Positions 1-64,000 of a DNA stretch of 64,000 bases are shown piece after piece (position 1 is the first letter of the stretch; each line of letters begins with the position of its first letter). The stretch comes from Thiomicrorhabdus chilensis DSM 12352 (GTDB lineage: Bacteria > Pseudomonadota > Gammaproteobacteria > Thiomicrospirales > Thiomicrospiraceae), in contig NZ_KI519609.1 in assembly GCF_000483485.1 (NCBI RefSeq), forward strand, positions 897,460 through 961,459, given 5' to 3'. The position numbers and the translations under genes were made by a program. The notes under the pieces were generated by a model. The model was not told where the DNA came from, did not search any database, and saw nothing but the letters and a program-made list of their open reading frames with translations.

Positions 1-720
1 AATCGGTGAGACCGTCTCAGCAGGAACGTGTTGGATTGTCCCTTGAGCTGGGCATAGCCAGGCACCCTTTGCACCCCAGGTGCAGATAAGGTGGCTGTTA
101 GGTAACTTAGACTGCATGGCTTTTAATAAACTTTCACCATTGTCATGGCCTTTGGCTGTGGCATAGTGATGAGAGAATAAAATCAGGTTCGCTTGCGGTA
201 GCAGCTCTTCGATCTCTTCTCGTGGTTTTTCAACCTCTAATGAGACGGGTTGATGGGTGAGAAAGGTCTTGGCTATGTTAAACATTCCTTTCAAGTTAGC
301 GATGTTGCGGCCTTCAAAATGGAGCCAATCGTATTCTTCGATTTCAATTTTGGCGAAATGGTCAAAACTCAATTCGGGAAGATCGCGATAGTGAACGATC
401 GCTCGATTGCCATTTTGGGCGTTTAGGTTGATATAGGAGCAGGGGGTGCGTCCTTTGATAAAACGTTGTATGTGGTCAACGTTGATGTTTCGTTCTTTGA
501 GTCCGCTGATCAGTTGCTTGGCTTCGCTATCCCCACCGGTGGTGGTGCAGATGGCGGTATCGTGTCCAAGTTGGGACAATACATAAAGCGTGTTGCTGAC
601 ATTTCCACCGATTTGAGTGTAACGTTCACTGGCACGCAACTCCTCGTCGTCGTGCGGGGCGTGCGGAACTTTTAATACGGTGTCTAAAACGGCGTTTCCA
701 ATTCCTAATATTTTAGCCAT
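1..720 (-). CDS. PfkB-family carbohydrate kinase, C-terminus cut by window edge
   Basis: Open reading frame read on the minus strand from ATG at 720 to the window edge, 240 codons with no stop. The start reads MAKILGIGNAVLDTV, the N-terminal glycine-rich opening of ribokinase/PfkB sugar kinases, followed by the typical IGGNVSNTLYVLSQLG segment (substrate-side GGN motif). The last visible residues (WGAKGAWL, then VPAETVSP) match the strand that precedes the family's GAGD catalytic anion-hole motif, which lies outside the window. The family phosphorylates sugars or nucleosides with ATP in the cytosol; the substrate cannot be told from this part. Nothing links it to the flagellar genes; it diverges from fnr across a 490-bp AT-rich gap. 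Confidence 0.85.
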   Translation of the reverse strand, partial: MAKILGIGNAVLDTVLKVPHAPHDDEELRASERYTQIGGNVSNTLYVLSQLGHDTAICTTTGGDSEAKQLISGLKERNINVDHIQRFIKGRTPCSYINLNAQNGNRAIVHYRDLPELSFDHFAKIEIEEYDWLHFEGRNIANLKGMFNIAKTFLTHQPVSLEVEKPREEIEELLPQANLILFSHHYATAKGHDNGESLLKAMQSKLPNSHLICTWGAKGAWLCPAQGTIQHVPAETVSPI

Positions 721-973
721 GGGGACCTTTATATGATTCAGTATGGATTGTTCGGGTTGGACAAGATTTTAGCATAGCTTGCCTCTGCGCTAGGAATTTC
801 GTTTGTCAAGCAAGGCGCGGTGAATAAATTTATTAAAAAACTTGACATGGCAATATGTCGCTTTATTTTTTTATTCTATAATTTTTATCTACAATTGATT
901 GTAACTTGTTGTTTTATATTGACTATAAGGTGTCCTTTTAAGTCTATTTGATTCCATTAATAAGGTCTGTGTA

Positions 974-1008
974 TTATCCACAAAAGCTGTGGATAACTTT
1001 GTGAGTAA
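974..1008. promoter_or_regulatory. Cluster of DnaA boxes
   Basis: TTATCCACA at 974-982 is a perfect consensus DnaA box. A second perfect copy lies in the opposite orientation at 988-996 (TGTGGATAA), 5 bp away, and a third, imperfect copy (TGTGAGTAA) is at 1000-1008. Two exact 9-mers this close are unlikely by chance. The boxes sit in the divergent gap between the PfkB kinase and fnr. Possible roles are DnaA control of transcription, titration of DnaA, or part of an origin; sequence alone does not decide. Confidence 0.6.
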
Positions 1009-1170
1009 TCTTCTAAAAAACAACTTAAGTGCTTTAAAATAGCCGTAAAATATTAAATTGCTTAAAAATTAAACAGTAAGCTTTTTTAGGTAAATAATCA
1101 GAATTATTTATTTACAAATAAGTAAGAAAAAAATAAAAAAATCATCTCAAGGATGAAAAAAAATTAAAAA
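1009..1170. other. Very AT-rich stretch beside the DnaA boxes
   Basis: About 160 bp made almost only of A and T runs, directly next to the DnaA boxes and ending about 40 bp before the fnr start. It has no coding potential that I can see. It would melt easily, so it could be an unwinding element or simply an upstream promoter region for fnr. The rest of the 721-1212 gap shows no convincing sigma-70 promoter. Confidence 0.4.
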
Positions 1171-1212
1171 GCGCTACAATCAACCTTATGCATCTACCTT
1201 AGAGCGAAAATT

Positions 1213-1962
1213 ATGGCAGAGATCAAAACCGCATTTAACGCAAGTTGTCAGAACTGCGGATTGCAAAAGATTTGTTTCCCGACTGGATTGACTCAAAATG
1301 AGATGAATCAGTTGGATGACATAGTCAATAGAAAAGCGCCATTGCAAAAAAACCAGATGTTGTTTTCAGCAGGTGATAAATTTGTTTCACTTTATGCCAT
1401 CCGCGCCGGTGGCGTTAAAGTCTATTCTTTTTCCGACGGTGGAGAGGAGATCATTCATGGTTTCTATTTGCCTGGTGATGTAATCGGTATTGATGCTTTG
1501 GCTTCCAGGGTGCACATGTTTAATGCCATGGCCTTGGATGTGACCAGTGTTTGTGCCGTGCCGTTCAATGAGTTGAATGATTTGTCCACCAAAATTCCGC
1601 ATTTGACTCAACAGGTACTCAATATTATGAGTAAGGAGGTCGTGGAAGGGCGACTGCATTCTGAATTGCTGACTAAAAAAAATGCCGATCAACGGATTGC
1701 GCAGTTCATTTGGAGCATGGCGGAACGCTTTAAAAGCCGTGGCTATCACTACCTTGAGTTTCGTTTGAGTGTGTTGCATCGCGATGTAGCCACTTATTTG
1801 GGATTAACACCTGAAACCGTCTCGCGTATTTTGGCTAAGTTGCACCAAGAGAAGGTGGTGACTTGGAAAAAGAAAGAGGTTCACATTCACGACGAAAATG
1901 CATTGAGATCTCTGGCCGGTAATCATTTTTGTGATTCCCACTCGTGCGCAAAAGTTGTATAG
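1213..1962 (+). CDS. fnr: FNR/Anr-type oxygen-sensing transcription regulator
   Basis: Crp/Fnr-family regulator of 249 residues, the usual length for FNR. The N-terminus carries the iron-sulfur ligand pattern C12-x2-C15-x5-C21 and the fourth cysteine is C114, matching the four [4Fe-4S] ligands of E. coli FNR. A cyclic-nucleotide-binding-like barrel covers roughly residues 30-150. The C-terminal helix-turn-helix contains ETVSR (201-205), the E-x-x-S-R recognition signature that reads TTGAT half-sites. It is expected to switch genes between aerobic and anaerobic states in the cytosol. It stands alone, with a long AT-rich leader upstream and the Pal-like gene 60 bp downstream. No full TTGAT-N4-ATCAA site was found upstream, so autoregulation is not supported. 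Confidence 0.95.
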   Translation: MAEIKTAFNASCQNCGLQKICFPTGLTQNEMNQLDDIVNRKAPLQKNQMLFSAGDKFVSLYAIRAGGVKVYSFSDGGEEIIHGFYLPGDVIGIDALASRVHMFNAMALDVTSVCAVPFNELNDLSTKIPHLTQQVLNIMSKEVVEGRLHSELLTKKNADQRIAQFIWSMAERFKSRGYHYLEFRLSVLHRDVATYLGLTPETVSRILAKLHQEKVVTWKKKEVHIHDENALRSLAGNHFCDSHSCAKVV

Positions 1963-2023
1963 TTATTCATAAATGTTGGGCATGCCCTATTTAAATAGTT
2001 TTTATAAAGAAATGGAAGGTAAT

Positions 2024-2545
2024 ATGAAATTTAGTAATTTGAAGGTTCTTTTTGCAGCTGGCTTCATGAGTTTGATGATGGTGGGGTGTAGCTCAACACC
2101 GACAACTGAAGAAGCAGATGAATCCGCGAGCCAAGAAGTCATGGACAAGACGGTAGTGGAAACGGCGGTAACAGAATCTACTTCTGATGCAACTGATTTA
2201 ACCGAGATGCAGGCAAAGTTGGCAGGCCTGGTTGTGCGTTTTGATTTCGATCGCTCTGAAGTAAAATCTGAATTTTATGATGTGATCAAAGCCAATGCCG
2301 ATTACATGATGGCGAACAGCTCGGCAAATGTCACCGTCAGTGGACATTGTGATGAGCGCGGTACGCGTGAATATAACCTGGCTTTGGGTGAGCGTCGTGC
2401 GAATGCGGTTAAGAGCGCCTTGATTGCTGAAGGCGTGAGCGCAGACCGTATCACTGTCATCAGCTTTGGTGAAGACAAGCCGGTTTCAGAAGCGCATAAT
2501 GAAGAAGCCTGGTCTGCCAACCGACGCGCTGAATTTTCATATTAA
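2024..2545 (+). CDS. pal: Peptidoglycan-associated lipoprotein (OmpA-like), Pal family
   Basis: Start placed at ATG 2024 because a GGAAGG ribosome site lies just upstream and this start gives a clean lipoprotein signal ending in MMVGC, with Cys22 as the lipidated residue. An in-frame start 51 bp upstream would bury that signal. The mature part has a low-complexity acidic linker (residues 25-65) and a C-terminal OmpA-like domain (about 70-173) containing VSGHCDERGTREYN and LGERRANAVK, the peptidoglycan-binding signature. The family anchors the outer membrane to the cell wall. No tol genes are adjacent, so it could be Pal or another OmpA-like lipoprotein. A strong terminator follows. Confidence 0.85.
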   Translation: MKFSNLKVLFAAGFMSLMMVGCSSTPTTEEADESASQEVMDKTVVETAVTESTSDATDLTEMQAKLAGLVVRFDFDRSEVKSEFYDVIKANADYMMANSSANVTVSGHCDERGTREYNLALGERRANAVKSALIAEGVSADRITVISFGEDKPVSEAHNEEAWSANRRAEFSY

Positions 2546-2573
2546 TTCATTGCGTTAATTCGGTTTCTAAGAG

Positions 2574-2608
2574 AGCCTTCCCGGCCTGAAAGTTGGGAAG
2601 GCTTTTTT
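2574..2608 (+). terminator. Rho-independent terminator after pal
   Basis: Nine-bp perfect stem AGCCTTCCC (2574-2582) / GGGAAGGCT (2595-2603), 12-nt loop, followed by a run of T. Confidence 0.9.
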
Positions 2609-2644
2609 GTTTATAGTGTTTATATCCCAAGAGTAAAAGTGTTT

Positions 2645-5281
2645 ATGAGTTCAGTCACCCCTAGCATCCATTATTTATCCGACTATACACCGCCAGTCTT
2701 TGATATAGAGTCTGTGTATTTGGAGTTTGAGTTGAATCCGTCACATACCAAGGTGACGAATACTATGCAGGTGCGTTGTATTCAGTCTGGACAGCCACTG
2801 GTTTTGGATGGCGAACAATTGGATTTAAAACAAGTGTTGCTGGATGGAGAAGATGTGACCGAAGACTGCCTGCTAACAGGCGAATCCCTGAGTTTGCACG
2901 TATCTAAGCCTCAGTTTGAATTGAAAATCGTAACCCAGATCGCACCGCAGTCAAACACCTCTTTGGAAGGCTTGTACCGTACCAGTGGTAATTATTGCAC
3001 CCAGTGTGAAGCGGAAGGCTTCAGAAAGATTACCTTTTTCTTGGATAGACCGGATGTTCTGAGTTTTTTTACCACCAAAATCGTGGCAGACAAGCAGGAT
3101 AATGCGGTTTTGTTGTCTAACGGTAATCTGATTGAAACCGGAGAGCTTGCTGATAACCGTCACTATGCCATTTGGGAAGACCCTTACCGAAAGCCAAGTT
3201 ACTTGTTTGCACTGGTCGCTGGAAACCTCAAGCACATAGAAGACCATTACATCACGGCAGATGGTCGCAAGGTTGCCTTGCGCATTTATGTTGAGCCTCA
3301 GAATCTGGACAAATGCCAGCATGCCATGGATTCCTTGAAGCGTTCGATGAAATGGGATGAAGAGCGTTTCGGTTTGATTTACGACTTGGATATCTACATG
3401 ATTGTGGCGGTAGACGACTTTAATATGGGGGCTATGGAGAATAAGGGGTTGAATGTGTTCAACTCCAAGTTCGTTTTGGCAAAACCCGACACCGCTACTG
3501 ATGTTGATTATGAAGGTATTGAAGCGGTCATAGGCCATGAGTATTTTCATAACTGGACCGGTAACCGAGTTACTTGTCGCGATTGGTTTCAGTTGACGTT
3601 GAAAGAGGGTTTGACGGTATTTAGGGATCAGGAGTTTACCGCTGACATGTTGTCGCCGGCGGTCAAACGAATTGAAGATGTGAAGCGTTTAAGAAACAAT
3701 CAATTTCCGGAAGATTCTGGCCCCATGGCGCATCCGATTCAGCCCCAGTCTTATATCGAAATGAACAACTTCTATACCATGACCGTTTATGAGAAAGGGG
3801 CGGAGGTCGTGAGGTTGTACCATACCTTACTGGGTGAAACGGGCTTCCAAAAAGGCATGAAGCTCTATTTTGAACGACATGACGGTCAGGCCGTAACGGT
3901 CGAGGATTTCAGAAACGCCATGGCCGATGCTAATCAGGTCGATTTGTCACAGATGCATCATTGGTACATTCAGTCCGGTACGCCTACTCTAGAAGTCAAA
4001 GGGCATTACGATCCGTTTGCGCAGACTTACACCTTGCACTGTCAGCAGTCGCTGCCTGATCAAGCGGTTGCTTTTCAACCCTTGTTGATTCCGATTAAAG
4101 TTGGTTTGTTGTCCAAGGAGGGTAAAGAACTGACTCTAAAGGTGGCTGAATCTACGCAGGTGGAGATGAACACTCAGCAGACGCAGGCGTTGCTGTGGAT
4201 GCAAGAGGGCTCTCAATCCTTTACCTTTGAAAATGTTCCGGAACCCCCCACGCCTTCTCTTTTACGAGGGTTTTCCGCCCCGGTGCACCTTCAGTATGAT
4301 TATGCCGACCAGGATTTAAGTTTGTTAAGTCGGGCGGACAGCGATTCCTTTGTGCGCTGGGAGTCATTCCAAACCCTGGCGTTGAATGAGATTAAACGCA
4401 ATATCAAACGTCATGAGAAAGACCAGCCTTTAGAGCTTTCCACGGCTTTAATTGAGGCGTTTGGCAGTGTTTTATTGGATTCCGAAGCAGATCCTGCTCT
4501 CATTGCCTTAACGATTAGCATGCCTGATTTAACCTATATTGGTGAACAGTTTGAGGTGATCAATGTCGATGCCGTATATGAGGTTCAGCGTTGGTTGAGA
4601 GCGCAATTGGCTCTAACCTATCAGTCTGAATTGCAGGAAATGTACGGCAAGCTGGCAGGTGTTCAGCAGGCATACCGTTACCATAAAACCGATATCGCGC
4701 AACGCATGCTTAAGAATGTCTGTTTGCGCTATTTGATGTTGTTGGAATCGCAGTTTGAACTGGGTCAGCAGCAGTTTCAGTCGCAGCAGAATATGACGGA
4801 TGTATTGGCCGCATTGGAGACAATCGCTCATACCGATCATGCGCAAAGAGATGGGTGTTTGCAATCCTTTTACGAGACTTGGCAGCATGATCCCTTGGTG
4901 TTGGACAAATGGTTCGCGTTGCAGTCGGGTTCTCATCATCTTCACGCACTTGAACATGTTCAGGCATTGGTTGAACATAAGGATTTCAAATATGAAAACC
5001 CAAATCGGGTTCGCAGTGTGCTTGGGGTGTTCGGACGTGTAAATTTACTGGGGTTCCATCGTGCAGATGGCAGGGGCTATGAGTTTTTAGCAAACCAGGT
5101 GATTAAACTTGATGGCATTAACCCTCAAGTGGCGGCGAGAATTGTGGCTCCATTTACCCATTGGCAACGTTACGATCAACAGCGCCAAGCATTTATGAAA
5201 TCCGCTTTGCAAAAAATATTGTCGGTAGACAGCCTATCTAAAGATGTCTATGAGATTGTTTCCAAGTCATTGGCAGAGTAA
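2645..5281 (+). CDS. pepN: Aminopeptidase N (M1 metallopeptidase)
   Basis: Cytosolic zinc aminopeptidase of about 878 residues, close to the 870 of E. coli PepN. The exopeptidase motif GAMEN is at residues 262-266, and the zinc site HEYFH (298-302) is followed by the third ligand in the KEGLTVFRDQEF segment (Glu321). The long C-terminal helical domain typical of the bacterial PepN type fills the rest. It removes N-terminal residues from peptides during protein turnover. Start: ATG 2645 is preferred; an in-frame GTG at 2639 is also possible, with AAGAG at 2629 serving either. It stands after the pal terminator and is followed within 45 bp by the LpoA-like gene, perhaps co-transcribed. Codon use and composition match the neighbours. 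Confidence 0.95.
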   Translation: MSSVTPSIHYLSDYTPPVFDIESVYLEFELNPSHTKVTNTMQVRCIQSGQPLVLDGEQLDLKQVLLDGEDVTEDCLLTGESLSLHVSKPQFELKIVTQIAPQSNTSLEGLYRTSGNYCTQCEAEGFRKITFFLDRPDVLSFFTTKIVADKQDNAVLLSNGNLIETGELADNRHYAIWEDPYRKPSYLFALVAGNLKHIEDHYITADGRKVALRIYVEPQNLDKCQHAMDSLKRSMKWDEERFGLIYDLDIYMIVAVDDFNMGAMENKGLNVFNSKFVLAKPDTATDVDYEGIEAVIGHEYFHNWTGNRVTCRDWFQLTLKEGLTVFRDQEFTADMLSPAVKRIEDVKRLRNNQFPEDSGPMAHPIQPQSYIEMNNFYTMTVYEKGAEVVRLYHTLLGETGFQKGMKLYFERHDGQAVTVEDFRNAMADANQVDLSQMHHWYIQSGTPTLEVKGHYDPFAQTYTLHCQQSLPDQAVAFQPLLIPIKVGLLSKEGKELTLKVAESTQVEMNTQQTQALLWMQEGSQSFTFENVPEPPTPSLLRGFSAPVHLQYDYADQDLSLLSRADSDSFVRWESFQTLALNEIKRNIKRHEKDQPLELSTALIEAFGSVLLDSEADPALIALTISMPDLTYIGEQFEVINVDAVYEVQRWLRAQLALTYQSELQEMYGKLAGVQQAYRYHKTDIAQRMLKNVCLRYLMLLESQFELGQQQFQSQQNMTDVLAALETIAHTDHAQRDGCLQSFYETWQHDPLVLDKWFALQSGSHHLHALEHVQALVEHKDFKYENPNRVRSVLGVFGRVNLLGFHRADGRGYEFLANQVIKLDGINPQVAARIVAPFTHWQRYDQQRQAFMKSALQKILSVDSLSKDVYEIVSKSLAE

Positions 5282-5323
5282 GCTAAATGGCAGGTAACAA
5301 TTGCTTGAATGGTGAGGGTTGAG

Positions 5324-6691
5324 ATGACGCGAAGGGGCAGATTGGCTTATAAAATTGGCTTTTGTCTATTTTTGGGGAGTTTTTATCCGGTGGCAAGCCT
5401 TGCCGTGCAACCCGGCTCCGATCCGGTGGGGTTGGAAAAGCAGATTCAGCAAATCGATCAGGAAATTGTATTGTTGCGTGCCGAACTCGCTAAAAGCAAC
5501 GGAAATCAGCGCGCGTTATCCCAATACCTAGAGCAATTGCAAGCGATGGATCTATTGCCGGGTTTTCAAGCCCGGTTTGAAAACCTAAAAGCGGCGGCCT
5601 CTCAAGAGCAAGCCATGCAGGTGTCGGATTCCTATGAACAGTCTTTTAAGTTGCCGGATGCGCAAAGCAATGTGATTGTGCTGTTGCCCTTAAGTGGTCA
5701 ATATGCTGCAGCGGGTGAAGCCATTTTGACCGCACTAAAGCTTCACTGGCCTTACCAAAAACCGTTTGTTGTGCTGGACAGTGCTATTTATGAGCAGATG
5801 TTCGAGCTCTGGGAGTTGGTCAAACTGTATTCACCGGATTTCATTATCGGTCCTTTGGATAAGCGTAATGCGGTGGCGTGGCAGGCTCTGCATACGGGTA
5901 TTCCCACTCTTTACCTAAATCAATTGGCACAGTTCAGCGCCTCGGAAAAGGGATTGGCCCCCAATAAAGAGAAAGGCTTGCAACAGTTGGCAAGCTTTAT
6001 TCAGCAAACCGGTTTGCAGCATCTTTTGATATTGGCTAAAGAGAATGAAGGGGCCAGAAAATTGGCGTTTGAATTTGAGCAGGCCTGGTTGAAATCCGAC
6101 GCGTTTATGCATTTTCAGGTCGCAGAGGTCGGCGAATCGGTAGACCAATCTTTGCAAGATGCGTTGAATGTGACCCGATCCCGCTCTCGTAAGAACTGGC
6201 TGCAAAGAAACCTGCAGAGCGATCTGGAATTTGAGCCGCGTGCCCGGCAAGATATTGATGCGATTGTGCATTTTTTGCAGGTAGACGATGCCGTTCAAAT
6301 CAAACCTTTAATCAATTTTTATCACCTTAATTCGAGTATGAGCCTGTGGTACCCCTCAGTGTATCCAAGCCGCTCCGAACTCCTGTCCTTGCTGCCTTCC
6401 TGGCAACAAACCTATGCGTTTATCCCGCCTTATCTCACCCTTGCCGAAGAAGAAAATGATGTCGAAAACAGTCTCTATGGAAAAAATGGCCTATTTTATG
6501 CTTTAGGTCAATTGGTGGCAGAAACTGTGAATAATTCGCTTGTTTTAAAAGCGCGTCAGCATCTTGCCTATTCGCAAGCGGGCGAATTAGTAAGTGATCA
6601 CCAAGCCGAATTGCAGTTATTGCCCAGTGTGTATTGGTTAGACGACAAACAGTTACAACCAGTCGAAGCCTATCAGTTCTATTTTCAATGA
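5324..6691 (+). CDS. LpoA/LppC-like penicillin-binding protein activator, short form
   Basis: 455-residue exported protein whose C-terminal two thirds resemble the periplasmic-binding-like domain of LpoA, the activator of PBP1A: NVIVLLPLSGQYAAAGEAI near residue 115, then PDFIIGPLDKRNAVAW and TLYLNQL. ATG 5324 is chosen over upstream GTG/ATG codons because GAGGG sits at a good distance. The N-terminus is a signal peptide ending near VASLA, and there is no lipobox cysteine at the cleavage site, unlike LpoA, which is a lipoprotein. The N-terminal TPR domain of E. coli LpoA (678 residues) appears to be replaced by a short coiled coil (QQIDQEIVLLRAEL). It may therefore be soluble in the periplasm. 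Family assignment is good; the exact partner is inferred. Confidence 0.7.
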   Translation: MTRRGRLAYKIGFCLFLGSFYPVASLAVQPGSDPVGLEKQIQQIDQEIVLLRAELAKSNGNQRALSQYLEQLQAMDLLPGFQARFENLKAAASQEQAMQVSDSYEQSFKLPDAQSNVIVLLPLSGQYAAAGEAILTALKLHWPYQKPFVVLDSAIYEQMFELWELVKLYSPDFIIGPLDKRNAVAWQALHTGIPTLYLNQLAQFSASEKGLAPNKEKGLQQLASFIQQTGLQHLLILAKENEGARKLAFEFEQAWLKSDAFMHFQVAEVGESVDQSLQDALNVTRSRSRKNWLQRNLQSDLEFEPRARQDIDAIVHFLQVDDAVQIKPLINFYHLNSSMSLWYPSVYPSRSELLSLLPSWQQTYAFIPPYLTLAEEENDVENSLYGKNGLFYALGQLVAETVNNSLVLKARQHLAYSQAGELVSDHQAELQLLPSVYWLDDKQLQPVEAYQFYFQ

Positions 6692-6781
6692 GTGCTCACC
6701 TTGTGTAGGCACCGTCCTGAAAGCTGGACTTGATGTGCTGGATAGGGTTTTTCCCATAATGAAATAGAAAAGGAAAAGTTT

Positions 6782-7849
6782 GTGGCATCAGTGGATGAAA
6801 CTTTCGATCCTAATGATCTTGACAGTATTGATGCGCTCCTAGATGAAGCGGAACAAGAGGTGAGTGAAGGCCTTGGTGAAGACGCTTTGCCGGACGAAAA
6901 GGAGCAGAAGGTTGATGTCGTGGACGAACAGATTGATGAGCCTGAATTAGAGGCTGAGACAAAGTCTGTTGCCGACGATGAACCCCTTATTGATCTTGAT
7001 GACGTTGTTGACGAACCCGCAAGACCCTCGGTTGCCGAGGAGGCACCAGTTAAAAGGGTACAGGATTCAGATCCCGATCCGGATGATTTCCTTTCAAAAA
7101 GATCGGCAGCAAAAAAACAATCTAAAAATGGATTATCGGCGGCAGAAATGGATGCAATAAAGAAACTTATTATTATTTTTGGTTCGACACTCATTGTATT
7201 GGCATTGATCGCAATCAGTATCGGAATTTGGGGCGCTATCTCCGCATCCAGTGGTTTGGATGACGAAACTCATACTATGATCGAAGACATCAAGGCGGGC
7301 ACCGAGCGCAACACCTTGGCAAATAGTTCGAGTAGTAAGACGATGCAGTCGATTGAAAAGAAAATGGATGCATTAAGTTTCCAAATCGAGCAATTGACTG
7401 CGGACATTACCGCTTTGGATAAACCAGCCAGTGTTCCATCTGTCGCAGGGACGACTAATTCAGGAAATGTTCCCGGAGGGGCGAATAACACAGCGGCTCC
7501 GCAGGCACAAAAGCCCGTGCAACCAGTCGCTGCGCAAGTGGCTCCGGTTGTGCAAGCTCCGGTTGCCACCAATCCGGTGGTTACCGATAAGCTCAATTCG
7601 ATTTATTCCAAGATGAGCCGGGCCCAAAAACGCATCGATGAGGTGAATAAACGTGTGAAACAGCTTCAGGGACAATACAGCAAGGTATTGCACTCCATCA
7701 AGCTGGTTGAAAAGCAGATGATCGATCAACAGGTTAAAGCACCCAAAGCGGAAGACAAGGCCAAACCGGCGGCAAAAGCCCCAGGTTATCAATATTCAGC
7801 CCCTTATGGCGAGATGTATGATCAGGCCAATCCTGACTCATATCCTTAA
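6782..7849 (+). CDS. Unknown single-pass membrane protein with acidic N-terminus and coiled coils
   Basis: 355 residues, GTG start preceded by AAAAGGAAAAG. I do not recognise the family. Residues 1-105 are strongly acidic (many D/E, poor in structure-forming residues) and should be cytosolic. One membrane segment lies at about 128-153 (IIIFGSTLIVLALIAISIG). After it come a predicted coiled coil (about 160-205), a Pro/Ala/Val-rich linker (215-265) and a second coiled coil (about 270-310, KRIDEVNKRVKQLQGQY), then a charged tail. It starts a run of four same-strand genes that includes flgP, so a role in the envelope part of the flagellar motor is plausible but not shown. It is not FlgO by any motif I can see. 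Confidence 0.75.
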   Translation: MASVDETFDPNDLDSIDALLDEAEQEVSEGLGEDALPDEKEQKVDVVDEQIDEPELEAETKSVADDEPLIDLDDVVDEPARPSVAEEAPVKRVQDSDPDPDDFLSKRSAAKKQSKNGLSAAEMDAIKKLIIIFGSTLIVLALIAISIGIWGAISASSGLDDETHTMIEDIKAGTERNTLANSSSSKTMQSIEKKMDALSFQIEQLTADITALDKPASVPSVAGTTNSGNVPGGANNTAAPQAQKPVQPVAAQVAPVVQAPVATNPVVTDKLNSIYSKMSRAQKRIDEVNKRVKQLQGQYSKVLHSIKLVEKQMIDQQVKAPKAEDKAKPAAKAPGYQYSAPYGEMYDQANPDSYP

Positions 7850-7874
7850 AATTTAAAAGTAAGAGGTCTGTGGG

Positions 7875-8129
7875 ATGAAGTTGTCAAAATACTTGAAAGG
7901 ATTGTTTCTCGTCGCTTTGTCCCCCGGGTTGGTTGCTTGCAGTATTTTCTCCGGAGGGCAATACCAGCTTCCGGATTATTATGAAACGAGTTTGATACCA
8001 CAGGATTACACTGTTGGGCAAACTTACAATTTAAAAGATTTACGATGCAGTCAGGTCAGCGGTATCTGTGATCGTCAGGATTATGTACAGCGTCGTCAAT
8101 ATGAAAAACCTTATTATTTGAGTAAGTAA
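7875..8129 (+). CDS. Small lipoprotein of unknown function, upstream of flgP
   Basis: 84 residues. The N-terminus is a lipoprotein signal ending LVAC, with Cys22 as the lipid-modified residue. The mature 62-residue part is rich in Tyr, Gln and Asp and carries two further cysteines (LRCSQVSGICDRQD) that could form a disulfide in the periplasm. Its stop overlaps the first in-frame ATG of the next reading frame, which suggests coupled translation with flgP. Vibrio and Campylobacter flagellar loci also place small lipoproteins or FlgQ next to flgP, but I see no motif that proves homology. It may be an accessory subunit of an outer-membrane flagellar disk. Confidence 0.75.
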   Translation: MKLSKYLKGLFLVALSPGLVACSIFSGGQYQLPDYYETSLIPQDYTVGQTYNLKDLRCSQVSGICDRQDYVQRRQYEKPYYLSK

Positions 8130-8140
8130 TGGAGAAAGTC

Positions 8141-8689
8141 ATGAAAAAACGCACCTTATTAATTGCGAGTATATTGGCATCGGCTTCCTTGGCAGGATGT
8201 TCAACACCCTCTTCAATGCAAGGTTCATCTCAAGCCCCTATGGTTGAGAGCAAGCCAAAGCCGACGCCACCGGCTGTGGTCTATAGAAAGCCAGAGCGCA
8301 TTAAAATAAACGGCATCGGTTATGGTGCGGAAAGCACGTTTGCAGCCTATACTCCGGGTCAGCGACGTTTGATGGCGATTAGAGCCTCAAAGCTGGATGC
8401 TTACCGAGCTTTGGCCGAACAGTTATACGGCATTAAAATTGACAGTAATACCGCCATCTCTACTTTGACGGCAAAAAATGACAGTTTTCGTGCCCGTGTG
8501 AATGCGGTTGTGCGTGGTGCCCGTGTTGTCAGCGTGACGCCTATGGCCGATCAAAACTATGAGACTGTGCTTGAAGTTTACGTTGATAAGAGCTTTTTTG
8601 AAGATGCCTTCATTTACAGTTCATCTTCCGCAGCGGCGATGACACCGAGTGAAGCCTGTGTAAATTGTTATGAAGCTGGCACTTATTGA
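8141..8689 (+). CDS. flgP: Flagellar outer-membrane lipoprotein FlgP (LPP20 family)
   Basis: 182-residue lipoprotein. The start at ATG 8141 has GGAG six bases upstream and yields a standard signal ending SLAGC; an ATG 12 bp earlier overlaps the previous stop and is less likely. The mature domain (about 45-160) shows the LPP20/FlgP pattern GYG-AE...RRLMAIRASKLDAYRALAEQLYG followed by VRGARVVSVTPMADQNYETVLEVYVDKSFF. FlgP forms a disk around the motor at the outer membrane in Vibrio and Campylobacter and is needed for motility there. Presence of flgT 4 kb downstream supports an H-ring/disk-type motor. Three cysteines, one lipidated and two in the tail motif ACVNC, may pair or bind metal, which is a local peculiarity. 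Confidence 0.85.
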   Translation: MKKRTLLIASILASASLAGCSTPSSMQGSSQAPMVESKPKPTPPAVVYRKPERIKINGIGYGAESTFAAYTPGQRRLMAIRASKLDAYRALAEQLYGIKIDSNTAISTLTAKNDSFRARVNAVVRGARVVSVTPMADQNYETVLEVYVDKSFFEDAFIYSSSSAAAMTPSEACVNCYEAGTY

Positions 8690-8748
8690 TTCTTGTGCGT
8701 TAAGCCCAAAGGAGTCTGATTCGGTTTTATTGGTTGGGAGTGTGGTGC

Positions 8749-9036
8749 ATGACTAAACACAAAATATTGATCTCGGCGTTGCTTGCCTTGTTTGCTTGGG
8801 GGGAGGTGGCTCAGGCCGCCAGCATCAGTACCCGGGTAAGGGTGTTGGAAGGCAAGGTCTCCAAGCAGGATAGGCAGATCAAAGCGGAAAGCTCGGCCCG
8901 TAAAGCTTATGAGAATCGGGTGAATCAAAAACTCAGTTCGGTTGACGACTTGCAGAGCAAGGTGGAAAAAATTGTCAAGCAAATGGAAGCCGAGAAAAAA
9001 GGCAAGGGTGAAGACAAGCGTTACATGTTCCCCTGA
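8749..9036 (+). CDS. Small secreted coiled-coil protein, unknown
   Basis: 95 residues from ATG 8749 (GGAG ten bases upstream; the upstream in-frame start gives a poor signal peptide). The N-terminus is a signal peptide ending AQA before ASISTRV. The rest is a nearly continuous heptad pattern (TRVRVLEGKVSKQDRQIK, then NRVNQKLSSVDDLQSKVEKI) and a lysine/glutamate-rich tail. It is predicted to be a periplasmic coiled coil, perhaps an oligomer. The family is not recognised. It closes the flgP gene run and is followed by a bidirectional terminator shared with the converging PilZ gene. Confidence 0.7.
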   Translation: MTKHKILISALLALFAWGEVAQAASISTRVRVLEGKVSKQDRQIKAESSARKAYENRVNQKLSSVDDLQSKVEKIVKQMEAEKKGKGEDKRYMFP

Positions 9037-9108
9037 ACGCTTGCGAACCGAATCATCGTAGCCACAAGCTGGTTTTTTGGGCAGGCCTGTTCATATTACT
9101 CAAATAAT

Positions 9109-9149
9109 AAAAAGCCCGGCAGTCTGATTGAGATTGCCGGGCTTTTTTT
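9109..9149. terminator. Bidirectional terminator between the flgP run and the PilZ gene
   Basis: GCCCGGCA (9114-9121) pairs with TGCCGGGC (9135-9142). A run of A lies on the left and T on the right, so it can stop transcription from both converging genes. Confidence 0.92.
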
Positions 9150-9180
9150 GTTTCTTAATTTGTATTGATGGTCTTAGGGC

Positions 9181-9768
9181 TTACAGGCCTGGTGCATTTT
9201 CATCACGCTGTTGGCGAGCCGCTTCAATTTCTTTAGACTGGATGAAAAACACCAGCTTTCTACGATCGTCTTCAGATAGGTTCTGGTAACTCAGCGACAC
9301 GTTAAAACACTCTTCGTCATCGACAACAGGTGAAGCCTGGATGACATCACAGCGCACCAAAATCGGAGACTCATTTTCCAAGGGTTGAATCAACAAGTCG
9401 ACCTTATCGGTCAGGTTGACCGGTTCGTTGATATTGAAAGAGATGCCGCCGCCGCTTAAATTGACCAGCCTTTGGGGAATGGCGCGTGTCAGTTGACTGG
9501 CGTCAATGGTTTGCATCATGAAATTAATTTTACTGTTCATGGCCATTAAGGCGGAAGCCAGTAAACTGCTTTTCTGGTTGATTTGGCCAATGACTTCATT
9601 GATTTGTTCATCCAGTTGAGTCAGGTTCTGCATGAAATATTCTTCAATGTATTTGGAGTCCGGATTGTCAGGCAGAACAACTTTTTCCAAATCTTCTTGA
9701 GGGATGATGCGGTAGCTACACGGCATCATGACGTCAATTCTAAAAAATAAACGTTGGTCATTTTTCAT
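9181..9768 (-). CDS. PilZ-domain protein, probable c-di-GMP-responsive flagellar regulator
   Basis: 195 residues. The N-terminus has the PilZ arginine motif R6-LFF-R10 in the usual setting (QRLFFRIDVMMPCSYR), and the second c-di-GMP motif NLSGGG is at 103-108, followed by the expected strand ISFNI. In ordinary PilZ domains these motifs are about 25-35 residues apart; here about 85 residues intervene, with a helical, coiled-coil-like stretch (residues 40-90). The protein is soluble, with no signal or membrane segment. A sigma-54-type promoter is present upstream on its own strand, placing it in the flagellar regulon. The likely role is a brake or regulator acting on the motor in response to c-di-GMP; this is inference. 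Confidence 0.85.
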   Translation of the reverse strand: MKNDQRLFFRIDVMMPCSYRIIPQEDLEKVVLPDNPDSKYIEEYFMQNLTQLDEQINEVIGQINQKSSLLASALMAMNSKINFMMQTIDASQLTRAIPQRLVNLSGGGISFNINEPVNLTDKVDLLIQPLENESPILVRCDVIQASPVVDDEECFNVSLSYQNLSEDDRRKLVFFIQSKEIEAARQQRDENAPGL

Positions 9769-9880
9769 CTTAATTTCACTTCACTTGTCTGATTTGTTTG
9801 GAATCGGTTCACCCAAAACAAATGATTGCAGGTTCTCATGTGGTTATAGAGTGGAACCATCATAAGAGATTGAGTTGAGA

Positions 9881-9899
9881 TTAGCAGAAATTAAGCCAA
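9881..9899 (-). promoter_or_regulatory. Sigma-54 promoter of the PilZ gene
   Basis: Read on the minus strand: TTGGCTTAATTTCTGCTAA. GG (-24) and GC (-12) are exactly 10 bp apart, and the TCTGCTAA part is identical to the flgI promoter. It lies about 115 bp upstream of the start codon. Confidence 0.7.
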
Positions 9900-9971
9900 G
9901 TTCAAGTAACCAATAGGTAAACCCCTCAGGTTTTTAGACTATTGCTTGTTGTGGGAGAGGGTAATCGTGTT

Positions 9972-10475
9972 TTAAGCTTTACCCAAAGTCGATTGGCTTT
10001 TGCTGTGAAGCTGCTTTTCGCCGGAAGAGCCGTAAAGCTTCACCTCTGCAGTCGTTTTGCCTGTCAGCAAATCGATTGAAAACTCATTGATATTGCTGAG
10101 TATCTGAATCGCAATGCCGTTGGAGATATTCATATCGTGGCAAGCTTGACTCAGTTTCATGATGTCGTCAACTTTCACCTGTAATGAGTCTGAGATGGCT
10201 GAAAAGGCGTTGTTTCTTGCCAGATCCATCAAACTAGCTCCGTTGCTGTGGGGCTTTAACAGGGTTTCAAGATCATGCAGTGCGGATTCAAGCTGCTGGG
10301 CCGCCGTGGCTTTTTTTTCGAGAGTTGCACTCAACGCCTCGCTGGGAGGCTGTTTGAGCATGGAAGATTCGGTCTGTAAGATTTCGTGAAATTCATGCAA
10401 TAACGTATTTAAAACATCGATTTGTGAGGAAAATCGCATTTTATCAAAATCCGATATGGCAATCAGGGAGGCCAT
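9972..10475 (-). CDS. flgN: FlgN, export chaperone for hook-filament junction proteins
   Basis: 167 residues, all predicted helix. The N-terminal half has the heptad pattern of FlgN (LLHEFHEILQTESSML), and the C-terminal region has the conserved N...N-x-x-L-T-G followed by the short strand VKLYGSSGEKQL seen at FlgN tails. FlgN binds FlgK and FlgL in the cytosol and delivers them to the export gate. It lies 18 bp downstream of flgM on the same strand, so the two form one operon read from the sigma-28 promoter upstream of flgM. The length is slightly above the E. coli protein (138), as is common in polar flagellates. Confidence 0.85.
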   Translation of the reverse strand: MASLIAISDFDKMRFSSQIDVLNTLLHEFHEILQTESSMLKQPPSEALSATLEKKATAAQQLESALHDLETLLKPHSNGASLMDLARNNAFSAISDSLQVKVDDIMKLSQACHDMNISNGIAIQILSNINEFSIDLLTGKTTAEVKLYGSSGEKQLHSKSQSTLGKA

Positions 10476-10493
10476 CTTAACTAAGCTTCAGAT

Positions 10494-10805
10494 CTACAGG
10501 CTGGACAATAAAGTATCAGACTGAATCAGTTTTTCAGCCACTTTTTGCGCATTAACCTGATAAGAACCATCGGCAATGGAAGCTTTCAAACTGGCAATGC
10601 GATCCGAATTGTCGATATCTACTTTGTCGGCTTTTTGTTCAAGATCTCTGACCTGTGTCAGCATGCCGGTCAAGGTGACTTTGTCTGCCACGCCGTCAGA
10701 CGTCTTGGCATTTGAATCGTTTGCACCGGTCATTTTTTCCTGAGTTTTCAATTGCTCCGGAGCACGTCCTGATGACACATTTGTATTAAGATTTTTGATA
10801 TCCAT
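10494..10805 (-). CDS. flgM: FlgM, anti-sigma-28 factor
   Basis: 103 residues starting MDIKNLNTN; this ATG has GTGAGG upstream at good spacing, so an in-frame GTG 15 bp earlier was not used. The N-terminal half is polar and unstructured in character. The C-terminal half holds the sigma-28-binding helices with the family pattern VDNSDRIASLKASIADGSYQVNAQKVAEKLI (here IDNSDRIASLKASIADG). FlgM holds FliA inactive until it is exported through the finished hook. It is the first gene of flgM-flgN and has its own sigma-28 promoter at 10868-10893. Confidence 0.92.
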   Translation of the reverse strand: MDIKNLNTNVSSGRAPEQLKTQEKMTGANDSNAKTSDGVADKVTLTGMLTQVRDLEQKADKVDIDNSDRIASLKASIADGSYQVNAQKVAEKLIQSDTLLSSL

Positions 10806-10867
10806 AATGTTTGGCCTCACACCTTTATGGCAGTCATTCTACCAATGATTCTAATATTCTAATAGAG

Positions 10868-10893
10868 TTATCGGCATCATTTGGAAAGCTTTA
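10868..10893 (-). promoter_or_regulatory. Sigma-28 promoter of flgMN
   Basis: On the minus strand TAAA (10893-10890), a 14-bp spacer, then GCCGATAA wholly reconstructed from TTATCGGC at 10868-10875. The -10 part is a perfect consensus. The distance to the flgM start is about 65 bp. Confidence 0.85.
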
Positions 10894-10914
10894 ATGTTTT
10901 TTTACAAAAAATAA

Positions 10915-11634
10915 TTAAGGTACCAGTACCGTGTTTGGAGCAATAACTATGCCTTTCACAACTTTTTTCGAAGCGCTGTTTTCCACCTCGACCTGCTGAC
11001 GTTCCACTGCGCTTTGCAAAGCAACCCCTTTGGTCTTCACCTCAATCCCCCCGATTTGGGTAATCAAGGTCACGTTATGTTTTTTCAGAACCCAGTAGGG
11101 CGGTTGTAAGTCTCGGATAATGAGTACTTCATTTGGGGCAATGGCTTTTTTTGCCCGCATACCAATGGCTTTTTCAGCTGAAATCAGATGGTCATTGGGG
11201 ACTTTTTTGTAGTGTAAATAAGTCAATTTAACGTCTTCAGGTTTTATAACGGCCTGTTTGAGTATTCCTTGAGTGCTGACAACCACAGGAAGTTTGCCGT
11301 CGATTTTGGCGGTCACAAAGGTTTGCCAGCTGGGCGAGTGACATTTAACCCCAAGAGTCACACGGCCGGTGTACTTTCCTTGGGAACGGTCCACAATTTC
11401 CAATGCGGACTGGCATTGCGGTAAACGTAAACGTTGGTTGAGTTTTTTGAGTTGGATTTTGGGCTCAATTAATTTTTGGTCAACTTTTTGCTTAAGGAAA
11501 CTCATCGCTTGTTCATGAATGATTTCAAGCGATTGAGATTCCTCTGTTTGAGGCTGGGTATTGCCAGCAAGCGCAAATGATTGCGCCAGCAATGCAACCC
11601 AGAAAAGAATCATGTTAAAGTGTTTATTTCGCAT
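10915..11634 (-). CDS. flgA: FlgA, P-ring assembly chaperone
   Basis: 239 residues with a signal peptide (MILFWVALLAQSFALA) and a mature periplasmic protein. The C-terminal SAF/ChapFlgA domain is clear: VVVSTQGILKQAVIKPEDVKL, then GMRAKKAIAPNEVLIIRDLQPP and the terminal TKGVALQSAVERQQVEVENSASKKVVKGIV pattern (in pieces). FlgA helps FlgI assemble into the P ring in the periplasm. It is adjacent to flgM but separated by the sigma-28 promoter, so flgA may have its own start of transcription in the 11635-11738 gap shared with cheV; no clear promoter was found there. The length is typical. Confidence 0.9.
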   Translation of the reverse strand: MRNKHFNMILFWVALLAQSFALAGNTQPQTEESQSLEIIHEQAMSFLKQKVDQKLIEPKIQLKKLNQRLRLPQCQSALEIVDRSQGKYTGRVTLGVKCHSPSWQTFVTAKIDGKLPVVVSTQGILKQAVIKPEDVKLTYLHYKKVPNDHLISAEKAIGMRAKKAIAPNEVLIIRDLQPPYWVLKKHNVTLITQIGGIEVKTKGVALQSAVERQQVEVENSASKKVVKGIVIAPNTVLVP

Positions 11635-11738
11635 GGATTCAGTCTAACATGACTTTAAACGACTTTTAAGAGCGCTTAGGCTATAGTGAGTGGTTAAGTC
11701 AGTGAACAATATTTAATAGATGGATAAGGTAGGAAACA

Positions 11739-12716
11739 ATGTCGAGCTTTTTAAAAGGGGTTGACCAAAGAACATCCTTGGCTGGTATGAACCGTATGGA
11801 GCTGCTGTTATTTACCATTAAAGGTGAACAGCTGTTTGGCATTAATGTCTTCAAAGTCAGAGAGGTCATCCGTACTCCGGAGATTTCATGCGTGCCCAAG
11901 TCGGATCCAAGAGTGGTGGGTGTGTCGGATATTCGCGGTTTGACCATGCCGATGATCGATCTGGCAAAGGCATTGGATCTGGATGCGATTCATGAAGAAA
12001 ATTATTCCGAAAGTTTGACCATTGTGACCGAATTTAATAGTTCTGTTCAGGGCTTCCTGGTAAAAGACGTGGATCGAATCGTCCATCTGCGCTGGGAGGA
12101 CATTTTGCCTCCGCCGGACAGTCTGCAGGGTGTCAATTATTTAACGGGCATTACCCGTGCACGTGATCAGATTGTTGAGATTGTCGATGTCGAGAAGGTC
12201 TTGGCTGAAGTGTCCGGGCTGCCAGAAGGCATGTCGGACGAGTTTGTCTCTTCTCAAAAAACCAAAACCAGTGGTCATGGATACTTTGTATTGGGGGCGG
12301 ACGACTCAACCGTTGCTCGTACCCAGTTAAAAAATACGCTGGATAAACTCGGTATTCAAAATAAAATCCTGAGCAATGGCAAGAAAGCGCTGGATTACTT
12401 GAAAAAGTGGGCTGATGAAGCGGATGCAGGGATTGCGCCTAAGATCAGCGACCGGGTACTGATGGTCATTTCGGATATTGAAATGCCAGAAATGGATGGT
12501 TATACCTTGACCACCAGTATTCGTAAGGACGAGCGTTTAAAAGACCTTTATGTGGTGTTGAACTCATCCTTGAGCGGTGGTTTCAATGAGTCCCTGACCG
12601 AGAAAGTCGGGGCAAACATATTTCTGTCCAAGTGGCATGGTGAGGAGTTGGCAAGAGTGATTGTCAACCGCATTGATGAGGTTTCAAGACAACGTGAAGC
12701 CTTACAAGAAGATTAG
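11739..12716 (+). CDS. cheV: CheV, CheW-receiver chemotaxis coupling protein
   Basis: 325 residues: a CheW-like domain (about 15-160; LLLFTIKGEQLFGINVFKVREV, in part, and VVGVSDIRGLTMPMIDL) fused to a response-regulator receiver domain (about 182-315). The phospho-acceptor is Asp246 in SDIEMPEMDGYTL, with the acidic pair at AD-D near 187-189 and a conserved Lys in LSKW. CheV couples receptors to CheA and damps signalling. It is divergent from flgA and followed 22 bp later by flgT. In many Vibrio/Pseudomonas-type loci cheR follows cheV; here no cheR is seen. Confidence 0.93.
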   Translation: MSSFLKGVDQRTSLAGMNRMELLLFTIKGEQLFGINVFKVREVIRTPEISCVPKSDPRVVGVSDIRGLTMPMIDLAKALDLDAIHEENYSESLTIVTEFNSSVQGFLVKDVDRIVHLRWEDILPPPDSLQGVNYLTGITRARDQIVEIVDVEKVLAEVSGLPEGMSDEFVSSQKTKTSGHGYFVLGADDSTVARTQLKNTLDKLGIQNKILSNGKKALDYLKKWADEADAGIAPKISDRVLMVISDIEMPEMDGYTLTTSIRKDERLKDLYVVLNSSLSGGFNESLTEKVGANIFLSKWHGEELARVIVNRIDEVSRQREALQED

Positions 12717-12738
12717 TCGATATTAAATGGGCTTGGAT

Positions 12739-13995
12739 ATGAAACGATGGCAGGGGATTTTATGGGCGGCGTTCATGCTCTGTTCAACCGCGGTGTGCAG
12801 CGCACCTTCCGAGGAAGACGTCTTTTTTGATGATCAAAACGGAGCCTGTGTAATTGTCACCGGAACCGCATCGACAGATGGAGTGGATGAGATGTTTGCC
12901 CGTCAGATGGCGATCCGCAACGGCCTGAGTTTCGCCAGTTTGAATAATAATGTCACGATCTCTTCGGATCAGTCCCTGGAAAACTATCAACTGACCCGTG
13001 ATGCCACACGCTTTACCTCCAATAGCAAGGTGGAGAGTTATCAGGTGCTGGACGAAGGCTTGGAAGAGCCTTTTGATGAATACGGCGAAGCGATCAAACG
13101 CCCGTTGCATTACCGAGTCAAAATGAAAGTCTGCCTGACGGAAGATCCACAGGCCTGTCAAAATCTTGCAGGCAATCATTATCAGACACGTTTGGCGATT
13201 GCCCCGGTGGTGGTCGCAAAAAGTTATCAAGCCCGCGACATCGCCAATATTGTGCCGGGTTACCAAACCGAGTTGCAACGCCGTCTGGCCGGCAGTGGTT
13301 ATCGCAATTTGACAGTGCTGGATGCGCAAATCGGCTTGATTGAAAACGGCGTCATTTTGCCTAACCTTTCAAAGGAACTGCTGGATCCGATTCGCGATCG
13401 TACCGGTGCCCAGTTTGTGATGTTGACGGTGGTGCGTTCGCTGTCATCCCATGCCGAAGACCAGCCTTATTTGAACCAGCTTAAACGCTTCTATAATCTG
13501 GAGGTCAAACCCGATACCCGTCATTTGGAAGTGGATTGGTACCTGGTGGATTTGGTTAAACGTACCTTAGTGCATCAGCAGCGTGCAGGCTTCGATGTCA
13601 AAGGCGAGGTTCGAGTGGGTCGGGATCGGCCATTTGGCAGTAACGCCTTTTTCGCCACTGACACCGGAACCGCGTTTCATGCTTTACTCCATCAGCAGGT
13701 CAATGACGTGGTTTCCGCCTTGCGCTGTGAACCCCTGGAGACGCAGATCATTGATGTGCGCAATGATGAATATGTCATTTATTTGAATGCCGATTCCGGT
13801 GCCAAGGTGGGGGACCAGTTGGCGGTGTACCATCGTCAGGGCAGAGCCGTTCAGTTTCAAGGTGTGGATCTGGGAATGGACGAATCTCCGGCGGCTTTTC
13901 TGAAGATAAAACGCATCCTGCCACGTTTTGCGGTGGCTGAATTGGTCGCCAAAAAAGGAGTGGTTCAGGTGGGCGATTCAGTTAAAGCCTGGTAA
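12739..13995 (+). CDS. flgT: FlgT, flagellar H-ring/assembly protein
   Basis: 418 residues. ATG 12739 was chosen because it opens a normal signal peptide (MKRWQGILWAAFMLC ... CSA); the earlier ATG at 12727 has no ribosome site. The N-terminal domain matches FlgT: CVIVTGTASTDGVDEMFARQMAIRNGL. The middle holds IAPVVVAKSYQARDIANI and the C-terminal SH3-like part ends with KVGDQLAVYH and FAVAELVAKKGVVQVGD. In Vibrio FlgT builds the H ring around the LP ring in the periplasm and supports stator assembly. Four N-terminal cysteines beyond the signal may form disulfides. It is followed by a terminator, so cheV-flgT is one unit. Confidence 0.85.
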   Translation: MKRWQGILWAAFMLCSTAVCSAPSEEDVFFDDQNGACVIVTGTASTDGVDEMFARQMAIRNGLSFASLNNNVTISSDQSLENYQLTRDATRFTSNSKVESYQVLDEGLEEPFDEYGEAIKRPLHYRVKMKVCLTEDPQACQNLAGNHYQTRLAIAPVVVAKSYQARDIANIVPGYQTELQRRLAGSGYRNLTVLDAQIGLIENGVILPNLSKELLDPIRDRTGAQFVMLTVVRSLSSHAEDQPYLNQLKRFYNLEVKPDTRHLEVDWYLVDLVKRTLVHQQRAGFDVKGEVRVGRDRPFGSNAFFATDTGTAFHALLHQQVNDVVSALRCEPLETQIIDVRNDEYVIYLNADSGAKVGDQLAVYHRQGRAVQFQGVDLGMDESPAAFLKIKRILPRFAVAELVAKKGVVQVGDSVKAW

Positions 13996-14021
13996 TGCCT
14001 AAGTTCTAATCTTTTCTTGTG

Positions 14022-14052
14022 GCCGCAAGTTTTTGCGGCTTTGTGTTTTTTT
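14022..14052 (+). terminator. Terminator after flgT
   Basis: GCCGCAA (14022-14028) / TTGCGGC (14033-14039), 4-nt loop, followed by a T-rich run to 14052. Confidence 0.85.
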
Positions 14053-14280
14053 GGAATCCTAGAAAGCACAGGTTTTGGTTTTTCTAGTGAGTTTGTCATT
14101 CCAGTCTGTTTTTTCTTAAGGTTTTCTTTAGCCACACTTTTTTCTGTTTGTGTTTTTTGCGTTGCGCTGTCCCTTAACAGAAAATAGAGTATCGATTCAT
14201 ATCATTTATTTTGCTCATTCCGTTGTGTCAGATGCTCACCCTGGGTTTTTGTTTAAATTGTTTGATTTAATTTAAGGGGT

Positions 14281-14294
14281 GTCAAAAAAATGAC
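14281..14294. promoter_or_regulatory. Candidate FleQ/FlrA binding site upstream of flgB
   Basis: GTCAAAAAAATGAC matches 12 of 14 positions of the published Pseudomonas FleQ consensus GTCANTAAATTGAC (from memory). It lies about 150 bp upstream of the flgB sigma-54 promoter, and CAGGCCTG directly abuts it at 14295. The rest of the 13996-14533 gap holds the flgT terminator and the promoter; I see no gene there. Confidence 0.5.
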
Positions 14295-14431
14295 CAGGCC
14301 TGCTTGTTTTGCCTTTTAGGCCTTTTGATGGCGGTGCCTGAAAGGGGATTGCCCCCCCTTAAACGATACCTCTCGGCCGATTTCTAAAAAACTTTAGCCT
14401 TTTTTCATTTAAAAAAGCATTTTATTTCTTC

Positions 14432-14451
14432 GTTGGCATTTGAATTGCTAA
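14432..14451 (+). promoter_or_regulatory. Sigma-54 promoter of flgBCDE
   Basis: TTGGCATTTGAATTGCTAA: GG at 14435-14436 and GC at 14447-14448, 10 bp apart, with near-consensus TGGCA and TTGCT. About 85 bp upstream of flgB. Confidence 0.9.
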
Positions 14452-14533
14452 AGACCAAGCATGAGATTTAATTCGGTTTGGTGGTCATAGGGCGTAAAAA
14501 AACGGCCTTATGATGGATCACGAAGGAGTTGAG

Positions 14534-14932
14534 ATGGCAGAATCTATTTTTGGTATTCATGAACGTGCGTTACAGATTCGTACGGCACGTGGTGAAGTGT
14601 TGGCGAATAATTTGGCCAATGCCGATACCCCGAATTTTAAGGCAAGGGATATTGATTTTCGTCAGGCGATCACTCAGGCGGAAGAGAGTCAGTCTCAATC
14701 CAAGCCAGATTTGGTCAAAACCAATGCCCGTCATATAAGCGGGTTTGCAGAAACCACGACCGAAAGTTTTTTGAAATATCGAATGCCTACTCAGCCTTCG
14801 CTGGATGGCAATACGGTGGAAGCGCATGTGGAAAAAGCCAAGTTTATGGAAAACGGCATGCAGCATCAAGCGACGCTTGAGTTTATCGATAGCAAAATTT
14901 CAGGGATTCGAGGCGCGTTGCGCGGTGAATAA
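14534..14932 (+). CDS. flgB: FlgB, proximal rod protein
   Basis: 132 residues from ATG 14534, with AAGGAG six bases upstream; two in-frame ATGs further up lack a ribosome site. It carries the N-terminal rod signature ARGEVLANNLANADTPNFKARDIDF and ends with MQHQATLEFIDSKISGIRGAL, the C-terminal helix typical of FlgB. It forms the base of the rod in the periplasm with FlgC and FlgF after export by the flagellar type III system. First gene of flgBCDE, under the sigma-54 promoter 85 bp upstream. Confidence 0.95.
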   Translation: MAESIFGIHERALQIRTARGEVLANNLANADTPNFKARDIDFRQAITQAEESQSQSKPDLVKTNARHISGFAETTTESFLKYRMPTQPSLDGNTVEAHVEKAKFMENGMQHQATLEFIDSKISGIRGALRGE

Positions 14933-14967
14933 TCTGTTTAAGATTGAAATAACGGAGGGCGTTTCAG

Positions 14968-15378
14968 ATGTCCATGTTTAATATTTTAGATATTTCCGCT
15001 TCGGCCATGCATGCGCAGACCGTGCGTTTGAATACGGTGGCTTCCAATATGGCCAATGCCGATAGTGTCAGCTCCAATAAGGAGGAGACGTATCGTTCCA
15101 AACAGCCGGTTTTTCAGACCATTATGGATCAAACTACGATGGAACCCAAAGGCGGCGTGCGTATCAAAGAGATTGTTGAGAATCAGGCACCGCTTAAGAT
15201 GGAATACAACCCGAACCATCCGATGGCAAACGAGGAAGGTTATATCTATCGTCCTAATGTCAATGTGGTGGAAGAGATGGCCAATATGATGTCGGCCTCG
15301 CGTTCCTATGAAACCAATATCGAGGTGATGAACACCTCTAAACAGCTTTTGTTAAGAACCATTCAGCTTGGCAAGTAA
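14968..15378 (+). CDS. flgC: FlgC, proximal rod protein
   Basis: 136 residues. The N-terminus has the rod motif VRLNTVASNMANADSVSS and the C-terminus has PNVNVVEEMANMMSASRSYETNIEVMNTSKQ (in parts), the standard FlgC ending. It assembles with FlgB and FlgF. A good ribosome site (GGAGGG) precedes the start. It lies 35 bp after flgB and 11 bp before flgD, clearly within one operon. Confidence 0.96.
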   Translation: MSMFNILDISASAMHAQTVRLNTVASNMANADSVSSNKEETYRSKQPVFQTIMDQTTMEPKGGVRIKEIVENQAPLKMEYNPNHPMANEEGYIYRPNVNVVEEMANMMSASRSYETNIEVMNTSKQLLLRTIQLGK

Positions 15379-15389
15379 GGAGATAGGTC

Positions 15390-16079
15390 ATGGCAGACAA
15401 TTTAACCATTAATACCAGTTCGACGGACTATATGGCTGCAATGCAGCAGAGTTCAAATCCGGCTTCTTCAGCGCCCAGCAATGAAATGGGGCAGGCTGAG
15501 TTTCTGATGCTGCTGACCACGCAGATGCAGAATCAGGACCCCTCTAAACCGATGGATCCAACCAGTTTTGTGTCCGATTTGACACAAATGAGTCAGTTGG
15601 AATCGACCAACAAGATGACTGAATCCATTATGGCGATGACCATGGGTTTTCAAAACATGCAGACTTTGCAGGGAGCGGCTTTGATCGGTAAAAACGTTCA
15701 GGTGAATGGTGAAGACTTCTCGCATACGCAGGGACAGGCCTCCCAATTTAGTTTGTCTAGCGATCAGCCACTGTCTGATGTCAAAGTGGTGATTACCGAT
15801 GCCAATGGCATTGTCAAAGAAATTGATGCCGGTTCCTTGCAGGAAGGCGAAAAGATTGTCGACTGGGACGGTTTGGATGATGTTGGCGCCGAAAGGGCGG
15901 ATGGCCTTTACAGCCTAACCGCCTACGGCACTGACGAGAATGGCGACTTGAAATCCATTGATACCGTGGTGGGGTCAAGAGTGAATTCAGTTGGTGTGAA
16001 TTCGGATGGTTCCATCGCTTTAACCCTGGCAACAGGCGAGCGAGTGAGCATGGATGATGTCAGGGAAATCAGCGGCTGA
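15390..16079 (+). CDS. flgD: FlgD, hook-cap scaffold
   Basis: 229 residues, usual size. The N-terminal conserved part reads MGQAEFLMLLTTQMQNQDPSKPMDP, followed by FVSDLTQMSQLEST. The C-terminal FlgD Ig/tudor-like domain follows (DWDGLDDVGAERADGLYSLTAYGT). It caps the growing hook so that FlgE can polymerise and is then replaced by FlgK. AAGGAG lies upstream of the ATG. An 80-bp AT-rich gap to flgE shows no promoter that I can identify. Confidence 0.95.
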   Translation: MADNLTINTSSTDYMAAMQQSSNPASSAPSNEMGQAEFLMLLTTQMQNQDPSKPMDPTSFVSDLTQMSQLESTNKMTESIMAMTMGFQNMQTLQGAALIGKNVQVNGEDFSHTQGQASQFSLSSDQPLSDVKVVITDANGIVKEIDAGSLQEGEKIVDWDGLDDVGAERADGLYSLTAYGTDENGDLKSIDTVVGSRVNSVGVNSDGSIALTLATGERVSMDDVREISG

Positions 16080-16159
16080 CTTGATGCTGATCATTTAAAT
16101 AATTTAAACAAATAAAACAGATAACTATTCTTAATTGGATCGGATACTAGGAGAAAATC

Positions 16160-17746
16160 ATGGGTGTATCATACGATTTAAATGCCTTAAGTGGTATTAA
16201 TGCGGCTTCAACCGGGCTGGGTGTAATTTCCAATAACCTCGCCAATGCGCAGTCTGTCGGTTTTAAGGGCTCACGTGCCGAGTTTGCCGATATGTTTTCA
16301 GGTTCCCAGAACTCGGCCGGTAACGGTGCGCGTGTGGAGACCATTACGCAGGATTTTGGACAAGGTACCATCAACGGAACAGGCCGTGAATTGGATATGG
16401 CGATTGACGGTGAAGGCTTCTTTGTCCTGGATGATAAAACCGACCGTTACGACAATGTCTATACCCGAAACGGCTCCTTTAAACTCGACAAAGAAGGGTT
16501 TTTAACGGATCAAGAGGGCAATCAGGTTCAGGGGTATTTATTGAATCAGGCGCTTTCAACTGAGACGTCTCCAGTTTTTGACACCACATTGAGTTCAATC
16601 GATTTGGATGAATTGAATAAAATCCCAAAAGCCACCGATGAGATGAATTTCGACATCAACCTGGACGGCCAGGCGATTCATAATGTGGATCCAACCGGCA
16701 CCGTGGCGGGCACCGATGTGACGGATGACTCCGTTGGTGCTGGGGACAATTTAAATCGTCTGTTGGATCCGGAGAATAACGGTACTTCAGTCGGTCAATA
16801 TGAAGGTTTTCCAGATTTCTCAACCAAAAAGACGATTCACGACAGTCTGGGTGGCGAACATACGCTAAACGCCAATTTTTACAAGCGTGATGTTGTGCCG
16901 GATACTGTTGCAGCCAGTGGTGAGAAGTACACCTCATGGATTGTGCAATACACCATTACCGATAAGGAAGGCAATATCACCGGACATTTGTCGGATACGG
17001 CCGGTAATCCGGTAGATCCAACAACGGGGTTACCGATTGCTGCGGCGGGTGACCCGACTGCAGCAGGCCAGCTTTACGAGTTGAGATTCGACACCAACGG
17101 AAATTACATCGGAACCTATGAACCGGATTTGACGGCAGGTATTACAACATTGGGTGTGGCCGATGCCGAAGATACGGTGCCGACGGCTGCGCAAGAGTTG
17201 AACTTTACCGCTGTGGCGGGAAGCCCTACGTTAAACTTCATTATCGATAATCCGCTTACCGGTGCAACCGATCCGTTAGGGGGAGAGTTGACAGGAACAC
17301 CGGATAATTTCCAGATAGAAGTGGATTTTGAAGAGATGACCCAATTCGCCGGTTCATACAATTTGCGTGGTGTGACTCAGAATGGTTATGCCATTGGGGA
17401 TTTGGTCGGTTTGAATACCGGGTTAGACGGTGTGATTGAAGCGCGTTATTCTAACGGGCGCTCGGTACCGGTAGCTCAGTTAGCCATCGCCAACTTCTCT
17501 GATAAAAACGCCATGCAGAAACTTGGGGGTCAAACCTATGCGGAATCTTTTGCATCGGGTGCGGTTCAGTTGGGCACGCCACAAAGCAGCGGGATGGGGG
17601 CGATCAATGCCGGTTCATTGGAATATTCGAATGTGGACGTGGCTGCTGAACTGGTCAATATGATTCAAACACAAAGAACATACCAAGCTTCTGCTCAGGT
17701 GATCTCAACTTCGCAGACACTGACGCAAACCATTTTGCAGCTTTAA
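16160..17746 (+). CDS. flgE: FlgE, hook protein
   Basis: 528 residues, longer than the 402 of E. coli but common in polar flagellates. The N-terminus has LSGINAASTGLGVISNNLANAQSVGFKGSR (rod/hook motif, in parts) and the C-terminus has GSLEYSNVDVAAELVNMIQTQRTYQA. The central variable region (about 170-400) is acidic and rich in Thr, Ala and Gly. It polymerises into the hook outside the cell. Ribosome site TAGGAG. A terminator follows, so flgBCDE is closed off from flgF. Confidence 0.95.
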   Translation: MGVSYDLNALSGINAASTGLGVISNNLANAQSVGFKGSRAEFADMFSGSQNSAGNGARVETITQDFGQGTINGTGRELDMAIDGEGFFVLDDKTDRYDNVYTRNGSFKLDKEGFLTDQEGNQVQGYLLNQALSTETSPVFDTTLSSIDLDELNKIPKATDEMNFDINLDGQAIHNVDPTGTVAGTDVTDDSVGAGDNLNRLLDPENNGTSVGQYEGFPDFSTKKTIHDSLGGEHTLNANFYKRDVVPDTVAASGEKYTSWIVQYTITDKEGNITGHLSDTAGNPVDPTTGLPIAAAGDPTAAGQLYELRFDTNGNYIGTYEPDLTAGITTLGVADAEDTVPTAAQELNFTAVAGSPTLNFIIDNPLTGATDPLGGELTGTPDNFQIEVDFEEMTQFAGSYNLRGVTQNGYAIGDLVGLNTGLDGVIEARYSNGRSVPVAQLAIANFSDKNAMQKLGGQTYAESFASGAVQLGTPQSSGMGAINAGSLEYSNVDVAAELVNMIQTQRTYQASAQVISTSQTLTQTILQL

Positions 17747-17784
17747 TTTAATTAGACAATTTAAAACGATTTTTTTCTGGTCTT

Positions 17785-17813
17785 AGCCGGCAATTTCTTG
17801 CCGGCTCTTTTTT
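17785..17813 (+). terminator. Terminator after flgE
   Basis: AGCCGGCAA (17785-17793) / TTGCCGGCT (17798-17806), 4-nt loop, then C and a run of T. Confidence 0.93.
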
Positions 17814-17885
17814 GCCGCCCGGCAACACTCTCCCATAACAAGTTATCGGCTTGTTTCTGAAATCTTTAGTTTTCTTTTTAGAGAA

Positions 17886-17905
17886 GTTGGCATGGTGCCT
17901 GCTAA
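17886..17905 (+). promoter_or_regulatory. Sigma-54 promoter of flgFGH
   Basis: TTGGCATGGTGCCTGCTAA: GG at 17889-17890 and GC at 17901-17902, 10 bp apart. It lies about 270 bp upstream of flgF, leaving a long leader that contains a repeat element. Confidence 0.85.
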
Positions 17906-17930
17906 ATACTTTTCGAATAATAAATAAAGT

Positions 17931-17944
17931 GTCAAAAAAAAGAC
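17931..17944. promoter_or_regulatory. Candidate FleQ/FlrA binding site downstream of the flgF promoter
   Basis: GTCAAAAAAAAGAC has the same GTCA-A-tract-GAC layout and 14-bp length as the site upstream of flgB. It begins 29 bp after the -12 element, a position at which FleQ-type activators are known to bind. Confidence 0.45.
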
Positions 17945-17989
17945 AATTCGCTAAACACACAAGGGAAATACCGTTTTTTGACGGTTTAA

Positions 17990-18118
17990 AGATTCCTCTG
18001 CTTCAGTCGGGATGACGTCATTTATGTCATTTCACCCCAAGGGTACTTTCTAAGGGCGCGGACAAAGCGAGAAATCTATTAAGGTTTGAGAGATCTCTCC
18101 ACTACGGTCGAGATGACA
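17990..18118. repeat. Degenerate intergenic repeat, three units in +/-/+ arrangement
   Basis: Two direct units (GATTCCTCTGC...GTCGGGATGACG at 17990-18017 and AGATCTCTCCAC...GGTCGAGATGAC at about 18088-18118) flank an inverted unit (18026-18077) whose complement begins AGATTTCTCGCTTTGTCCG and ends GGTGAAATGAC. They share the outline AGAT-CTC-GC...TCGxxATGAC. This type of imperfect intergenic repeat is common in many bacteria. The rest of the gap between flgE and flgF holds the terminator, promoter and candidate FleQ site. Confidence 0.55.
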
Positions 18119-18174
18119 GATAAGGAATGAGATTTCCCAGACCAAATAAACGCAACAAAACCGGAAGAGTCGTT

Positions 18175-18918
18175 ATGGATCGGATGCTATACATTTCAAT
18201 GAGCGGGGCCAAAGAGGTGATGTTGTCGCAAGCCAACAATACCAACAATCTGGCGAACGCGAGCACGGACGGATTCAAGCAGGATTTTAATGAATTCCGT
18301 GCTCAGCATATGCAGGGCCCTGGCTGGCATACTCGAACCTATTCTTTGGATGAGCGGCCGGCGACCGATTTTACGCCGGGCGCTTTGAAAGTGACTGGGC
18401 GTGAGATGGATGTGATGACTCAGCAGGATGGTTTTTTGGCTATTTTGACGCCGCAGGGCGATGAAGCCTATACACGCACCGCCAGCATGCAATTGACGGC
18501 GGAAGGTGATTTGGTCGATGTCAAAGGCAATCCGATTTTGAATGTCGGCGGGGCGCCGATCAATATCCCGCCTTCCAAAAACATTACCATTGGCGATGAC
18601 GGTACCATTTCGATTGTGCCGGAGGGGTCACCGAGCAACGAATTGGTGGTATTGGACCAATTGCGTTTAGTCCAGCCGGATTTGAAGCAGCTGCAAAAAG
18701 GTGAAGATGGCTTTATCCGCCAACTTCCCGGAGCGGAGCCACTTGATCAAGGGATTGTCAAAGTGGTCAGTGGCGCGGTGGAAAGCAGTAATGTGAACAC
18801 AGCGGAAGCTTTGGTGAACATGATTGAGCTTTCGCGAAAATACGAGATGCAGGTGAAGATGATGTCCACCGCCAAGAGCCATGCTCAAAAATCCGATCAA
18901 TTGCTGTCGTTGAAATAA
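18175..18918 (+). CDS. flgF: FlgF, proximal rod protein
   Basis: 247 residues from ATG 18175 (MDRMLYISMSGAKEV), with GGAAGAG upstream; an in-frame ATG 48 bp earlier would add a non-homologous basic peptide. The N-terminal rod motif is NNTNNLANASTDGFKQDF. The C-terminus is GAVESSNVNTAEALVNMIELSRKYEMQ. The central domain has the YTRTASMQLTAEGDLVD strand pattern of FlgF/FlgG. It forms part of the rod. First gene of flgFGH, far downstream of its sigma-54 promoter. Confidence 0.95.
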   Translation: MDRMLYISMSGAKEVMLSQANNTNNLANASTDGFKQDFNEFRAQHMQGPGWHTRTYSLDERPATDFTPGALKVTGREMDVMTQQDGFLAILTPQGDEAYTRTASMQLTAEGDLVDVKGNPILNVGGAPINIPPSKNITIGDDGTISIVPEGSPSNELVVLDQLRLVQPDLKQLQKGEDGFIRQLPGAEPLDQGIVKVVSGAVESSNVNTAEALVNMIELSRKYEMQVKMMSTAKSHAQKSDQLLSLK

Positions 18919-18947
18919 TAGCTGAAACAGAGAATTAGGAGAGAACC

Positions 18948-19739
18948 ATGAACAGAGCATTATATGTGGCAAAAACCGGTCTGGAAGCTCAGCAGTTTCG
19001 ATTGGCCGCAATTTCCAATAACTTGGCCAATGCCAATACTTATGCCTACAAGGCCGGCCGTGCCGAATTTGATGACTTGATTTATCAGAATGTGCGTCAG
19101 CCAGGAGCTCAGGCCACTCAGGATGAAGCCAATACCTTACCTTCCGGTTTGCAGTTGGGAACCGGGGTCAAAGCAGTGGGGGTTCAGAAAATCCATACCC
19201 AGGGTAATATCATGGTGACCGATAACCAATTGGATATCGCTATCGAAGGGAAAGGCTTTTTTCAAGCGTTGGATGCCAACGGTGATCTGATGTATACCCG
19301 AGACGGTTCCTTTCAGGTGAATCAGAATGGTGACCTCGTGACCTCGTCGGGCTATCTGGTTGAGCCCAATATCAATATTCCGCAAGATGCCACCGAGATT
19401 TCCATTACCCGGGATGGTGCGGTGTTTGTGTCACAGCCGGGCAATGTTCAGCAGAACCAGGTTGGTCAGTTGGAGTTGGCGACCTTCATCAACCCAGCCG
19501 GTCTGGAGTCTTTGGGTGGAAACTTCTATGGTGAAACCACTGCAAGCGGTGTACCTAACGTCAATAATCCGCAAACTGCCGAGGCAGGTGGGGTCTTGCA
19601 GGGCGCACTTGAAGCTTCAAACGTGAATACGGTCGAAGAGCTGATTGGCATGATCGAAGCGCAGCGCACCTATGAAATGAATTCAAAAGCCATTTCAGCC
19701 GCCGATGGCATGATGCAGTATCTAAATAACAATACCTAA
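18948..19739 (+). CDS. flgG: FlgG, distal rod protein
   Basis: 263 residues, the canonical length. The N-terminus has TGLEAQQFRLAAISNNLANANTYAYK (in parts); the C-terminus has GALEASNVNTVEELIGMIEAQRTYEMNSKAI. The domain D1 strand YTRDGSFQVNQNGDLVTSSGY is intact. It builds the drive-shaft part of the rod that passes through the P and L rings. AGGAG precedes the ATG, 29 bp after flgF. Confidence 0.97.
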   Translation: MNRALYVAKTGLEAQQFRLAAISNNLANANTYAYKAGRAEFDDLIYQNVRQPGAQATQDEANTLPSGLQLGTGVKAVGVQKIHTQGNIMVTDNQLDIAIEGKGFFQALDANGDLMYTRDGSFQVNQNGDLVTSSGYLVEPNINIPQDATEISITRDGAVFVSQPGNVQQNQVGQLELATFINPAGLESLGGNFYGETTASGVPNVNNPQTAEAGGVLQGALEASNVNTVEELIGMIEAQRTYEMNSKAISAADGMMQYLNNNT

Positions 19740-19800
19740 TGAAAATAACGAATAAAAATACAGTTCGCTAGATGATCAGAATGAATACGAGAGGTGTGAG

Positions 19801-20511
19801 ATGAACACATTTACAAAACGGACGCAGACTTTAGGATGGGTGGCCATTGTCTCGCTTTTGACGTTGAGCGGCTGTAGCTCAACGCCGGAAAGGGTTGAAA
19901 ATTTCAGCTATGAACCCAGCTACCCGTTAAATATTCCCCAGCAGGCGCAGACCCAGAATGGATCGCTTTATCAAAACGGTGGCATGACGTTGTTTGATGA
20001 TTCACGTGCCCATCGAATCGGCGACATTATCACCATCAGCCTGACTGAAAAGTTTGATGCCAAAAAGAAAGACGAAGCCAAATACAATAAATCCAACAGT
20101 CAAGATTTTGGCGTCAGTACGCCATTGAACGTGTTTGGGCGCAGTGCCGGTCAGATGGCTTCGGAATTTGGAACCCTGGGCGTTGGCTATGGCTCAAACG
20201 GTGCCTTTGCCGGCAAGAGTGACGTCAAACAGAATTCCAGCCTAACCGGTTCCATTGCGGTGACGGTCGTGGAGGTCATCTCCAACGGCAACCTCGTGGT
20301 ACGCGGTGAAAAACGTTTAACCATTCATGAAGGGGATGAGTTGATTCAGTTTGCCGGAATCATCCGTCCACAGGATATCCGTCCGGATAATACCATCGAC
20401 TCGACCAAAGTCGCCGATGTGCGTCTGGTGTATAAGGACGTGGGTGTATCCGGCGATACCAACCGCCCCAGCGCCTTGACGCAATGGATGAACAAGTATT
20501 GGCCAATATAA
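19801..20511 (+). CDS. flgH: FlgH, L-ring lipoprotein
   Basis: 236 residues with a lipoprotein signal ending LTLSGC and the conserved core SLYQNGGMTLFDDSRAHRIGD-IITI, followed by GSIAVTVVEVISNGNLVVRGEKRL. It forms the outer-membrane L ring. It is the last gene of flgFGH: a strong promoter begins 4 bp after its stop, and flgI is more than 400 bp away instead of directly adjacent, which is unusual. Confidence 0.96.
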   Translation: MNTFTKRTQTLGWVAIVSLLTLSGCSSTPERVENFSYEPSYPLNIPQQAQTQNGSLYQNGGMTLFDDSRAHRIGDIITISLTEKFDAKKKDEAKYNKSNSQDFGVSTPLNVFGRSAGQMASEFGTLGVGYGSNGAFAGKSDVKQNSSLTGSIAVTVVEVISNGNLVVRGEKRLTIHEGDELIQFAGIIRPQDIRPDNTIDSTKVADVRLVYKDVGVSGDTNRPSALTQWMNKYWPI

Positions 20512-20514
20512 AAC

Positions 20515-20542
20515 TTTACAGTCTCTAAGTTGCTGTTATAAT
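20515..20542 (+). promoter_or_regulatory. Sigma-70 promoter just after flgH
   Basis: TTTACA (20515-20520), 16-bp spacer, perfect TATAAT (20537-20542). Transcription would start near 20549 and enter the hairpin region that follows. Confidence 0.7.
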
Positions 20543-20548
20543 TTGAAT

Positions 20549-20659
20549 TTATCCGGTCGTCTTTAGTAGGAATGCGCAGAGTCTGTGCAAGGCTAAAGAC
20601 GCGGAACTCCCTTTACACCGGCCTGTTTTTCTAATCTCCTTTTTGCAGGTCGGTTTTTT
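20549..20659 (+). ncRNA. Candidate small RNA or attenuating leader between flgH and flgI
   Basis: About 110 nt from the predicted start to a T-run. The 9-bp stem CGTCTTTAG (20558-20566) / CTAAAGACG (20593-20601) encloses an inner stem (TGCGCAGA / TCTGTGCA, one mismatch). CCGGT (20553-20557) can close the whole structure with ACCGG (20617-20621). The transcript ends in a terminator, CCGGCCTG / CAGGTCGG plus TTTTTT. The closing stem and the terminator use the same bases, so they exclude each other. There is no open reading frame of note. It could be a free sRNA or a switch controlling read-through to flgI. I do not recognise a known RNA class. Confidence 0.55.
20618..20659 (+). terminator. Terminator of the candidate RNA
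   Basis: CCGGCCTG (20618-20625) / CAGGTCGG (20646-20653), eight pairs including one G-U, 20-nt T-rich loop, then TTTTTT. Confidence 0.65.
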
Positions 20660-20819
20660 CTTTGATACTTTTCCCGTTTTTTCTGATGTTTTCCTGACTG
20701 AGTTGCGGGTGAATATGGACCAATCCAAAATGAGCAGGCCTGCTGATTTTTAAAGAAAAACTCCCTATTTAAGTTCCCTTTGGCAGAATGACTGAAGATA
20801 AAATGAGACAATCGAGCGT

Positions 20820-20839
20820 TTTGGCACAGCCTCTGCTAA
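20820..20839 (+). promoter_or_regulatory. Sigma-54 promoter of flgIJKL
   Basis: TTGGCACAGCCTCTGCTAA: GG at 20823-20824, GC at 20835-20836, 10 bp apart; TTGGCAC is the exact -24 consensus. About 100 bp upstream of flgI. Between it and flgI, CCGTTTT (20867-20873) can pair with AAAACGG (20892-20898) in the leader. Confidence 0.9.
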
Positions 20840-20937
20840 ATAGTTTCTAACAATAAAAATATCCCCCGTTTTACTTATAAATACACTAAAAAACGGCGGT
20901 TAATTACCAGAAATTCCGTCACTCAAGGAGAATGACT

Positions 20938-22038
20938 ATGATGACCAGGAAATTTGTCATGATTTTGACACTGCTAATGATCTGGAGCGGTCAAAGTTAT
21001 GCGGAGCGCGTCAAGGATCTAGCCAATGTCGGTGGGGTTCGAGCGAACCAACTGGTGGGCTACGGATTGGTTGTGGGCTTGAATGGCTCTGGGGACAAGA
21101 CGCCGTTTGCCGAGCAAAGCTTGCTCAGCATGCTGAATAAATTCGGCATTCATGTGCCGGCCGGCGTCAAAACCAATTCAAAAAACATCGCGGCAGTGGC
21201 CGTTCATGCTGAGTTGCCCGCGTTTGCCAAGCAGGGACAGAAAATAGATATCACGGTTTCGTCTTTGGGTAATGCCAAAAGCCTGCGGGGTGGGACATTG
21301 TTACTGACTCCGCTTAAAGGGGTGGACGGCAATGTCTATGCCCTGGCGCAAGGGAATCTGGTTGTAGGGGGCTTGGATGCGAGCGGAGCCGACGGTTCAC
21401 GCATTACCATCAATATCCCCAGTGTAGGGCGAATCCCGGACGGCGCGATGGTGGAGCGAACCGTCAATACCGGGTTCGATTTGGGCAACAGCATTACCTT
21501 GAACTTAAAGGATGCCGATTTTACAACGGCTACTAATTTGGTCAATTCCATCAATGAGCTTTTGGGTGAGGGCACCGCCAGTGCCATCGATGCCGAGTCG
21601 GTCGAGGTGATGGCGCCGCGTTTGCCGAATCAGCGTGTCGCTTTTTTGTCCGTATTGGAAAACATTGAAGTCACGCCGGGTCAGGAAGCCGCAAAAGTGA
21701 TTGTCAATTCAAGAACCGGTACCGTGGTCATCGGGCAGCACGTTCGCGTCAGTCCGGCTGCGGTGACTCACGGTGGCTTGGTGGTGCGCATCGGTGAAAA
21801 TCAGGATGTTTCCCAACCTAATCCGTTTGCAGGTGGCAACACTGCGGTGACACCAGAAAGCGATGTGGCGATTGAATCCACCGGCAGTGGGCGCATGTTT
21901 GAGTTTCCGGAAGGGGTTTCATTAAATGATATCGTGCAAGCGGTGAATAAGGTTGGCGCGGCTCCCGGCGATTTGGTTGCCATTTTGGAAGCCTTGAAAC
22001 AAGCCGGTTCACTTAAAGCCGACTTGATGATTATTTAG
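20938..22038 (+). CDS. flgI: FlgI, P-ring protein
   Basis: 366 residues from ATG 20938; AAGGAG at 20925-20930 gives ideal spacing to this ATG and only one base to the earlier in-frame ATG. The signal peptide ends at SYA before [21 protein letters not shown], the family's N-terminal hallmark. SGSDGTxxxI-type and [17 protein letters not shown] motifs are present, and the C-terminus is the usual [18 protein letters not shown]. It forms the P ring in the periplasm around the rod. Confidence 0.97.
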
Positions 22039-22086
22039 AGAGATTGATACGAGTGTGGCGCAAAGCGCCCATTTAAGGAGAAAACC

Positions 22087-22545
22087 ATGAGCGGTGCTGA
22101 TTTAATCAACTTGTCGCCCAATCAGGCTTCAGGTCCAAAGAACTATAATAACTATACGGACATTGGTGCCCTGAACGACCTGAAGCGGGAAGCACGGGAA
22201 GATCAACGTGCAGCCTTGCGTCCGGTAGCCGAGCAGTTCGAGGCGTTGTTTGTGCAACAGATACTCAAGGAAGCGCGTAAAGTCAGTTTTGATGACGGTT
22301 GGCTGGACAGCGACAGCGGTGATACTTACAAAGATTGGTACGATAAACAGTTGGCACAAGATCTTTCTGCTAAAGGAACGCTGGGATTTGCCGATAAAAT
22401 AGTTGAACAACTTGCGCCTCGTGAATCAATGGTGTCAAAATGGCAGGAAAGCGACATGAAACAGACGCCCACCATGCCACAGCCGAAAGAGTCCGAAGGT
22501 GTGCAGTCTACCCAAGAGGCCTTGGCCTTGAGAAAATTAAAATAG
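22087..22545 (+). CDS. flgJ: FlgJ, rod-cap protein without muramidase domain
   Basis: 152 residues holding only the rod-binding half of FlgJ: VAEQFEALFVQQILKEARK, followed by YKDWYDKQLAQDLSAKGTLGFADKIVEQL. The E. coli protein has 313 residues and a C-terminal peptidoglycan hydrolase; here the tail after residue 115 is short and polar, with no catalytic motif. It would cap the growing rod, but another enzyme must open the cell wall; an MltC-like transglycosylase is encoded 3 kb downstream. AAGGAG precedes the start. Confidence 0.93.
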   Translation: MSGADLINLSPNQASGPKNYNNYTDIGALNDLKREAREDQRAALRPVAEQFEALFVQQILKEARKVSFDDGWLDSDSGDTYKDWYDKQLAQDLSAKGTLGFADKIVEQLAPRESMVSKWQESDMKQTPTMPQPKESEGVQSTQEALALRKLK

Positions 22546-22598
22546 AAAAAGTGTGGCTGTGTTGAGTTTCAATGTTTGACCAGAATAAGGAATAAATT

Positions 22599-24482
22599 AT
22601 GGCGGATATGCTGTCGATTGGTTCGAATGCAGCCAATACCTACAAAACCGCACTGGATGTGACCAGCCATAACGTCGCCAATGTGGGGACGGAGGGCTAT
22701 AGCCGCCAGAGGGCGGAGATATCCAGCAATTCGGCGGGTATTATCGGGCCGATCTACAATGGCGGCGGTTCGAGTGTCGATACGGTATTGCGTATTCAGG
22801 CTGGTTATATTCAAACCCAGTTGAATAGCAGCAATGCGTCGGTTCAGCGTTACGATCAGCAATTGCAACTTTCCAAACAGGTGGAAGGGGTCATTGCCAG
22901 TAACGACGAAGGCATTCAGGAATTCATGCAACGCTTTTTCGACAGCATGCAGAATCTGGCGAATAACCCGACTTCGGACACCAGTCGCCAGATGTTATTG
23001 GAAGAGTCCGGCAATCTGGAAAGCCATATCGGTAACCTGAACGCCGTTTTGGTTGATACCGAAAAACAGGTGAATACCCAAGTGACCAATTTGGTGGGTG
23101 AAGTCAATGATCGTTTGCAGACCATTCACGCCATCAATAAAGAGGTGACCCGGTCATTGGATACCGGCGCACAACCCCCTAACGACCTTTTGGATCAACG
23201 CGATCAAGCCATACTGGAATTGAGTGGTTACATTGACATCAAGACGTTTCCGCAAAGTGACGGGCGTATCGACATCCATACCGCAAACGGGCAACTGCCG
23301 TTATTGAGCGACAATACCATTACCCCGCTCAAAGCCGATTTAAGCCCTTATACGAATGACAACCGTATGGAAGTTTATATGAACATCGGCGGCACCGATC
23401 ATGTGATCAGTGACCGAATCTCAGGCGGGCAGTTAGGTGGCGTGTTGGATTTTCGCAGTAACATGCTGGACCAGGCGCAAAATGATTTGGGTCTGACCTT
23501 GAATGGCTTGGTTTCATCGGTGAACTGGCAGCATTACCAGGGCTGGGATCTGAATGGCAACCCGGGACAGGAATTTTTTGCCCCTTTGCAGGTCAACGGC
23601 GCTTTGGGTGCGGATACCAATGTAGGTTCCGAGGACGGTTCCAATATCTCGGTGAGCTTTAATCCAAATGCCACGGTGTCTGAACCGCCTTATACCAATA
23701 ATGTGTCTGCCGCCACGCCTCCTACGAATTTGGATGACCAGCCCCAGACTTATGGCGAAAAAGAAGGCTATCTGAATACCGCTTTGAGTGCGGTAGGGGA
23801 ATTTGTCGCGCGTGAATACATCATTAAATCGGACGGAAATAACCCGGCCAGTTTCAGTTTTTATGATTATAAAACTGGTGAAGACATCAGTGGCACCGCG
23901 GTTGAAGTGCCGGCCAATTCAGGACGGTTTCAGCTTGACGGATTGGAGTTCGATTTGAGCACCATTCGTGCCTCTGGAACCACAGGAGCTGGGGATTCGT
24001 TTTTGGTGAAACCGCATCAGGCGATGTTGGATCAGTTTGAAACCATGGTGCAGGATACCAATGAGTTGGCCACTCGCGGCCAGAGCTCGATTGATGCCAG
24101 TGCTGACGGTTCGATTGATGATGAGCCACCTGCGGCTGCAGCTTATGGTGACAACGTGAATATGGCGAACTTGGCGAATTTGCAGTCGAAAAGTCTGCTG
24201 TTTTCAGATGGTAGCGGTCAGCCCACAGAAACCTTGCTGGGCGGTTATTCTAAAATGGCCAGCAATGCCGGTATGTACGTTCGCGGTACCGAAATTCAAT
24301 TGACGGCGCAAACCAATGTGTACGATCAGATGATGAATCAAAGAGAGTCGATTTCAGGGGTGAGTCTGGATGAAGAGGCGGCCAATTTAATGCGTTTTCA
24401 GCAAGCTTATGAGGCCTCGGCGCAAATCATCGCCACCTCGCAAAGTATTTTCCAGACCTTGTTAGGTGCGGTAAGGGGATAA
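22599..24482 (+). CDS. flgK: FlgK, hook-filament junction protein 1
   Basis: 627 residues. N-terminal motif: NAANTYKTALDVTSHNVANVGTEGYSRQR (in parts). C-terminal motif: SGVSLDEEAANLMRFQQAYEASAQIIATSQSIF. The variable middle domain (about 300-500) is rich in Asn, Asp and Pro. It is exported with FlgN and joins the hook to the filament. 53 bp after flgJ, 3 bp before flgL. Confidence 0.96.
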   Translation: MADMLSIGSNAANTYKTALDVTSHNVANVGTEGYSRQRAEISSNSAGIIGPIYNGGGSSVDTVLRIQAGYIQTQLNSSNASVQRYDQQLQLSKQVEGVIASNDEGIQEFMQRFFDSMQNLANNPTSDTSRQMLLEESGNLESHIGNLNAVLVDTEKQVNTQVTNLVGEVNDRLQTIHAINKEVTRSLDTGAQPPNDLLDQRDQAILELSGYIDIKTFPQSDGRIDIHTANGQLPLLSDNTITPLKADLSPYTNDNRMEVYMNIGGTDHVISDRISGGQLGGVLDFRSNMLDQAQNDLGLTLNGLVSSVNWQHYQGWDLNGNPGQEFFAPLQVNGALGADTNVGSEDGSNISVSFNPNATVSEPPYTNNVSAATPPTNLDDQPQTYGEKEGYLNTALSAVGEFVAREYIIKSDGNNPASFSFYDYKTGEDISGTAVEVPANSGRFQLDGLEFDLSTIRASGTTGAGDSFLVKPHQAMLDQFETMVQDTNELATRGQSSIDASADGSIDDEPPAAAAYGDNVNMANLANLQSKSLLFSDGSGQPTETLLGGYSKMASNAGMYVRGTEIQLTAQTNVYDQMMNQRESISGVSLDEEAANLMRFQQAYEASAQIIATSQSIFQTLLGAVRG

Positions 24483-24485
24483 GAG

Positions 24486-25520
24486 ATGAGAATTTCAACC
24501 AATATGTTCCATAATCAAGGATTAAGCTCCATACAAAGCCACCAGGAAGGTGTATTGGATACGCAGAATAAACTGAGTTCTGGTAAACGCGTCAATGCAC
24601 CCAGTGATGACCCGGTGGCGGCAGCCCAAATTCATTCTTTGAACCGGACGATGGACACCATTGATCAATACGCCAAAAACGGTGAGTTTGCCAAATCCCA
24701 GCTGGCACAAGAAGAAACAGCGATTGCGGATACGATTGAATCCTTGCAACGTGCCCGTGAACTGGCGATTCAGATGAATAACGGTACTTATAACCCGGAG
24801 AACCGGGTGGCCACTGCGGAAGAGATTGGGCAGATTATTAATCAGGTCGCCAGTATGATGAACTACACCAACTCGGAAGGTGAAAAACTGTTTGCCGGCA
24901 ACAGCGTCAATGTGGATGAAGCCTTTGTGGAAGACGTCAATAATCCGGGTTACTACGCTTACATCGGCAGTCCCAATGCCGGAGCGGATGAAGATCCGCA
25001 GGCGAATTTCGGTTCGCGCTTTTTGCAGATCGGTTTCGATGCCGACAATAAACTCAATCCGGACGATTTAGGTGACACCAGCCGTGTGCGTGTGACCGAT
25101 AATGGCGACAAGGTATTTCAGGTGCTGAATCCGACCACGGTATTTACTGGTGGAGTGGTGGGTGGAGCTCCCTTGGCTAATCAACCGGATGCCAATATCC
25201 TGAATGTGTTGGTGGAATTTAAAAAGACCCTGGAAAACGGTGATCCACCACCGGATAGTTTGGTTGATGACATGGACAGCTCGCTGGTGCAATTGTCTCA
25301 GGTTCAGGCTGAAATCGGCGGGCGTCAAAACCGAATTCAGTCTCAGTATGACGCTGGCGAATCTTTCAAGATTTCTTTGGAGGAGCGTCGTATGACTTTG
25401 GAAGATATGGATTTGGTAAAGGGCATCACTGAATTGACCAAAAACCAAAACGCCTTACAGATGGCACAGCAGGTGTTTACGCGTGTACAGGATATGTCGC
25501 TGTTTAACTATTTGCGTTAA
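24486..25520 (+). CDS. flgL: FlgL, hook-filament junction protein 2
   Basis: 344 residues. It begins MRISTNMFHNQGLSSIQ and has the flagellin-like N-terminal coil LSSGKRVNAPSDDPVAAAQIHSL. The C-terminal coil TLEDMDLVKGITELTKNQNALQMAQQVFTRVQDMSLFNYL (in parts) is typical. It sits between FlgK and the filament. It follows flgK by 3 bp. The stop is followed by a hairpin that also covers the ribosome site of the next gene. Confidence 0.95.
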   Translation: MRISTNMFHNQGLSSIQSHQEGVLDTQNKLSSGKRVNAPSDDPVAAAQIHSLNRTMDTIDQYAKNGEFAKSQLAQEETAIADTIESLQRARELAIQMNNGTYNPENRVATAEEIGQIINQVASMMNYTNSEGEKLFAGNSVNVDEAFVEDVNNPGYYAYIGSPNAGADEDPQANFGSRFLQIGFDADNKLNPDDLGDTSRVRVTDNGDKVFQVLNPTTVFTGGVVGGAPLANQPDANILNVLVEFKKTLENGDPPPDSLVDDMDSSLVQLSQVQAEIGGRQNRIQSQYDAGESFKISLEERRMTLEDMDLVKGITELTKNQNALQMAQQVFTRVQDMSLFNYLR

Positions 25521-25547
25521 TTTTTTAAGATTGGCCTTCGTTTTGCT

Positions 25548-25573
25548 AAAACCTCCTGAATGGAGGTTTTTTT
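25548..25573 (+). terminator. Hairpin after flgL that contains the next gene's ribosome site
   Basis: AAAACCTCC (25548-25556) / GGAGGTTTT (25562-25570), 5-nt loop, followed by TTT. It looks like a terminator for flgIJKL. The 3' arm is the only Shine-Dalgarno (GGAGG, 25562-25566) for the GTG at 25574, so RNA that reads through would have a hidden ribosome site. Confidence 0.75.
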
Positions 25574-26839
25574 GTGAAAAATTCACTGTCTTGGTTTTCA
25601 GCGGTCTTTGCATCCTTGCTGCTTTTATTGGTGGCAGGTGGAGCCTTTTCCGGCTTTCAGGATTGGATGAAATACCGTGTGAAAGCGCCTATGCCGGTCT
25701 CTCAGGGGGCATTGCCATTGGGCGGGATTCACGCCACAGGAATCCGCGGCATAGTCAGTTCGGAATCGATGGAGCCTAATGCGTTGGATCAAGAAACCAA
25801 ACCTGTCAATTTATTGACTGAGCCCCCCGCCTACTCTTTGACAGAGTCCACGCAAGTTGCCATTCGATCAAAAAGTGTGTCACCAAACACTCCTTCAATA
25901 GCAAGTTCAGACAGGCCTGCTGGAATTGAAACCTCGAGTTTGAAAGATAATTTTCGTGGAGAGGTGAATGCACCACCAACCGTAATAGTGTACGACGATG
26001 AATTGGTGGTGGAGTTTGCAGCCGCAGGGCTGAGCAATCAAATGCTTAAACGTGCCCTGTCACGCCTACTGTTGAGTGATGAGCCTTTTACCGAGGATCT
26101 GCTGAGCACAGACACGATTCGCTTCAGGAAACGACCGTATTTCTATAAGCGGGTTTTGGATCAGTCGCAACAACCGATCCGCTACCCGGCTAACGCCTTT
26201 GAATACGTGGATTATCTTTTGGCATCGGATCATATTAATAAAGTAACTGATGAAGAGGGGGAGTTTTTGGTGGTGCATATCCCTTTAGTGTCGAGAGATT
26301 ATCCTCAGCCGGTTCAACGGTATCAGCAATGGGTTGAAACCTATGCCAAACAGTTTGCGATTGAACCGTCTTTGGTGTTTGCGGTCATGGAGACCGAAAG
26401 CGGTTTTAAACCCGACGCGGTAAGCCGCTCGCAGGCGTTGGGGCTGATGCAGTTGAAAGCGCATACAGCTGGCAAGGACGTTTATAAACATATCGACTTC
26501 AAACAGGGCATGCCCAATAAAACCGATCTGTTTGATGAACAGAACAATATCCGCATGGGAACGGCCTATCTAGGCTTGTTGAATAACGACTACCTGGCAG
26601 GGGTGCGCAATCCTGAAAACAAGGAGTTGCTGACGATTGCCTCTTATAACGGTGGACTTTCCACTGTATTGAAACTGTTTGGCGAGGACGCGCAGAGCGC
26701 CATCCAGAGAATTAATCGCTTGCACCCCCGTCAGGTTTATCGTAAGTTACGGTTTGAGCATGACTCGGACGAGACACGACGCTATCTGGACAAGGTGCTG
26801 CGGGCAAAATCCAAGTATCAGCAGATTTTGGACGTTTGA
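25574..26839 (+). CDS. MltC-like lytic murein transglycosylase
   Basis: 421 residues, GTG start 7 bp after GGAGG. The N-terminus is a single hydrophobic segment (WFSAVFASLLLLLVAGGAF) with no lipobox, so it may be membrane-anchored or secreted rather than a lipoprotein. A linker covers residues 30-135. A middle domain (about 135-240) is followed by the SLT catalytic domain from about 255: PSLVFAVMETESGFKPDAVS, where the Glu in ETESGF is the catalytic acid, then ALGLMQLKAHTAGKDVY and ASYNGG. The TAGKDV and YLGLLNNDYL patterns point to the MltC subgroup. It cleaves peptidoglycan glycan chains. Its place next to flgL and the muramidase-less flgJ suggests it may open the wall for the rod; that is inference. 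Confidence 0.85.
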   Translation: MKNSLSWFSAVFASLLLLLVAGGAFSGFQDWMKYRVKAPMPVSQGALPLGGIHATGIRGIVSSESMEPNALDQETKPVNLLTEPPAYSLTESTQVAIRSKSVSPNTPSIASSDRPAGIETSSLKDNFRGEVNAPPTVIVYDDELVVEFAAAGLSNQMLKRALSRLLLSDEPFTEDLLSTDTIRFRKRPYFYKRVLDQSQQPIRYPANAFEYVDYLLASDHINKVTDEEGEFLVVHIPLVSRDYPQPVQRYQQWVETYAKQFAIEPSLVFAVMETESGFKPDAVSRSQALGLMQLKAHTAGKDVYKHIDFKQGMPNKTDLFDEQNNIRMGTAYLGLLNNDYLAGVRNPENKELLTIASYNGGLSTVLKLFGEDAQSAIQRINRLHPRQVYRKLRFEHDSDETRRYLDKVLRAKSKYQQILDV

Positions 26840-26849
26840 AAATCAACAG

Positions 26850-26869
26850 GCCTGTCTGTTTTGACAGGC
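26850..26869. other. Hairpin between the transglycosylase gene and legB
   Basis: GCCTGTC (26850-26856) / GACAGGC (26863-26869), 6-nt loop, no T-run after it, so it is a weak terminator at best. It overlaps a CAGGCCTG element at 26847-26854. No clear promoter for legB was found in the 90-bp gap. Confidence 0.45.
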
Positions 26870-26929
26870 ATTCTGCGCAGTATCGGCAGAACGAACTCGA
26901 TTAACAACTCAGAGAGTAAAAAGTAAGAC

Positions 26930-27925
26930 ATGAATCATTGGCATGGAAAACAAGTTTTAGTCACCGGTGCAGACGGATTCATCGGTTCACACCTAGTGGA
27001 GTCGTTGGTGGAGGCGGGCGCTAAGGTTCGTGCTTTATGCCTGTACAACTCTTTTAACGATTGGGGTTGGTTGGAGCAAAGTCCGGTGCTGGCGGAGGTG
27101 GAGATCATCAGTGGCGATGTGCGCGATCCGTTTTTGTGTAAAAAGATTACCCAAGATTGCCATACGGTTTTCCACTTGGCGGCCCTGATCGCCATTCCAT
27201 ATTCCTATGTCGCGCCGAATTCTTATGTAGAAACCAATGTCAACGGCACCCTGAACATGGCGCAGGCCTGTCTGGATAATGGTGTGAGCCGTTTTATGCA
27301 CACCTCCACTTCCGAAGTCTACGGCACTGCGCAATATGTGCCCATCAACGAAAAGCATCCGGTGCAACCGCAATCGCCTTACAGTGCCAGTAAAATCGGT
27401 GCGGATGCCATGGCGATGTCTTATTTCAATGCCTTTGAAATGCCGGTGTGCATTGCGCGTCCATTCAATACCTATGGTCCCAGACAGTCAGCCAGGGCGG
27501 TGATCCCGACGATCATCACCCAGATTGCCAACGGCAAAAAACGCATTGAACTGGGCGACACCTCGCCGACCCGTGATTTCAATTATGTGACGGACACCTG
27601 CCGCGGCATGATGGCCATCGCCGCCTCCGAGAAAACCATCGGGCAGACGGTCAATATCGGCTCCAATTTTGAGATCTCCGTGCAGGACACCTTGGAGCTG
27701 ATCAAAGAGCTGATGGGCAGTGAGGTCGAATTTGTTCAGGACGAGCAGCGATTGCGCCCCAAGGATTCCGAGGTATTCCGCTTGTGGTGTGACAATAGCC
27801 TGATTCATGAATTGACCGGTTTTGAACCGCAAACCGATATTCGAGCAGGCCTGTCCAAAACCATCGACTGGTTTACCCAGGCCGACAACCTAAAACGTTA
27901 TAAAGCCAATATCTATAATGTCTGA
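26930..27925 (+). CDS. legB: LegB-type sugar-nucleotide 4,6-dehydratase
   Basis: 331 residues of the extended short-chain dehydrogenase family. The NAD-binding motif is TGADGFIGSHL (12-22). The active-site stretch is HTSTSEVYG (124-132), and Tyr151 with Lys155 form the YxxxK pair in SPYSASKIGAD. It resembles LegB, which removes water from GDP- or UDP-GlcNAc to give the 4-keto-6-deoxy sugar, the first committed step of legionaminic acid synthesis. The sugar-nucleotide form is inferred from ptmE in the same cluster (GDP). First gene of a tightly packed run in which most genes overlap. Confidence 0.85.
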   Translation: MNHWHGKQVLVTGADGFIGSHLVESLVEAGAKVRALCLYNSFNDWGWLEQSPVLAEVEIISGDVRDPFLCKKITQDCHTVFHLAALIAIPYSYVAPNSYVETNVNGTLNMAQACLDNGVSRFMHTSTSEVYGTAQYVPINEKHPVQPQSPYSASKIGADAMAMSYFNAFEMPVCIARPFNTYGPRQSARAVIPTIITQIANGKKRIELGDTSPTRDFNYVTDTCRGMMAIAASEKTIGQTVNIGSNFEISVQDTLELIKELMGSEVEFVQDEQRLRPKDSEVFRLWCDNSLIHELTGFEPQTDIRAGLSKTIDWFTQADNLKRYKANIYNV

Positions 27926-29102
27926 GATCATGCATCCACAGTCCGCAGTCCACAATACGCAAGCCCTGATTGCGATGATTCGCGAACACTACCAGAGTGA
28001 AGACTTCATTCCGCTGCATGCGCCTTGTTTGGGCCAGCCTGAAAAACAGACCTTGAACACCTGCATTGATTCCACCTTTGTCTCGTCGGTGGGTCAATTT
28101 GTCACCGAGCTTGAACAACGTTTTATCGATTACACCGGTGCGCGACATGCCGTTGCGGTAGTCAACGGAACCATGGGATTGTTTCTGGCGTTGAAGGTGG
28201 CCGGAGTGGAAAGCGATGACTTGGTATTGACCCAATCGCTGAGTTTTGTAGCGACCGCCAATGCCATTAAGATGTTGCAGGCCGATCCGCTGTTTCTGGA
28301 TGTCGATTCAATGTCGTACGGATTGTCGGCCGATACGTTAGAGAATTTCCTAAATGAACAGGCCTGTCAAAAAGACGGGATGTGCGTGCATAAACAAACG
28401 GGAAAAGTGATTCGCGCTTGCGTGCCGATGCATACCTTGGGTTTTGTTGCCGAGATGGATAGAATCGTGGAGATCTGCCAGCGACATGGTATCAAGGTAA
28501 TTGAAGACGCTGCCGAAAGTCTTGGGTCGTTTTATCAAGGCCAGCATAGCGGCACCTTCGGTGAGATGGGGGTGTTCAGTTTCAACGGCAATAAAATTCT
28601 GACCACCGGCGGGGGCGGCATGTTGGTGACCGATGACGCAGAACTGGCTAGCCATGCCAAACACTTGAGCACCACCGCCAAAATCCCCCACGCCTGGCTA
28701 TTTGAGCATGACGAGATCGGCTATAACCTGAGAATGCCCAACTTGAATGCCGCTTTAGGTGTGGCCCAATTTGATCGTCTGCCGGGCTTTCTGCAAGAAA
28801 AAGCCACGCTCGCAGCAAGTTACCGTCATTTTCTGTCCCAACAGTCGGATTTGACCATGATGCAGGGGCTTGCATCAGCCCAGCCGAATTACTGGTTGAA
28901 CGGTTTGATTCTGCCCGATCAGGCGTCGCGCGATGTGTTCCTGCAACAGGCCAATGAGGCCGGAATTCAAACCCGTCCTTTGTGGACACCGATGCATCAG
29001 TTGGAAATCTACCGGGACTGCCTGCGGTGCGAATTGCCCCAAACCGAATGGCTGGCAGAACGTGTGGTCAACTTGCCCAGCGGGGTGAAATGTCATGGCT
29101 AA
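27918..29102 (+). CDS. legC: LegC-type PLP aminotransferase
   Basis: 394 residues of the DegT/DnrJ/EryC1 aminotransferase family. The PLP lysine is Lys226 in FSFNGNKILTTGGGGMLVT, the aspartate pair is in IEDAAESLGS and the substrate loop is AVVNGTMGLFLAL. It would transfer an amino group to C4 of the keto sugar made by LegB. It overlaps legB by 8 bp and legH by 8 bp, so translation is coupled. The N-terminal 45 residues before the conserved core are typical of LegC-type proteins. Confidence 0.85.
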   Translation: MSEIMHPQSAVHNTQALIAMIREHYQSEDFIPLHAPCLGQPEKQTLNTCIDSTFVSSVGQFVTELEQRFIDYTGARHAVAVVNGTMGLFLALKVAGVESDDLVLTQSLSFVATANAIKMLQADPLFLDVDSMSYGLSADTLENFLNEQACQKDGMCVHKQTGKVIRACVPMHTLGFVAEMDRIVEICQRHGIKVIEDAAESLGSFYQGQHSGTFGEMGVFSFNGNKILTTGGGGMLVTDDAELASHAKHLSTTAKIPHAWLFEHDEIGYNLRMPNLNAALGVAQFDRLPGFLQEKATLAASYRHFLSQQSDLTMMQGLASAQPNYWLNGLILPDQASRDVFLQQANEAGIQTRPLWTPMHQLEIYRDCLRCELPQTEWLAERVVNLPSGVKCHG

Positions 29103-29772
29103 TACCTTAGATAGTGTCAAAACGCCTTTATTGCTGATTGGCGGGGGCGGCCACTGCGCCTCGGTGATTGATGTGGTTGAAAGTACGGGAAGTTATGAGA
29201 TCGTTGGCATTGTGGAAGCGCCGGGCGCGGAATACAAAGAATTGATGGGCTATCCGGTTGTCGGAACGGATGACGATTTGGAAAGCTTAATCCAACAAAC
29301 CCCCAATTGTTTGATTACGGTTGGCCAATTGAAAACCGCGGAATTGAGAAAAAAGTTGTACCAACAAGTCTTGGCGTTGGGTGGACAGATGCCGGTAATT
29401 GTTTCGCCGTTTGCCCGCGTGGCCAGACAAGTCGAAATCGGTGCAGGCACGGTGGTGATGCACTTTGCATTGGTCAACAGTCTGGCAAAAATCGGTCACA
29501 ATTGCATTATTAATAATTACGCATCAATCGAGCATGGTGCTTCTATCGGGGCGCACTGCCATCTTTCAACCCGTTCGACTGTTAATGGCGATTGCCATAT
29601 TGGCCACAGTTGTTTTCTAGGCTCGTCAGCCACCGTATTGCAGGGTAGGTCGATTGTCCCGGAAACGGTCATTGGCGCAGCGTCCTTAGTCACCCAAGAT
29701 ATTACTCATGCGGGGATCTATGTCGGCGCTCCCGCAAAACAATCTCTGGGCAACCGCCCTGAAGGATCTTGA
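29095..29772 (+). CDS. legH: LegH/NeuD/PglD-type sugar N-acetyltransferase
   Basis: 225 residues. The N-terminal Rossmann-like part has LLIGGGGHCASVIDVVE, typical of NeuD/PglD. The C-terminal part is a left-handed beta helix of hexapeptide repeats (IGAGTVVMHFALVNSLAKIG and so on to about 215), and the catalytic-base His lies in IINNYASIEHG. By position it acetylates the C4 amine after LegC, giving the di-N-acetyl-bacillosamine nucleotide. Acyl donor specificity (acetyl-CoA or other) cannot be read. Confidence 0.8.
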   Translation: MANTLDSVKTPLLLIGGGGHCASVIDVVESTGSYEIVGIVEAPGAEYKELMGYPVVGTDDDLESLIQQTPNCLITVGQLKTAELRKKLYQQVLALGGQMPVIVSPFARVARQVEIGAGTVVMHFALVNSLAKIGHNCIINNYASIEHGASIGAHCHLSTRSTVNGDCHIGHSCFLGSSATVLQGRSIVPETVIGAASLVTQDITHAGIYVGAPAKQSLGNRPEGS

Positions 29773-30948
29773 ATGCCCATGTTAGAAAAAGTTAGTTTCC
29801 CAACCACCCCAGATTTTGAACTTGGATTTGAACATTGTTCACGCCATACCGACTATCTGATTGCTCAACCAGCCGAGCCAGCCAAAGGTTTGGTGGTTTA
29901 TGTCCCCGGCTTTGGGGAGGATGCGGGCGATTATCGACAAAAGTTCTGTTTAAGGGTGGCCGAAAAATATGGTTTGGCGGCAATGACCGTGGATTATCAC
30001 TGTTTTTACAGTCGACCAGATGTGCAGAAATCGACGGTATATGAAGCGGAAGATGTCGCTTTGATCGAGAAATTATTTATGGCCAACAACCTGCCTTTTG
30101 CCGGAAATTCCATTGAGGAAGGGGTTGCCATTCTGAATCAGCATTTGGCTAAGAACAACCGCAAGGCTGCCATTACCGCCACCTTAACACCCGGTAAAGA
30201 TGAATACCAAAATGGCGGCGTATTGCAGGCGCTGGATATTATCAATGCGGTGGGTCATGCCATTGACCAATACGACATTCCTGTGGATAACGTCATCTTG
30301 GTAGGCTCTTCTTATGGTGGTTACATTGCAAACTTGGCGACTAAGTTTGCGCCCAATACCTTTAGAGCGGTGTTTGACAACTCGTCCTGGGCGCAGCCGA
30401 ACTTTATTTATATCGTCGGAAGAGAGTACGGCAAAGAAGAATATCTACACAATACCCATAGCCATATAACGACCAAGTTCTTTTTACGCACGGCCTGGAC
30501 CTTAAGAAAAGGGTTGCCGAACACCTTTGATGGTAAACGTTTTTATGTGAGAACCTTTTCGGAAGAGCAGATTGGGCAGTTCGCCGGATATCAGCCTGAA
30601 ACCTATTACTACTTTATTCACGCTGAAAAGGACAGACTGGCCTTGACCGAACATAAAATCCAGATGGCTACGTTTATGATTCAACAACAGATGAATGTAC
30701 ACATGGAAGTCATTGAGGCCAGTGATGTGGACGGTCAATATATTAAAACCATTGAACATGGAATGAACCTGTCGATGCTGACTTTTTTCGACAAGGCCTA
30801 TGCCCACATCGACGATCATCGCATCGGATCGGAAAATGATTTTATGAATCGTTCTACAATTGGCTATGATTCCGGGGATTGCCGCTATGAGTTCGATTAT
30901 TCCAGTCTGCCGGTTGTCGGACGGGTAGTGCAAAGGGCATCCGCATGA
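29773..30948 (+). CDS. DUF2920 family protein, predicted alpha/beta hydrolase
   Basis: 391 residues. It begins directly after the legH stop, with GAAGGAT as ribosome site, and its end overlaps legI by 4 bp. It resembles the DUF2920 proteins found in Campylobacter and Helicobacter flagellar glycosylation loci. The fold looks like an alpha/beta hydrolase: a strand LVVYVPGFGEDAGDYR near 40-55 and a nucleophile elbow VGSSYGG with Ser180 in G-x-S-x-G. The C-terminus has a possible catalytic His in TIEHGMNLSM. Function is unproven; it might remove or transfer an acyl group on the sugar or on glycosylated flagellin. No signal peptide, so cytosolic. Confidence 0.75.
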   Translation: MPMLEKVSFPTTPDFELGFEHCSRHTDYLIAQPAEPAKGLVVYVPGFGEDAGDYRQKFCLRVAEKYGLAAMTVDYHCFYSRPDVQKSTVYEAEDVALIEKLFMANNLPFAGNSIEEGVAILNQHLAKNNRKAAITATLTPGKDEYQNGGVLQALDIINAVGHAIDQYDIPVDNVILVGSSYGGYIANLATKFAPNTFRAVFDNSSWAQPNFIYIVGREYGKEEYLHNTHSHITTKFFLRTAWTLRKGLPNTFDGKRFYVRTFSEEQIGQFAGYQPETYYYFIHAEKDRLALTEHKIQMATFMIQQQMNVHMEVIEASDVDGQYIKTIEHGMNLSMLTFFDKAYAHIDDHRIGSENDFMNRSTIGYDSGDCRYEFDYSSLPVVGRVVQRASA

Positions 30949-31946
30949 ATACCTTCATCATCGCCGAAGCGGGCGTGAATCATAACGGTTCTCTGGAGAG
31001 GGCTAAACGGTTAGTCGATGCGGCACTGGCCGCCGGTGCCGATGCGGTTAAGTTTCAGACTTTTAAAACCGAAAAACTGGTGACGCAAGATGCCGAGCAG
31101 GCCGGTTATCAGGTTGAGAATACCGGTGTAAAAGAGAGCCAGTTCGACATGCTCAAACGTCTGGAGTTGAGCGAAGCCGATCATATCGAACTGTTTGATT
31201 ATTGTCAGCAAATCGGCATTGAGTTCATGTCGACGCCGTTTGATGACGACAGCATTGATTTTTTGCATCAACTGGGCATGAAACGCTGGAAAATTCCTTC
31301 CGGTGAGCTGCTTTCCATTCCGTATTTGAGAAAAATCGCCGCCTTCAACCAAACCACGATTCTCTCAACCGGCATGGGCGATCTGCAAGAGGTCGGCTTG
31401 GCGATTGAAACCCTGGAACAAGCAGGCCTGTGCAAATCCAATTTAACCGTTTTGCATGCCAATACTGCTTATCCAACGCCTTATGAGGACGTAAACTTGC
31501 GGGCGATGCAGACCTTGGCCAACCATTTTGGCGTTTCGGCAGGCCTGTCCGACCACTCTTTGGGCATTGAGGTGCCAATTGCAGCGGTGGCGTTGGGCGC
31601 GACTCTCATTGAAAAACATTTTACCCTTGATAACACCTTGCCCGGCCCTGACCATAAAGCCAGCCTTGAGCCCGAACCTTTAAAGCAGATGGTTCAATCA
31701 ATACGCCATGTCGAATTGGCGTTAGGAAGTGGGGAAAAAACCGCTTCTTCTTCGGAGCAGGGCAATAAGGCCGTGGCCCGCAAGCGCATTGTGGCGGCAA
31801 AAGCCATCACCAAAGGGCAAATTCTGACAGAACAAGACTTGACGCTTAAACGCAGTGACAGCGGCTGTTTTGCACAGCAGTGGGATGATTTGATTGGCAG
31901 CAAGGCTAAAAGGGATTACGCTTCCGGCGAGGGCATAGATGGCTGA
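30945..31946 (+). CDS. legI: LegI, N,N'-diacetyllegionaminate synthase (NeuB family)
   Basis: 333 residues. The NeuB domain starts IAEAGVNHNGSLERAKRLVDAA and contains KFQTFKTEKLV, IEFMSTPFDDDSIDFL, IPSGELLSIPYL and GLSDHSLGIEV. A C-terminal SAF (antifreeze-like) domain covers about 270-333 (RIVAAKAITKGQILTEQDL). It condenses the 6-deoxy-diamino-mannose made by LegG with phosphoenolpyruvate to form legionaminic acid. The start overlaps the previous gene (ATGA). It could in principle be a PseI, but the adjacent hydrolysing 2-epimerase favours LegI. Confidence 0.9.
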   Translation: MNTFIIAEAGVNHNGSLERAKRLVDAALAAGADAVKFQTFKTEKLVTQDAEQAGYQVENTGVKESQFDMLKRLELSEADHIELFDYCQQIGIEFMSTPFDDDSIDFLHQLGMKRWKIPSGELLSIPYLRKIAAFNQTTILSTGMGDLQEVGLAIETLEQAGLCKSNLTVLHANTAYPTPYEDVNLRAMQTLANHFGVSAGLSDHSLGIEVPIAAVALGATLIEKHFTLDNTLPGPDHKASLEPEPLKQMVQSIRHVELALGSGEKTASSSEQGNKAVARKRIVAAKAITKGQILTEQDLTLKRSDSGCFAQQWDDLIGSKAKRDYASGEGIDG

Positions 31947-33138
31947 ATCGAAACCCAAAAAGATTTGCGTGGTGACCGGAGCGCGGGCCGAATACGGTTT
32001 GCTGTCAGGCGTGATGCAAGCGATTCAGGCGCAAGCCGAATTAGAGCTTCAGGTGGTGGCCTGTGCCGCGCACCTGTCGGAAAAACACGGCATGACTCTC
32101 AATCAGATTCTGGCCGACGGCTTTGAAGTGGATGCGCAGGTTCCGATGTTGGTCGAAGGCGACGATGAATACGCGATTACCCAGTCGGTGGGTCGAGGAG
32201 TCATAGGATTTGCGGACGCTTACCGGAAACTTGAGCCGGATATCCTGCTGATACTGGGGGATCGTTATGAAATTTTGGCCGCTGCGCAGGCGGCCTTGCT
32301 GATGCAGATTCCGATTGCTCATATTCATGGCGGAGAAAAGACCGAAGGAGCGGTGGACGAAGCGATTCGGCATGCCATCACCAAAATGGCGAGCCTACAT
32401 TTTGCCGCCGCCGAATCCTATCGCTTACGAATCATTCAGATGGGCGAGCAGCCGGATAGCGTTTTTAACGTGGGCGCTCCAGGATTGGATCGGATTCGGA
32501 AATTGGCCTTACTGTCTGAAACCGAATTGCAACAGGATCTGGGAATCCACATCGATTCCCCGCTGTTTTTGGTGACCTACCATCCGGTAACGTGGGGGCA
32601 TGTTCAGGGGCAGGTTCTGGAGGCGTTGCAGAACCTGTTTGCCGCCTTGGAGACGTTTGAAGAAGCCACCGTGGTCTGGACCGGCGCCAATGCCGATGCG
32701 GACGGCGAGAAAATCAACGCCTGGGTTCAAGAGTGGGCTGCTCAAACCAAACTTAATGTTTTTTTTAAGACAACACTCGGTTCATTGCGTTATCTGAGCT
32801 TGATGAAGTTCGCGGATGTCGTGGTCGGAAACTCCTCAAGTGGCATCATTGAAGCCCCGGTCATGGGGACCGCGACCGTCAATATCGGTGACCGCCAAAA
32901 AGGCCGATTACGTTCGCCGTCAGTGATTGATTGTGACGAGTCTACCGAATCGATTAAGCAGGCTTTGCAGTTGGCGTTAAGTGAGGAGCATCAGGCTGTC
33001 ACAATGAAGAAGCAGAGCCTTTACGGGTCGGGAGACAGTGCAAATCAGGTCGCTGAGATTTTATCTGCATGTAATATAAACAAATCAGCAGGCAAAAAGT
33101 TTTATGATTTGCCCGATTGGCAACCACAGAGTGTTTAG
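31939..33138 (+). CDS. legG: LegG, hydrolysing sugar-nucleotide 2-epimerase (NeuC family)
   Basis: 399 residues. The family signatures are VVTGARAEYGLLSGVMQAI, LGDRYEILAAAQAAL, IAHIHGGEKTEGAVDEAIRHA (in parts) and VGNSSSGIIEAP. It hydrolyses the nucleotide sugar with inversion at C2, giving the free diacetamido mannose-type sugar used by LegI. It overlaps legI by 8 bp and ends 9 bp before ptmE. Its C-terminus (residues 375-399) is a short extension of no known role. Confidence 0.88.
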   Translation: MAESKPKKICVVTGARAEYGLLSGVMQAIQAQAELELQVVACAAHLSEKHGMTLNQILADGFEVDAQVPMLVEGDDEYAITQSVGRGVIGFADAYRKLEPDILLILGDRYEILAAAQAALLMQIPIAHIHGGEKTEGAVDEAIRHAITKMASLHFAAAESYRLRIIQMGEQPDSVFNVGAPGLDRIRKLALLSETELQQDLGIHIDSPLFLVTYHPVTWGHVQGQVLEALQNLFAALETFEEATVVWTGANADADGEKINAWVQEWAAQTKLNVFFKTTLGSLRYLSLMKFADVVVGNSSSGIIEAPVMGTATVNIGDRQKGRLRSPSVIDCDESTESIKQALQLALSEEHQAVTMKKQSLYGSGDSANQVAEILSACNINKSAGKKFYDLPDWQPQSV

Positions 33139-33147
33139 GAGAAAGTG

Positions 33148-34227
33148 ATGAACCTTTTTGACTGGCGACGAATTTCGGTGGATGAAACAGCTTCTATCAA
33201 ACAGGCGTTAACCGTTTTGGATAAAGAAGCCTTGCAAATTGTGCTGGTTGTGAATCAAAGCGGGATTTTAATGGGCACACTGACGGATGGCGATGTGCGT
33301 CGTGCTTTGTTGCGTGGAGTGGGCTTGGAAGACTGTGTGCTTTTAGCCATGAATGCGACGCCAACGGTGGGTTTGCAAAGCCAGAGTGAAACCGCCTGGA
33401 AACGCAAGATACTTGAGAAGTCGATTCGCCACCTGCCGATCGTAGACGCAGAGCAGTATGTGATTGGTCTTTTTTATGACAAAAAAGAGGTGCAAAAACG
33501 TCTGAATCCGGTGGTATTAATGTTGGGTGGATTGGGCACGCGCTTGCGCCCTTTGACTGAATCGGTACCCAAGCCGATGTTGCGGGTTGGAGACCGGCCG
33601 ATTCTGGAAACCATTGTGACGCATATTGCGGAGCAGGGTTTTGTGAACTTCTATTTCTGCATCAATTATCTGGGCGAACAGATTCGAAGTTATTTTGGTG
33701 ACGGCAGTCAGTGGGGAGTCAATATTGAGTATATTGAAGAGGATGAACGTATGGGTACGGCAGGCGCATTGAGTCTGTTGCCGGAAGTACCGGAATTGCC
33801 GTTTATTGTGATGAACGGCGATTTGCTCACTAAGGTGAACCTTTCAGCCCTCTTGGATTTCCATAGCGAACACCATAATATCGCCACAGCATGTGTGCGT
33901 GAGTATGCCCAACAGGTGCCCTATGGTGTGGTTGAGATTGAAGGCGCGCGGGTTACCCAGTTGGTTGAAAAACCGGTTTATCGCTATTTTGTGAATGCGG
34001 GCATTTATGCCCTGTCTCCGCAAGCGATGGACAAGGTGCCGGAACAAGCCTTTTATGACATGCCGACCCTGATTGATGAGGTCTTGGCCGAAAAAGGGCC
34101 GGTGGGTGGTTTTCCGATTACCGAATACTGGATGGACATTGGCCAAATGCCGGACTTTGAACAAGCGCAAGCGGATTATGAAGTACACTTTCAAAAACGC
34201 GTAACCAGCAATAATGAACAGGCCTGA
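33148..34227 (+). CDS. ptmE: PtmE-type sugar-1-phosphate nucleotidyltransferase with CBS pair
   Basis: 359 residues. Start at ATG 33148, six bases after AGGAG. Residues 5-115 form two CBS motifs (VVNQSGILMGTLTDGDVRRALL and HLPIVDAEQYVIGLFYDKK). The nucleotidyltransferase domain starts at about 123 with MLGGLGTRLRPLTESVPKPM, the glycine-rich activation loop. In Campylobacter PtmE has this layout and makes GDP-glucosamine for legionaminic acid. The other PtmE-pathway genes (ptmF, ptmA) are not in the window, so the exact precursor remains inferred. Confidence 0.82.
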   Translation: MNLFDWRRISVDETASIKQALTVLDKEALQIVLVVNQSGILMGTLTDGDVRRALLRGVGLEDCVLLAMNATPTVGLQSQSETAWKRKILEKSIRHLPIVDAEQYVIGLFYDKKEVQKRLNPVVLMLGGLGTRLRPLTESVPKPMLRVGDRPILETIVTHIAEQGFVNFYFCINYLGEQIRSYFGDGSQWGVNIEYIEEDERMGTAGALSLLPEVPELPFIVMNGDLLTKVNLSALLDFHSEHHNIATACVREYAQQVPYGVVEIEGARVTQLVEKPVYRYFVNAGIYALSPQAMDKVPEQAFYDMPTLIDEVLAEKGPVGGFPITEYWMDIGQMPDFEQAQADYEVHFQKRVTSNNEQA

Positions 34228-34232
34228 TTGAA

Positions 34233-34949
34233 ATGACACAGTTACACAGTAAAAAGGTTTTAGCATTGATTCCGGCAAGAGGTGGTTCAAAAGGGATTCC
34301 CAAGAAGAACCTGTTTCCCATTATGGCCAAACCTTTGTTGCAATACACCTTTGATGCGGCCAAGGACAGCGGCGCTTTAAGCAATATCATGATCTCATCC
34401 GAAGACGATGAGATTTTGCATTTTGCGCAGCTGCATGGCATTGATACGCGTTATCGGCGCCCGGCCAGTCTGGGAACCGATCAAGCTAAAACCGCCGATG
34501 TGGTCGAGGATGTTTTAAGGTGGTTGGAGCAGATGGGAGGGTATCCCGATGTATTGGTTTTATTGCAGCCCACTTCGCCATTGCGTTCGGCGGATGATAT
34601 CAATCGTGCGGTTCAGCGCTTCATTGATTTGGATGCAGATTCTATGGTGAGTGTGCATAAAATGGTGGAACACCCCTATAAGAGCATGCATCTCGGAGGG
34701 GGTGGTACATGGCAATATCTGGCCAAGCCTGCCGAGAAAACCCATAGAAGGCAGGATTACGATGAAAATTATTATACGATCAACGGTGCTTTTTATTTAG
34801 TGAAACCAGATTGGTTCCGCGAAAAACAGGCTTTTGTGGTAGAGGGCGAGACGGAGTTGTTCGAAATGAGTCCGGTGGCGGGGATTGATGTCGATGAACT
34901 GGTGGATGTGTTTAAAGTCGAAGCCTATTTGAAAATGTTAGCGAAATAA
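34233..34949 (+). CDS. legF: LegF/PtmB, CMP-legionaminic acid synthetase
   Basis: 238 residues of the acylneuraminate cytidylyltransferase family. The N-terminal motif ALIPARGGSKGIPKKNL binds CTP; LLQPTSPLRSADDINRA and the C-terminal GIDVDELVDVFKVE are conserved. It activates legionaminic acid with CMP for the glycosyltransferase. It follows ptmE by 5 bp and precedes the Maf gene by 17 bp. Confidence 0.9.
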   Translation: MTQLHSKKVLALIPARGGSKGIPKKNLFPIMAKPLLQYTFDAAKDSGALSNIMISSEDDEILHFAQLHGIDTRYRRPASLGTDQAKTADVVEDVLRWLEQMGGYPDVLVLLQPTSPLRSADDINRAVQRFIDLDADSMVSVHKMVEHPYKSMHLGGGGTWQYLAKPAEKTHRRQDYDENYYTINGAFYLVKPDWFREKQAFVVEGETELFEMSPVAGIDVDELVDVFKVEAYLKMLAK

Positions 34950-34966
34950 TAAAGAGAAGAGAAGCA

Positions 34967-37411
34967 ATGACAGAGTTGATGATCGCAAAACAAAACCCTT
35001 ATGGGGAACGTTACTTTGAAGAGTTAAACGGCAAGACCTTTGCAAACTCTTCCAGCAAAACGGTTTTTGATCGTTACTTCAAAGAGGCTTTTGATGCTGA
35101 ATATCAGCTCTATCTGATCGTCGGTACCGATTCCGGTTTGCTTCCCGTGTACTTGCTGAATAAGTTTCAAACTGACCGAAAGGGGCGAAAGTTTGTTTTT
35201 ATAGAGCAGCCGGAAGTCATTGAAAAGCTGGATTTGAGTGAGTTGCCGGAATGGTTGAGTGTGGTCTCGTCAGAGCAGAACTTGAAAGACCTGAGTGCGG
35301 ATTGGATCGATTATATGATGACCAAACGCCTGGGTCTTTATAAGTCGATTGCGATTATGGATGAGCATTCCGATGCGGCGGTGGAGCTATGGGATGAAGT
35401 CAAAGATCAGTACTCAAGATTGCAGTTCTCGGACTTGGCAAATAACCATTCACGCCCGTTTGTTGAGGCGCAATTAAAAAACTATCCACGCAACAACTTT
35501 CCCATTAGCAACTTCAAGAAACGTTTGCAAGGTAAACGTGCGATTGTGATTGGCGGTGGCCCGTCTCTTGATAAATTGGTAGGGTGGATTAAGGAGCATC
35601 GTGACGAATTCTTCATTTTTGCCGTAGGACGTGTTTCCAAACGTTTGCATAAAGAAGGACTGGAACCGGATTTTATCGTGTCGGTGGACCCGCATGAATT
35701 GAGTTATGACAACAGTAAGCAGATGTTCTATTTTGTGGATCACAGTATTTTGTTGTCCTGCTACCACATCGCGCCGCGGTTATTGAGTCAGTGGTCGGGG
35801 GCAGCCTGTTATTTCGGAGAACTTTATCCGTGGGAGGAAGCCAGCGGTAACTCAACTTCGCCAGGGCCCACGGTATTGCATGGCGCGCTTGTTCAGGCTG
35901 CGTTTGTTGGCTGCCAGGAGATCTACCTGGCCGGTGCGGATTTGTGTTTTTACGAAGGTAAAACACACGTATCAGGGAGTGCCGAAGAGGAAGTGGGCAA
36001 ACTCAGTATTCAGAATACGTCCAAAGTCATGACTTACAGCGGCGAAGAGGCGGAAACCGATATTCCGTTTGCACAAGGGGTGGTCGCTTTGGGCACGGTC
36101 GCCAAGTATTTGAATGAGACGAGAGGTACTCAGGTATACAACTTGAGTCCTCATGCCGCTCAAGCCGATTTTGTCGAGTATAGGTCGGTTGAATCAGTTC
36201 AAAGCCAACCGCAAAGCGTCTCCAAGGATGCGATTCTCGAGCAGTTGAAGTCCGAAATAGAGATGTCCGCTGATGAGATGCGCGACACTCTTGAGGAAAA
36301 GCTTAAAGTCATGCAGCAGGAACGCAAACTGATGGTCTCAGCTGAGAAGCTGATCAAGGAGGCCATCAAAAGCGTCAAACGTTATCGTGCCGATTTCAAC
36401 CAAAAAGCTTTAGATAAAGCGCAAAAGCAACGAGCCAAACTGGATAGGCTTTTGGATGAAAAAAATATGATGCTCTTTTATTATGGTTATAACTATTTTA
36501 CAAAGGTTATGAAACCGGTTGAAGATAATGAACGACTGACCGATGAAGAGATTTCACATACTCTGTCGACCTACTTTGACGGCATGAAAAAATCGATTCG
36601 CGATTATTTGAAGTTACTGGATGGGGTGATTGATGAAATTAAATTCATGCAGACCGAATTTAAGGCCGGCTCCTTGCCTTGTGAACTTTTTCCACGCTGG
36701 GAGGAGAAAAAGGAGTATGGCCGATCTGAAGTGTGGCGACGTTTTCATGAACCAGTATCAAATCAAATTCAGCTTAACTGTCTTGAAAAAGCCCGCGATG
36801 CTTTTTACTTGGACATCTCCGTTGAGCAAACCAAACAGGCGGCCCGTTTATTGGGTAAGGCGTTCAGCGTCAAAAACCTAATAGACAAGATCAAGCAGGC
36901 CTTTGAAAAGGGTTCTAAACAGGATCTTGAGGATTTGGTTGCGCCTGTGTCCAAATTGAAGAATTCAATGGATCAGCAAGGCCTTTCAAATTTTATCGAA
37001 GGCGCTTTGCTTGCCATCGACGACCCGAATTCGGCGATAGCGGTGCTTGAAAAAAACGAGCACCCCAAATTACAGGTGTATATTAAAAATTATCTGCTGT
37101 CTCGTTATATGGAGTCGGATAAGCATGAACACGCACTTCAGACGCTGCAAGATCTGTGTCAATTATCCAATGATTACCTGATTCCGTATGCCGATTATTT
37201 GAATATTTTGGGCCGTCCCGACCTGGCTGCCGAAGTGGCATTGGAACTGTTCAAGCAAGAACAGAGTAATTTGCCCGCCCTAATCAAGGTAGTGCATTAT
37301 TCACATAAAGCCGATATGCAAGAATTGTTTGCCGATGCTTTAGAGGTTGCCCTGTCGATGGATTCTCAACATCCAGAACTTTTAGCTTACGTTAATTCCA
37401 ACCCTGCTTAA
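34967..37411 (+). CDS. Maf-type flagellin glycosyltransferase (MptE-like/DUF115)
   Basis: 814 residues, cytosolic, no signal. The central MptE-like/DUF115 domain (about 185-380) shows GKRAIVIGGGPSLDKLV, FAVGRVSKRLHKEGLEPDFIVSVDPH (in parts), LLSCYHIAPRL and IYLAGADLCFYEGKTHVSG. The N-terminal part (1-180) and a long, coiled-coil-rich C-terminal part (420-814) flank it. Motility accessory factors transfer nonulosonic acids to Ser/Thr of flagellin before export. Its place between the CMP-sugar genes and the flagellin genes fits that role. A terminator follows. Confidence 0.88.
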   Translation: MTELMIAKQNPYGERYFEELNGKTFANSSSKTVFDRYFKEAFDAEYQLYLIVGTDSGLLPVYLLNKFQTDRKGRKFVFIEQPEVIEKLDLSELPEWLSVVSSEQNLKDLSADWIDYMMTKRLGLYKSIAIMDEHSDAAVELWDEVKDQYSRLQFSDLANNHSRPFVEAQLKNYPRNNFPISNFKKRLQGKRAIVIGGGPSLDKLVGWIKEHRDEFFIFAVGRVSKRLHKEGLEPDFIVSVDPHELSYDNSKQMFYFVDHSILLSCYHIAPRLLSQWSGAACYFGELYPWEEASGNSTSPGPTVLHGALVQAAFVGCQEIYLAGADLCFYEGKTHVSGSAEEEVGKLSIQNTSKVMTYSGEEAETDIPFAQGVVALGTVAKYLNETRGTQVYNLSPHAAQADFVEYRSVESVQSQPQSVSKDAILEQLKSEIEMSADEMRDTLEEKLKVMQQERKLMVSAEKLIKEAIKSVKRYRADFNQKALDKAQKQRAKLDRLLDEKNMMLFYYGYNYFTKVMKPVEDNERLTDEEISHTLSTYFDGMKKSIRDYLKLLDGVIDEIKFMQTEFKAGSLPCELFPRWEEKKEYGRSEVWRRFHEPVSNQIQLNCLEKARDAFYLDISVEQTKQAARLLGKAFSVKNLIDKIKQAFEKGSKQDLEDLVAPVSKLKNSMDQQGLSNFIEGALLAIDDPNSAIAVLEKNEHPKLQVYIKNYLLSRYMESDKHEHALQTLQDLCQLSNDYLIPYADYLNILGRPDLAAEVALELFKQEQSNLPALIKVVHYSHKADMQELFADALEVALSMDSQHPELLAYVNSNPA

Positions 37412-37425
37412 CAAGTCATCTCTTT

Positions 37426-37470
37426 AAAATGCTCGGATGGCCACTGCTTGGTCGTTCGAGCATTTTTTTC
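37426..37470 (+). terminator. Terminator after the Maf gene
   Basis: AAAATGCTCG (37426-37435) / CGAGCATTTT (37457-37466), 21-nt loop, embedded in a T run. It ends the leg-Maf unit ahead of the flagellin promoter. Confidence 0.85.
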
Positions 37471-37622
37471 TACTTCCTTTCACTCTGCATTCCTGCAATA
37501 AAATTTTTGTTATTGCTTGCTTCGCTGTGTTTTTTAAATTGCTTTTATGAGTTCCCAACATCTCTTTAGAGCCTATTTTCCTGGGTTTATTAAGTAATTT
37601 CTAATTTTTTTCATTTTTTGTC

Positions 37623-37648
37623 TAAAGAAATTTTTCACAGGCCGTTAC
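37623..37648 (+). promoter_or_regulatory. Sigma-28 promoter of flagellin gene 1
   Basis: TAAA (37623-37626), 14-bp spacer, GCCGTTAC (37641-37648; consensus GCCGATAA). The spacing matches the flgM promoter. The transcript would have an 80-nt leader. Apart from this and the Maf terminator, the 37412-37734 gap is AT-rich without a gene. Confidence 0.75.
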
Positions 37649-37734
37649 CGTAACTGAAGGCGGGAAACACCGTCTCATTTGGAATACAAAAAAACACAAA
37701 CATACAAGATATTAAGTACACAAGGAGAAATATC

Positions 37735-38601
37735 ATGGCAATGGTAATCAACACAAATATGGGATCTTTGAACGCCGTTCGTTTGCTGGAAGGTTCAAGT
37801 AAAGAACAACAAACTTCAATGGAACGTTTGACTTCGGGTCTACGTATCAACAAAGCAGCCGATGATGCAGCGGGTTTGGCGGTAGTCACGCAGATGAGCA
37901 CTCAGATTCGAGGCACAGATATGGCGATTCGCAATGCCAACGACGGCATTGCTAAAGTACAGACATTGGATGGCGCTTCTGAAGAGGTGACCAGCATGAT
38001 GCAGCGTATGCGTGAGTTGGGTGTTCAGGCATTGAACGGAACCTACAGCCAGGCAAACCGTTCTCAGATGGATGAAGAGTTTACCCAGCTGAAAGCAGAA
38101 ATTGAGCGTATTGCGCAAACCACCAAGTTTAACGGTGTCAACATGATGAACGGAGCGGCTTCGGATGCGTCTAACGCAGCGCTGTTTCATGTGGGTTGGG
38201 AAACCGGTGCAAATAACAAGATCTCAATGAGTGTCTTGAACTTCTCGGCGGGGGCTTTCTCTGATGGGGCAGGTTTTGTGGTGTCAGACCTAACTTTGAC
38301 GAGTACAGCGACAGGAACGACGGCGGCTTCTGCAACGGTTGTGGCTCTGGATGGAATGTTGTCGAGAATCAACACGCAAAGAGCATCATGGGGTGCATTG
38401 CAAAACCGTTTGGAATCTACGGTGTCCAACCTAACCAACGTCAATGAGAACATTCAGTCTTCGCGTTCACGTATCCAAGATGCTGACTTCGCAAAAGAAT
38501 CGGCTAATTTGGCAAGAACCCAAGTACTGCAGCAAGCAGGGATGAGTATGCTGTCTCAATCCAACCAGCAGTCACAGAATGTGTTGCAGCTGTTGCAGTA
38601 A
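37735..38601 (+). CDS. fliC: Flagellin, copy 1
   Basis: 288 residues with the flagellin D0/D1 N-terminus (MAMVINTNMGSLNAVRLLEG, ERLTSGLRINKAADDAAGL, RNANDGIAKVQTLDGASEE) and C-terminus (ASWGALQNRLESTVSNLTNV, ESANLARTQVLQQAGMSML). The surface region between them is short (about 165-215) and rich in Ser/Thr, including the segment TLTSTATGTTAASATVV, a likely target for sugar attachment by Maf. The start has AAGGAG 7 bases upstream. It has its own sigma-28 promoter and is followed by a long palindromic terminator. It is closely similar to the second copy. Confidence 0.96.
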   Translation: MAMVINTNMGSLNAVRLLEGSSKEQQTSMERLTSGLRINKAADDAAGLAVVTQMSTQIRGTDMAIRNANDGIAKVQTLDGASEEVTSMMQRMRELGVQALNGTYSQANRSQMDEEFTQLKAEIERIAQTTKFNGVNMMNGAASDASNAALFHVGWETGANNKISMSVLNFSAGAFSDGAGFVVSDLTLTSTATGTTAASATVVALDGMLSRINTQRASWGALQNRLESTVSNLTNVNENIQSSRSRIQDADFAKESANLARTQVLQQAGMSMLSQSNQQSQNVLQLLQ

Positions 38602-38608
38602 AACCAAA

Positions 38609-38640
38609 TTTAAAAACGGGCAGGCCTGCCCGTTTTTAAA
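38609..38640. terminator. 32-bp perfect palindrome acting as terminator between flagellin genes
   Basis: TTTAAAAACGGGCAGG (38609-38624) is followed at once by its exact reverse complement (38625-38640). A and T tracts on the two ends make it a terminator in both directions. Its centre is the CAGGCCTG element. Confidence 0.88.
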
Positions 38641-38644
38641 GACC

Positions 38645-38665
38645 TTTTAGGACCTAGTCCTAAAA
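38645..38665. repeat. Inverted repeat in the flagellin intergenic region
   Basis: TTTTAGGAC (38645-38653) / GTCCTAAAA (38657-38665) with a 3-bp centre, followed by more A. It could be a second terminator element or an operator. Confidence 0.5.
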
Positions 38666-38698
38666 AAAGATCTGTCGCTCATAAGGCAGGTAATAAAA

Positions 38699-38726
38699 GT
38701 TAGAAACCCACAAGGGTGCAACTAAC
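38699..38726 (+). other. Leader hairpin upstream of flagellin copy 2
   Basis: GTTAG / CTAAC outer stem and ACCC (38706-38709) / GGGT (38714-38717) inner stem with an ACAA loop, ending about 10 bases before the AAAAGGAG ribosome site. A possible mRNA-stabilising or regulatory leader. No good sigma-28 promoter for this copy was found. Confidence 0.4.
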
Positions 38727-38747
38727 AACATTAAAAGGAGATTTATC

Positions 38748-39614
38748 ATGGCAATGGTAATCAACACCAATATGGGTGCGATCAATGCAAACCGTACATT
38801 GGAACGCACCGCTATTGAACAGCAAACTGCAATGGAACGTTTGACTTCTGGTAAGCGTATCAACGGTGCATCGGATGATGCGGCAGGTCTTGCTATCGCA
38901 ACTAAAATGACGACTCAGACAATGGGTACGGACATGGCCATTCGTAACGCGAATGACGGTATGGCAAAAGTTCAGACTCTGGATGGTGCGTCAGAAGAAG
39001 TCACCAGCATGCTTCAACGTATGCGTGAGTTGGGTGTTCAGTCTTTGAACGGTACCTACAGCCAGGCTAACCGTACTCAGATGGAAGAAGAATTCACTCA
39101 GTTGAAATCGGAAATCGAGCGTATTGCGCAAACCACCAAGTTTAACGGTGTAGAGATGATGAACGGTAATGCTTCAGACGCTTCTGATGCGGCCTTGTTC
39201 CACGTAGGCTGGGAAACCGGTGCCAACAACAAGATCTCAATGAGTGTCTTGAACTTCTCTGCAGGTGCACTCTCTGATGGTGCAGGTTTTGTTCTGTCTG
39301 ATGCAACCTTGACGAGTACGGCAACAGGAACGACTGCGGCTTCTGCAACGGTTGTGGCGCTTGACGGTATCCTATCTCGAATCAACACTCAAAGAGCTTC
39401 TTGGGGTGCGATCCAAAACCGTTTAGAATCGACCGTGTCTAACTTGTCTAACGTAAACGAAAACATTGCAGCAGCGCGTTCACGTATTGAAGATGCTGAC
39501 TTTGCCAAGGAAAGTGCTGATCTAGCGCGTACTCAGGTATTGCAGCAAGCTGGTATGAGCATGCTTTCGCAGGCTAACCAGCAATCTCAGAACGTGTTGT
39601 CGCTGTTACGTTAA
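38748..39614 (+). CDS. fliC: Flagellin, copy 2
   Basis: 288 residues, same length as copy 1 and alike along its whole length. Differences gather in the N-terminal coil (NANRTLERTAIEQQTAMERL) and at the last residues (SLLR against QLLQ). The Ser/Thr-rich surface segment TLTSTATGTTAASATVV is unchanged. Nucleotide identity is highest in the middle of the gene, suggesting gene conversion or recent duplication. AAAAGGAG precedes the ATG. It may be transcribed by read-through from copy 1 or from a weak promoter of its own. Confidence 0.96.
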   Translation: MAMVINTNMGAINANRTLERTAIEQQTAMERLTSGKRINGASDDAAGLAIATKMTTQTMGTDMAIRNANDGMAKVQTLDGASEEVTSMLQRMRELGVQSLNGTYSQANRTQMEEEFTQLKSEIERIAQTTKFNGVEMMNGNASDASDAALFHVGWETGANNKISMSVLNFSAGALSDGAGFVLSDATLTSTATGTTAASATVVALDGILSRINTQRASWGAIQNRLESTVSNLSNVNENIAAARSRIEDADFAKESADLARTQVLQQAGMSMLSQANQQSQNVLSLLR

Positions 39615-39646
39615 TAGTTTCACGTCAGAGTTAAGGAGAGGCAGGT

Positions 39647-40054
39647 ATGGATATCAACAATAACTTACCGCCCGCTGCTGTGAACTCGAATGTGCAGTCG
39701 GATTCAAAAACGGCTGCACCGAGAGGTGAATCACAACAGTCTGCAACGTCAGTCGTCTCTCCAGCCATGAAGACTCAGTTAGAAACACCGAAAGCGATTG
39801 CCGACCAAGCCGACCAACTCAATCAACAGTTGGCCCAGCTTGGTCAAACCTTGGCTTTCAGCGTGGACGAAAATACTCAGTCTTCGGTGGTGAAAATAGT
39901 GGATAAAACGACTGATGAAGTGATTAAACAATTTCCGTCGGAAGGTTCTTTGAAGATTATGCAAAATATCCAAAATTACCTGAATTCGGTACAACAGAGT
40001 GGACTGCCAACAAAAGAAGGTTTGACAGGTACCTTGTTCAATGAAATCATATAG
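39647..40054 (+). CDS. flaG: FlaG-family protein, copy 1
   Basis: 135 residues. The N-terminal 60 are polar and low in structure. The C-terminal FlaG domain reads LAFSVDENTQSSVVKIVDKTTDEVIKQFPSE (in parts), the core shared by FlaG proteins. In other polar flagellates FlaG affects filament length. It lies 32 bp after flagellin copy 2 and 25 bp before a second flaG, suggesting one transcript. Confidence 0.85.
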   Translation: MDINNNLPPAAVNSNVQSDSKTAAPRGESQQSATSVVSPAMKTQLETPKAIADQADQLNQQLAQLGQTLAFSVDENTQSSVVKIVDKTTDEVIKQFPSEGSLKIMQNIQNYLNSVQQSGLPTKEGLTGTLFNEII

Positions 40055-40079
40055 ATGATTGCTTGATAAGGAGTGGGGT

Positions 40080-40538
40080 ATGGCAGATTTAAATGTTATA
40101 CAACCAAACAATCTTGAAACCATTGGCATTGGTAGAACACCAAAATCATTGACTTCCAGTGAGGGTCAACAACTTGATAAAAGCCCAACGCCCCAGAAAA
40201 ATGAGGCGGTTGCAGCGGATATCAAAACGTCAACCTCACCTGAAGTCAACGATCTTAACGACTCCGGATTGAATGACGAGGAGTTGAATGGCTTGATGGA
40301 GAACATCAATGTCCAGTTGAAGACCTTAAACAGTTATTTGAGGTTTGAAAAGGATGAAGAGACCGACAGAATGGTGATCTTGATCAAAAACGGCGAGACG
40401 GATGAGGTGATACGCCAAATTCCTGGCCAAGAATTTTTAACCATTTCTAAAAACATTACTAATTTTTTAGAAATGAGTAGACAGCTGTCTGAAAAGATGG
40501 CGCCTCCACTGGGTTTGATTACACATGAAAAAGCCTAG
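40080..40538 (+). CDS. FlaG-family protein, copy 2
   Basis: 152 residues from ATG 40080, which has AAGGAG six bases upstream; an in-frame start 21 bp earlier is not supported. The N-terminal part is polar, and the FlaG core lies at about 85-135 (LNSYLRFEKDEETDRMVILI, then DEVIRQIPGQEFLTISKNI). Similarity to the first flaG is limited to this core, so the two are old paralogues rather than a fresh duplication. A terminator follows. Confidence 0.8.
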   Translation: MADLNVIQPNNLETIGIGRTPKSLTSSEGQQLDKSPTPQKNEAVAADIKTSTSPEVNDLNDSGLNDEELNGLMENINVQLKTLNSYLRFEKDEETDRMVILIKNGETDEVIRQIPGQEFLTISKNITNFLEMSRQLSEKMAPPLGLITHEKA

Positions 40539-40561
40539 TTAACCATTTCCCTTGTGTGTTT

Positions 40562-40584
40562 AGCGGTCGTTGACCGCTTTTTTT
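40562..40584 (+). terminator. Terminator after the flaG pair
   Basis: AGCGGTC (40562-40568) / GACCGCT (40572-40578), 3-nt loop, followed by T. Confidence 0.9.
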
Positions 40585-40596
40585 ATTTATGCAGAT

Positions 40597-40623
40597 TAAA
40601 GTATCTTTGAGTTAGGCCGTTAT
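40597..40623 (+). promoter_or_regulatory. Sigma-28 promoter upstream of fliD
   Basis: TAAA (40597-40600), 15-bp spacer, GCCGTTAT (40616-40623). The -10 differs from the consensus at two positions, as in the flagellin promoter. Confidence 0.65.
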
Positions 40624-40639
40624 TCTTATTAGAAGTAGG

Positions 40640-40658
40640 ATTGGCATTTATAATGCTT
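40640..40658 (+). promoter_or_regulatory. Sigma-54 promoter upstream of fliD
   Basis: TTGGCATTTATAATGCT: GG at 40643-40644, GC at 40655-40656, 10 bp apart. It lies 20 bp after the sigma-28 -10 element, so fliD would have two promoters. Confidence 0.75.
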
Positions 40659-40733
40659 TTTAAATGCAATAGAATCCGTTAACCAATAAAATAAAAAAAT
40701 AGAATCCTTACCCAGGATGACCAGGAGCCCGAT

Positions 40734-43076
40734 ATGGCAAACGAAATCGGTAATACGCTGTTAAATAGCCTGACCAACAGTACATTTGATATTGGCGCTA
40801 TGTCCAAAGCTTTGGCAGAAGCGGAAGTGGCAGGGCCGCGTTCAATTGTGGAACGTAGTCAAACCAAGACCGGCACCGAACTGGATGCGCTCAAATATTT
40901 GAAAACCAATTTAGAAGCCTTTAACAGCTACGTGACGGATCTGACCTCCCCCGCTCTTTTTCAGCAAAAAAGTGTCACCTCTTCAAATGAGAATGTGGTG
41001 ACGGTGACGACTACCAGTGACGCCTCATTAGCCTCCTATCAGATCGAATCTAAACAGTTGGCGCAAGCCCACACAGTGGTTGCAAACAAAGGGTTCAATT
41101 CGACTTCCGATACGATTTCAGCAGGTACCTTGAATATCCAGGTGGGTGGGCAGACTCATGCGATTACCGTGGATGCCTCCAATAACACTCTAGAAGGTCT
41201 GCAAAAAGTCATTAACAATGGTGATTACGGCGTATCGGCTTCCATTATCAATAACGGCGGCAGTTATCAGATGATGTTTACCTCCAAGCAGAGTGGAGCG
41301 GCGGGTGAGGTATCGATCTCCGGATTGCCCGACTTTGATGTCGACGGAATGACCACCACATCAGAAGCGCAAGATGCCGTGATGGTTTTGAATGGTCTGA
41401 CGGTAACCAGTGCAACCAACTCGTTTGACAATGTGATCGAGGGGGTCAATTTTCGTTTGAACAGTGCGGCGGCAGGGATTTTCAATACGGTTTCAGTCGC
41501 TCAGGACTCGCAGAATGTAACCGATACAATCACCAGTTTTGTAGATGTATACAATCAGTTAGACACCATTTTAGATGAACTGGGCAAGTATGATACCGGA
41601 GATCTGACAGAGGCGGAGTTGGAGTCGGAAGAGTACCAATACTATGGTGATTTAGCGGGGAGTGGTTTGTTACGTTCTGTCAAATCCGAGATCCGTGAGT
41701 CTTTGTCTGGAGCCATCAGCGAGTTGAGTGGCGGGACTTATCAGTCTCTTGCGGATATAGGGATCAATTTTGACCGAACAGGGGCGTTGGTTTTGGACGA
41801 AGCAAAACTTAGTGCGGTTGCCTCGTCTGACATGGAAGCGCTGTCATCATTGTTCTCCAAGGGCGGCAGCAGTGATGACCCATTGGTCAATGTATTGGCG
41901 GGCAATGATAATACACAGACTGGCAGTTATACTTTGGATATTACTCAACTGGCTGAGCGTGCTACGACTGCCGGAGCTGCGGCCACATTGAGTGCTGATG
42001 AACGTGTGGCCGGTGAACGTATTACGGATATGAACGCAGCTTTGACGATTGATGCTGGGGCCAGTTTTGATTTGAATGTAAATGGTTCTGTCAACACCAT
42101 TGACTTAAGCGCCCTTGCCGGAACTTACAGCGTTAAAGACGAAGTTGTGAACGCAATTCAAGGGCAGATTGATACGGCTTTTGGTGCGGGAGTCGCTTCG
42201 ATTTTATTCGATTCGAGCCAATCCAGGTTTGAAATTACGGCCGCGAATGGTCAAGGAAGTGTGGATGTTTCTGCAACTTCAGGTCTTGCAAATCAAGGCT
42301 TTTCGGGAGCCAGTTATGCGGGGGAAGCTTTGGTTGATTTGAGCGGGTCTGACGCCACTTTTAATGTGAAGGTGGATGAGTCGGTCAGCTCAGCAGTGAC
42401 TGTGTTAGCTGGGCGTTACACTCTGGATGAACTGGCCGTGAACATGTCTAATAGCATCAATGCTAATACCGATGTTCAGGCTGCCGGTGCCGAGGTCAGT
42501 GTCACCCATGACGGTTCCGCATTTTCGGTGACGTCGAGCCGTTTTGGTGTTTTTTCGGCGATTGAGCTGACAGGGTTTGCCAATTTTGCGAATGCCGGTT
42601 TTACCGCTGATTTAAGCGATGTTGGGCAAAATGTCGACGGAACCATCACCACGGCCACCGGTTCGTTGAATATCGGTGCTTATGCCGATACGCAGGATGG
42701 CCGTAAAGTGAAAGTGAGCGACTTTGCAGCCATTGCAGGAGAAGCGGCCGAAGTGAGGGGGCTTGAGTTTGAAGTGCTGGGCGGCAATATTGGGGCGCGT
42801 GGGACCATCAACTTTTCTCAGGGGTATGCGAGTCAGCTAGAGCAGAGTATTAACAGTTTATTTGAAGACGACACAGGTTTGTTAAGCCAAAGAATCGGAA
42901 GTTTGACCGATAAAATGGACGATTACAGCGAAAAATCCAAAGACATTGACGCACGTTATGAGCGATTATTGATGAAATATCAACTTCAGTTTTCGGCACT
43001 GCAGTCGATAATGTCTAGTACGGAGCAGACAAGAAATTATTTGTCGGCAGCCTTTAGTGGAAACAATAATAATTAG
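40734..43076 (+). CDS. fliD: FliD, filament cap
   Basis: 780 residues, much longer than E. coli FliD (468). The N-terminal region has GAMSKALAEAEVAGPRSIVERSQTK and the flagellin-IN-type segment VVANKGFNSTSDTISAGTLNI. The C-terminal coil (GLLSQRIGSLTDKMDDYSEK ... LLMKYQLQFSALQSIMSSTE) is conserved. The extra length lies between about 390 and 680, with segments alike in style (SYTLDITQLAERATTAGAAA; FNVKVDESVSSAVTVLAGRY) that look like added surface domains. It caps the filament so that flagellin can fold there. First gene of fliD-fliS-fliT. Confidence 0.93.
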   Translation: MANEIGNTLLNSLTNSTFDIGAMSKALAEAEVAGPRSIVERSQTKTGTELDALKYLKTNLEAFNSYVTDLTSPALFQQKSVTSSNENVVTVTTTSDASLASYQIESKQLAQAHTVVANKGFNSTSDTISAGTLNIQVGGQTHAITVDASNNTLEGLQKVINNGDYGVSASIINNGGSYQMMFTSKQSGAAGEVSISGLPDFDVDGMTTTSEAQDAVMVLNGLTVTSATNSFDNVIEGVNFRLNSAAAGIFNTVSVAQDSQNVTDTITSFVDVYNQLDTILDELGKYDTGDLTEAELESEEYQYYGDLAGSGLLRSVKSEIRESLSGAISELSGGTYQSLADIGINFDRTGALVLDEAKLSAVASSDMEALSSLFSKGGSSDDPLVNVLAGNDNTQTGSYTLDITQLAERATTAGAAATLSADERVAGERITDMNAALTIDAGASFDLNVNGSVNTIDLSALAGTYSVKDEVVNAIQGQIDTAFGAGVASILFDSSQSRFEITAANGQGSVDVSATSGLANQGFSGASYAGEALVDLSGSDATFNVKVDESVSSAVTVLAGRYTLDELAVNMSNSINANTDVQAAGAEVSVTHDGSAFSVTSSRFGVFSAIELTGFANFANAGFTADLSDVGQNVDGTITTATGSLNIGAYADTQDGRKVKVSDFAAIAGEAAEVRGLEFEVLGGNIGARGTINFSQGYASQLEQSINSLFEDDTGLLSQRIGSLTDKMDDYSEKSKDIDARYERLLMKYQLQFSALQSIMSSTEQTRNYLSAAFSGNNNN

Positions 43077-43106
43077 AATGATATTTAAGCAGTAAGGGAT
43101 AGCATT

Positions 43107-43541
43107 ATGAATATGGCGATGCGAAATAAATTTGTTCAACAGTATGCTAACAACTACGTTGAAACGGCGGTTTCGGAAGCGTCTCCACACAAGTTGGTGG
43201 AAATGCTGTATGAAGGGGCTTTGAAAAACCTGAATTTATCAAAAGTCTTCATTGAACAGAAAGACCATGAAAAAAAGGCCGAGTTCGTGAATAAGGCGTT
43301 GGCGATTCTCAACTCATTAAGAGCGGGAGTGGATGTCGATAAGGGTGGTGACGTGGCTGAAAACCTATATGGTTTATACGACTACTGCTACCGACGCACC
43401 TTGGAGGCGTCGGCAAAAAATGATGCGGAAATTGTCAGCGAAGTGATTGAGCATATCAAGACCTTAAGCGAAGCCTGGAAAGCCATGCCGGAAAACATCA
43501 AGCGCTCATCAAAAGAGCAGATTGAGCAGTTGAGTGCGTGA
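43107..43541 (+). CDS. fliS: FliS, flagellin export chaperone
   Basis: 144 residues, all helix. The conserved stretches are QQYANNYVETAVSEASPHKLVEMLYEGALKNL (in parts) and GGDVAENLYGLYDYCYRRTLEAS. It binds the flagellin C-terminus in the cytosol and prevents early polymerisation. Starts at any of three close ATGs are possible; the first is used. It overlaps the next gene by 8 bp. Confidence 0.94.
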   Translation: MNMAMRNKFVQQYANNYVETAVSEASPHKLVEMLYEGALKNLNLSKVFIEQKDHEKKAEFVNKALAILNSLRAGVDVDKGGDVAENLYGLYDYCYRRTLEASAKNDAEIVSEVIEHIKTLSEAWKAMPENIKRSSKEQIEQLSA

Positions 43542-43836
43542 TAGAGTGGCATCGCTTGAAAAAACCAAAATTAAGCTCTTGGCGCATTCCAAAAATATGC
43601 TGAACGCCGCCCAGTCGGGTGATTGGGAGCAGTTTTCAGCGCTTGATACTATTTGGTTGCCCATGCTCCAGTCCGCCCTGGAAGAGCATGGGCATCATTT
43701 AGAGAATGTGGTTGTCCAAGTGTTGCAGGATAACCAAGGAATTAAGTCATGCATTACTCATGCACAGAAGCACATGGCTTCAGAAATGCAGCAAAATACA
43801 CACGCCACGGCCTCCCTTAAAAAGTATCTGAAATAA
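43534..43836 (+). CDS. fliT: FliT-like small helical chaperone
   Basis: 100 residues, GTG start inside the end of fliS. Mostly helix with heptads (KIKLLAHSKNMLNAAQSGDWEQF) and the central W in GDWEQFSALDTIWLPML, a pattern seen in FliT proteins. Sequence conservation in FliT is low, so the call rests on position after fliS, size and the WEQF-like motif. FliT holds FliD before export. Confidence 0.65.
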   Translation: MRDRVASLEKTKIKLLAHSKNMLNAAQSGDWEQFSALDTIWLPMLQSALEEHGHHLENVVVQVLQDNQGIKSCITHAQKHMASEMQQNTHATASLKKYLK

Positions 43837-43864
43837 AAACCCTTCAAAAAAGATTGCCAAATTT

Positions 43865-43893
43865 TTGACATCCTATGAAAACCCGTATATAAA
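43865..43893 (+). promoter_or_regulatory. Sigma-70 promoter of fleQ
   Basis: TTGACA (43865-43870), 17-bp spacer, TATAAA (43888-43893), 35 bp upstream of the fleQ start. Close to consensus, as expected for a gene at the top of a cascade. Confidence 0.85.
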
Positions 43894-43928
43894 GGGAGCC
43901 TAGAGGTCAATTACTAAATGGCGGATAG

Positions 43929-45041
43929 ATGTCTCAAGAACTCTTGTCTTCTCTTGTTGGCGATGGGCCGGCAATGCAAAATGTCAAAAAACTCATTCTT
44001 CAAGTCGCACAAACCGATGCTTCCGTTCTCATTTTAGGTGAGTCAGGGACGGGAAAAGAGGTGGTGGCTCAGTCTTTGCATAATGTCTCCTCGCGAGCTT
44101 CCAAATCCTTTGTCCCAATCAACTGTGGTGCAATTCCGGGCGAATTACTTGAAAGTGAGTTGTTTGGCCATGAAAAGGGCGCCTTTACCGGAGCCATCAC
44201 GGCCCGTAAGGGGCGTTTTGAGATGGCGGAAAAAGGCAGTATTTTTCTGGATGAAATCGGGGATATGCCTTTGCCTATGCAAGTAAAGCTATTGAGAGTC
44301 TTGCAAGAGCGAACCTATGAACGGGTAGGGGGCAATAAAAGTTTTCAATGTGATGTTCGAGTGATTGCCGCCACGCACCGTAACCTCGAAGATAACATCG
44401 CGGATGGCACCTTTAGGGAAGATTTGTTTTATCGTTTGAATGTGTTCCCGATAGAAATGCCGGCCTTAAGAGAGCGCCGTGAAGATATTCCGAGCCTATT
44501 TGATTTCATGTTTCAAAACATTCAAGCAAACGGTCGTCAGATCCCAAAGTTGACGGAACGTGCTTTGATTGCGCTTCAACATTATGATTGGCCTGGAAAT
44601 GTCCGTGAATTAGGTAATTTGGCAGAAAGACTGTCCATCCTGTTTCCTGATCTACCGGTTGATTACGATGATTTGCCGCCCCGTTATCAGATTGATTTGC
44701 CTGAAGAGGTGAACTTGATTCAGGTTGAGGCTGCTAGCTCAGAGAAGCCTTCACAAAAGCCCCTTCAGGAAAGCCCTAAAGACATTAAAGTCAGTTTAGT
44801 TTCTGAGCCAGAATCCGGCGTTGAATCCTCTGAGAGCCCGTCGCAGTCAGCAAGTGGTTTAGAAGGTGTCCCCAATCTTGATGATGGTCTGGATTTGAAG
44901 TCTTATCTTGTGGAAATGGAAGTGCAGCTTATTCAGCGGGCACTTTCTCAAACTGAAGGCAATGTGTCTCAGGCGGCCAAGCTATTGCAGACCAATCGAA
45001 CCACGCTGGTTGAAAAAATTCGCAAGTACGATCTGAGTTGA
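43929..45041 (+). CDS. fleQ: FleQ/FlrA-like sigma-54 activator, without N-terminal domain
   Basis: 370 residues: an AAA+ domain from about residue 10 to 245 and a Fis-type helix-turn-helix at the end ([21 protein letters not shown]). Walker A is GESGTGKE (37-44), the sigma-54 loop is GAFTGA and Walker B is IFLDEIGD. The region [16 protein letters not shown] to RLSIL follows FleQ closely. Pseudomonas FleQ (490 residues) starts with a 120-residue receiver-like domain; here it is absent, and the sigma-70 promoter and start leave no room for it. A 90-residue acidic linker precedes the HTH. It is expected to act at the top of the flagellar cascade, binding DNA and sigma-54 RNA polymerase. Confidence 0.87.
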
Positions 45042-45072
45042 AATTATCGTATTGAAGGAGGAGAGTGAATCC

Positions 45073-46221
45073 GTGCTGAGTCAGGTTGAAAAAAGTCGTT
45101 TGGCGGAACTTGAACAAGCGTTTGAATTGTTTAACGAAACCTCCTTGCAGTTAACGCATGCCTACGAAGCCTTGCAGCATCAGGTGGCTGATTTGCAGAG
45201 GCAGCTGGCTCAAAGTGACCGGGAAAAGCGCAAGGTGGCCGACCGCTTGAGTCGCTTGCTGAATTTGTTGCCGGCTGGTGTGATCGTGCTCAATCAGGAG
45301 GATTGCATTGTTGAAATGAACCCCAGTGCGCAAACGATTCTTGGTGAGGATGCTTTGCACCGCAACTGGGATGTGGTGGTTAAAAATGCGTTTTTGATGA
45401 GCAATGATGCCGGAGAACTGATTACCCATGACGATACTGTTTTTCAACTTTCTGAAACCCCGTTGGATGAGGCGCTGGGTAAAATCTTGCTGGTGCAGGA
45501 TGTCACCGCGGCTCGCCACTTGCAGGATCATGTCAATCGCCATCAGCGGCTGAGTTCGATGGGGGAGATGGCCGCGTCCTTAGCCCATCAGATCCGAACG
45601 CCCCTTGCTTCCGCCTTGTTGTATGTGTCGCAGATGAACTCCGAGCACCTGGATGAAACAAAACGTGAAAAGTTCGTTGGCAAAGCTCTGCATAGTTTGC
45701 GACATCTCGAAGGGCTGGTAAAAGATATGCTGCAATATGCCAAGGGCGGTAAAGGCAGTGAACAGCAAGTTGAGATCACCCAACTGCTTGAGCTGGTGAA
45801 ACATGCGGTTGAAAATCAGGTCAAGCACTCCAATAGTCAGGTTCAATTTGATTCTTTTTTGCCCGGAATGGTGGTGCAGGGAGATATGGATGGCCTGGTG
45901 ACCGCTTTACAGAATTTGATAGGCAATGCCATCGACGTTATTGGTAAAGAAGCTCGCGTGCAGGTAACGGTTAATAAAATATCCGACGATAAAATTGATA
46001 TTGTGGTCAGTGATAACGGCCCCGGAATCGAAACCGATCAGCTGGAGAAGGTATTTGAGCCTTTTTATACCAGTCGAGCCAAAGGCACCGGGTTGGGCTT
46101 GGCTGTGGTTCGAGCCATTGCCGAGGCTCATAATGGGCAGGCCTGGGTGAAATCCATTCCGGGGTATGGATCACGTTTCGGCATTCGCCTTCCGTTGGCT
46201 GATGTAAAGGGGATGGAATGA
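45073..46221 (+). CDS. fleS: FleS/FlrB-like sensor histidine kinase
   Basis: 382 residues, cytosolic, no membrane segment. The GTG at 45073 is chosen because AAGGAGGAG (45055-45063) lies at the right distance. A coiled coil covers residues 10-60, then a PAS-like domain (about 60-145, LLPAGVIVLNQEDCIVEMNP). The phosphoacceptor His is near residue 172 in ASLAHQIRTPLASAL, and the ATP-binding N, G1 and G2 boxes are NLIGNAI, SDNGPGI and GTGLGLAVV. It phosphorylates FleR. It overlaps fleR by 4 bp. Confidence 0.92.
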   Translation: MLSQVEKSRLAELEQAFELFNETSLQLTHAYEALQHQVADLQRQLAQSDREKRKVADRLSRLLNLLPAGVIVLNQEDCIVEMNPSAQTILGEDALHRNWDVVVKNAFLMSNDAGELITHDDTVFQLSETPLDEALGKILLVQDVTAARHLQDHVNRHQRLSSMGEMAASLAHQIRTPLASALLYVSQMNSEHLDETKREKFVGKALHSLRHLEGLVKDMLQYAKGGKGSEQQVEITQLLELVKHAVENQVKHSNSQVQFDSFLPGMVVQGDMDGLVTALQNLIGNAIDVIGKEARVQVTVNKISDDKIDIVVSDNGPGIETDQLEKVFEPFYTSRAKGTGLGLAVVRAIAEAHNGQAWVKSIPGYGSRFGIRLPLADVKGME

Positions 46222-47588
46222 GTATCGCAAAAATTTTGATAGTGGAAGATGATCAGGAGTTGCAGGAAGCTCTGGTGGATACCTTAAGCTTGAACGGTTT
46301 TGAGGTAATGAGTGTGAGCTCAGCCGAAGATGCTTTGGTGGCTTTGGATGATGATATCGGTATGGTGTTTAGCGATATTCGTATGGACGGGATGGATGGT
46401 TATACCCTGATGAAACGAATTCGTGCAATTAAACCTTACCTTCCCATTGTGCTGATGACCGCTTACGGAACCATTGAACAAGCGGTAGATGCGATGAAAT
46501 CCGGTGCCGTCGATTACATTGTGAAGCCGTTTGAAGCCAATTTGTTGGTTGAGAAAGCCAAGGTGTACTTTAACCGTGATGCCTCCAGTGAAGATGATTT
46601 TGTGGTGGCAGATCCTGCTACCCAGCAACTCAAAGCCATGGCCACTAAGGTGGCCGATAGCGATGCCAGCGTTTTTATTGGCGGTGAAAGCGGTACCGGT
46701 AAAGAGGTGTTGGCGCGTTTTATCCACAATCAATCCAGCCGCAACCAGCAACCTTTTGTGGCGATTAATTGCGCGGCTATTCCCGAAAACATGCTTGAAG
46801 CGATGCTGTTTGGCTATGAGAAGGGAGCCTTTACCGGTGCGGCGAAGTCGATGCCGGGTAAGTTTGAACAGGCTCAGCATGGCACGATATTTTTGGATGA
46901 GATCGGTGAGATGAAGCCGGATTTGCAGGCCAAACTCCTGCGAGTGATTCAGGAACGGGAAGTGGAAAGAATTGGCAGTCATAAGGTGATTCATCTGGAT
47001 GTTAGGGTGTTAAGTGCCTCGAATGTCGATATGAAAAAAGCGATTCAGGACGGGCAGTTTCGAGAAGATTTATATTACCGCTTGAATGTGTTTCCGATGC
47101 GCTTGCCGCCTTTGAGGGAGCGGCCAAGGGATATTGCCGCGATTTCCGAAAAGCTGTTGCAGCGTCATTGCGGTCGAAGCCGAATCGAACCCATGATTTC
47201 AGCGCCAGCGATGAAGCAGCTGATTGAATATACCTGGCCCGGAAATATCCGTGAGTTGGACAATGTCATTCAGCGCGCTTTGGTGATGATGTCGGGCGAT
47301 ACCATTCAAATACAGGATATCATGCTAGACATCGAGCATGCACAACCGCGTCAGATGGTTTCTCGAAATGAGACGTCAGCGGTTGCAGAGGAGTTTGACA
47401 GCGAGATTGCATTGCCCGGTTCGGAAATCAATAAAGGTCTTAAGGCACGCGAAGAAGCCTTGATTTTGGAAACGCTGCAATTTCATAATGGGCATCGACA
47501 AAAAACTGCGGAAACCTTGAATATCAGCCCAAGAACACTGCGCTATAAAATCGCCAAATTGAAAGAGCAGGGAGTGGATGTTCCTTAA
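46218..47588 (+). CDS. fleR: FleR/FlrC-like sigma-54 response regulator
   Basis: 456 residues with the full NtrC layout: receiver domain 1-120 (Asp53 in FSDIRMDGMDGY), AAA+ domain about 130-365 (Walker [15 protein letters not shown] loop, FLDEIGE) and a Fis-type HTH (GHRQKTAETLNISPRTLRYKI). With FleS it switches on the middle/late sigma-54 promoters for hook and basal-body genes. Start ATG overlaps the fleS stop. Confidence 0.94.
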   Translation: MSIAKILIVEDDQELQEALVDTLSLNGFEVMSVSSAEDALVALDDDIGMVFSDIRMDGMDGYTLMKRIRAIKPYLPIVLMTAYGTIEQAVDAMKSGAVDYIVKPFEANLLVEKAKVYFNRDASSEDDFVVADPATQQLKAMATKVADSDASVFIGGESGTGKEVLARFIHNQSSRNQQPFVAINCAAIPENMLEAMLFGYEKGAFTGAAKSMPGKFEQAQHGTIFLDEIGEMKPDLQAKLLRVIQEREVERIGSHKVIHLDVRVLSASNVDMKKAIQDGQFREDLYYRLNVFPMRLPPLRERPRDIAAISEKLLQRHCGRSRIEPMISAPAMKQLIEYTWPGNIRELDNVIQRALVMMSGDTIQIQDIMLDIEHAQPRQMVSRNETSAVAEEFDSEIALPGSEINKGLKAREEALILETLQFHNGHRQKTAETLNISPRTLRYKIAKLKEQGVDVP

Positions 47589-47698
47589 TGCAGGGAAATC
47601 TTTCAAGATTTTGACCTTCGATCAATAAAAGGTTAGCGGCGGCTTACGGGATAAGTTGAGTTTGAAATGAGCAGGCCTGTCGAGAAAATGACTGTTTT

Positions 47699-47718
47699 TT
47701 TGGCATATCAATTGCTGT
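47699..47718 (+). promoter_or_regulatory. Sigma-54 promoter of the fliE operon
   Basis: TTGGCATATCAATTGCT: GG at 47702-47703, GC at 47714-47715, 10 bp apart. About 135 bp upstream of fliE. Confidence 0.88.
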
Positions 47719-47849
47719 TAGTCCTGCACGATTCATTATAAAATAAGGCATGGCCTTAAGCCGTCGTCTCCTAAGCAGGGTGAAATTGCCCCTAAAAGGG
47801 CGGCGGATTTTCATTGAAATGCAACCGAATAGTTGGAGTTCTGGTTCAA

Positions 47850-48188
47850 ATGAGCACAATTGATACACAAAGCTTAATGTTACAGATGCGTTCCTTAGCA
47901 GCTCAAGCGGCATCCAAGCCAAACGAGCCGATGGAAACAGCGGCACAGAGCGGTCAAGAAAAAGCGGATAATTTTGCCGAGCTGTTGACCAATTCTGTCA
48001 ATGCGGTGAACGCTGAACAGCACAAATCCGGTGACATGAAAAAAGCCTTTGAACGTGGAGATTTGGATGTTGAACTCTCTGAAGTGATGCTGCAGGCGCA
48101 AAAGGCCAGTTTGTCGTTTCAAGCCATGACCCAGGTAAGGAATAAATTGACTGAAGCCTATAAAGACATTATGAATATGCCGATTTAA
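47850..48188 (+). CDS. fliE: FliE, MS-ring/rod junction protein
   Basis: 112 residues from ATG 47850 (TTGGAG upstream; an in-frame start 36 bp earlier adds an unlike peptide). The conserved C-terminus [40 protein letters not shown] (in parts) is intact. It links the MS ring to the rod and is the first export substrate. First gene of a very long run to flhB. Confidence 0.94.
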
Positions 48189-48237
48189 GCGCGTTTCATC
48201 ATTGAACTATTTATCTTAAACACAAAGAAGACAACCT

Positions 48238-49932
48238 ATGGCAGATCAGCAAGCGTCATTTGACTCCGCTCTCAACCCGCAACCGCCGGTGGGGTTTGGG
48301 TCGACGCTTTTAAACAACCTTATGGCCTTGTCGGTCGCCAAGCAGGTCAGCTTAGTGATCGCGCTGGCTGCCAGCATTGCTCTGGTGGTCGGGATTTTGC
48401 TGTGGTCGCAAAACACTTCCTATACGTTACTGTTTGGCAGCCTTGATGCCAAGGATGTGAATGAGGTTGTCCAAACCCTTGAGCAGGAACAGGCAGATTA
48501 TCGAATTGATCAGGCCAGTGGTGGCATCTTGGTTCCATCCGACCAGGTGTATGCTTTAAGGCTGAAACTGGCTGCGGCCGGCTTTCCCAAACAAGCGGCG
48601 ACGGGTTACCAGCTGTTGGATGTCGAGCAAGGTTTTGGTATTTCCCAGTTTAAGGAAACCACACAATATCACCGTGCCCTTGAGGGGGAGCTTGCAAAGT
48701 CCGTGACTTCAATCAATTCGGTGAAGTCGGCTCGCGTTATGCTGGGCATGCCTAAACGATCTGTGTTTGTTCGTAAGCAGCAGAAGCCTTCCGCTTCGGT
48801 TGCGGTGAAGCTTTATCCCGGCCGGAGTTTGAATGAAGAGCAGGTGAGTTCGATTGTTTATCTGGTTGCCTCCAGCATTCCTAATATGGATGTGAAGGAT
48901 GTGACGGTGGTGGACCAGCACGGAAACCTGCTGACCGGTGATGCTCACTCCAGCGGTACGCTCAATATGAGCATCAAGCAGTTGGATTACACGCGAATGG
49001 TTGAGGAAACCTTATCGAGCCGCATCATCAAATTGTTGGCTCCCATTGTGGGGGGGGATAATAAAGTACGTGCCCAGGTGACGGCCGAATTGGATTTTAC
49101 CCAGCAAGAACAAACCCGCGAAAACTATGAACCGGATCCCGAGGCAATTCGCTCAGAGCAGGAAGTCAGGGAGATTAACCGGAACGAGGGGCCAATGGGT
49201 ATCCCGGGTGCTCTGACCAATCAACCGCCGCGTGCTGGTTTGGCACCAGAAGAAGGTTACACGGCAGAGAATGACCCAAACCTACGGAATTCGTCTGAAA
49301 AATCGACAAAAAACTATGAACTTGACCGAACGGTCAGCCACATCAAGAATTCAGTCGGGAACATTCGTCGATTATCGGTTGCGGTCGTTCTTGACGACAA
49401 GGTCGCACTGGATGAAGAAAGCAACATTGTCAGAACGGCTTTGACCGATGATGAGTTGCTGCGTTATCGTCGATTGGTCAGCGATACTGTTGGCTTGGAT
49501 GAAGCGCGTGGTGATACCTTGACGGTTGTCAACGCTTCGTTCGTGGTGGCTCCGGAGGAAGTGGTCGAGTCATCCCCTATTTGGCAAAAAAACTGGTTTT
49601 GGGATTTGGTTAAACAGTTGTTGGCTGGTCTAGCGGTGTTGATCATTATTTTTGGCGTCATTCGTCCGATGCTTAGGGATTTGTCTAAGCGAGAAGAACA
49701 TGTTCTGGATTACCCTGAAAATGTAGCGGAAGAAGAGCAAGAACTTGAAAATGTGGATGAGATATCCAAAGCCTTGGAGCAGATGAACGAAGAGGTCGAG
49801 CAGACCGCGGCTCAGGCCGAGGCAGAATCCAATACGGAACGAGAATTGATTGAAAAGGTCAGAACCATGGTCGCAGCCGATCCTAAGATGGCCGCCCATG
49901 TAATGAAACAGTGGATGTCGGGGAACAAATAA
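48238..49932 (+). CDS. fliF: FliF, MS-ring protein
   Basis: 564 residues. The first membrane segment is at about 37-60 (QVSLVIALAASIALVVGILLW), followed by LFGSLDAKDVNEVVQTLEQ and the ring-building motifs. The second membrane segment is at about 448-468 (LLAGLAVLIIIFGVIRPML). The C-terminal tail ending VRTMVAADPKMAAHVMKQWM binds FliG. It forms the MS ring in the inner membrane. Confidence 0.96.
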   Translation: MADQQASFDSALNPQPPVGFGSTLLNNLMALSVAKQVSLVIALAASIALVVGILLWSQNTSYTLLFGSLDAKDVNEVVQTLEQEQADYRIDQASGGILVPSDQVYALRLKLAAAGFPKQAATGYQLLDVEQGFGISQFKETTQYHRALEGELAKSVTSINSVKSARVMLGMPKRSVFVRKQQKPSASVAVKLYPGRSLNEEQVSSIVYLVASSIPNMDVKDVTVVDQHGNLLTGDAHSSGTLNMSIKQLDYTRMVEETLSSRIIKLLAPIVGGDNKVRAQVTAELDFTQQEQTRENYEPDPEAIRSEQEVREINRNEGPMGIPGALTNQPPRAGLAPEEGYTAENDPNLRNSSEKSTKNYELDRTVSHIKNSVGNIRRLSVAVVLDDKVALDEESNIVRTALTDDELLRYRRLVSDTVGLDEARGDTLTVVNASFVVAPEEVVESSPIWQKNWFWDLVKQLLAGLAVLIIIFGVIRPMLRDLSKREEHVLDYPENVAEEEQELENVDEISKALEQMNEEVEQTAAQAEAESNTERELIEKVRTMVAADPKMAAHVMKQWMSGNK

Positions 49933-49933
49933 A

Positions 49934-50956
49934 ATGCCAGATTCAGCCATTGAAGAAGTCGGAGAGTCAAAAGACTTAAGCGGTTTAGACAGCGCCGCTA
50001 TTTTTTTGCTTGCTTTGGGTAAAGAGAATGCCGCACAGGTTTTAAAACACCTGAATCCCCGTGAGGTGCAGCAGATTGGGACGGCCATGACCTCAATTGA
50101 AAATATCGGCCGTCGAGAAATTCACCAGGTCATGCAGGCCTTTATCGATGAACTGGGTGAAGATGTCCTTGGGGTTGACCCTAATGAATACGCGCAGTCA
50201 CTGATGGCGGATGCCTTGGGTGAAGGCGGCGGGCACTTGATGGATGCCGCATTGCTGGGTGATCAGGTGAAAGGGCTTGAAGCACTCAAATGGATGCATC
50301 CTTCGACCATTTCCAATATGTTACGTAACGAACACCCTCAGGTGGTCGCAATCGTACTGTCTTATTTTGATTCCGATCAGGCGGCAGAAGTTCTCAGAGG
50401 GATTCCGGAGCGCTTTCAAGCCGAAGTCATTTATCGTATTGCCACCTTGACGACCATTCAGCCCCGTGCTCTGTTTGATTTGAATGATGTCTTGGAGAAT
50501 GCGTCAAGCGATGGAGAGGGCGGCAAGTTGGCGACCATCGGTGGTGAAAAACGTGCGGCAGAAATATTGAACATGGTCGGCAGCGGGGTAGACTCCCGAA
50601 TTCTTGACGACATAGCGGTAGAGCATGAGGATGTCAGTAAGGCGATTCAGGACAAAATGTTCGTGTTTGATGACATTGAAGGCATTGATGATCGTGGTAT
50701 TCAAACCCTTGTCGGAGAAGTGCCTAATGAAGTGCTTATTGTGGCGCTTAAGGGTGCTGAAACCGCACTTAAGGAGAAGTTCCTATCCAATGTTTCCAAA
50801 CGTCAGGCCGATATTATGCGTGATGACCTCGAGACGGGCGGTCCGGTTAAGTTGAGTGCGGTGGAAGAAGCACAAAGAACCATTATTCAGACCGTTCGTC
50901 GATTGGCCGATGAAGAGAAGTTGATGATGCCGGGTGGTGGAGAGGAGTTTGTATAG
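49934..50956 (+). CDS. fliG: FliG, rotor switch protein
   Basis: 340 residues, standard length. The N-terminal domain contains SAAIFLLALGKENAAQVLKHL, the middle EHPQVVAIVLSYFDSDQAAEVL and the C-terminal torque helix LIVALKGAETALKEKFLSNVSKRQADIMRDDLE (in parts), including the charged residues that meet MotA. It begins 1 bp after the fliF stop codon region, so the two are translationally coupled. Confidence 0.97.
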   Translation: MPDSAIEEVGESKDLSGLDSAAIFLLALGKENAAQVLKHLNPREVQQIGTAMTSIENIGRREIHQVMQAFIDELGEDVLGVDPNEYAQSLMADALGEGGGHLMDAALLGDQVKGLEALKWMHPSTISNMLRNEHPQVVAIVLSYFDSDQAAEVLRGIPERFQAEVIYRIATLTTIQPRALFDLNDVLENASSDGEGGKLATIGGEKRAAEILNMVGSGVDSRILDDIAVEHEDVSKAIQDKMFVFDDIEGIDDRGIQTLVGEVPNEVLIVALKGAETALKEKFLSNVSKRQADIMRDDLETGGPVKLSAVEEAQRTIIQTVRRLADEEKLMMPGGGEEFV

Positions 50957-51745
50957 GTGGTAGACGCTCCCGATTCATTGAAGCAGGAACCGAGCGATGA
51001 GGTTGCGCAAGAAGTGGCTTCGCTTATACCAGCCAAGGAAGTGCCGCAACCTGAAGTCCGTGCGTGGAAGTTGAGCAACCTGGAGTTTGAGGCGATCCAC
51101 AAGGAAGCCTCAACCGAGCAGGCGGTGTATGATGAGATCAAGCAGAAAATGCAGCCTGAAATCAATCGTCAGACTGAGGTTCTTAAAAAAGAAGCTTATG
51201 AATTAGCCAAGCAGGAAGGTTTTGATGCGGGTTACGCCGAAGGCAAAGTCTTAGGGGAACAAGAAGCGAAAGAGATTGCACTTGCCGAGGCGCAAACGGC
51301 ACTTGAAAATAAAATTCAAACCATGGATTCACTGTTGAAGTCTTTCAATGCCCCTTATGAATTTCTGGAGCAGAAAGTGTTCGAGAACCTCGCTGACTTA
51401 GCGCTTAACATGGCTGAAGAGGTGATTCAGAAGGAAATTAGCCAACTCTCTTCGGAGTGGGTCGTAAAGATTGTCAATGAGTCGATCTCCGCACTTAATG
51501 ATACTTCGCAGCCCATTGAGATTTTCTTGCATCCTGAGGATCTTTCACTCATTCAAACCCATGCCGCAGCGTTTTCTGAAAATTGGAACTTCCAACCCAG
51601 TGAAGATGTCACCGCAGGTACCTGCCAAATAAAACAGGGATTTTCATCCGTTGAACATGATTGGAAAAACCGTTTTGCAAGCATGTCCGTTAAACTTCAA
51701 GCCCAAGCTTTGGGTTCTAACACTGAAGAGAAAACAGCAGATTGA
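50957..51745 (+). CDS. fliH: FliH, export ATPase regulator
   Basis: 262 residues, GTG start immediately after the fliG stop. The N-terminal part is acidic. A central region has the alternating Gly/Ala-rich FliH pattern (KQEGFDAGYAEGKVLGEQEAKEIA), and a C-terminal domain has ADLALNMAEEVIQKEI and IFLHPEDLSLIQTH. It holds FliI at the export gate. The W-rich N-terminal motif (VRAWKLSNLEF) that docks on FliN/FlhA is present. Confidence 0.9.
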   Translation: MVDAPDSLKQEPSDEVAQEVASLIPAKEVPQPEVRAWKLSNLEFEAIHKEASTEQAVYDEIKQKMQPEINRQTEVLKKEAYELAKQEGFDAGYAEGKVLGEQEAKEIALAEAQTALENKIQTMDSLLKSFNAPYEFLEQKVFENLADLALNMAEEVIQKEISQLSSEWVVKIVNESISALNDTSQPIEIFLHPEDLSLIQTHAAAFSENWNFQPSEDVTAGTCQIKQGFSSVEHDWKNRFASMSVKLQAQALGSNTEEKTAD

Positions 51746-51835
51746 TCGTTTGCTTTGAGCGGTTACTCTCTGGTCCATTTTCATTTCGATCGAACGTTAA
51801 TTTAATCACTTACTTATCGTGTGCTGAGGTCTAGT

Positions 51836-53179
51836 ATGAATGTCAAACAACGCCTAAACCAGTCGGTTTCCCAAAAGCTGGATAGGTTGGCCGATCAAAT
51901 TCAGTTGCCTCCCTCTACGGTTGTGGCCGGTCGATTGGTACGCATGGTTGGCATGACGCTGGAAGTGGTGGGCACTTTTGCTCCTGTAGGTTCTCGTTGT
52001 CATATCGAGAGCGAAAAAAACGCGCCCATAGAAGCCGAGGTGGTCGGTTTTCATGATGACAGGTTGTTTTTGATGCCGATTGGCGATACCCAGGGCTTAT
52101 CGCCCAATGCCAAGGTCGTACCGGTTCCCGGTGGCGTCAAAGTCAAAGTTGGTAGTGCAATGCTGGGGCGAATTGTCGATGGTTCCGGGCAGCCTTTGGA
52201 TGAACTTGGTCCAATGGATGTTAAGGATGAGGTTTTGCTCTCCGGCAGAAGAATTAACCCGCTTAATCGCGCCCCGATTGAGGCCCCTCTGGACGTTGGT
52301 ATTAAGGCAATCAATGGCTTGTTGACTTTGGGAAGAGGTCAGCGTGTCGGCTTGATGGCCGGTACGGGAGTCGGGAAAAGTGTTTTGCTCGGCATGATGA
52401 CACGTTATACCAATGCCGATGTCGTCGTGGTTGGCTTGGTTGGCGAGCGTGGCAGGGAAGTGAATGATTTTGTCCGTAACAACCTCGGCAAAGAGGGCTT
52501 GAAACGTTCAGTGGTGGTGGCCACGCCTGCTGATGATCCACCGTTGATGCGATTGCACGGGGCGATGTTGGCAACGGCTATTGCTGAATACTTCAGGGAT
52601 CAAGGGTTGAATGTGTTGCTGTTGATGGATTCTTTGACGCGTTTTGCTCAGGCGCAACGGGAGATTGCTTTGGCGGTTGGAGAACCGCCTGCCAGCAAAG
52701 GCTATCCGCCATCGGTGTTCTCTAAGTTACCGCAGTTGGTTGAGCGTGCCGGTAATGGTTCGGAAGGCTCAGGTTCGATTACGGCAATTTATACGGTCTT
52801 GGCAGAAGGTGACGATCAGGCGGATCCCGTTGTGGATTCCGCACGAGGAGTGCTGGATGGCCATATTGTTCTGTCCCGAGACATTGCAGATAGCGGCCGT
52901 TATCCGGCGATTGATATTGAATCCTCGGTGAGCCGCGTTATGGTTGATATTGTCTCCAAGGAACAGCTTTCTTTGGCAAGACGGTTTAAGCAGCTTTACT
53001 CGACCTATCAGCAAAATCAGGATTTGATCAATGTGGGAGCTTATCGCCGTGGAACGGACTCTGAAATTGATGCCGCAATACTCAAATATCCCGTTTTGAA
53101 CCAATTTTTGTCTCAGCAGATTGAGGAACAATTTTCGGTAAAAGACAGCATGACGGAATTGCAGCACACCTTAAGTTAA
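51836..53179 (+). CDS. fliI: FliI, flagellar export ATPase
   Basis: 447 residues from ATG 51836 (an in-frame GTG 15 bp upstream lacks a ribosome site). Walker A is GLMAGTGVGKS and Walker B is LLLMDSLTRFAQ. The F1-ATPase-beta-like signature PPSVFSKLPQLVERAG is present. It powers chaperone release and entry of substrates. A 75-bp gap separates it from fliH. Confidence 0.97.
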   Translation: MNVKQRLNQSVSQKLDRLADQIQLPPSTVVAGRLVRMVGMTLEVVGTFAPVGSRCHIESEKNAPIEAEVVGFHDDRLFLMPIGDTQGLSPNAKVVPVPGGVKVKVGSAMLGRIVDGSGQPLDELGPMDVKDEVLLSGRRINPLNRAPIEAPLDVGIKAINGLLTLGRGQRVGLMAGTGVGKSVLLGMMTRYTNADVVVVGLVGERGREVNDFVRNNLGKEGLKRSVVVATPADDPPLMRLHGAMLATAIAEYFRDQGLNVLLLMDSLTRFAQAQREIALAVGEPPASKGYPPSVFSKLPQLVERAGNGSEGSGSITAIYTVLAEGDDQADPVVDSARGVLDGHIVLSRDIADSGRYPAIDIESSVSRVMVDIVSKEQLSLARRFKQLYSTYQQNQDLINVGAYRRGTDSEIDAAILKYPVLNQFLSQQIEEQFSVKDSMTELQHTLS

Positions 53180-53214
53180 CGTTTTTTATTACATGATGTC
53201 TTAGCGGAGTGGTT

Positions 53215-53655
53215 TTGAAATCACGTATCGATAAAATTCAGACCCTGGTCGAGCTGGCCCGAATTGAAGAAGACAAGTCCGCAAAGACTGTCGCAGAGCT
53301 TCAGGGCCAGCATCAGCAACATCTTCAGCAGCTCGATATGCTGCAGTCTTATGTGTCCGAATACTCTCAAGTGACTTTATCCGCTGATCGACCCGTTCAG
53401 CCCATTCAAATTTTATCGACGCAGGCCTTTGTTGCTAAGCTGCATAGTGCAATTGATGCAGAGCAGAAGCAGGTTGATTCTCTGGCTGAAATGGTCGAGC
53501 AAGCTCGCCAGGCCTGGTTCAGTAAAAGGAGCCGGGTTAAAGCACTGGAAAAGCTATTGCAAAAAATTAAACAAAATAAGCAGGCCTGGTTGGACAAGCA
53601 GGAGCAACACTTTCTTGACGAACTTTCCAGTCAAAATTTTAATCGTAAAAGTTAA
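53215..53655 (+). CDS. fliJ: FliJ, export stalk protein
   Basis: 146 residues, almost all coiled coil (ARIEEDKSAKTVAELQGQHQ; LAEMVEQARQAWFSKRSRV). The start is uncertain: TTG 53215 follows CGGAG at short spacing; a GTG at 53209 is the alternative. FliJ links FliI with FlhA and recycles chaperones. Two CAGGCCTG elements lie in this gene only 72 bp apart, both giving the residues QAW. Confidence 0.85.
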   Translation: MKSRIDKIQTLVELARIEEDKSAKTVAELQGQHQQHLQQLDMLQSYVSEYSQVTLSADRPVQPIQILSTQAFVAKLHSAIDAEQKQVDSLAEMVEQARQAWFSKRSRVKALEKLLQKIKQNKQAWLDKQEQHFLDELSSQNFNRKS

Positions 53656-53745
53656 TTCAACTTTAAATGGAAGCATCGGATGGCATTTACGGCATGCATT
53701 TTGCTGTAACCTTGACACTTGATATTCAGACGTGGTGATAACGCG

Positions 53746-55659
53746 ATGTTAGAACAGATTTCATCTAAAACGAAACCTTCCGGAGTGATGTTGTCGACTC
53801 CAGCAGAACGGCAATCCTTGCCGGAAAAGTCTGGTTTTGCAACTCTTCTGGCATCCAGCTTAGAGTCTCCGGACAAGTCGCCAGTGAGCACGCCGGTAGG
53901 CCTTCTTAATAAAAAAAACCTACTTGACTTGGATGTCGGAGTTGCTCAGAGACCAGAGGACTCCAAAGCTTTGCATTCAATGGTTTCTGTCGCGGAAGAC
54001 GCTGGCATGATTACCCTTGAAACCACGCAATCTGAAAAAGATGAATTTTCGATTTTATCGGCAGTTGCGGAGACAGAATCGCTAGAATCTACATCTGCTA
54101 ACCCAGCAGAACCGGCGATGATGCCAATAAGCACTTTGAGCCACTCTGAAAACTCAGCACATGCGACTGGGAAGCTAAGTGGAAAGTCGGTTCAGATCGA
54201 CTCCTTGGACGATGTCACTGCAGCTTTTCAAGCTATAAAGCCGGCTCCTGAACAGCCCGTCGATGGAGCAGTGACGGCACAAGTACAAGGGGCTGTAAAA
54301 TCGCAAGACATTGTCAATCATGCTGCAGTCGTGATGGATGAAGTAGAATCTGGTCGTGTATTGAATATGACCAGTCTGCCAGTGAGGCAAGACATTCAAA
54401 AAATGGATGAAGTAGAGTCTGGTCGTGTATTGAATATGACCAGTCTGCCAGTGAGGCAAGATATTCAAAAAATAGATGAAGTTCCTGCAGAAAGGGATTT
54501 AGATTCAATGCCTATGGTGGATTCGTATAAAATGTCGTCGCCTGAAAAACAGGTTGCAACGAATGTTTCTGAAAAGATTGGATTGGAAAATGTCGTCTCT
54601 TCGGATTCAGAAGAACTTGAGGTTCAGAGTGGCTTAAAAGACGAGATGGAGCTTGAAATGGGGTTTGATGAATCTAAACCGCATCAAGTGATGCTTGATC
54701 AAACGACCGTTTTGAAAGAAGAGCCAGACAATTTGGTTCCCGTCATGGCTCCTTCTGAAGAAACCGAGCATTTGGACAGTCTGGATAGTTTGGGGGCGCA
54801 TGTTTCTCCGGTGGTCGAACAGGCGGCAAAAGTCACCGCTGCGGATGTGCACGCCGGTAAAACACAGGACATTAAGTTTGACAGCCCGTCTTCAAGAACC
54901 ATGAATTCTTCTGAACAAGGCCTTTCAGCTTCCATTGGACAGAAAGGCGGGGCGATGGATTTGAGTCAGCAAGGGCAGCAAGGTCAAGGTCAGCATGGAT
55001 CCGGGCAGCAGAGTCAAGGGCAGGCGGTTCAGCAGCAGTTTATGCAGATGGCGCAAAACGTCTCTCAAAATGTTCAAGCATTGCGTCAGCAAAATATGGA
55101 ACGCCAGACGCCTTTGATCTTGAATTCTGATTCTAACCTTGGCCAGAGCCAGGTGGCGTCAGAGTCAGAATTATTGAATTCGGCAACTGGAACGACAGAT
55201 AAGCGTCCCCAGCTGCCGCAAGGTTTACAAACCATCGGTTTGCCGGTGAATCATCAGCGCTGGGGGCAAGCGCTTGGTCAGCGCGTGGTTTATATGGCAA
55301 ATAACCAGTTGCAGCAAGCACAAATTACATTGAATCCTGAAAAGCTTGGGCCGGTCCAAATAAAATTGCATATTGATAAAGATCAGCAGGTGCATGTTGT
55401 GATGAATGCACAACAAGGCGTTACCCGCGAAGCGATGGAAACGGCGATGCCCAGACTCAAAGAGATGATGGAGCAGGCCGGAATTGATTTGGGGTCGGTT
55501 GACGTCAGCGACCAGCAAAACACCTCACAGGAACAAGAAGACGAACAGGCAGCCATGGGGTCAGCTAAGGTGAGTACCGAGGATGATGTGACGATGGCCG
55601 AAGAGGCCTCTGAAACGGTTGTTTATTCTGCAGATAATATTGTCGATTATTACGCTTAG
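53746..55659 (+). CDS. fliK: FliK, hook-length control protein
   Basis: 637 residues from ATG 53746 (a TTG 27 bp earlier is also in frame). The long N-terminal ruler region is acidic and Ser/Val-rich. A tandem duplication of 23 residues ([19 protein letters not shown] and four more) lies about 200 residues in. A Gln/Gly-rich segment ([17 protein letters not shown]) precedes the C-terminal substrate-switch domain, recognisable by [19 protein letters not shown] and [15 protein letters not shown]. FliK stops hook growth and turns FlhB to filament export. Confidence 0.9.
54334..54471 (+). repeat. Two copies of a 69-bp tandem repeat inside fliK
   Basis: 54334-54402 and 54403-54471 are near-identical (I count two differences in the unit) and in frame, adding 23 residues per copy. 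The first bases of a third unit (GATGAAGT) follow. Confidence 0.93.
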
Positions 55660-55669
55660 GAGCATGAAA

Positions 55670-56668
55670 ATGAATTTTCTCAATAAATGGTTGGCCTTAT
55701 CTCTTTTGATGCCCGCTTCGGCGATGGCTTCCGCCGAGGCTGATATGCCAACCGCAGGTTTTGTTGCCATTGCCGTGGCGGTGACAGCCGTCATTGTTGG
55801 GTCTTTGGTCTACTTGTTATGGTGTAGTAAATCTTCTGTGTGTGAGCAGTCAGAGCTTTTAGATGATCTTGACGGGATGCTTAAAAACGAATCTTTAGAT
55901 ACGGCTCTTCAGTCAGCCAATACCAATCCTAAGTTGTTGAAAGCCATTAATCAGCTGTTGACTTTGGCTCAAGATAAAACGACCCATGCTTTGATCGAGA
56001 AATCTAGCGCGGAGGCACGTGTTGCTGATTTGGAAGGGCAGGTTGAGCAATTGAATGAGACGCTAGCGGCCTGTTATGCACAGCAAACGCAGATGTCTGC
56101 GAGCCAGTCGGAATCTACTGGCTCTCATGGGCAGGAGTTGATGCAGACAAGTGAAAAACTCTCTGAGGTAGTACGTTTGCTTGATTCGGGGTCATCCGTC
56201 GGACGTCAATCGGTTGAAAAGGTCATTTCGGAGGTCAGTGGCTTAACCGAAGAGGTAACCCATGCTTCGGGCGTCATCAAACAGCTTGAAGAAGACAGCA
56301 GTAATATCGGTACGGTATTGGTGTTGATTCGAGATATTGCCGAACAGACCAACTTATTGGCCTTGAATGCGGCAATTGAAGCCGCACGTGCCGGTGAGCA
56401 TGGCAGAGGGTTTGCAGTCGTGGCCGATGAAGTCCGAATTCTGGCGGGTAAAACTCAGCAAGCCACAACCGAAATTCAGAAAATAATTGAAGAACTTCAG
56501 CAGCGTGCTCGAAATGCCGTGCAGGTTATGGAGAATGGGCAAGAGCGTGTCGGAACCACTCAGGCACAAGCTTCTAAGGTCAGTGAAGCGTTGAATGAGA
56601 TTGCCCAGAACCTGGTGCAGTTGAATGATGCTCAAGAAGCGCTCTCTTCATTGGTTAGCAAGTATTAA
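55670..56668 (+). CDS. Short methyl-accepting chemotaxis-type protein without sensor domain
   Basis: 332 residues from ATG 55670 (TTAGGAG 7 bases upstream). Two hydrophobic segments at about 5-20 (or a signal peptide) and 28-50 leave only a few residues in the periplasm, so no ligand-binding domain. There is no clear HAMP domain. The cytosolic part from about 110 is an MCP signalling domain with the hairpin tip [20 protein letters not shown] followed by [18 protein letters not shown]. The coil after the tip is short. Set between fliK and motA, it may report on the motor or on membrane energy; the input is unknown. Confidence 0.85.
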
Positions 56669-56726
56669 CTGAATGCACCATGTCGTTAATGAAAATAAAT
56701 AATAAAAATAACCAGGTAAATCCAGT

Positions 56727-57578
56727 ATGAAAGCAATAGTCGGTACATTAATTGTCATAGGAACGCTCTTGGGGGGCTATCTGCCTCACGGAAGTTTCGG
56801 CATTTTAATACAGCCACTGGAGGTTGTTATCATTTGTGGGGGTGCCTTGGGTGCTTATATTATTGCGAATCCGGGGTGGGTAGTAAAAGCCGGTTTTAGC
56901 GGTGGTTTGGGCTTGGCAAAACCCTCTCCTTATACGCAAGAGCTGCATATGGAACTCTTGGGCTTGATGTTTCGCCTGTTTAATAAGGCGCGTCGTGAAG
57001 GTTTGATGTCAATTGAAGCCGATGTGGAAGATCCCCATTCAAGTGAATTATTCAATAGCGCACCATTGGTTGCCGCCGATCATCATGCGATTGATTTCAT
57101 CTGTGACTATTTGCGTCTGATGATCAGTGGTGCCTCAAACCCTTATCAACTGGAAGATTTGATGATTTTGGAACTGGATATTCATCATCATGAGGCATTG
57201 ATGCCTTCTGAGGCGGTAGGAAAGGTTTCTGAAGGGTTGCCGGCTTTCGGTATCGTTGCTGCGGTATTGGGGATCATTGTTACGATGACTTATCTGGATG
57301 CGGGCCCGATGGAAATCGCACACCATATGTCGGTTGCATTAGTCGGAACCTTTTTGGGTATTTTGGTTGCTTACGGTTTTGTGGCACCGATCTCCGCTGA
57401 CTTGGCTAACCGGGCGAATGCTGGCAGCGCTTTTTATAGTGTGATTAAGACGTGTTTGATGGCTAACTTAAATGGGTACGCCCCTCAAGTAGCCGTCGAG
57501 TTTGGTCGTAAAGCGATACCGGGAGCCATTCGTCCGAGTTTTAAAGAAGTGGACGAATATTTGCAGACGCAAAAATAA
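56727..57578 (+). CDS. motA: MotA, stator subunit
   Basis: 283 residues with four membrane segments (about 1-20, 30-50, 170-195 and 205-225) and a large cytosolic loop with the charged residues that contact FliG (FNKARREGLMSIEADVED). The segments AFGIVAAVLGIIVTM and VALVGTFLGILVAYGFVAPI match MotA. Similar in length to E. coli MotA (295), and with MotB this suggests the proton type. Placed within the fli operon rather than alone. Confidence 0.94.
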   Translation: MKAIVGTLIVIGTLLGGYLPHGSFGILIQPLEVVIICGGALGAYIIANPGWVVKAGFSGGLGLAKPSPYTQELHMELLGLMFRLFNKARREGLMSIEADVEDPHSSELFNSAPLVAADHHAIDFICDYLRLMISGASNPYQLEDLMILELDIHHHEALMPSEAVGKVSEGLPAFGIVAAVLGIIVTMTYLDAGPMEIAHHMSVALVGTFLGILVAYGFVAPISADLANRANAGSAFYSVIKTCLMANLNGYAPQVAVEFGRKAIPGAIRPSFKEVDEYLQTQK

Positions 57579-57608
57579 AGAGTGTTCAATTTTTACTAGA
57601 GAATCGCG

Positions 57609-58487
57609 ATGAGTGATGAACAATCCATAATAATCAAACGAATTAATAAGTGCCCTCATGCTGCGCATGGTGGGGCATGGAAGATTGCGTTCGCGGATTT
57701 CATGACAGCGGCCATGGCTTTCTTTCTGATGCTCTGGGTCCTTGGTGGGGTGAATGACGAGGAGATGAAAGCGATGGCCGAGTATTTTCGCGATCCCACC
57801 GTGATAGAAGCCTCGCCGATGAAATTGATTGAGTCTCAAGAAGCCGGACAGACTTCCGATGCCATGATTGATATGGGTGGATTTCAAGATGCGCCTAAGG
57901 GTAAAGAGGGGGATGAGGATGGTTCAGGTAAGGCTCAGGAAATGGCGCAGATGGAAGCCATGAAAGCCGCGCTTGAGAAAAAAATGGACGAGAACCCGAC
58001 CCTAAGCCAGCTTAAGGAACAGCTGAAAATTGATATTACCCCTAATGGTTTGCAAGTGCAGATATTGGATGATCGCAAAAAACCGATGTTTGGCTCGGGT
58101 GTGGATTTACCAAGAGAGTATGCTTCCAGATTATTAAAAGAGGTGGGGTCTGTTTTGGCTAAAACGACCAATAAAATCAGTATTGCCGGTCATACGGATT
58201 CATCAGGTTATCACGATGATTCCGAATACACTAACTGGGAATTGTCTGCGGATCGAGCTAATGCTGCGCGTCGTTTGTTGCTTCAGGGTGGCGTCGACAG
58301 TAAGCGCATTGCCCAGGCTGTGGGTTTATCAGATACAGTGCCATTTGATAAAGAAAACCCGTATAATCCACGCAATAGACGAATCAGTATTATTGTTTTG
58401 TCCAAAGAGGCTGAAAGCCGGTTAAGAAGCTTAAGTGAGGCTCCGGCTATAGAAGATTTAACACAAGAATTGGCTAATCCAAGCTAA
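57609..58487 (+). CDS. motB: MotB, stator subunit
   Basis: 292 residues. One membrane segment (about 24-46) holds the ion-binding Asp30 in WKIAFADFMTAAMAFFLMLW. After a plug region and linker, an OmpA-like peptidoglycan-binding domain (about 155-270) follows: ISIAGHTDSSGYHDDSEYTN and LSADRANAARRLLL. It anchors the stator and conducts the ion. The sequence around Asp30 matches the proton-type MotB of E. coli. Confidence 0.95.
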   Translation: MSDEQSIIIKRINKCPHAAHGGAWKIAFADFMTAAMAFFLMLWVLGGVNDEEMKAMAEYFRDPTVIEASPMKLIESQEAGQTSDAMIDMGGFQDAPKGKEGDEDGSGKAQEMAQMEAMKAALEKKMDENPTLSQLKEQLKIDITPNGLQVQILDDRKKPMFGSGVDLPREYASRLLKEVGSVLAKTTNKISIAGHTDSSGYHDDSEYTNWELSADRANAARRLLLQGGVDSKRIAQAVGLSDTVPFDKENPYNPRNRRISIIVLSKEAESRLRSLSEAPAIEDLTQELANPS

Positions 58488-58539
58488 TCAGTTCATAACG
58501 CAATTTTAGAAATCAAACTGGAAACTTAAAGGTAAAAAC

Positions 58540-59136
58540 ATGGCAGAAGAAGAAGTAAAAGAAAAAAGTGGTGGTGGTAAAGGGCTTATCATTGCACTTT
58601 TGGTCATTATGATTCTGTTGATAATCGGTATTGGTGTACTGGTTTTTCTTTTGATGAGCGGGGGCGATAAGTCTTCCGATGAAGCAAATTCCGAAACCGA
58701 AATGCACGCTTCGGCCGAGCACGGTGAAGGTGAGCATGCAGAAGAGAACAGTCGTGCTAAAACCTATTCACCTAAGTTCAAACAGTTTGAGCCACCAGCT
58801 CCCGGATCACCGCCGGTATACTTTACCATGGAAAAATTTGTAGTGAATTTCAATGGTGATGGAATGGCCAAGTTTTTGGCAGTGGACTTGAAGTTCATGT
58901 CCTATTATCCTCAGCTTGTGGGTGAAGGGGGAGAGATGGAGCATTTTCGTCCCATCCTGAAGAATGATATTCAACGTTTACTGCGCAATCAGCACTACAA
59001 TGATTTAAATACCGCCGATGGGCCGGATAAACTGAGAGAAGAGATTTTGGCCACGGCTAAGAAGATTCTGGAACAGCATAATATTTATCCGGATCTTTTA
59101 GAAGATGTTTACATGACACGTTTTGTCATGCAATAG
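58540..59136 (+). CDS. fliL: FliL, stator-associated membrane protein
   Basis: 198 residues: short cytosolic N-terminus, one membrane segment at about 13-40 (GLIIALLVIMILLIIGIGVL), a His/Glu-rich linker (MHASAEHGEGEHAEE) and the periplasmic FliL domain (YFTMEKFVVNFNGDGMAKFL; VEDVYMTRFVMQ-like ending). It forms a ring around MotB and supports torque. First gene of fliLMNOPQR. Confidence 0.93.
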   Translation: MAEEEVKEKSGGGKGLIIALLVIMILLIIGIGVLVFLLMSGGDKSSDEANSETEMHASAEHGEGEHAEENSRAKTYSPKFKQFEPPAPGSPPVYFTMEKFVVNFNGDGMAKFLAVDLKFMSYYPQLVGEGGEMEHFRPILKNDIQRLLRNQHYNDLNTADGPDKLREEILATAKKILEQHNIYPDLLEDVYMTRFVMQ

Positions 59137-59157
59137 GCAACGGAATAAGGCACGCGA

Positions 59158-60177
59158 ATGGATGATATTCTAAGTCAAGATGAAGTCGACGCCCTGCTCA
59201 AGGGAATGGGTGGCGGCGATGTCGAGACCGAAGGGGATGACTCTGGGGATAGCACCAGTGCCAAGGTCTACGATTTCACAAACCAGGAACGTATCGTTCG
59301 TGGGCGTTTGCCTGCTCTGGATATTATCAATGAACGTTTTGCACGTGGATTTCAGCGCCATTTTAATGAAATGATTATGGCCAGCGTTGAAGTCACGCCC
59401 GGTGAAGTGAAAATCATTAAGATGATTGACTATCTCAGGAATTTATTTGTCCCGACAAGCCTGAATATTTATCGAATCAATCCTTTGAACGGTGTCTCCC
59501 TATTCACTCTAGATTCCAAGTTGATATTTACTGCGGTTGATATTTATTTTGGGGGAACCGGACTTTTGCCTTTCAAAATCGAGGGGCGTGAATACACCCC
59601 GGTAGAAATGAGCATGGTCCGCAGTATCTTGGATATCTCATCGGAAAACCTGCGTAAAGCGTGGGGACCGGTTATGGACATCGAAATTGAATATATGCAT
59701 TCGGAGATGAATCCGAAGTTTGCGGGAATTGTCGACCCGACTGACATGATTGTTGTGAGTCCTATTAACGTCCGTTTCGAAGGAGTGGAAGGGCGAGTCG
59801 ATATTGTCATGCCTTATGCCATGCTTGAGCCGGTAAGGGATAAACTTGAAGAGGGCATGCAGAACCTTCAAGGTGAAAGTGACAATCGCTGGTCAAGAAC
59901 GTTGAAAGAGGAGTCTAAAAACATTGAGGTTGACCTCAGTGCTAATCTGTTGGAACTTCAGATGAATATGGATGACCTAATGAAAATGGAAAAAGGCGAT
60001 ATTATCCCTATCGAGATGCCGAAACAGGTCACTGTTAAAGCTGAGGGAATCGCTATTATGCGCGGTAAATTAGGTGAAAGCCAAAATAAGAAAGCCGTTA
60101 AAATTGAAGAAATACTGCATCATCCTGCTTATCAAGAGCGAAAGGTTGAAAATGTGAAGGAGTGGTACGATGAGTGA
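59158..60177 (+). CDS. fliM: FliM, switch protein
   Basis: 339 residues. The N-terminus DDILSQDEVDALLKGM is the CheY-P-binding peptide. The middle domain has ALDIINERFARGFQRHFNEM and the C-terminal SpoA domain has LSANLLELQMNMDDLMKMEKGDII. It forms the C ring and receives CheY-P. It overlaps fliN by 8 bp. Confidence 0.97.
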   Translation: MDDILSQDEVDALLKGMGGGDVETEGDDSGDSTSAKVYDFTNQERIVRGRLPALDIINERFARGFQRHFNEMIMASVEVTPGEVKIIKMIDYLRNLFVPTSLNIYRINPLNGVSLFTLDSKLIFTAVDIYFGGTGLLPFKIEGREYTPVEMSMVRSILDISSENLRKAWGPVMDIEIEYMHSEMNPKFAGIVDPTDMIVVSPINVRFEGVEGRVDIVMPYAMLEPVRDKLEEGMQNLQGESDNRWSRTLKEESKNIEVDLSANLLELQMNMDDLMKMEKGDIIPIEMPKQVTVKAEGIAIMRGKLGESQNKKAVKIEEILHHPAYQERKVENVKEWYDE

Positions 60178-60628
60178 TGAAGAGGATTTAAGCGCATGGG
60201 GTGATGCGCTGGCGGAACAAGCCGAGTCTGAGGCGGCTGATTCTGGTGATACGGCTGCAGAGGATGATCCATGGGGCGCGGCTTTAAATGAGCAGGCCGA
60301 AGCAGAGTCAGCGGCAACGACCTCTGCATTGGATGAGTTGGCTGCCAGTCGAAATGACGGTAAAGAAAAAGTGGATCTTGATGTCCTTCTCGATATCCCA
60401 GTCACTTTGCAGTTGGAAATCGGCCGAGCCAAGGTGTCGATCCGCAATTTGCTGTCTTACACCCAAGGCTCGGTTGTTGAAATGGATCGCTTGGCCGGTG
60501 AACCGTTGGATTTATTGGTGAATGGAACCTTGATTGCTCACGGTGAAGTTGTGGTCATCAATGACAAGTTTGGGGTGCGCCTCACCGACGTAATCAGTCC
60601 GCAAGATCGAATTAAGAAGCTGAAGTAA
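60170..60628 (+). CDS. fliN: FliN, switch protein
   Basis: 152 residues. The C-terminal SpoA domain (about 68-150) reads LDVLLDIPVTLQLEIGRAKV, LSYTQGSVVEMDRLAGEPLDLLVNGTLIAHGE (in parts), as in all FliN. The N-terminus holds the motif W-G-x-A-L-x-E-Q-A-E-x-E twice, where E. coli has one (LWAEALSEQ). It joins FliM in the C ring and docks FliH. Confidence 0.96.
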   Translation: MSDEEDLSAWGDALAEQAESEAADSGDTAAEDDPWGAALNEQAEAESAATTSALDELAASRNDGKEKVDLDVLLDIPVTLQLEIGRAKVSIRNLLSYTQGSVVEMDRLAGEPLDLLVNGTLIAHGEVVVINDKFGVRLTDVISPQDRIKKLK

Positions 60629-61146
60629 TGCGTATTGCTCAACCTATAATCAGTCTTATCCATGCAAAAAGAGGTTTTTTCAAACCTCTTTTTGCTATGT
60701 TGCTTTTAATTGCAACGTCATCGACCTTTGCTGAAGAGTCGTTAATTGGTGAATCCGTAGCTAAACCGAGTGACTATTTTGGCCAAATTATGTTGTCTCT
60801 TGTATTGGTATTGCTTATCATCTTTTTAGCGGCGTGGCTATTAAGACGATATGGTCGATTTCCAGGTGTGGCAGACGGTAATTTACGTGTAATAGGAGCT
60901 TTGTCAGTTGGTCAGAGAGAGCGCATATTGTTATTGCAGGTAGGAAAAGAGCAAATTTTGGTCGGAGTAACCAGCACTAGAATCAGTACCTTGCATCAGT
61001 TGACCGACTTGGTTGATAGCCGTACTTCAGAGCCCATGAAAGGACCTTTTGCTCAACGTCTGCAGGAAGCGTTATCGCAGCGAAAAGGGGCGTCAAAGCA
61101 ATCCGAACAGAATGATGTGAGCCAAATAAACAGTGAAAATCCATAA
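60628..61146 (+). CDS. fliO: FliO, export-gate assembly protein
   Basis: 172 residues, start overlapping the fliN stop (TAATG). A signal-like segment (about 18-35, basic residues then PLFAMLLLIATSSTFA) and a membrane segment (about 50-70, IMLSLVLVLLIIFLAAWLL) precede a cytosolic domain with VIGALSVGQRERILLLQVGKEQILVGVT, the FliO core. It aids assembly of the FliP ring. A 14-bp perfect inverted repeat lies within the first 70 bases. A later start at ATG 60697 would leave it outside the gene. Confidence 0.88.
   Translation: MRIAQPIISLIHAKRGFFKPLFAMLLLIATSSTFAEESLIGESVAKPSDYFGQIMLSLVLVLLIIFLAAWLLRRYGRFPGVADGNLRVIGALSVGQRERILLLQVGKEQILVGVTSTRISTLHQLTDLVDSRTSEPMKGPFAQRLQEALSQRKGASKQSEQNDVSQINSENP
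60664..60695 (+). other. Strong hairpin inside the start of fliO
   Basis: GCAAAAAGAGGTTT (60664-60677) / AAACCTCTTTTTGC (60682-60695), 14 perfect pairs, TTTC loop. It resembles an intrinsic terminator with its T tract in the 3' arm. It could reduce transcription or slow translation between fliN and fliOPQR-flhB. Confidence 0.7.
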
Positions 61147-61885
61147 ATCCCTATTCATAGTCATTCTCTTCATGGTGCCCGCCGTAACTTGGGCGATGCC
61201 TGGCATTCCAGCCTTTACCGTTGAAACCGATGCGACCGGAAATCAAGACTACACTTTAACCATGCAGATCCTGTTATTGATGACAGGACTGACCTTATTG
61301 CCAGCAGCCTTGATTGCGATGACTTCCTTCTTGAGGATTATTGTAGTTTTAGCCTTGCTGCGACAGGCATTGGGAACGATGCAGACACCCTCCACTAAGG
61401 TGTTGATTGCCCTGGCGATGTTTTTAACGCTGTTTATTATGTCGCCTGTATTGGACAAGGTCTATGATACGGCGGTGGCGCCTTATCTGGATGAGCAGAT
61501 TCAATTCAAGGAAGCGGTCGAAGTCGGTTCAAAACCGATGTATCAATTTATGTTACAACAGACACGGGAAGATGATTTGGGCATGTTTGCTGAAATGGCT
61601 GGGGTGACTCTGGAGGACCCGCAATCCATACCTTTCAAGGTGTTGATTCCGGCCTTTATGACCAGTGAACTGAAAACCGCTTTTCAGATAGGGTTTATGT
61701 TGTTTATTCCTTTTTTGATCATTGATCTGGTGGTGGCAAGTCTATTAATGTCAATGGGGATGATGATGTTGTCACCGATGATCATTTCCTTGCCATTCAA
61801 GCTGATGCTGTTTGTTTTGATAGACGGTTGGGTGTTGGTGGTCGGCACTTTGGCCAATAGTTTTGTTGTACCTGGGGGAATCTGA
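61133..61885 (+). CDS. fliP: FliP, export-gate channel protein
   Basis: 250 residues with a cleavable signal peptide (ending VTWA before MPGIPAF), as usual for FliP. Conserved stretches include ALIAMTSFLRIIVVLALLRQALGTMQTPST (in parts) and FKVLIPAFMTSELKTAFQIGFMLFIPFLIIDLVV. It forms the core of the export gate with FliQ and FliR. It overlaps fliO by 14 bp, and its stop shares bases with the fliQ start. Confidence 0.96.
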   Translation: MKIHKSLFIVILFMVPAVTWAMPGIPAFTVETDATGNQDYTLTMQILLLMTGLTLLPAALIAMTSFLRIIVVLALLRQALGTMQTPSTKVLIALAMFLTLFIMSPVLDKVYDTAVAPYLDEQIQFKEAVEVGSKPMYQFMLQQTREDDLGMFAEMAGVTLEDPQSIPFKVLIPAFMTSELKTAFQIGFMLFIPFLIIDLVVASLLMSMGMMMLSPMIISLPFKLMLFVLIDGWVLVVGTLANSFVVPGGI

Positions 61886-62154
61886 TGCAGCAGGAATTGG
61901 TTTTGACATTGGGACAAAGAATGTTGGAGGTCACCGCCATGTTGGCCGCTCCACTGCTGGTTCCTGCCTTGATTGTAGGGTTGTTGATCGGGATGTTTCA
62001 GGCCGCTACCCAAATCAATGAAATGACATTGAGTTTTATTCCTAAATTGGCCATTGTTGGAGTCGCTTTAGTGGTGTTTGGCCCTTGGATGCTGACTACG
62101 CTGTTATCCTTTACCCGAGAGCTATATGAAAATATTCCAGCTCTGATTGGTTGA
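61885..62154 (+). CDS. fliQ: FliQ, export-gate protein
   Basis: 89 residues, two membrane helices (about 17-40 and 52-75), with LLVPALIVGLLIGMFQAATQINEMTLSFIPKL as the family signature (in parts). Start overlaps the fliP stop (TGATG). Confidence 0.96.
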   Translation: MQQELVLTLGQRMLEVTAMLAAPLLVPALIVGLLIGMFQAATQINEMTLSFIPKLAIVGVALVVFGPWMLTTLLSFTRELYENIPALIG

Positions 62155-62163
62155 GGTTAAGTG

Positions 62164-62943
62164 ATGGCTTTTAGCTATAACGAATTTCTTCAACTGTTAG
62201 GTTTGTATTTCTGGCCATTTGTCAGGATTGGTGCGATGTTGTCAGTCTTGCCAATCTATGGCATTAATTCCGTTTCTCCTCAAACTCGCATCATACTGAC
62301 CTTATTTATAACCTTGGTGGTAGCCCCCAACTTGGCACTGCCTCCAGCGGTTGACCCTTTTACTTGGCAGGGAGTGTTGTTTCTGATTCAGCAAGTGTTG
62401 ATCGGTCTGGCCATGGGCACGGTATTTTTAATTGTGTTCCAAGCCTTTGTGATGGCGGGGCATTTGATTGCCATGGGGATGGGGTTAGCTTTTGCGCAGA
62501 TGGTTGATCCTGGAACCGGTGTGAATGCTCCGATCGTTTCCCAATACTTTACGATTATTGTGACCTTGTTATTTTTGGCTATGAATGGCCATTTGTTGAT
62601 GATTCAAGTCGTTGTCGACAGTTTTGAATATTTGCCGGTCGGCGTGCATTTTCTGACGCAATCCAGTTTACGGGACTTGGTTGAATTTGGCGCTTATATG
62701 TTTTCAGCCGGGGTATTGATTGCGTTGCCGGCTATTACTGCGTTATTGTTAATCAACGTGGCCTTTGGGGTGGTGACTCGAGCAGCACCGGCATTGAATA
62801 TTTTTGCAGTGGGCTTTCCGGTTACGTTGTTAGTCGGTTTGGTCATGTTGGCCTTGACGACTCCGGTTGTTTTGCCTCATCTGCAAGAGTTGGTACATCG
62901 TTCCGTTGATTTGATCAGCAGCTTCAGATTGGTAGCAGGTTAG
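62164..62943 (+). CDS. fliR: FliR, export-gate protein
   Basis: 259 residues with six hydrophobic segments. ATG 62164 has GAGG upstream; a GTG directly before it is less likely. Conserved parts: FWPFVRIGAMLSVLPIYG, GLAMGTVFLIVFQAFVMAGHL and VVTRAAPALNIFAVGFPVTLL. It completes the FliPQR gate. Confidence 0.95.
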   Translation: MAFSYNEFLQLLGLYFWPFVRIGAMLSVLPIYGINSVSPQTRIILTLFITLVVAPNLALPPAVDPFTWQGVLFLIQQVLIGLAMGTVFLIVFQAFVMAGHLIAMGMGLAFAQMVDPGTGVNAPIVSQYFTIIVTLLFLAMNGHLLMIQVVVDSFEYLPVGVHFLTQSSLRDLVEFGAYMFSAGVLIALPAITALLLINVAFGVVTRAAPALNIFAVGFPVTLLVGLVMLALTTPVVLPHLQELVHRSVDLISSFRLVAG

Positions 62944-62948
62944 CGGAT

Positions 62949-64000
62949 ATGGCTGAAAACCAAGACGGCACAGAAAAATCGGAAGAACCCACCGAGAAGA
63001 AATTACGAGAATCCCGTGAGAAAGGGCAAATCCCGAGATCTAGAGAGTTAACAACGGTATTGATGACTTTATCGGCGGGTGTGTTTCTGCTGCTGTATGG
63101 AAGCGTCATGTTCAGCAATATTGAGGAGTTGGCGATCAAAGGCATTCAATTTGATCGCGATATAGCGTTTGATGAACTCAAGATGTGGAGTCTGATTCAA
63201 GGATTGTTGCTCAGTGCCATATATATGATTATGCCGTTCATGTTGTTGATGGCTTTTATCGCCATCGTATCGCCTATGTTATTGGGTGGGTGGTCTTTTA
63301 GCACCAAGGCCATGGCTCCCAAACTCAGCAAGCTAAATCCGGTGTCTGGAATCAAACGCATGTTTTCCGCCAAAGCTCTGTTGGAACTTTTCAAAGCCTT
63401 GGCAAAGTTTACTTTAGTCATTTCGATTGCGACATTCTTTCTGTATTCGATTTTTACTGAGGTGCTAGGGTTGGGCTCTGAACCGCTTAAACAAGGGCTT
63501 GCCCATGCCGGTACCGTAATCATAGAAGCCTTTATTTTCGTGAGTTTGTCGCTGATTGTGGTGGCATTGATCGATGTGCCGTTTCAGCTTTGGGATCACA
63601 ACCGCCAGTTGAAAATGACCAAACAGGAAGTGAAAGAAGAGTTCAAGCAGCAAGAGGGGAATCCCGAGGTTAAGGGGCGCATCCGACAGATACAACGGGA
63701 AATGTCCCAACAGCGCATGATGCAAAAAGTGCCTGAGGCCGATGTGATCATCACCAACCCAACCCATTTCGCGGTGGCCTTGAAGTATGACCCGCAAAGT
63801 ATGCAAGAGCCGGTGGTGGTGGCGATGGGAATCGACTTCATGGCATCTCAAATACGGACCATTGCAAAAGAGCATGATATTCCGATTGTAGAAGCCCCAC
63901 CATTAGCCCGTGCTTTATACTATAATGCGGAAGTCGAGCACGCGATTCCTTATGATTTATTTAAGGCGGTTGCGGCGATATTGGCTTATGTATACCAATT
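62949..64000 (+). CDS. flhB: FlhB, export switch protein, 3' end outside the window
   Basis: 350 codons visible, no stop reached. It starts MAENQDGTEKSEEPTEKKLRESREKGQIPRS, typical of FlhB, followed by four membrane segments (about 35-210) and the cytosolic domain with the self-cleaving motif NPTH in DVIITNPTHFAVALKY. Cleavage there lets FliK switch export to filament proteins. It begins 5 bp after fliR. Only a short C-terminal tail is missing. Confidence 0.96.
   Translation, partial: MAENQDGTEKSEEPTEKKLRESREKGQIPRSRELTTVLMTLSAGVFLLLYGSVMFSNIEELAIKGIQFDRDIAFDELKMWSLIQGLLLSAIYMIMPFMLLMAFIAIVSPMLLGGWSFSTKAMAPKLSKLNPVSGIKRMFSAKALLELFKALAKFTLVISIATFFLYSIFTEVLGLGSEPLKQGLAHAGTVIIEAFIFVSLSLIVVALIDVPFQLWDHNRQLKMTKQEVKEEFKQQEGNPEVKGRIRQIQREMSQQRMMQKVPEADVIITNPTHFAVALKYDPQSMQEPVVVAMGIDFMASQIRTIAKEHDIPIVEAPPLARALYYNAEVEHAIPYDLFKAVAAILAYVYQ

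Follow-up and report, generated by a model that had tools for sequence, protein, structure and literature searches.

A conserved terminator hairpin between flgH and flgI as a putative small RNA repressor of one flagellin in Thiomicrorhabdus and its relatives

Small RNAs with a C/U-rich pairing loop, or encoded next to flagellar genes, have been described in several bacteria. In Helicobacter pylori, RepG uses the C/U-rich loop of its terminator as pairing site, and this loop is reported to be sufficient for target repression (PMC8295292). CJnc230 (FlmE) of Campylobacter jejuni lies just downstream of a sigma-54-dependent flagellar gene, has a second, sigma-70-type promoter of its own and adjusts filament synthesis; two origins, the own promoter and processing, are both reported for it (PMC11187230). 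FliX, MotR, UhpU and FlgO of E. coli are small RNAs of flagellar genes, three of which pair with flagellin mRNA, while FliX lowers flagellin (PMC10578931). LhrC of Listeria (RF00616) combines a hairpin with a C/U terminator loop and a single-stranded part containing CUCCCUUU, and its motifs bind near the Shine-Dalgarno (SD) sequence (PMC4132741).

Here we analysed a window, i.e. the whole stretch of 64,000 nucleotides, of a Thiomicrorhabdus-group bacterium, a marine sulfur oxidiser whose FlgI shares 91% identity with its counterpart in Thiomicrorhabdus sp. ZW0627. The window contains flgB to flgL, genes of sugar and nucleotide-sugar type, flagellin genes at 37735 and 38748 and later flagellar genes, all named by reading their translations. 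Between the end of flgH (20511) and the start of flgI (20932) there is a gap of 420 bases. An earlier note on this DNA had stated that the two genes are normally adjacent, and this fits 19 loci outside the family, where the gaps range from -10 to 209 bases. Using TTGGCAY-N6-TGCT as the consensus of sigma-54-type promoters, we found five exact boxes in the window (14433, 17887, 20821, 40641 and 47700), which look like flagellar operon promoters; with at most one mismatch there are 10 boxes compared to 3.9 expected, and none of 100 shuffles had that many. The box TTGGCACAGCCTCTGCT at 20821-20837 (plus strand, as for the sigma-70 promoter, RNA, hairpins, seed, target and flagellin genes located below) is downstream of the terminator described below, so that by its position flgI has its own promoter. 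The element studied here sits between the end of flgFGH and this sigma-54-type promoter.

Two further observations concern the window as a whole. The palindrome CAGGCCTG is present in 20 copies (for example at 9082, 9184, 14295, 20735, 38621, 53509 and 53581) compared to 0.93 expected, with no more than four in any of 100 shuffles, and its extended forms ACCAGGCCTGGT turn up again in the flgH-flgI gaps of relatives; it is a candidate DNA-uptake or other genome-wide motif. The region 26930-34949, between flgL and the flagellins, holds genes of sugar epimerase, aminotransferase, NeuB-like and nucleotidyltransferase type (names from translations), which suggests that the flagellin may be glycosylated.

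The near-consensus sigma-70 promoter proposed to follow flgH is borne out by the sequence. TTTACA (20515-20520) and TATAAT (20537-20542) are separated by 16 bases, TG precedes TATAAT, and the predicted promoter (20515-20542) matches the consensus at 11 of 12 positions, a score that arises in 12 of 2000 dinucleotide shuffles of the flgH-flgI gap. From the promoter position, the terminator and the fold z-score we propose a small RNA of about 110 nt (20549-20660), both ends of which are predicted. The RNA 20549-20662 folds with -41.9 kcal/mol (z -3.98), and none of 200 shuffles folds as well. Both the extended stem and the terminator of the earlier note are present. The 5' hairpin (20558-20601) has the arms CGTCTTTAG/CTAAAGACG at 20558-20566/20593-20601, and a 62-base stretch here has a fold z of -3.0. 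The intrinsic terminator hairpin (20617-20659) has the arms ACCGGCCTG/CAGGTCGGT at 20617-20625/20646-20654, followed by a run of six T. Its loop contains the seed AUCUCCUUUUUG (20634-20645), which in the predicted fold is unpaired with a probability of at least 0.91 except for its final G. The earlier note had missed this loop and its flagellin target.

It had focused on mutually exclusive folds, since CCGGT (20553-20557) is able to pair with ACCGG (20617-20621). This part stands for the growing transcript: with the 3' end at 20625, 20635 or 20645 the CCGGT/ACCGG fold is the best one, and by 20650 it has disappeared. It does not stand for the full RNA, in which these pairs have a probability of 0.0 and the terminator pairs one of 0.999-1.0. 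Nor do the competing folds appear to be conserved, judged by reading the gaps of relatives, which revealed no shared upstream sequence of the kind expected for a switch. In the genus of the window an upstream hairpin tends to form (mean z of -1.62 in 18 genomes, compared to -0.74 in other genera), with a sequence that differs among species.

No Rfam family reaches its gathering score in the window, an outcome that agrees with the remark in the earlier note that no known class is recognisable. In a permissive scan LhrC gave the best match, followed by three weaker ones, but its 29.1 bits are far below the gathering score of 110 and we rejected membership in RF00616. The window RNA resembles LhrC in its layout, whereas the linker motif AACTCCCTTT of the window is not common to the aligned relatives.

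A DNA search of 58 relatives returned strong matches to the terminator part only. We aligned 22 homologues, comprising the window, 20 sequences from this search and Sulfurivirga caldicuralii. The loop UCUCCUUUUU is unchanged in all 22 while the stem varies: all 198 cells of the terminator stem are paired and seven of its nine pairs show changes on both sides. For four of five stem measures none of 500 shuffles reaches the observed value, and for the fifth two of 500 do. Paired changes, which the earlier note suggested looking for in both stems, are seen in the terminator, while the upstream hairpin is not conserved in sequence.

A covariance model of the hairpin finds a single copy (E ≤ 0.001) in each of 33 of the 62 family genomes, covering six of seven genera. 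All 33 copies adjoin flgH or flgI. In 29 the element lies between both genes, in G002 and G034 it follows flgH at a contig end, and in G013 and G024 it adjoins flgI with something other than flgH upstream. On the complete contig of G024 the upstream neighbour is a tRNA-Met gene facing away, and no match to flgB to flgH is found within 8 kb; in G013 about 240 bases of contig are left upstream of the element. Since the element stands before flgI without flgH in these two genomes, it is not simply a tail of flgH, and we rejected an origin exclusively from the flgH 3'-UTR for the family as a whole. A free small RNA of no known class, the other option raised in the earlier note, is well supported by this retention without flgH, by the compensatory stem changes and by the Rfam result. 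The terminator loop of G034 (L025) carries an additional stem-loop as an insertion, with the seed AUCUCCUUUUUG kept. The flgH-flgI gaps of G075 and G082 (L289 and L294) are only 51 and 46 bases long and the whole element is missing together with the sigma-54 box, in line with a deletion. In 369 genomes taken from across the class, three weak matches lie outside the family (E 4e-4 to 8e-4), none of which, on reading, has the CUCCUUUUU loop inside a hairpin. Weaker matches of the model elsewhere in relatives have E values of 0.003 to 0.07. The whole-genome searches that covered more than 40 genomes were filtered more strictly, at the cost of weak matches, and hence 'without the element' means no match at that level; for most such genomes the flgH-flgI gap was also read and the motif is absent.

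We also scanned the 100 bases upstream of the hairpin for promoter-like sequences in 32 of the 33 homologues, leaving out G034 with its loop insertion here and in the hairpin scan. Overall the scores are above those of shuffles (Fisher p 4e-6, with the genomes being related), but the median homologue is unremarkable (p 0.16), as are about half of the 32. As the scanned stretch excludes the window's own promoter, the row for the window is no test of it. In nine genomes (G033, G036, G071 to G074, G076, G080 and G081) the best -10-like box is 3 to 19 bases before the hairpin, and an RNA starting there would be little beyond the hairpin. In genus g5 the flgH 3' end contributes to an upstream hairpin, so that the RNA may there be derived additionally by processing of flgH mRNA, and an origin in the flgH 3'-UTR is possible in this genus.

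The proposed target is the SD region AAAAGGAGATT (38733-38743) of the second flagellin gene (38748-39614, named from its translation), which can form 11 contiguous pairs with the loop. The first flagellin gene (37735-38601) has the leader CACAAGGAGAAATATC, which is complementary to the loop no further than the core and provides a built-in control. Generally, two types of flagellin leader can be told apart, the first having AAAAAGGAGAT or a variant specific to the lineage and the second mostly CACAAGGAGAA or CAAGGGAG. The loop complement AAAAGGAGAT has six copies in the genome of the window, one of which is the element itself. Two of the other five precede an ATG by 5-6 bases, namely at the second flagellin and at a small inovirus-coat-like protein. 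The latter (56 residues, named by reading its sequence; L113 position 1501, minus strand, G000:C1:287717-287735) has a leader AAAAGGAGATttcgacATG exactly equal to that of the flagellin, and a filamentous phage gene could therefore be a target too. In 13 element-bearing genomes AAAAGGAGAT-N3-9-ATG gives 26 sites, which by their coordinates comprise 14 flagellin starts, one element and 11 scattered positions; a reversed control pattern gives three sites in the same genomes. The exact 10-base target is present at a flagellin start in 11 of the 13, the exceptions being G021 and G030, which have the element but an A, and hence a mismatch, after GGAGA. At least 10 contiguous pairs between loop and flagellin leader are found in 26 of the 30 genomes where both are readable. 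In the remaining four (G013, G071, G072 and G080) a contig breaks off within or beside the flagellin cluster, and the assembly may therefore lack the matching gene.

Loop and leader change together between lineages. A loop with CUCUCC goes with a leader GGAGAG, AAAUCUCC with GGAGAUUU, CUUAUCUCC (G031) with GGAGAUAAG, UACUCUCC (genus g5) with GGAGAGU, CACUCUCUCC (G036, G062) with GGAGAGA or GGAGAGC, and CUGAUCUCC (genus g28) with GGAGAUCAG in G073, where 15 pairs form; the leaders of g5, g28 and G062 were read after their loops. In the 30 genomes own loop-leader pairs have a mean of -16.0 kcal/mol compared to -14.6 for all pairs, with loop strings that take in one or two bases beside the stem. 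When loops are swapped between these genomes, 0 of 20,000 permutations are as good as the own pairing; three of the 33 element-bearing genomes (G014, G034 and G074) and nine of the 29 element-less family genomes, all lacking a recovered flagellin leader, do not enter the pairing test. Counted by lineage, the true arrangement alone among 720 reaches its score with six lineages, and with nine 64 of 362,880 reach it, where lineages and consensus letters were chosen by the analyst and G-U pairs were counted. At the base beside the SD core, loops with C face G in six of six genomes, and loops with A in none of 20. On the tree, restricted to genomes with a AAAGGAGA leader and a single state, this A/C difference needs only two changes, too few for a sign test. 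What we find, then, is a conserved unpaired seed complementary to the translation start region of another mRNA, and the two sides have changed in a matched way.

To judge specificity we compared the flagellins with the eleven genes flgB to flgL in 12 to 17 genomes each. These genes form a mean of 4.6-6.2 contiguous pairs with the loop and reach 10 in no genome, and own loops have no advantage over foreign loops (for every gene the energy is matched in 1002 or more of 5000 permutations). The best flagellin forms 12.4 contiguous pairs on average and reaches 10 in 16 of 17 genomes, with 0 of 5000 permutations matching its energy and three of 5000 its pair count. The worst-pairing flagellin per genome has no own-loop effect, like the control genes; as target and other flagellin are defined as the best- and worst-pairing one per genome, this selection favours the contrast in energy. 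Pairing of the loop with the leader of flgI itself was rejected (mean of 5.4 contiguous pairs, 17 genomes). By energy alone, allowing G-U pairs and stem bases, the second flagellin ranks only 8th of 58 window genes, as seven genes, flgL and flgD among them, score better; in relatives the matches at flgL and flgD are not conserved.

Other observations run counter to a strict coupling of element and site. In half of the 20 element-less genomes with leaders the best of 30 loops finds 10 contiguous pairs or more, and in G008 and G019 a near-perfect site persists without the element. Such sites may reflect recent losses, or a leader favoured for other reasons. Among the eight element-less tree genomes with a AAAGGAGA leader, the base after GGAGA is A in four (G027, G061, G075 and G082), T in three and G in one. 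Presence of the element and T or G at this position agree in two to three of five independent pairs, which proves nothing.

Taken together, the comparison supports a conserved hairpin with a near-invariant loop, compensatory changes in the stem, matched change of loop and target, and specificity for one flagellin. As the hairpin loop has coevolved with the translation start of a single flagellin, it probably blocks production of that filament protein. We consider it likely that the element represents a new family of trans-acting small RNAs, repressing one flagellin by placing the terminator loop on its ribosome-binding site. Transcription would begin at the promoter directly behind flgH, with RNA polymerase perhaps also coming in from flgFGH, and would end at the terminator, presumably giving an RNA of 5' hairpin, short linker and terminator hairpin. 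The loop of the latter would expose AUCUCCUUUUU(G) and pair over about 10-15 bases with the SD region of one flagellin mRNA, and this duplex would cover the ribosome-binding site and lower translation of that flagellin, sparing its paralogue. If the RNA is made and its pairing represses, we infer that it may serve as a brake or timing device on filament synthesis, responding to some trigger and perhaps needing Hfq; of features relevant to such a need, it shows a U-rich tail and the loop. More tentatively, and with doubts that outweigh our confidence, the terminator of this flagellar rod and ring operon could itself act as the regulator: every passage of transcription through flgFGH, together with a basal sigma-70 promoter, would release the terminator-hairpin RNA, with the loop holding back one of the two flagellins until the basal body is built. 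Under such an arrangement the RNA may be only about 50 nt long in some genera, and a translational checkpoint on flagellin choice would be added to the sigma-28/FlgM control.

Several other explanations have to be weighed. The element could be only the intrinsic terminator of the flgFGH operon, which insulates the sigma-54 promoter of flgI and has no action in trans. Its place, with flgFGH ending before it and the flgI promoter box following, fits, and the stem and T run would be accounted for, but the invariant loop, the presence without flgH and the loop changes matched by one flagellin leader are left unexplained, and we regard this as improbable. Somewhat less probable still is that the match is a by-product of a strong SD sequence, where any CUCCUU loop fits the leader of a highly expressed flagellin and the pair as such is not under selection. 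AAGGAG is common to all such leaders, and AAAAAGGAGAT is kept by G008 and G019 without an element. However, the matched positions reach beyond the SD core and change with the loop, and neither the other flagellin nor the eleven neighbouring genes follow.

A duplex over the SD normally blocks initiation. That the duplex would cover the SD directly argues against a real pairing with a different effect, in which the RNA makes the flagellin mRNA more stable or activates it, or is itself drawn off other targets by this abundant mRNA. In favour of such an effect, other window mRNAs do pair equally well by energy, and in E. coli UhpU and MotR raise flagellin whereas FliX lowers it (PMC10578931); against it, relatives do not conserve the sites at flgD and flgL, and overall we think it very unlikely. 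The riboswitch or attenuator of flgI suggested by the earlier note we consider highly improbable. CCGGT/ACCGG can indeed form before the terminator is completed, yet these pairs vanish in the full RNA, the sequence of the upstream hairpin is unconserved, no aptamer-like sequence is shared upstream on reading the gaps of relatives, no Rfam match reaches threshold and flgI has its own sigma-54-type box downstream.

If repression of one flagellin by the terminator loop is true, the broken flagellin clusters of G013, G014, G034, G071, G072, G074 and G080 should hold a leader matching their own loop, and in G071, G072 and G074 the expected leader is GGAGATCAG. The target is backed by matched evolutionary change in both partners, and since the layout is simple and the paralogous flagellin is a built-in control, one reporter pair can test it. 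More generally, it would show that the loop of an operon terminator can house a regulatory seed, although routine annotation of terminators passes over this part.

In the open-access literature, preprints aside, we found no description of this RNA among flagellin-pairing small RNAs, terminator-loop small RNAs, or small RNAs or flagella of Thiomicrospira, Thiomicrorhabdus and Hydrogenovibrio. We file it as a new small RNA family of the known base-pairing kind, set apart from RepG and CJnc230 by the descriptions of these RNAs. It shares with RepG the use of a C/U-rich terminator loop as pairing site, a resemblance in mode only, as the RepG target is reported to be a G-repeat in the tlpB leader and not a flagellin SD region (PMC8295292). 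The likeness to CJnc230 is one of position, by description, and extends to the presumed role in adjusting filament synthesis; unlike the element proposed here, CJnc230 sits after flgE and represses flgM and Cj1387c, and so raises flagellin (PMC11187230). The E. coli RNAs differ in being sigma-28-dependent and UTR-derived and in pairing within the fliC coding sequence instead of at the ribosome-binding site (PMC10578931). The flagellar small RNAs of E. coli and Campylobacter considered here act through other contacts than this element, which by analogy would resemble RepG in its pairing mode, CJnc230 in its position and FliX in its presumed effect.
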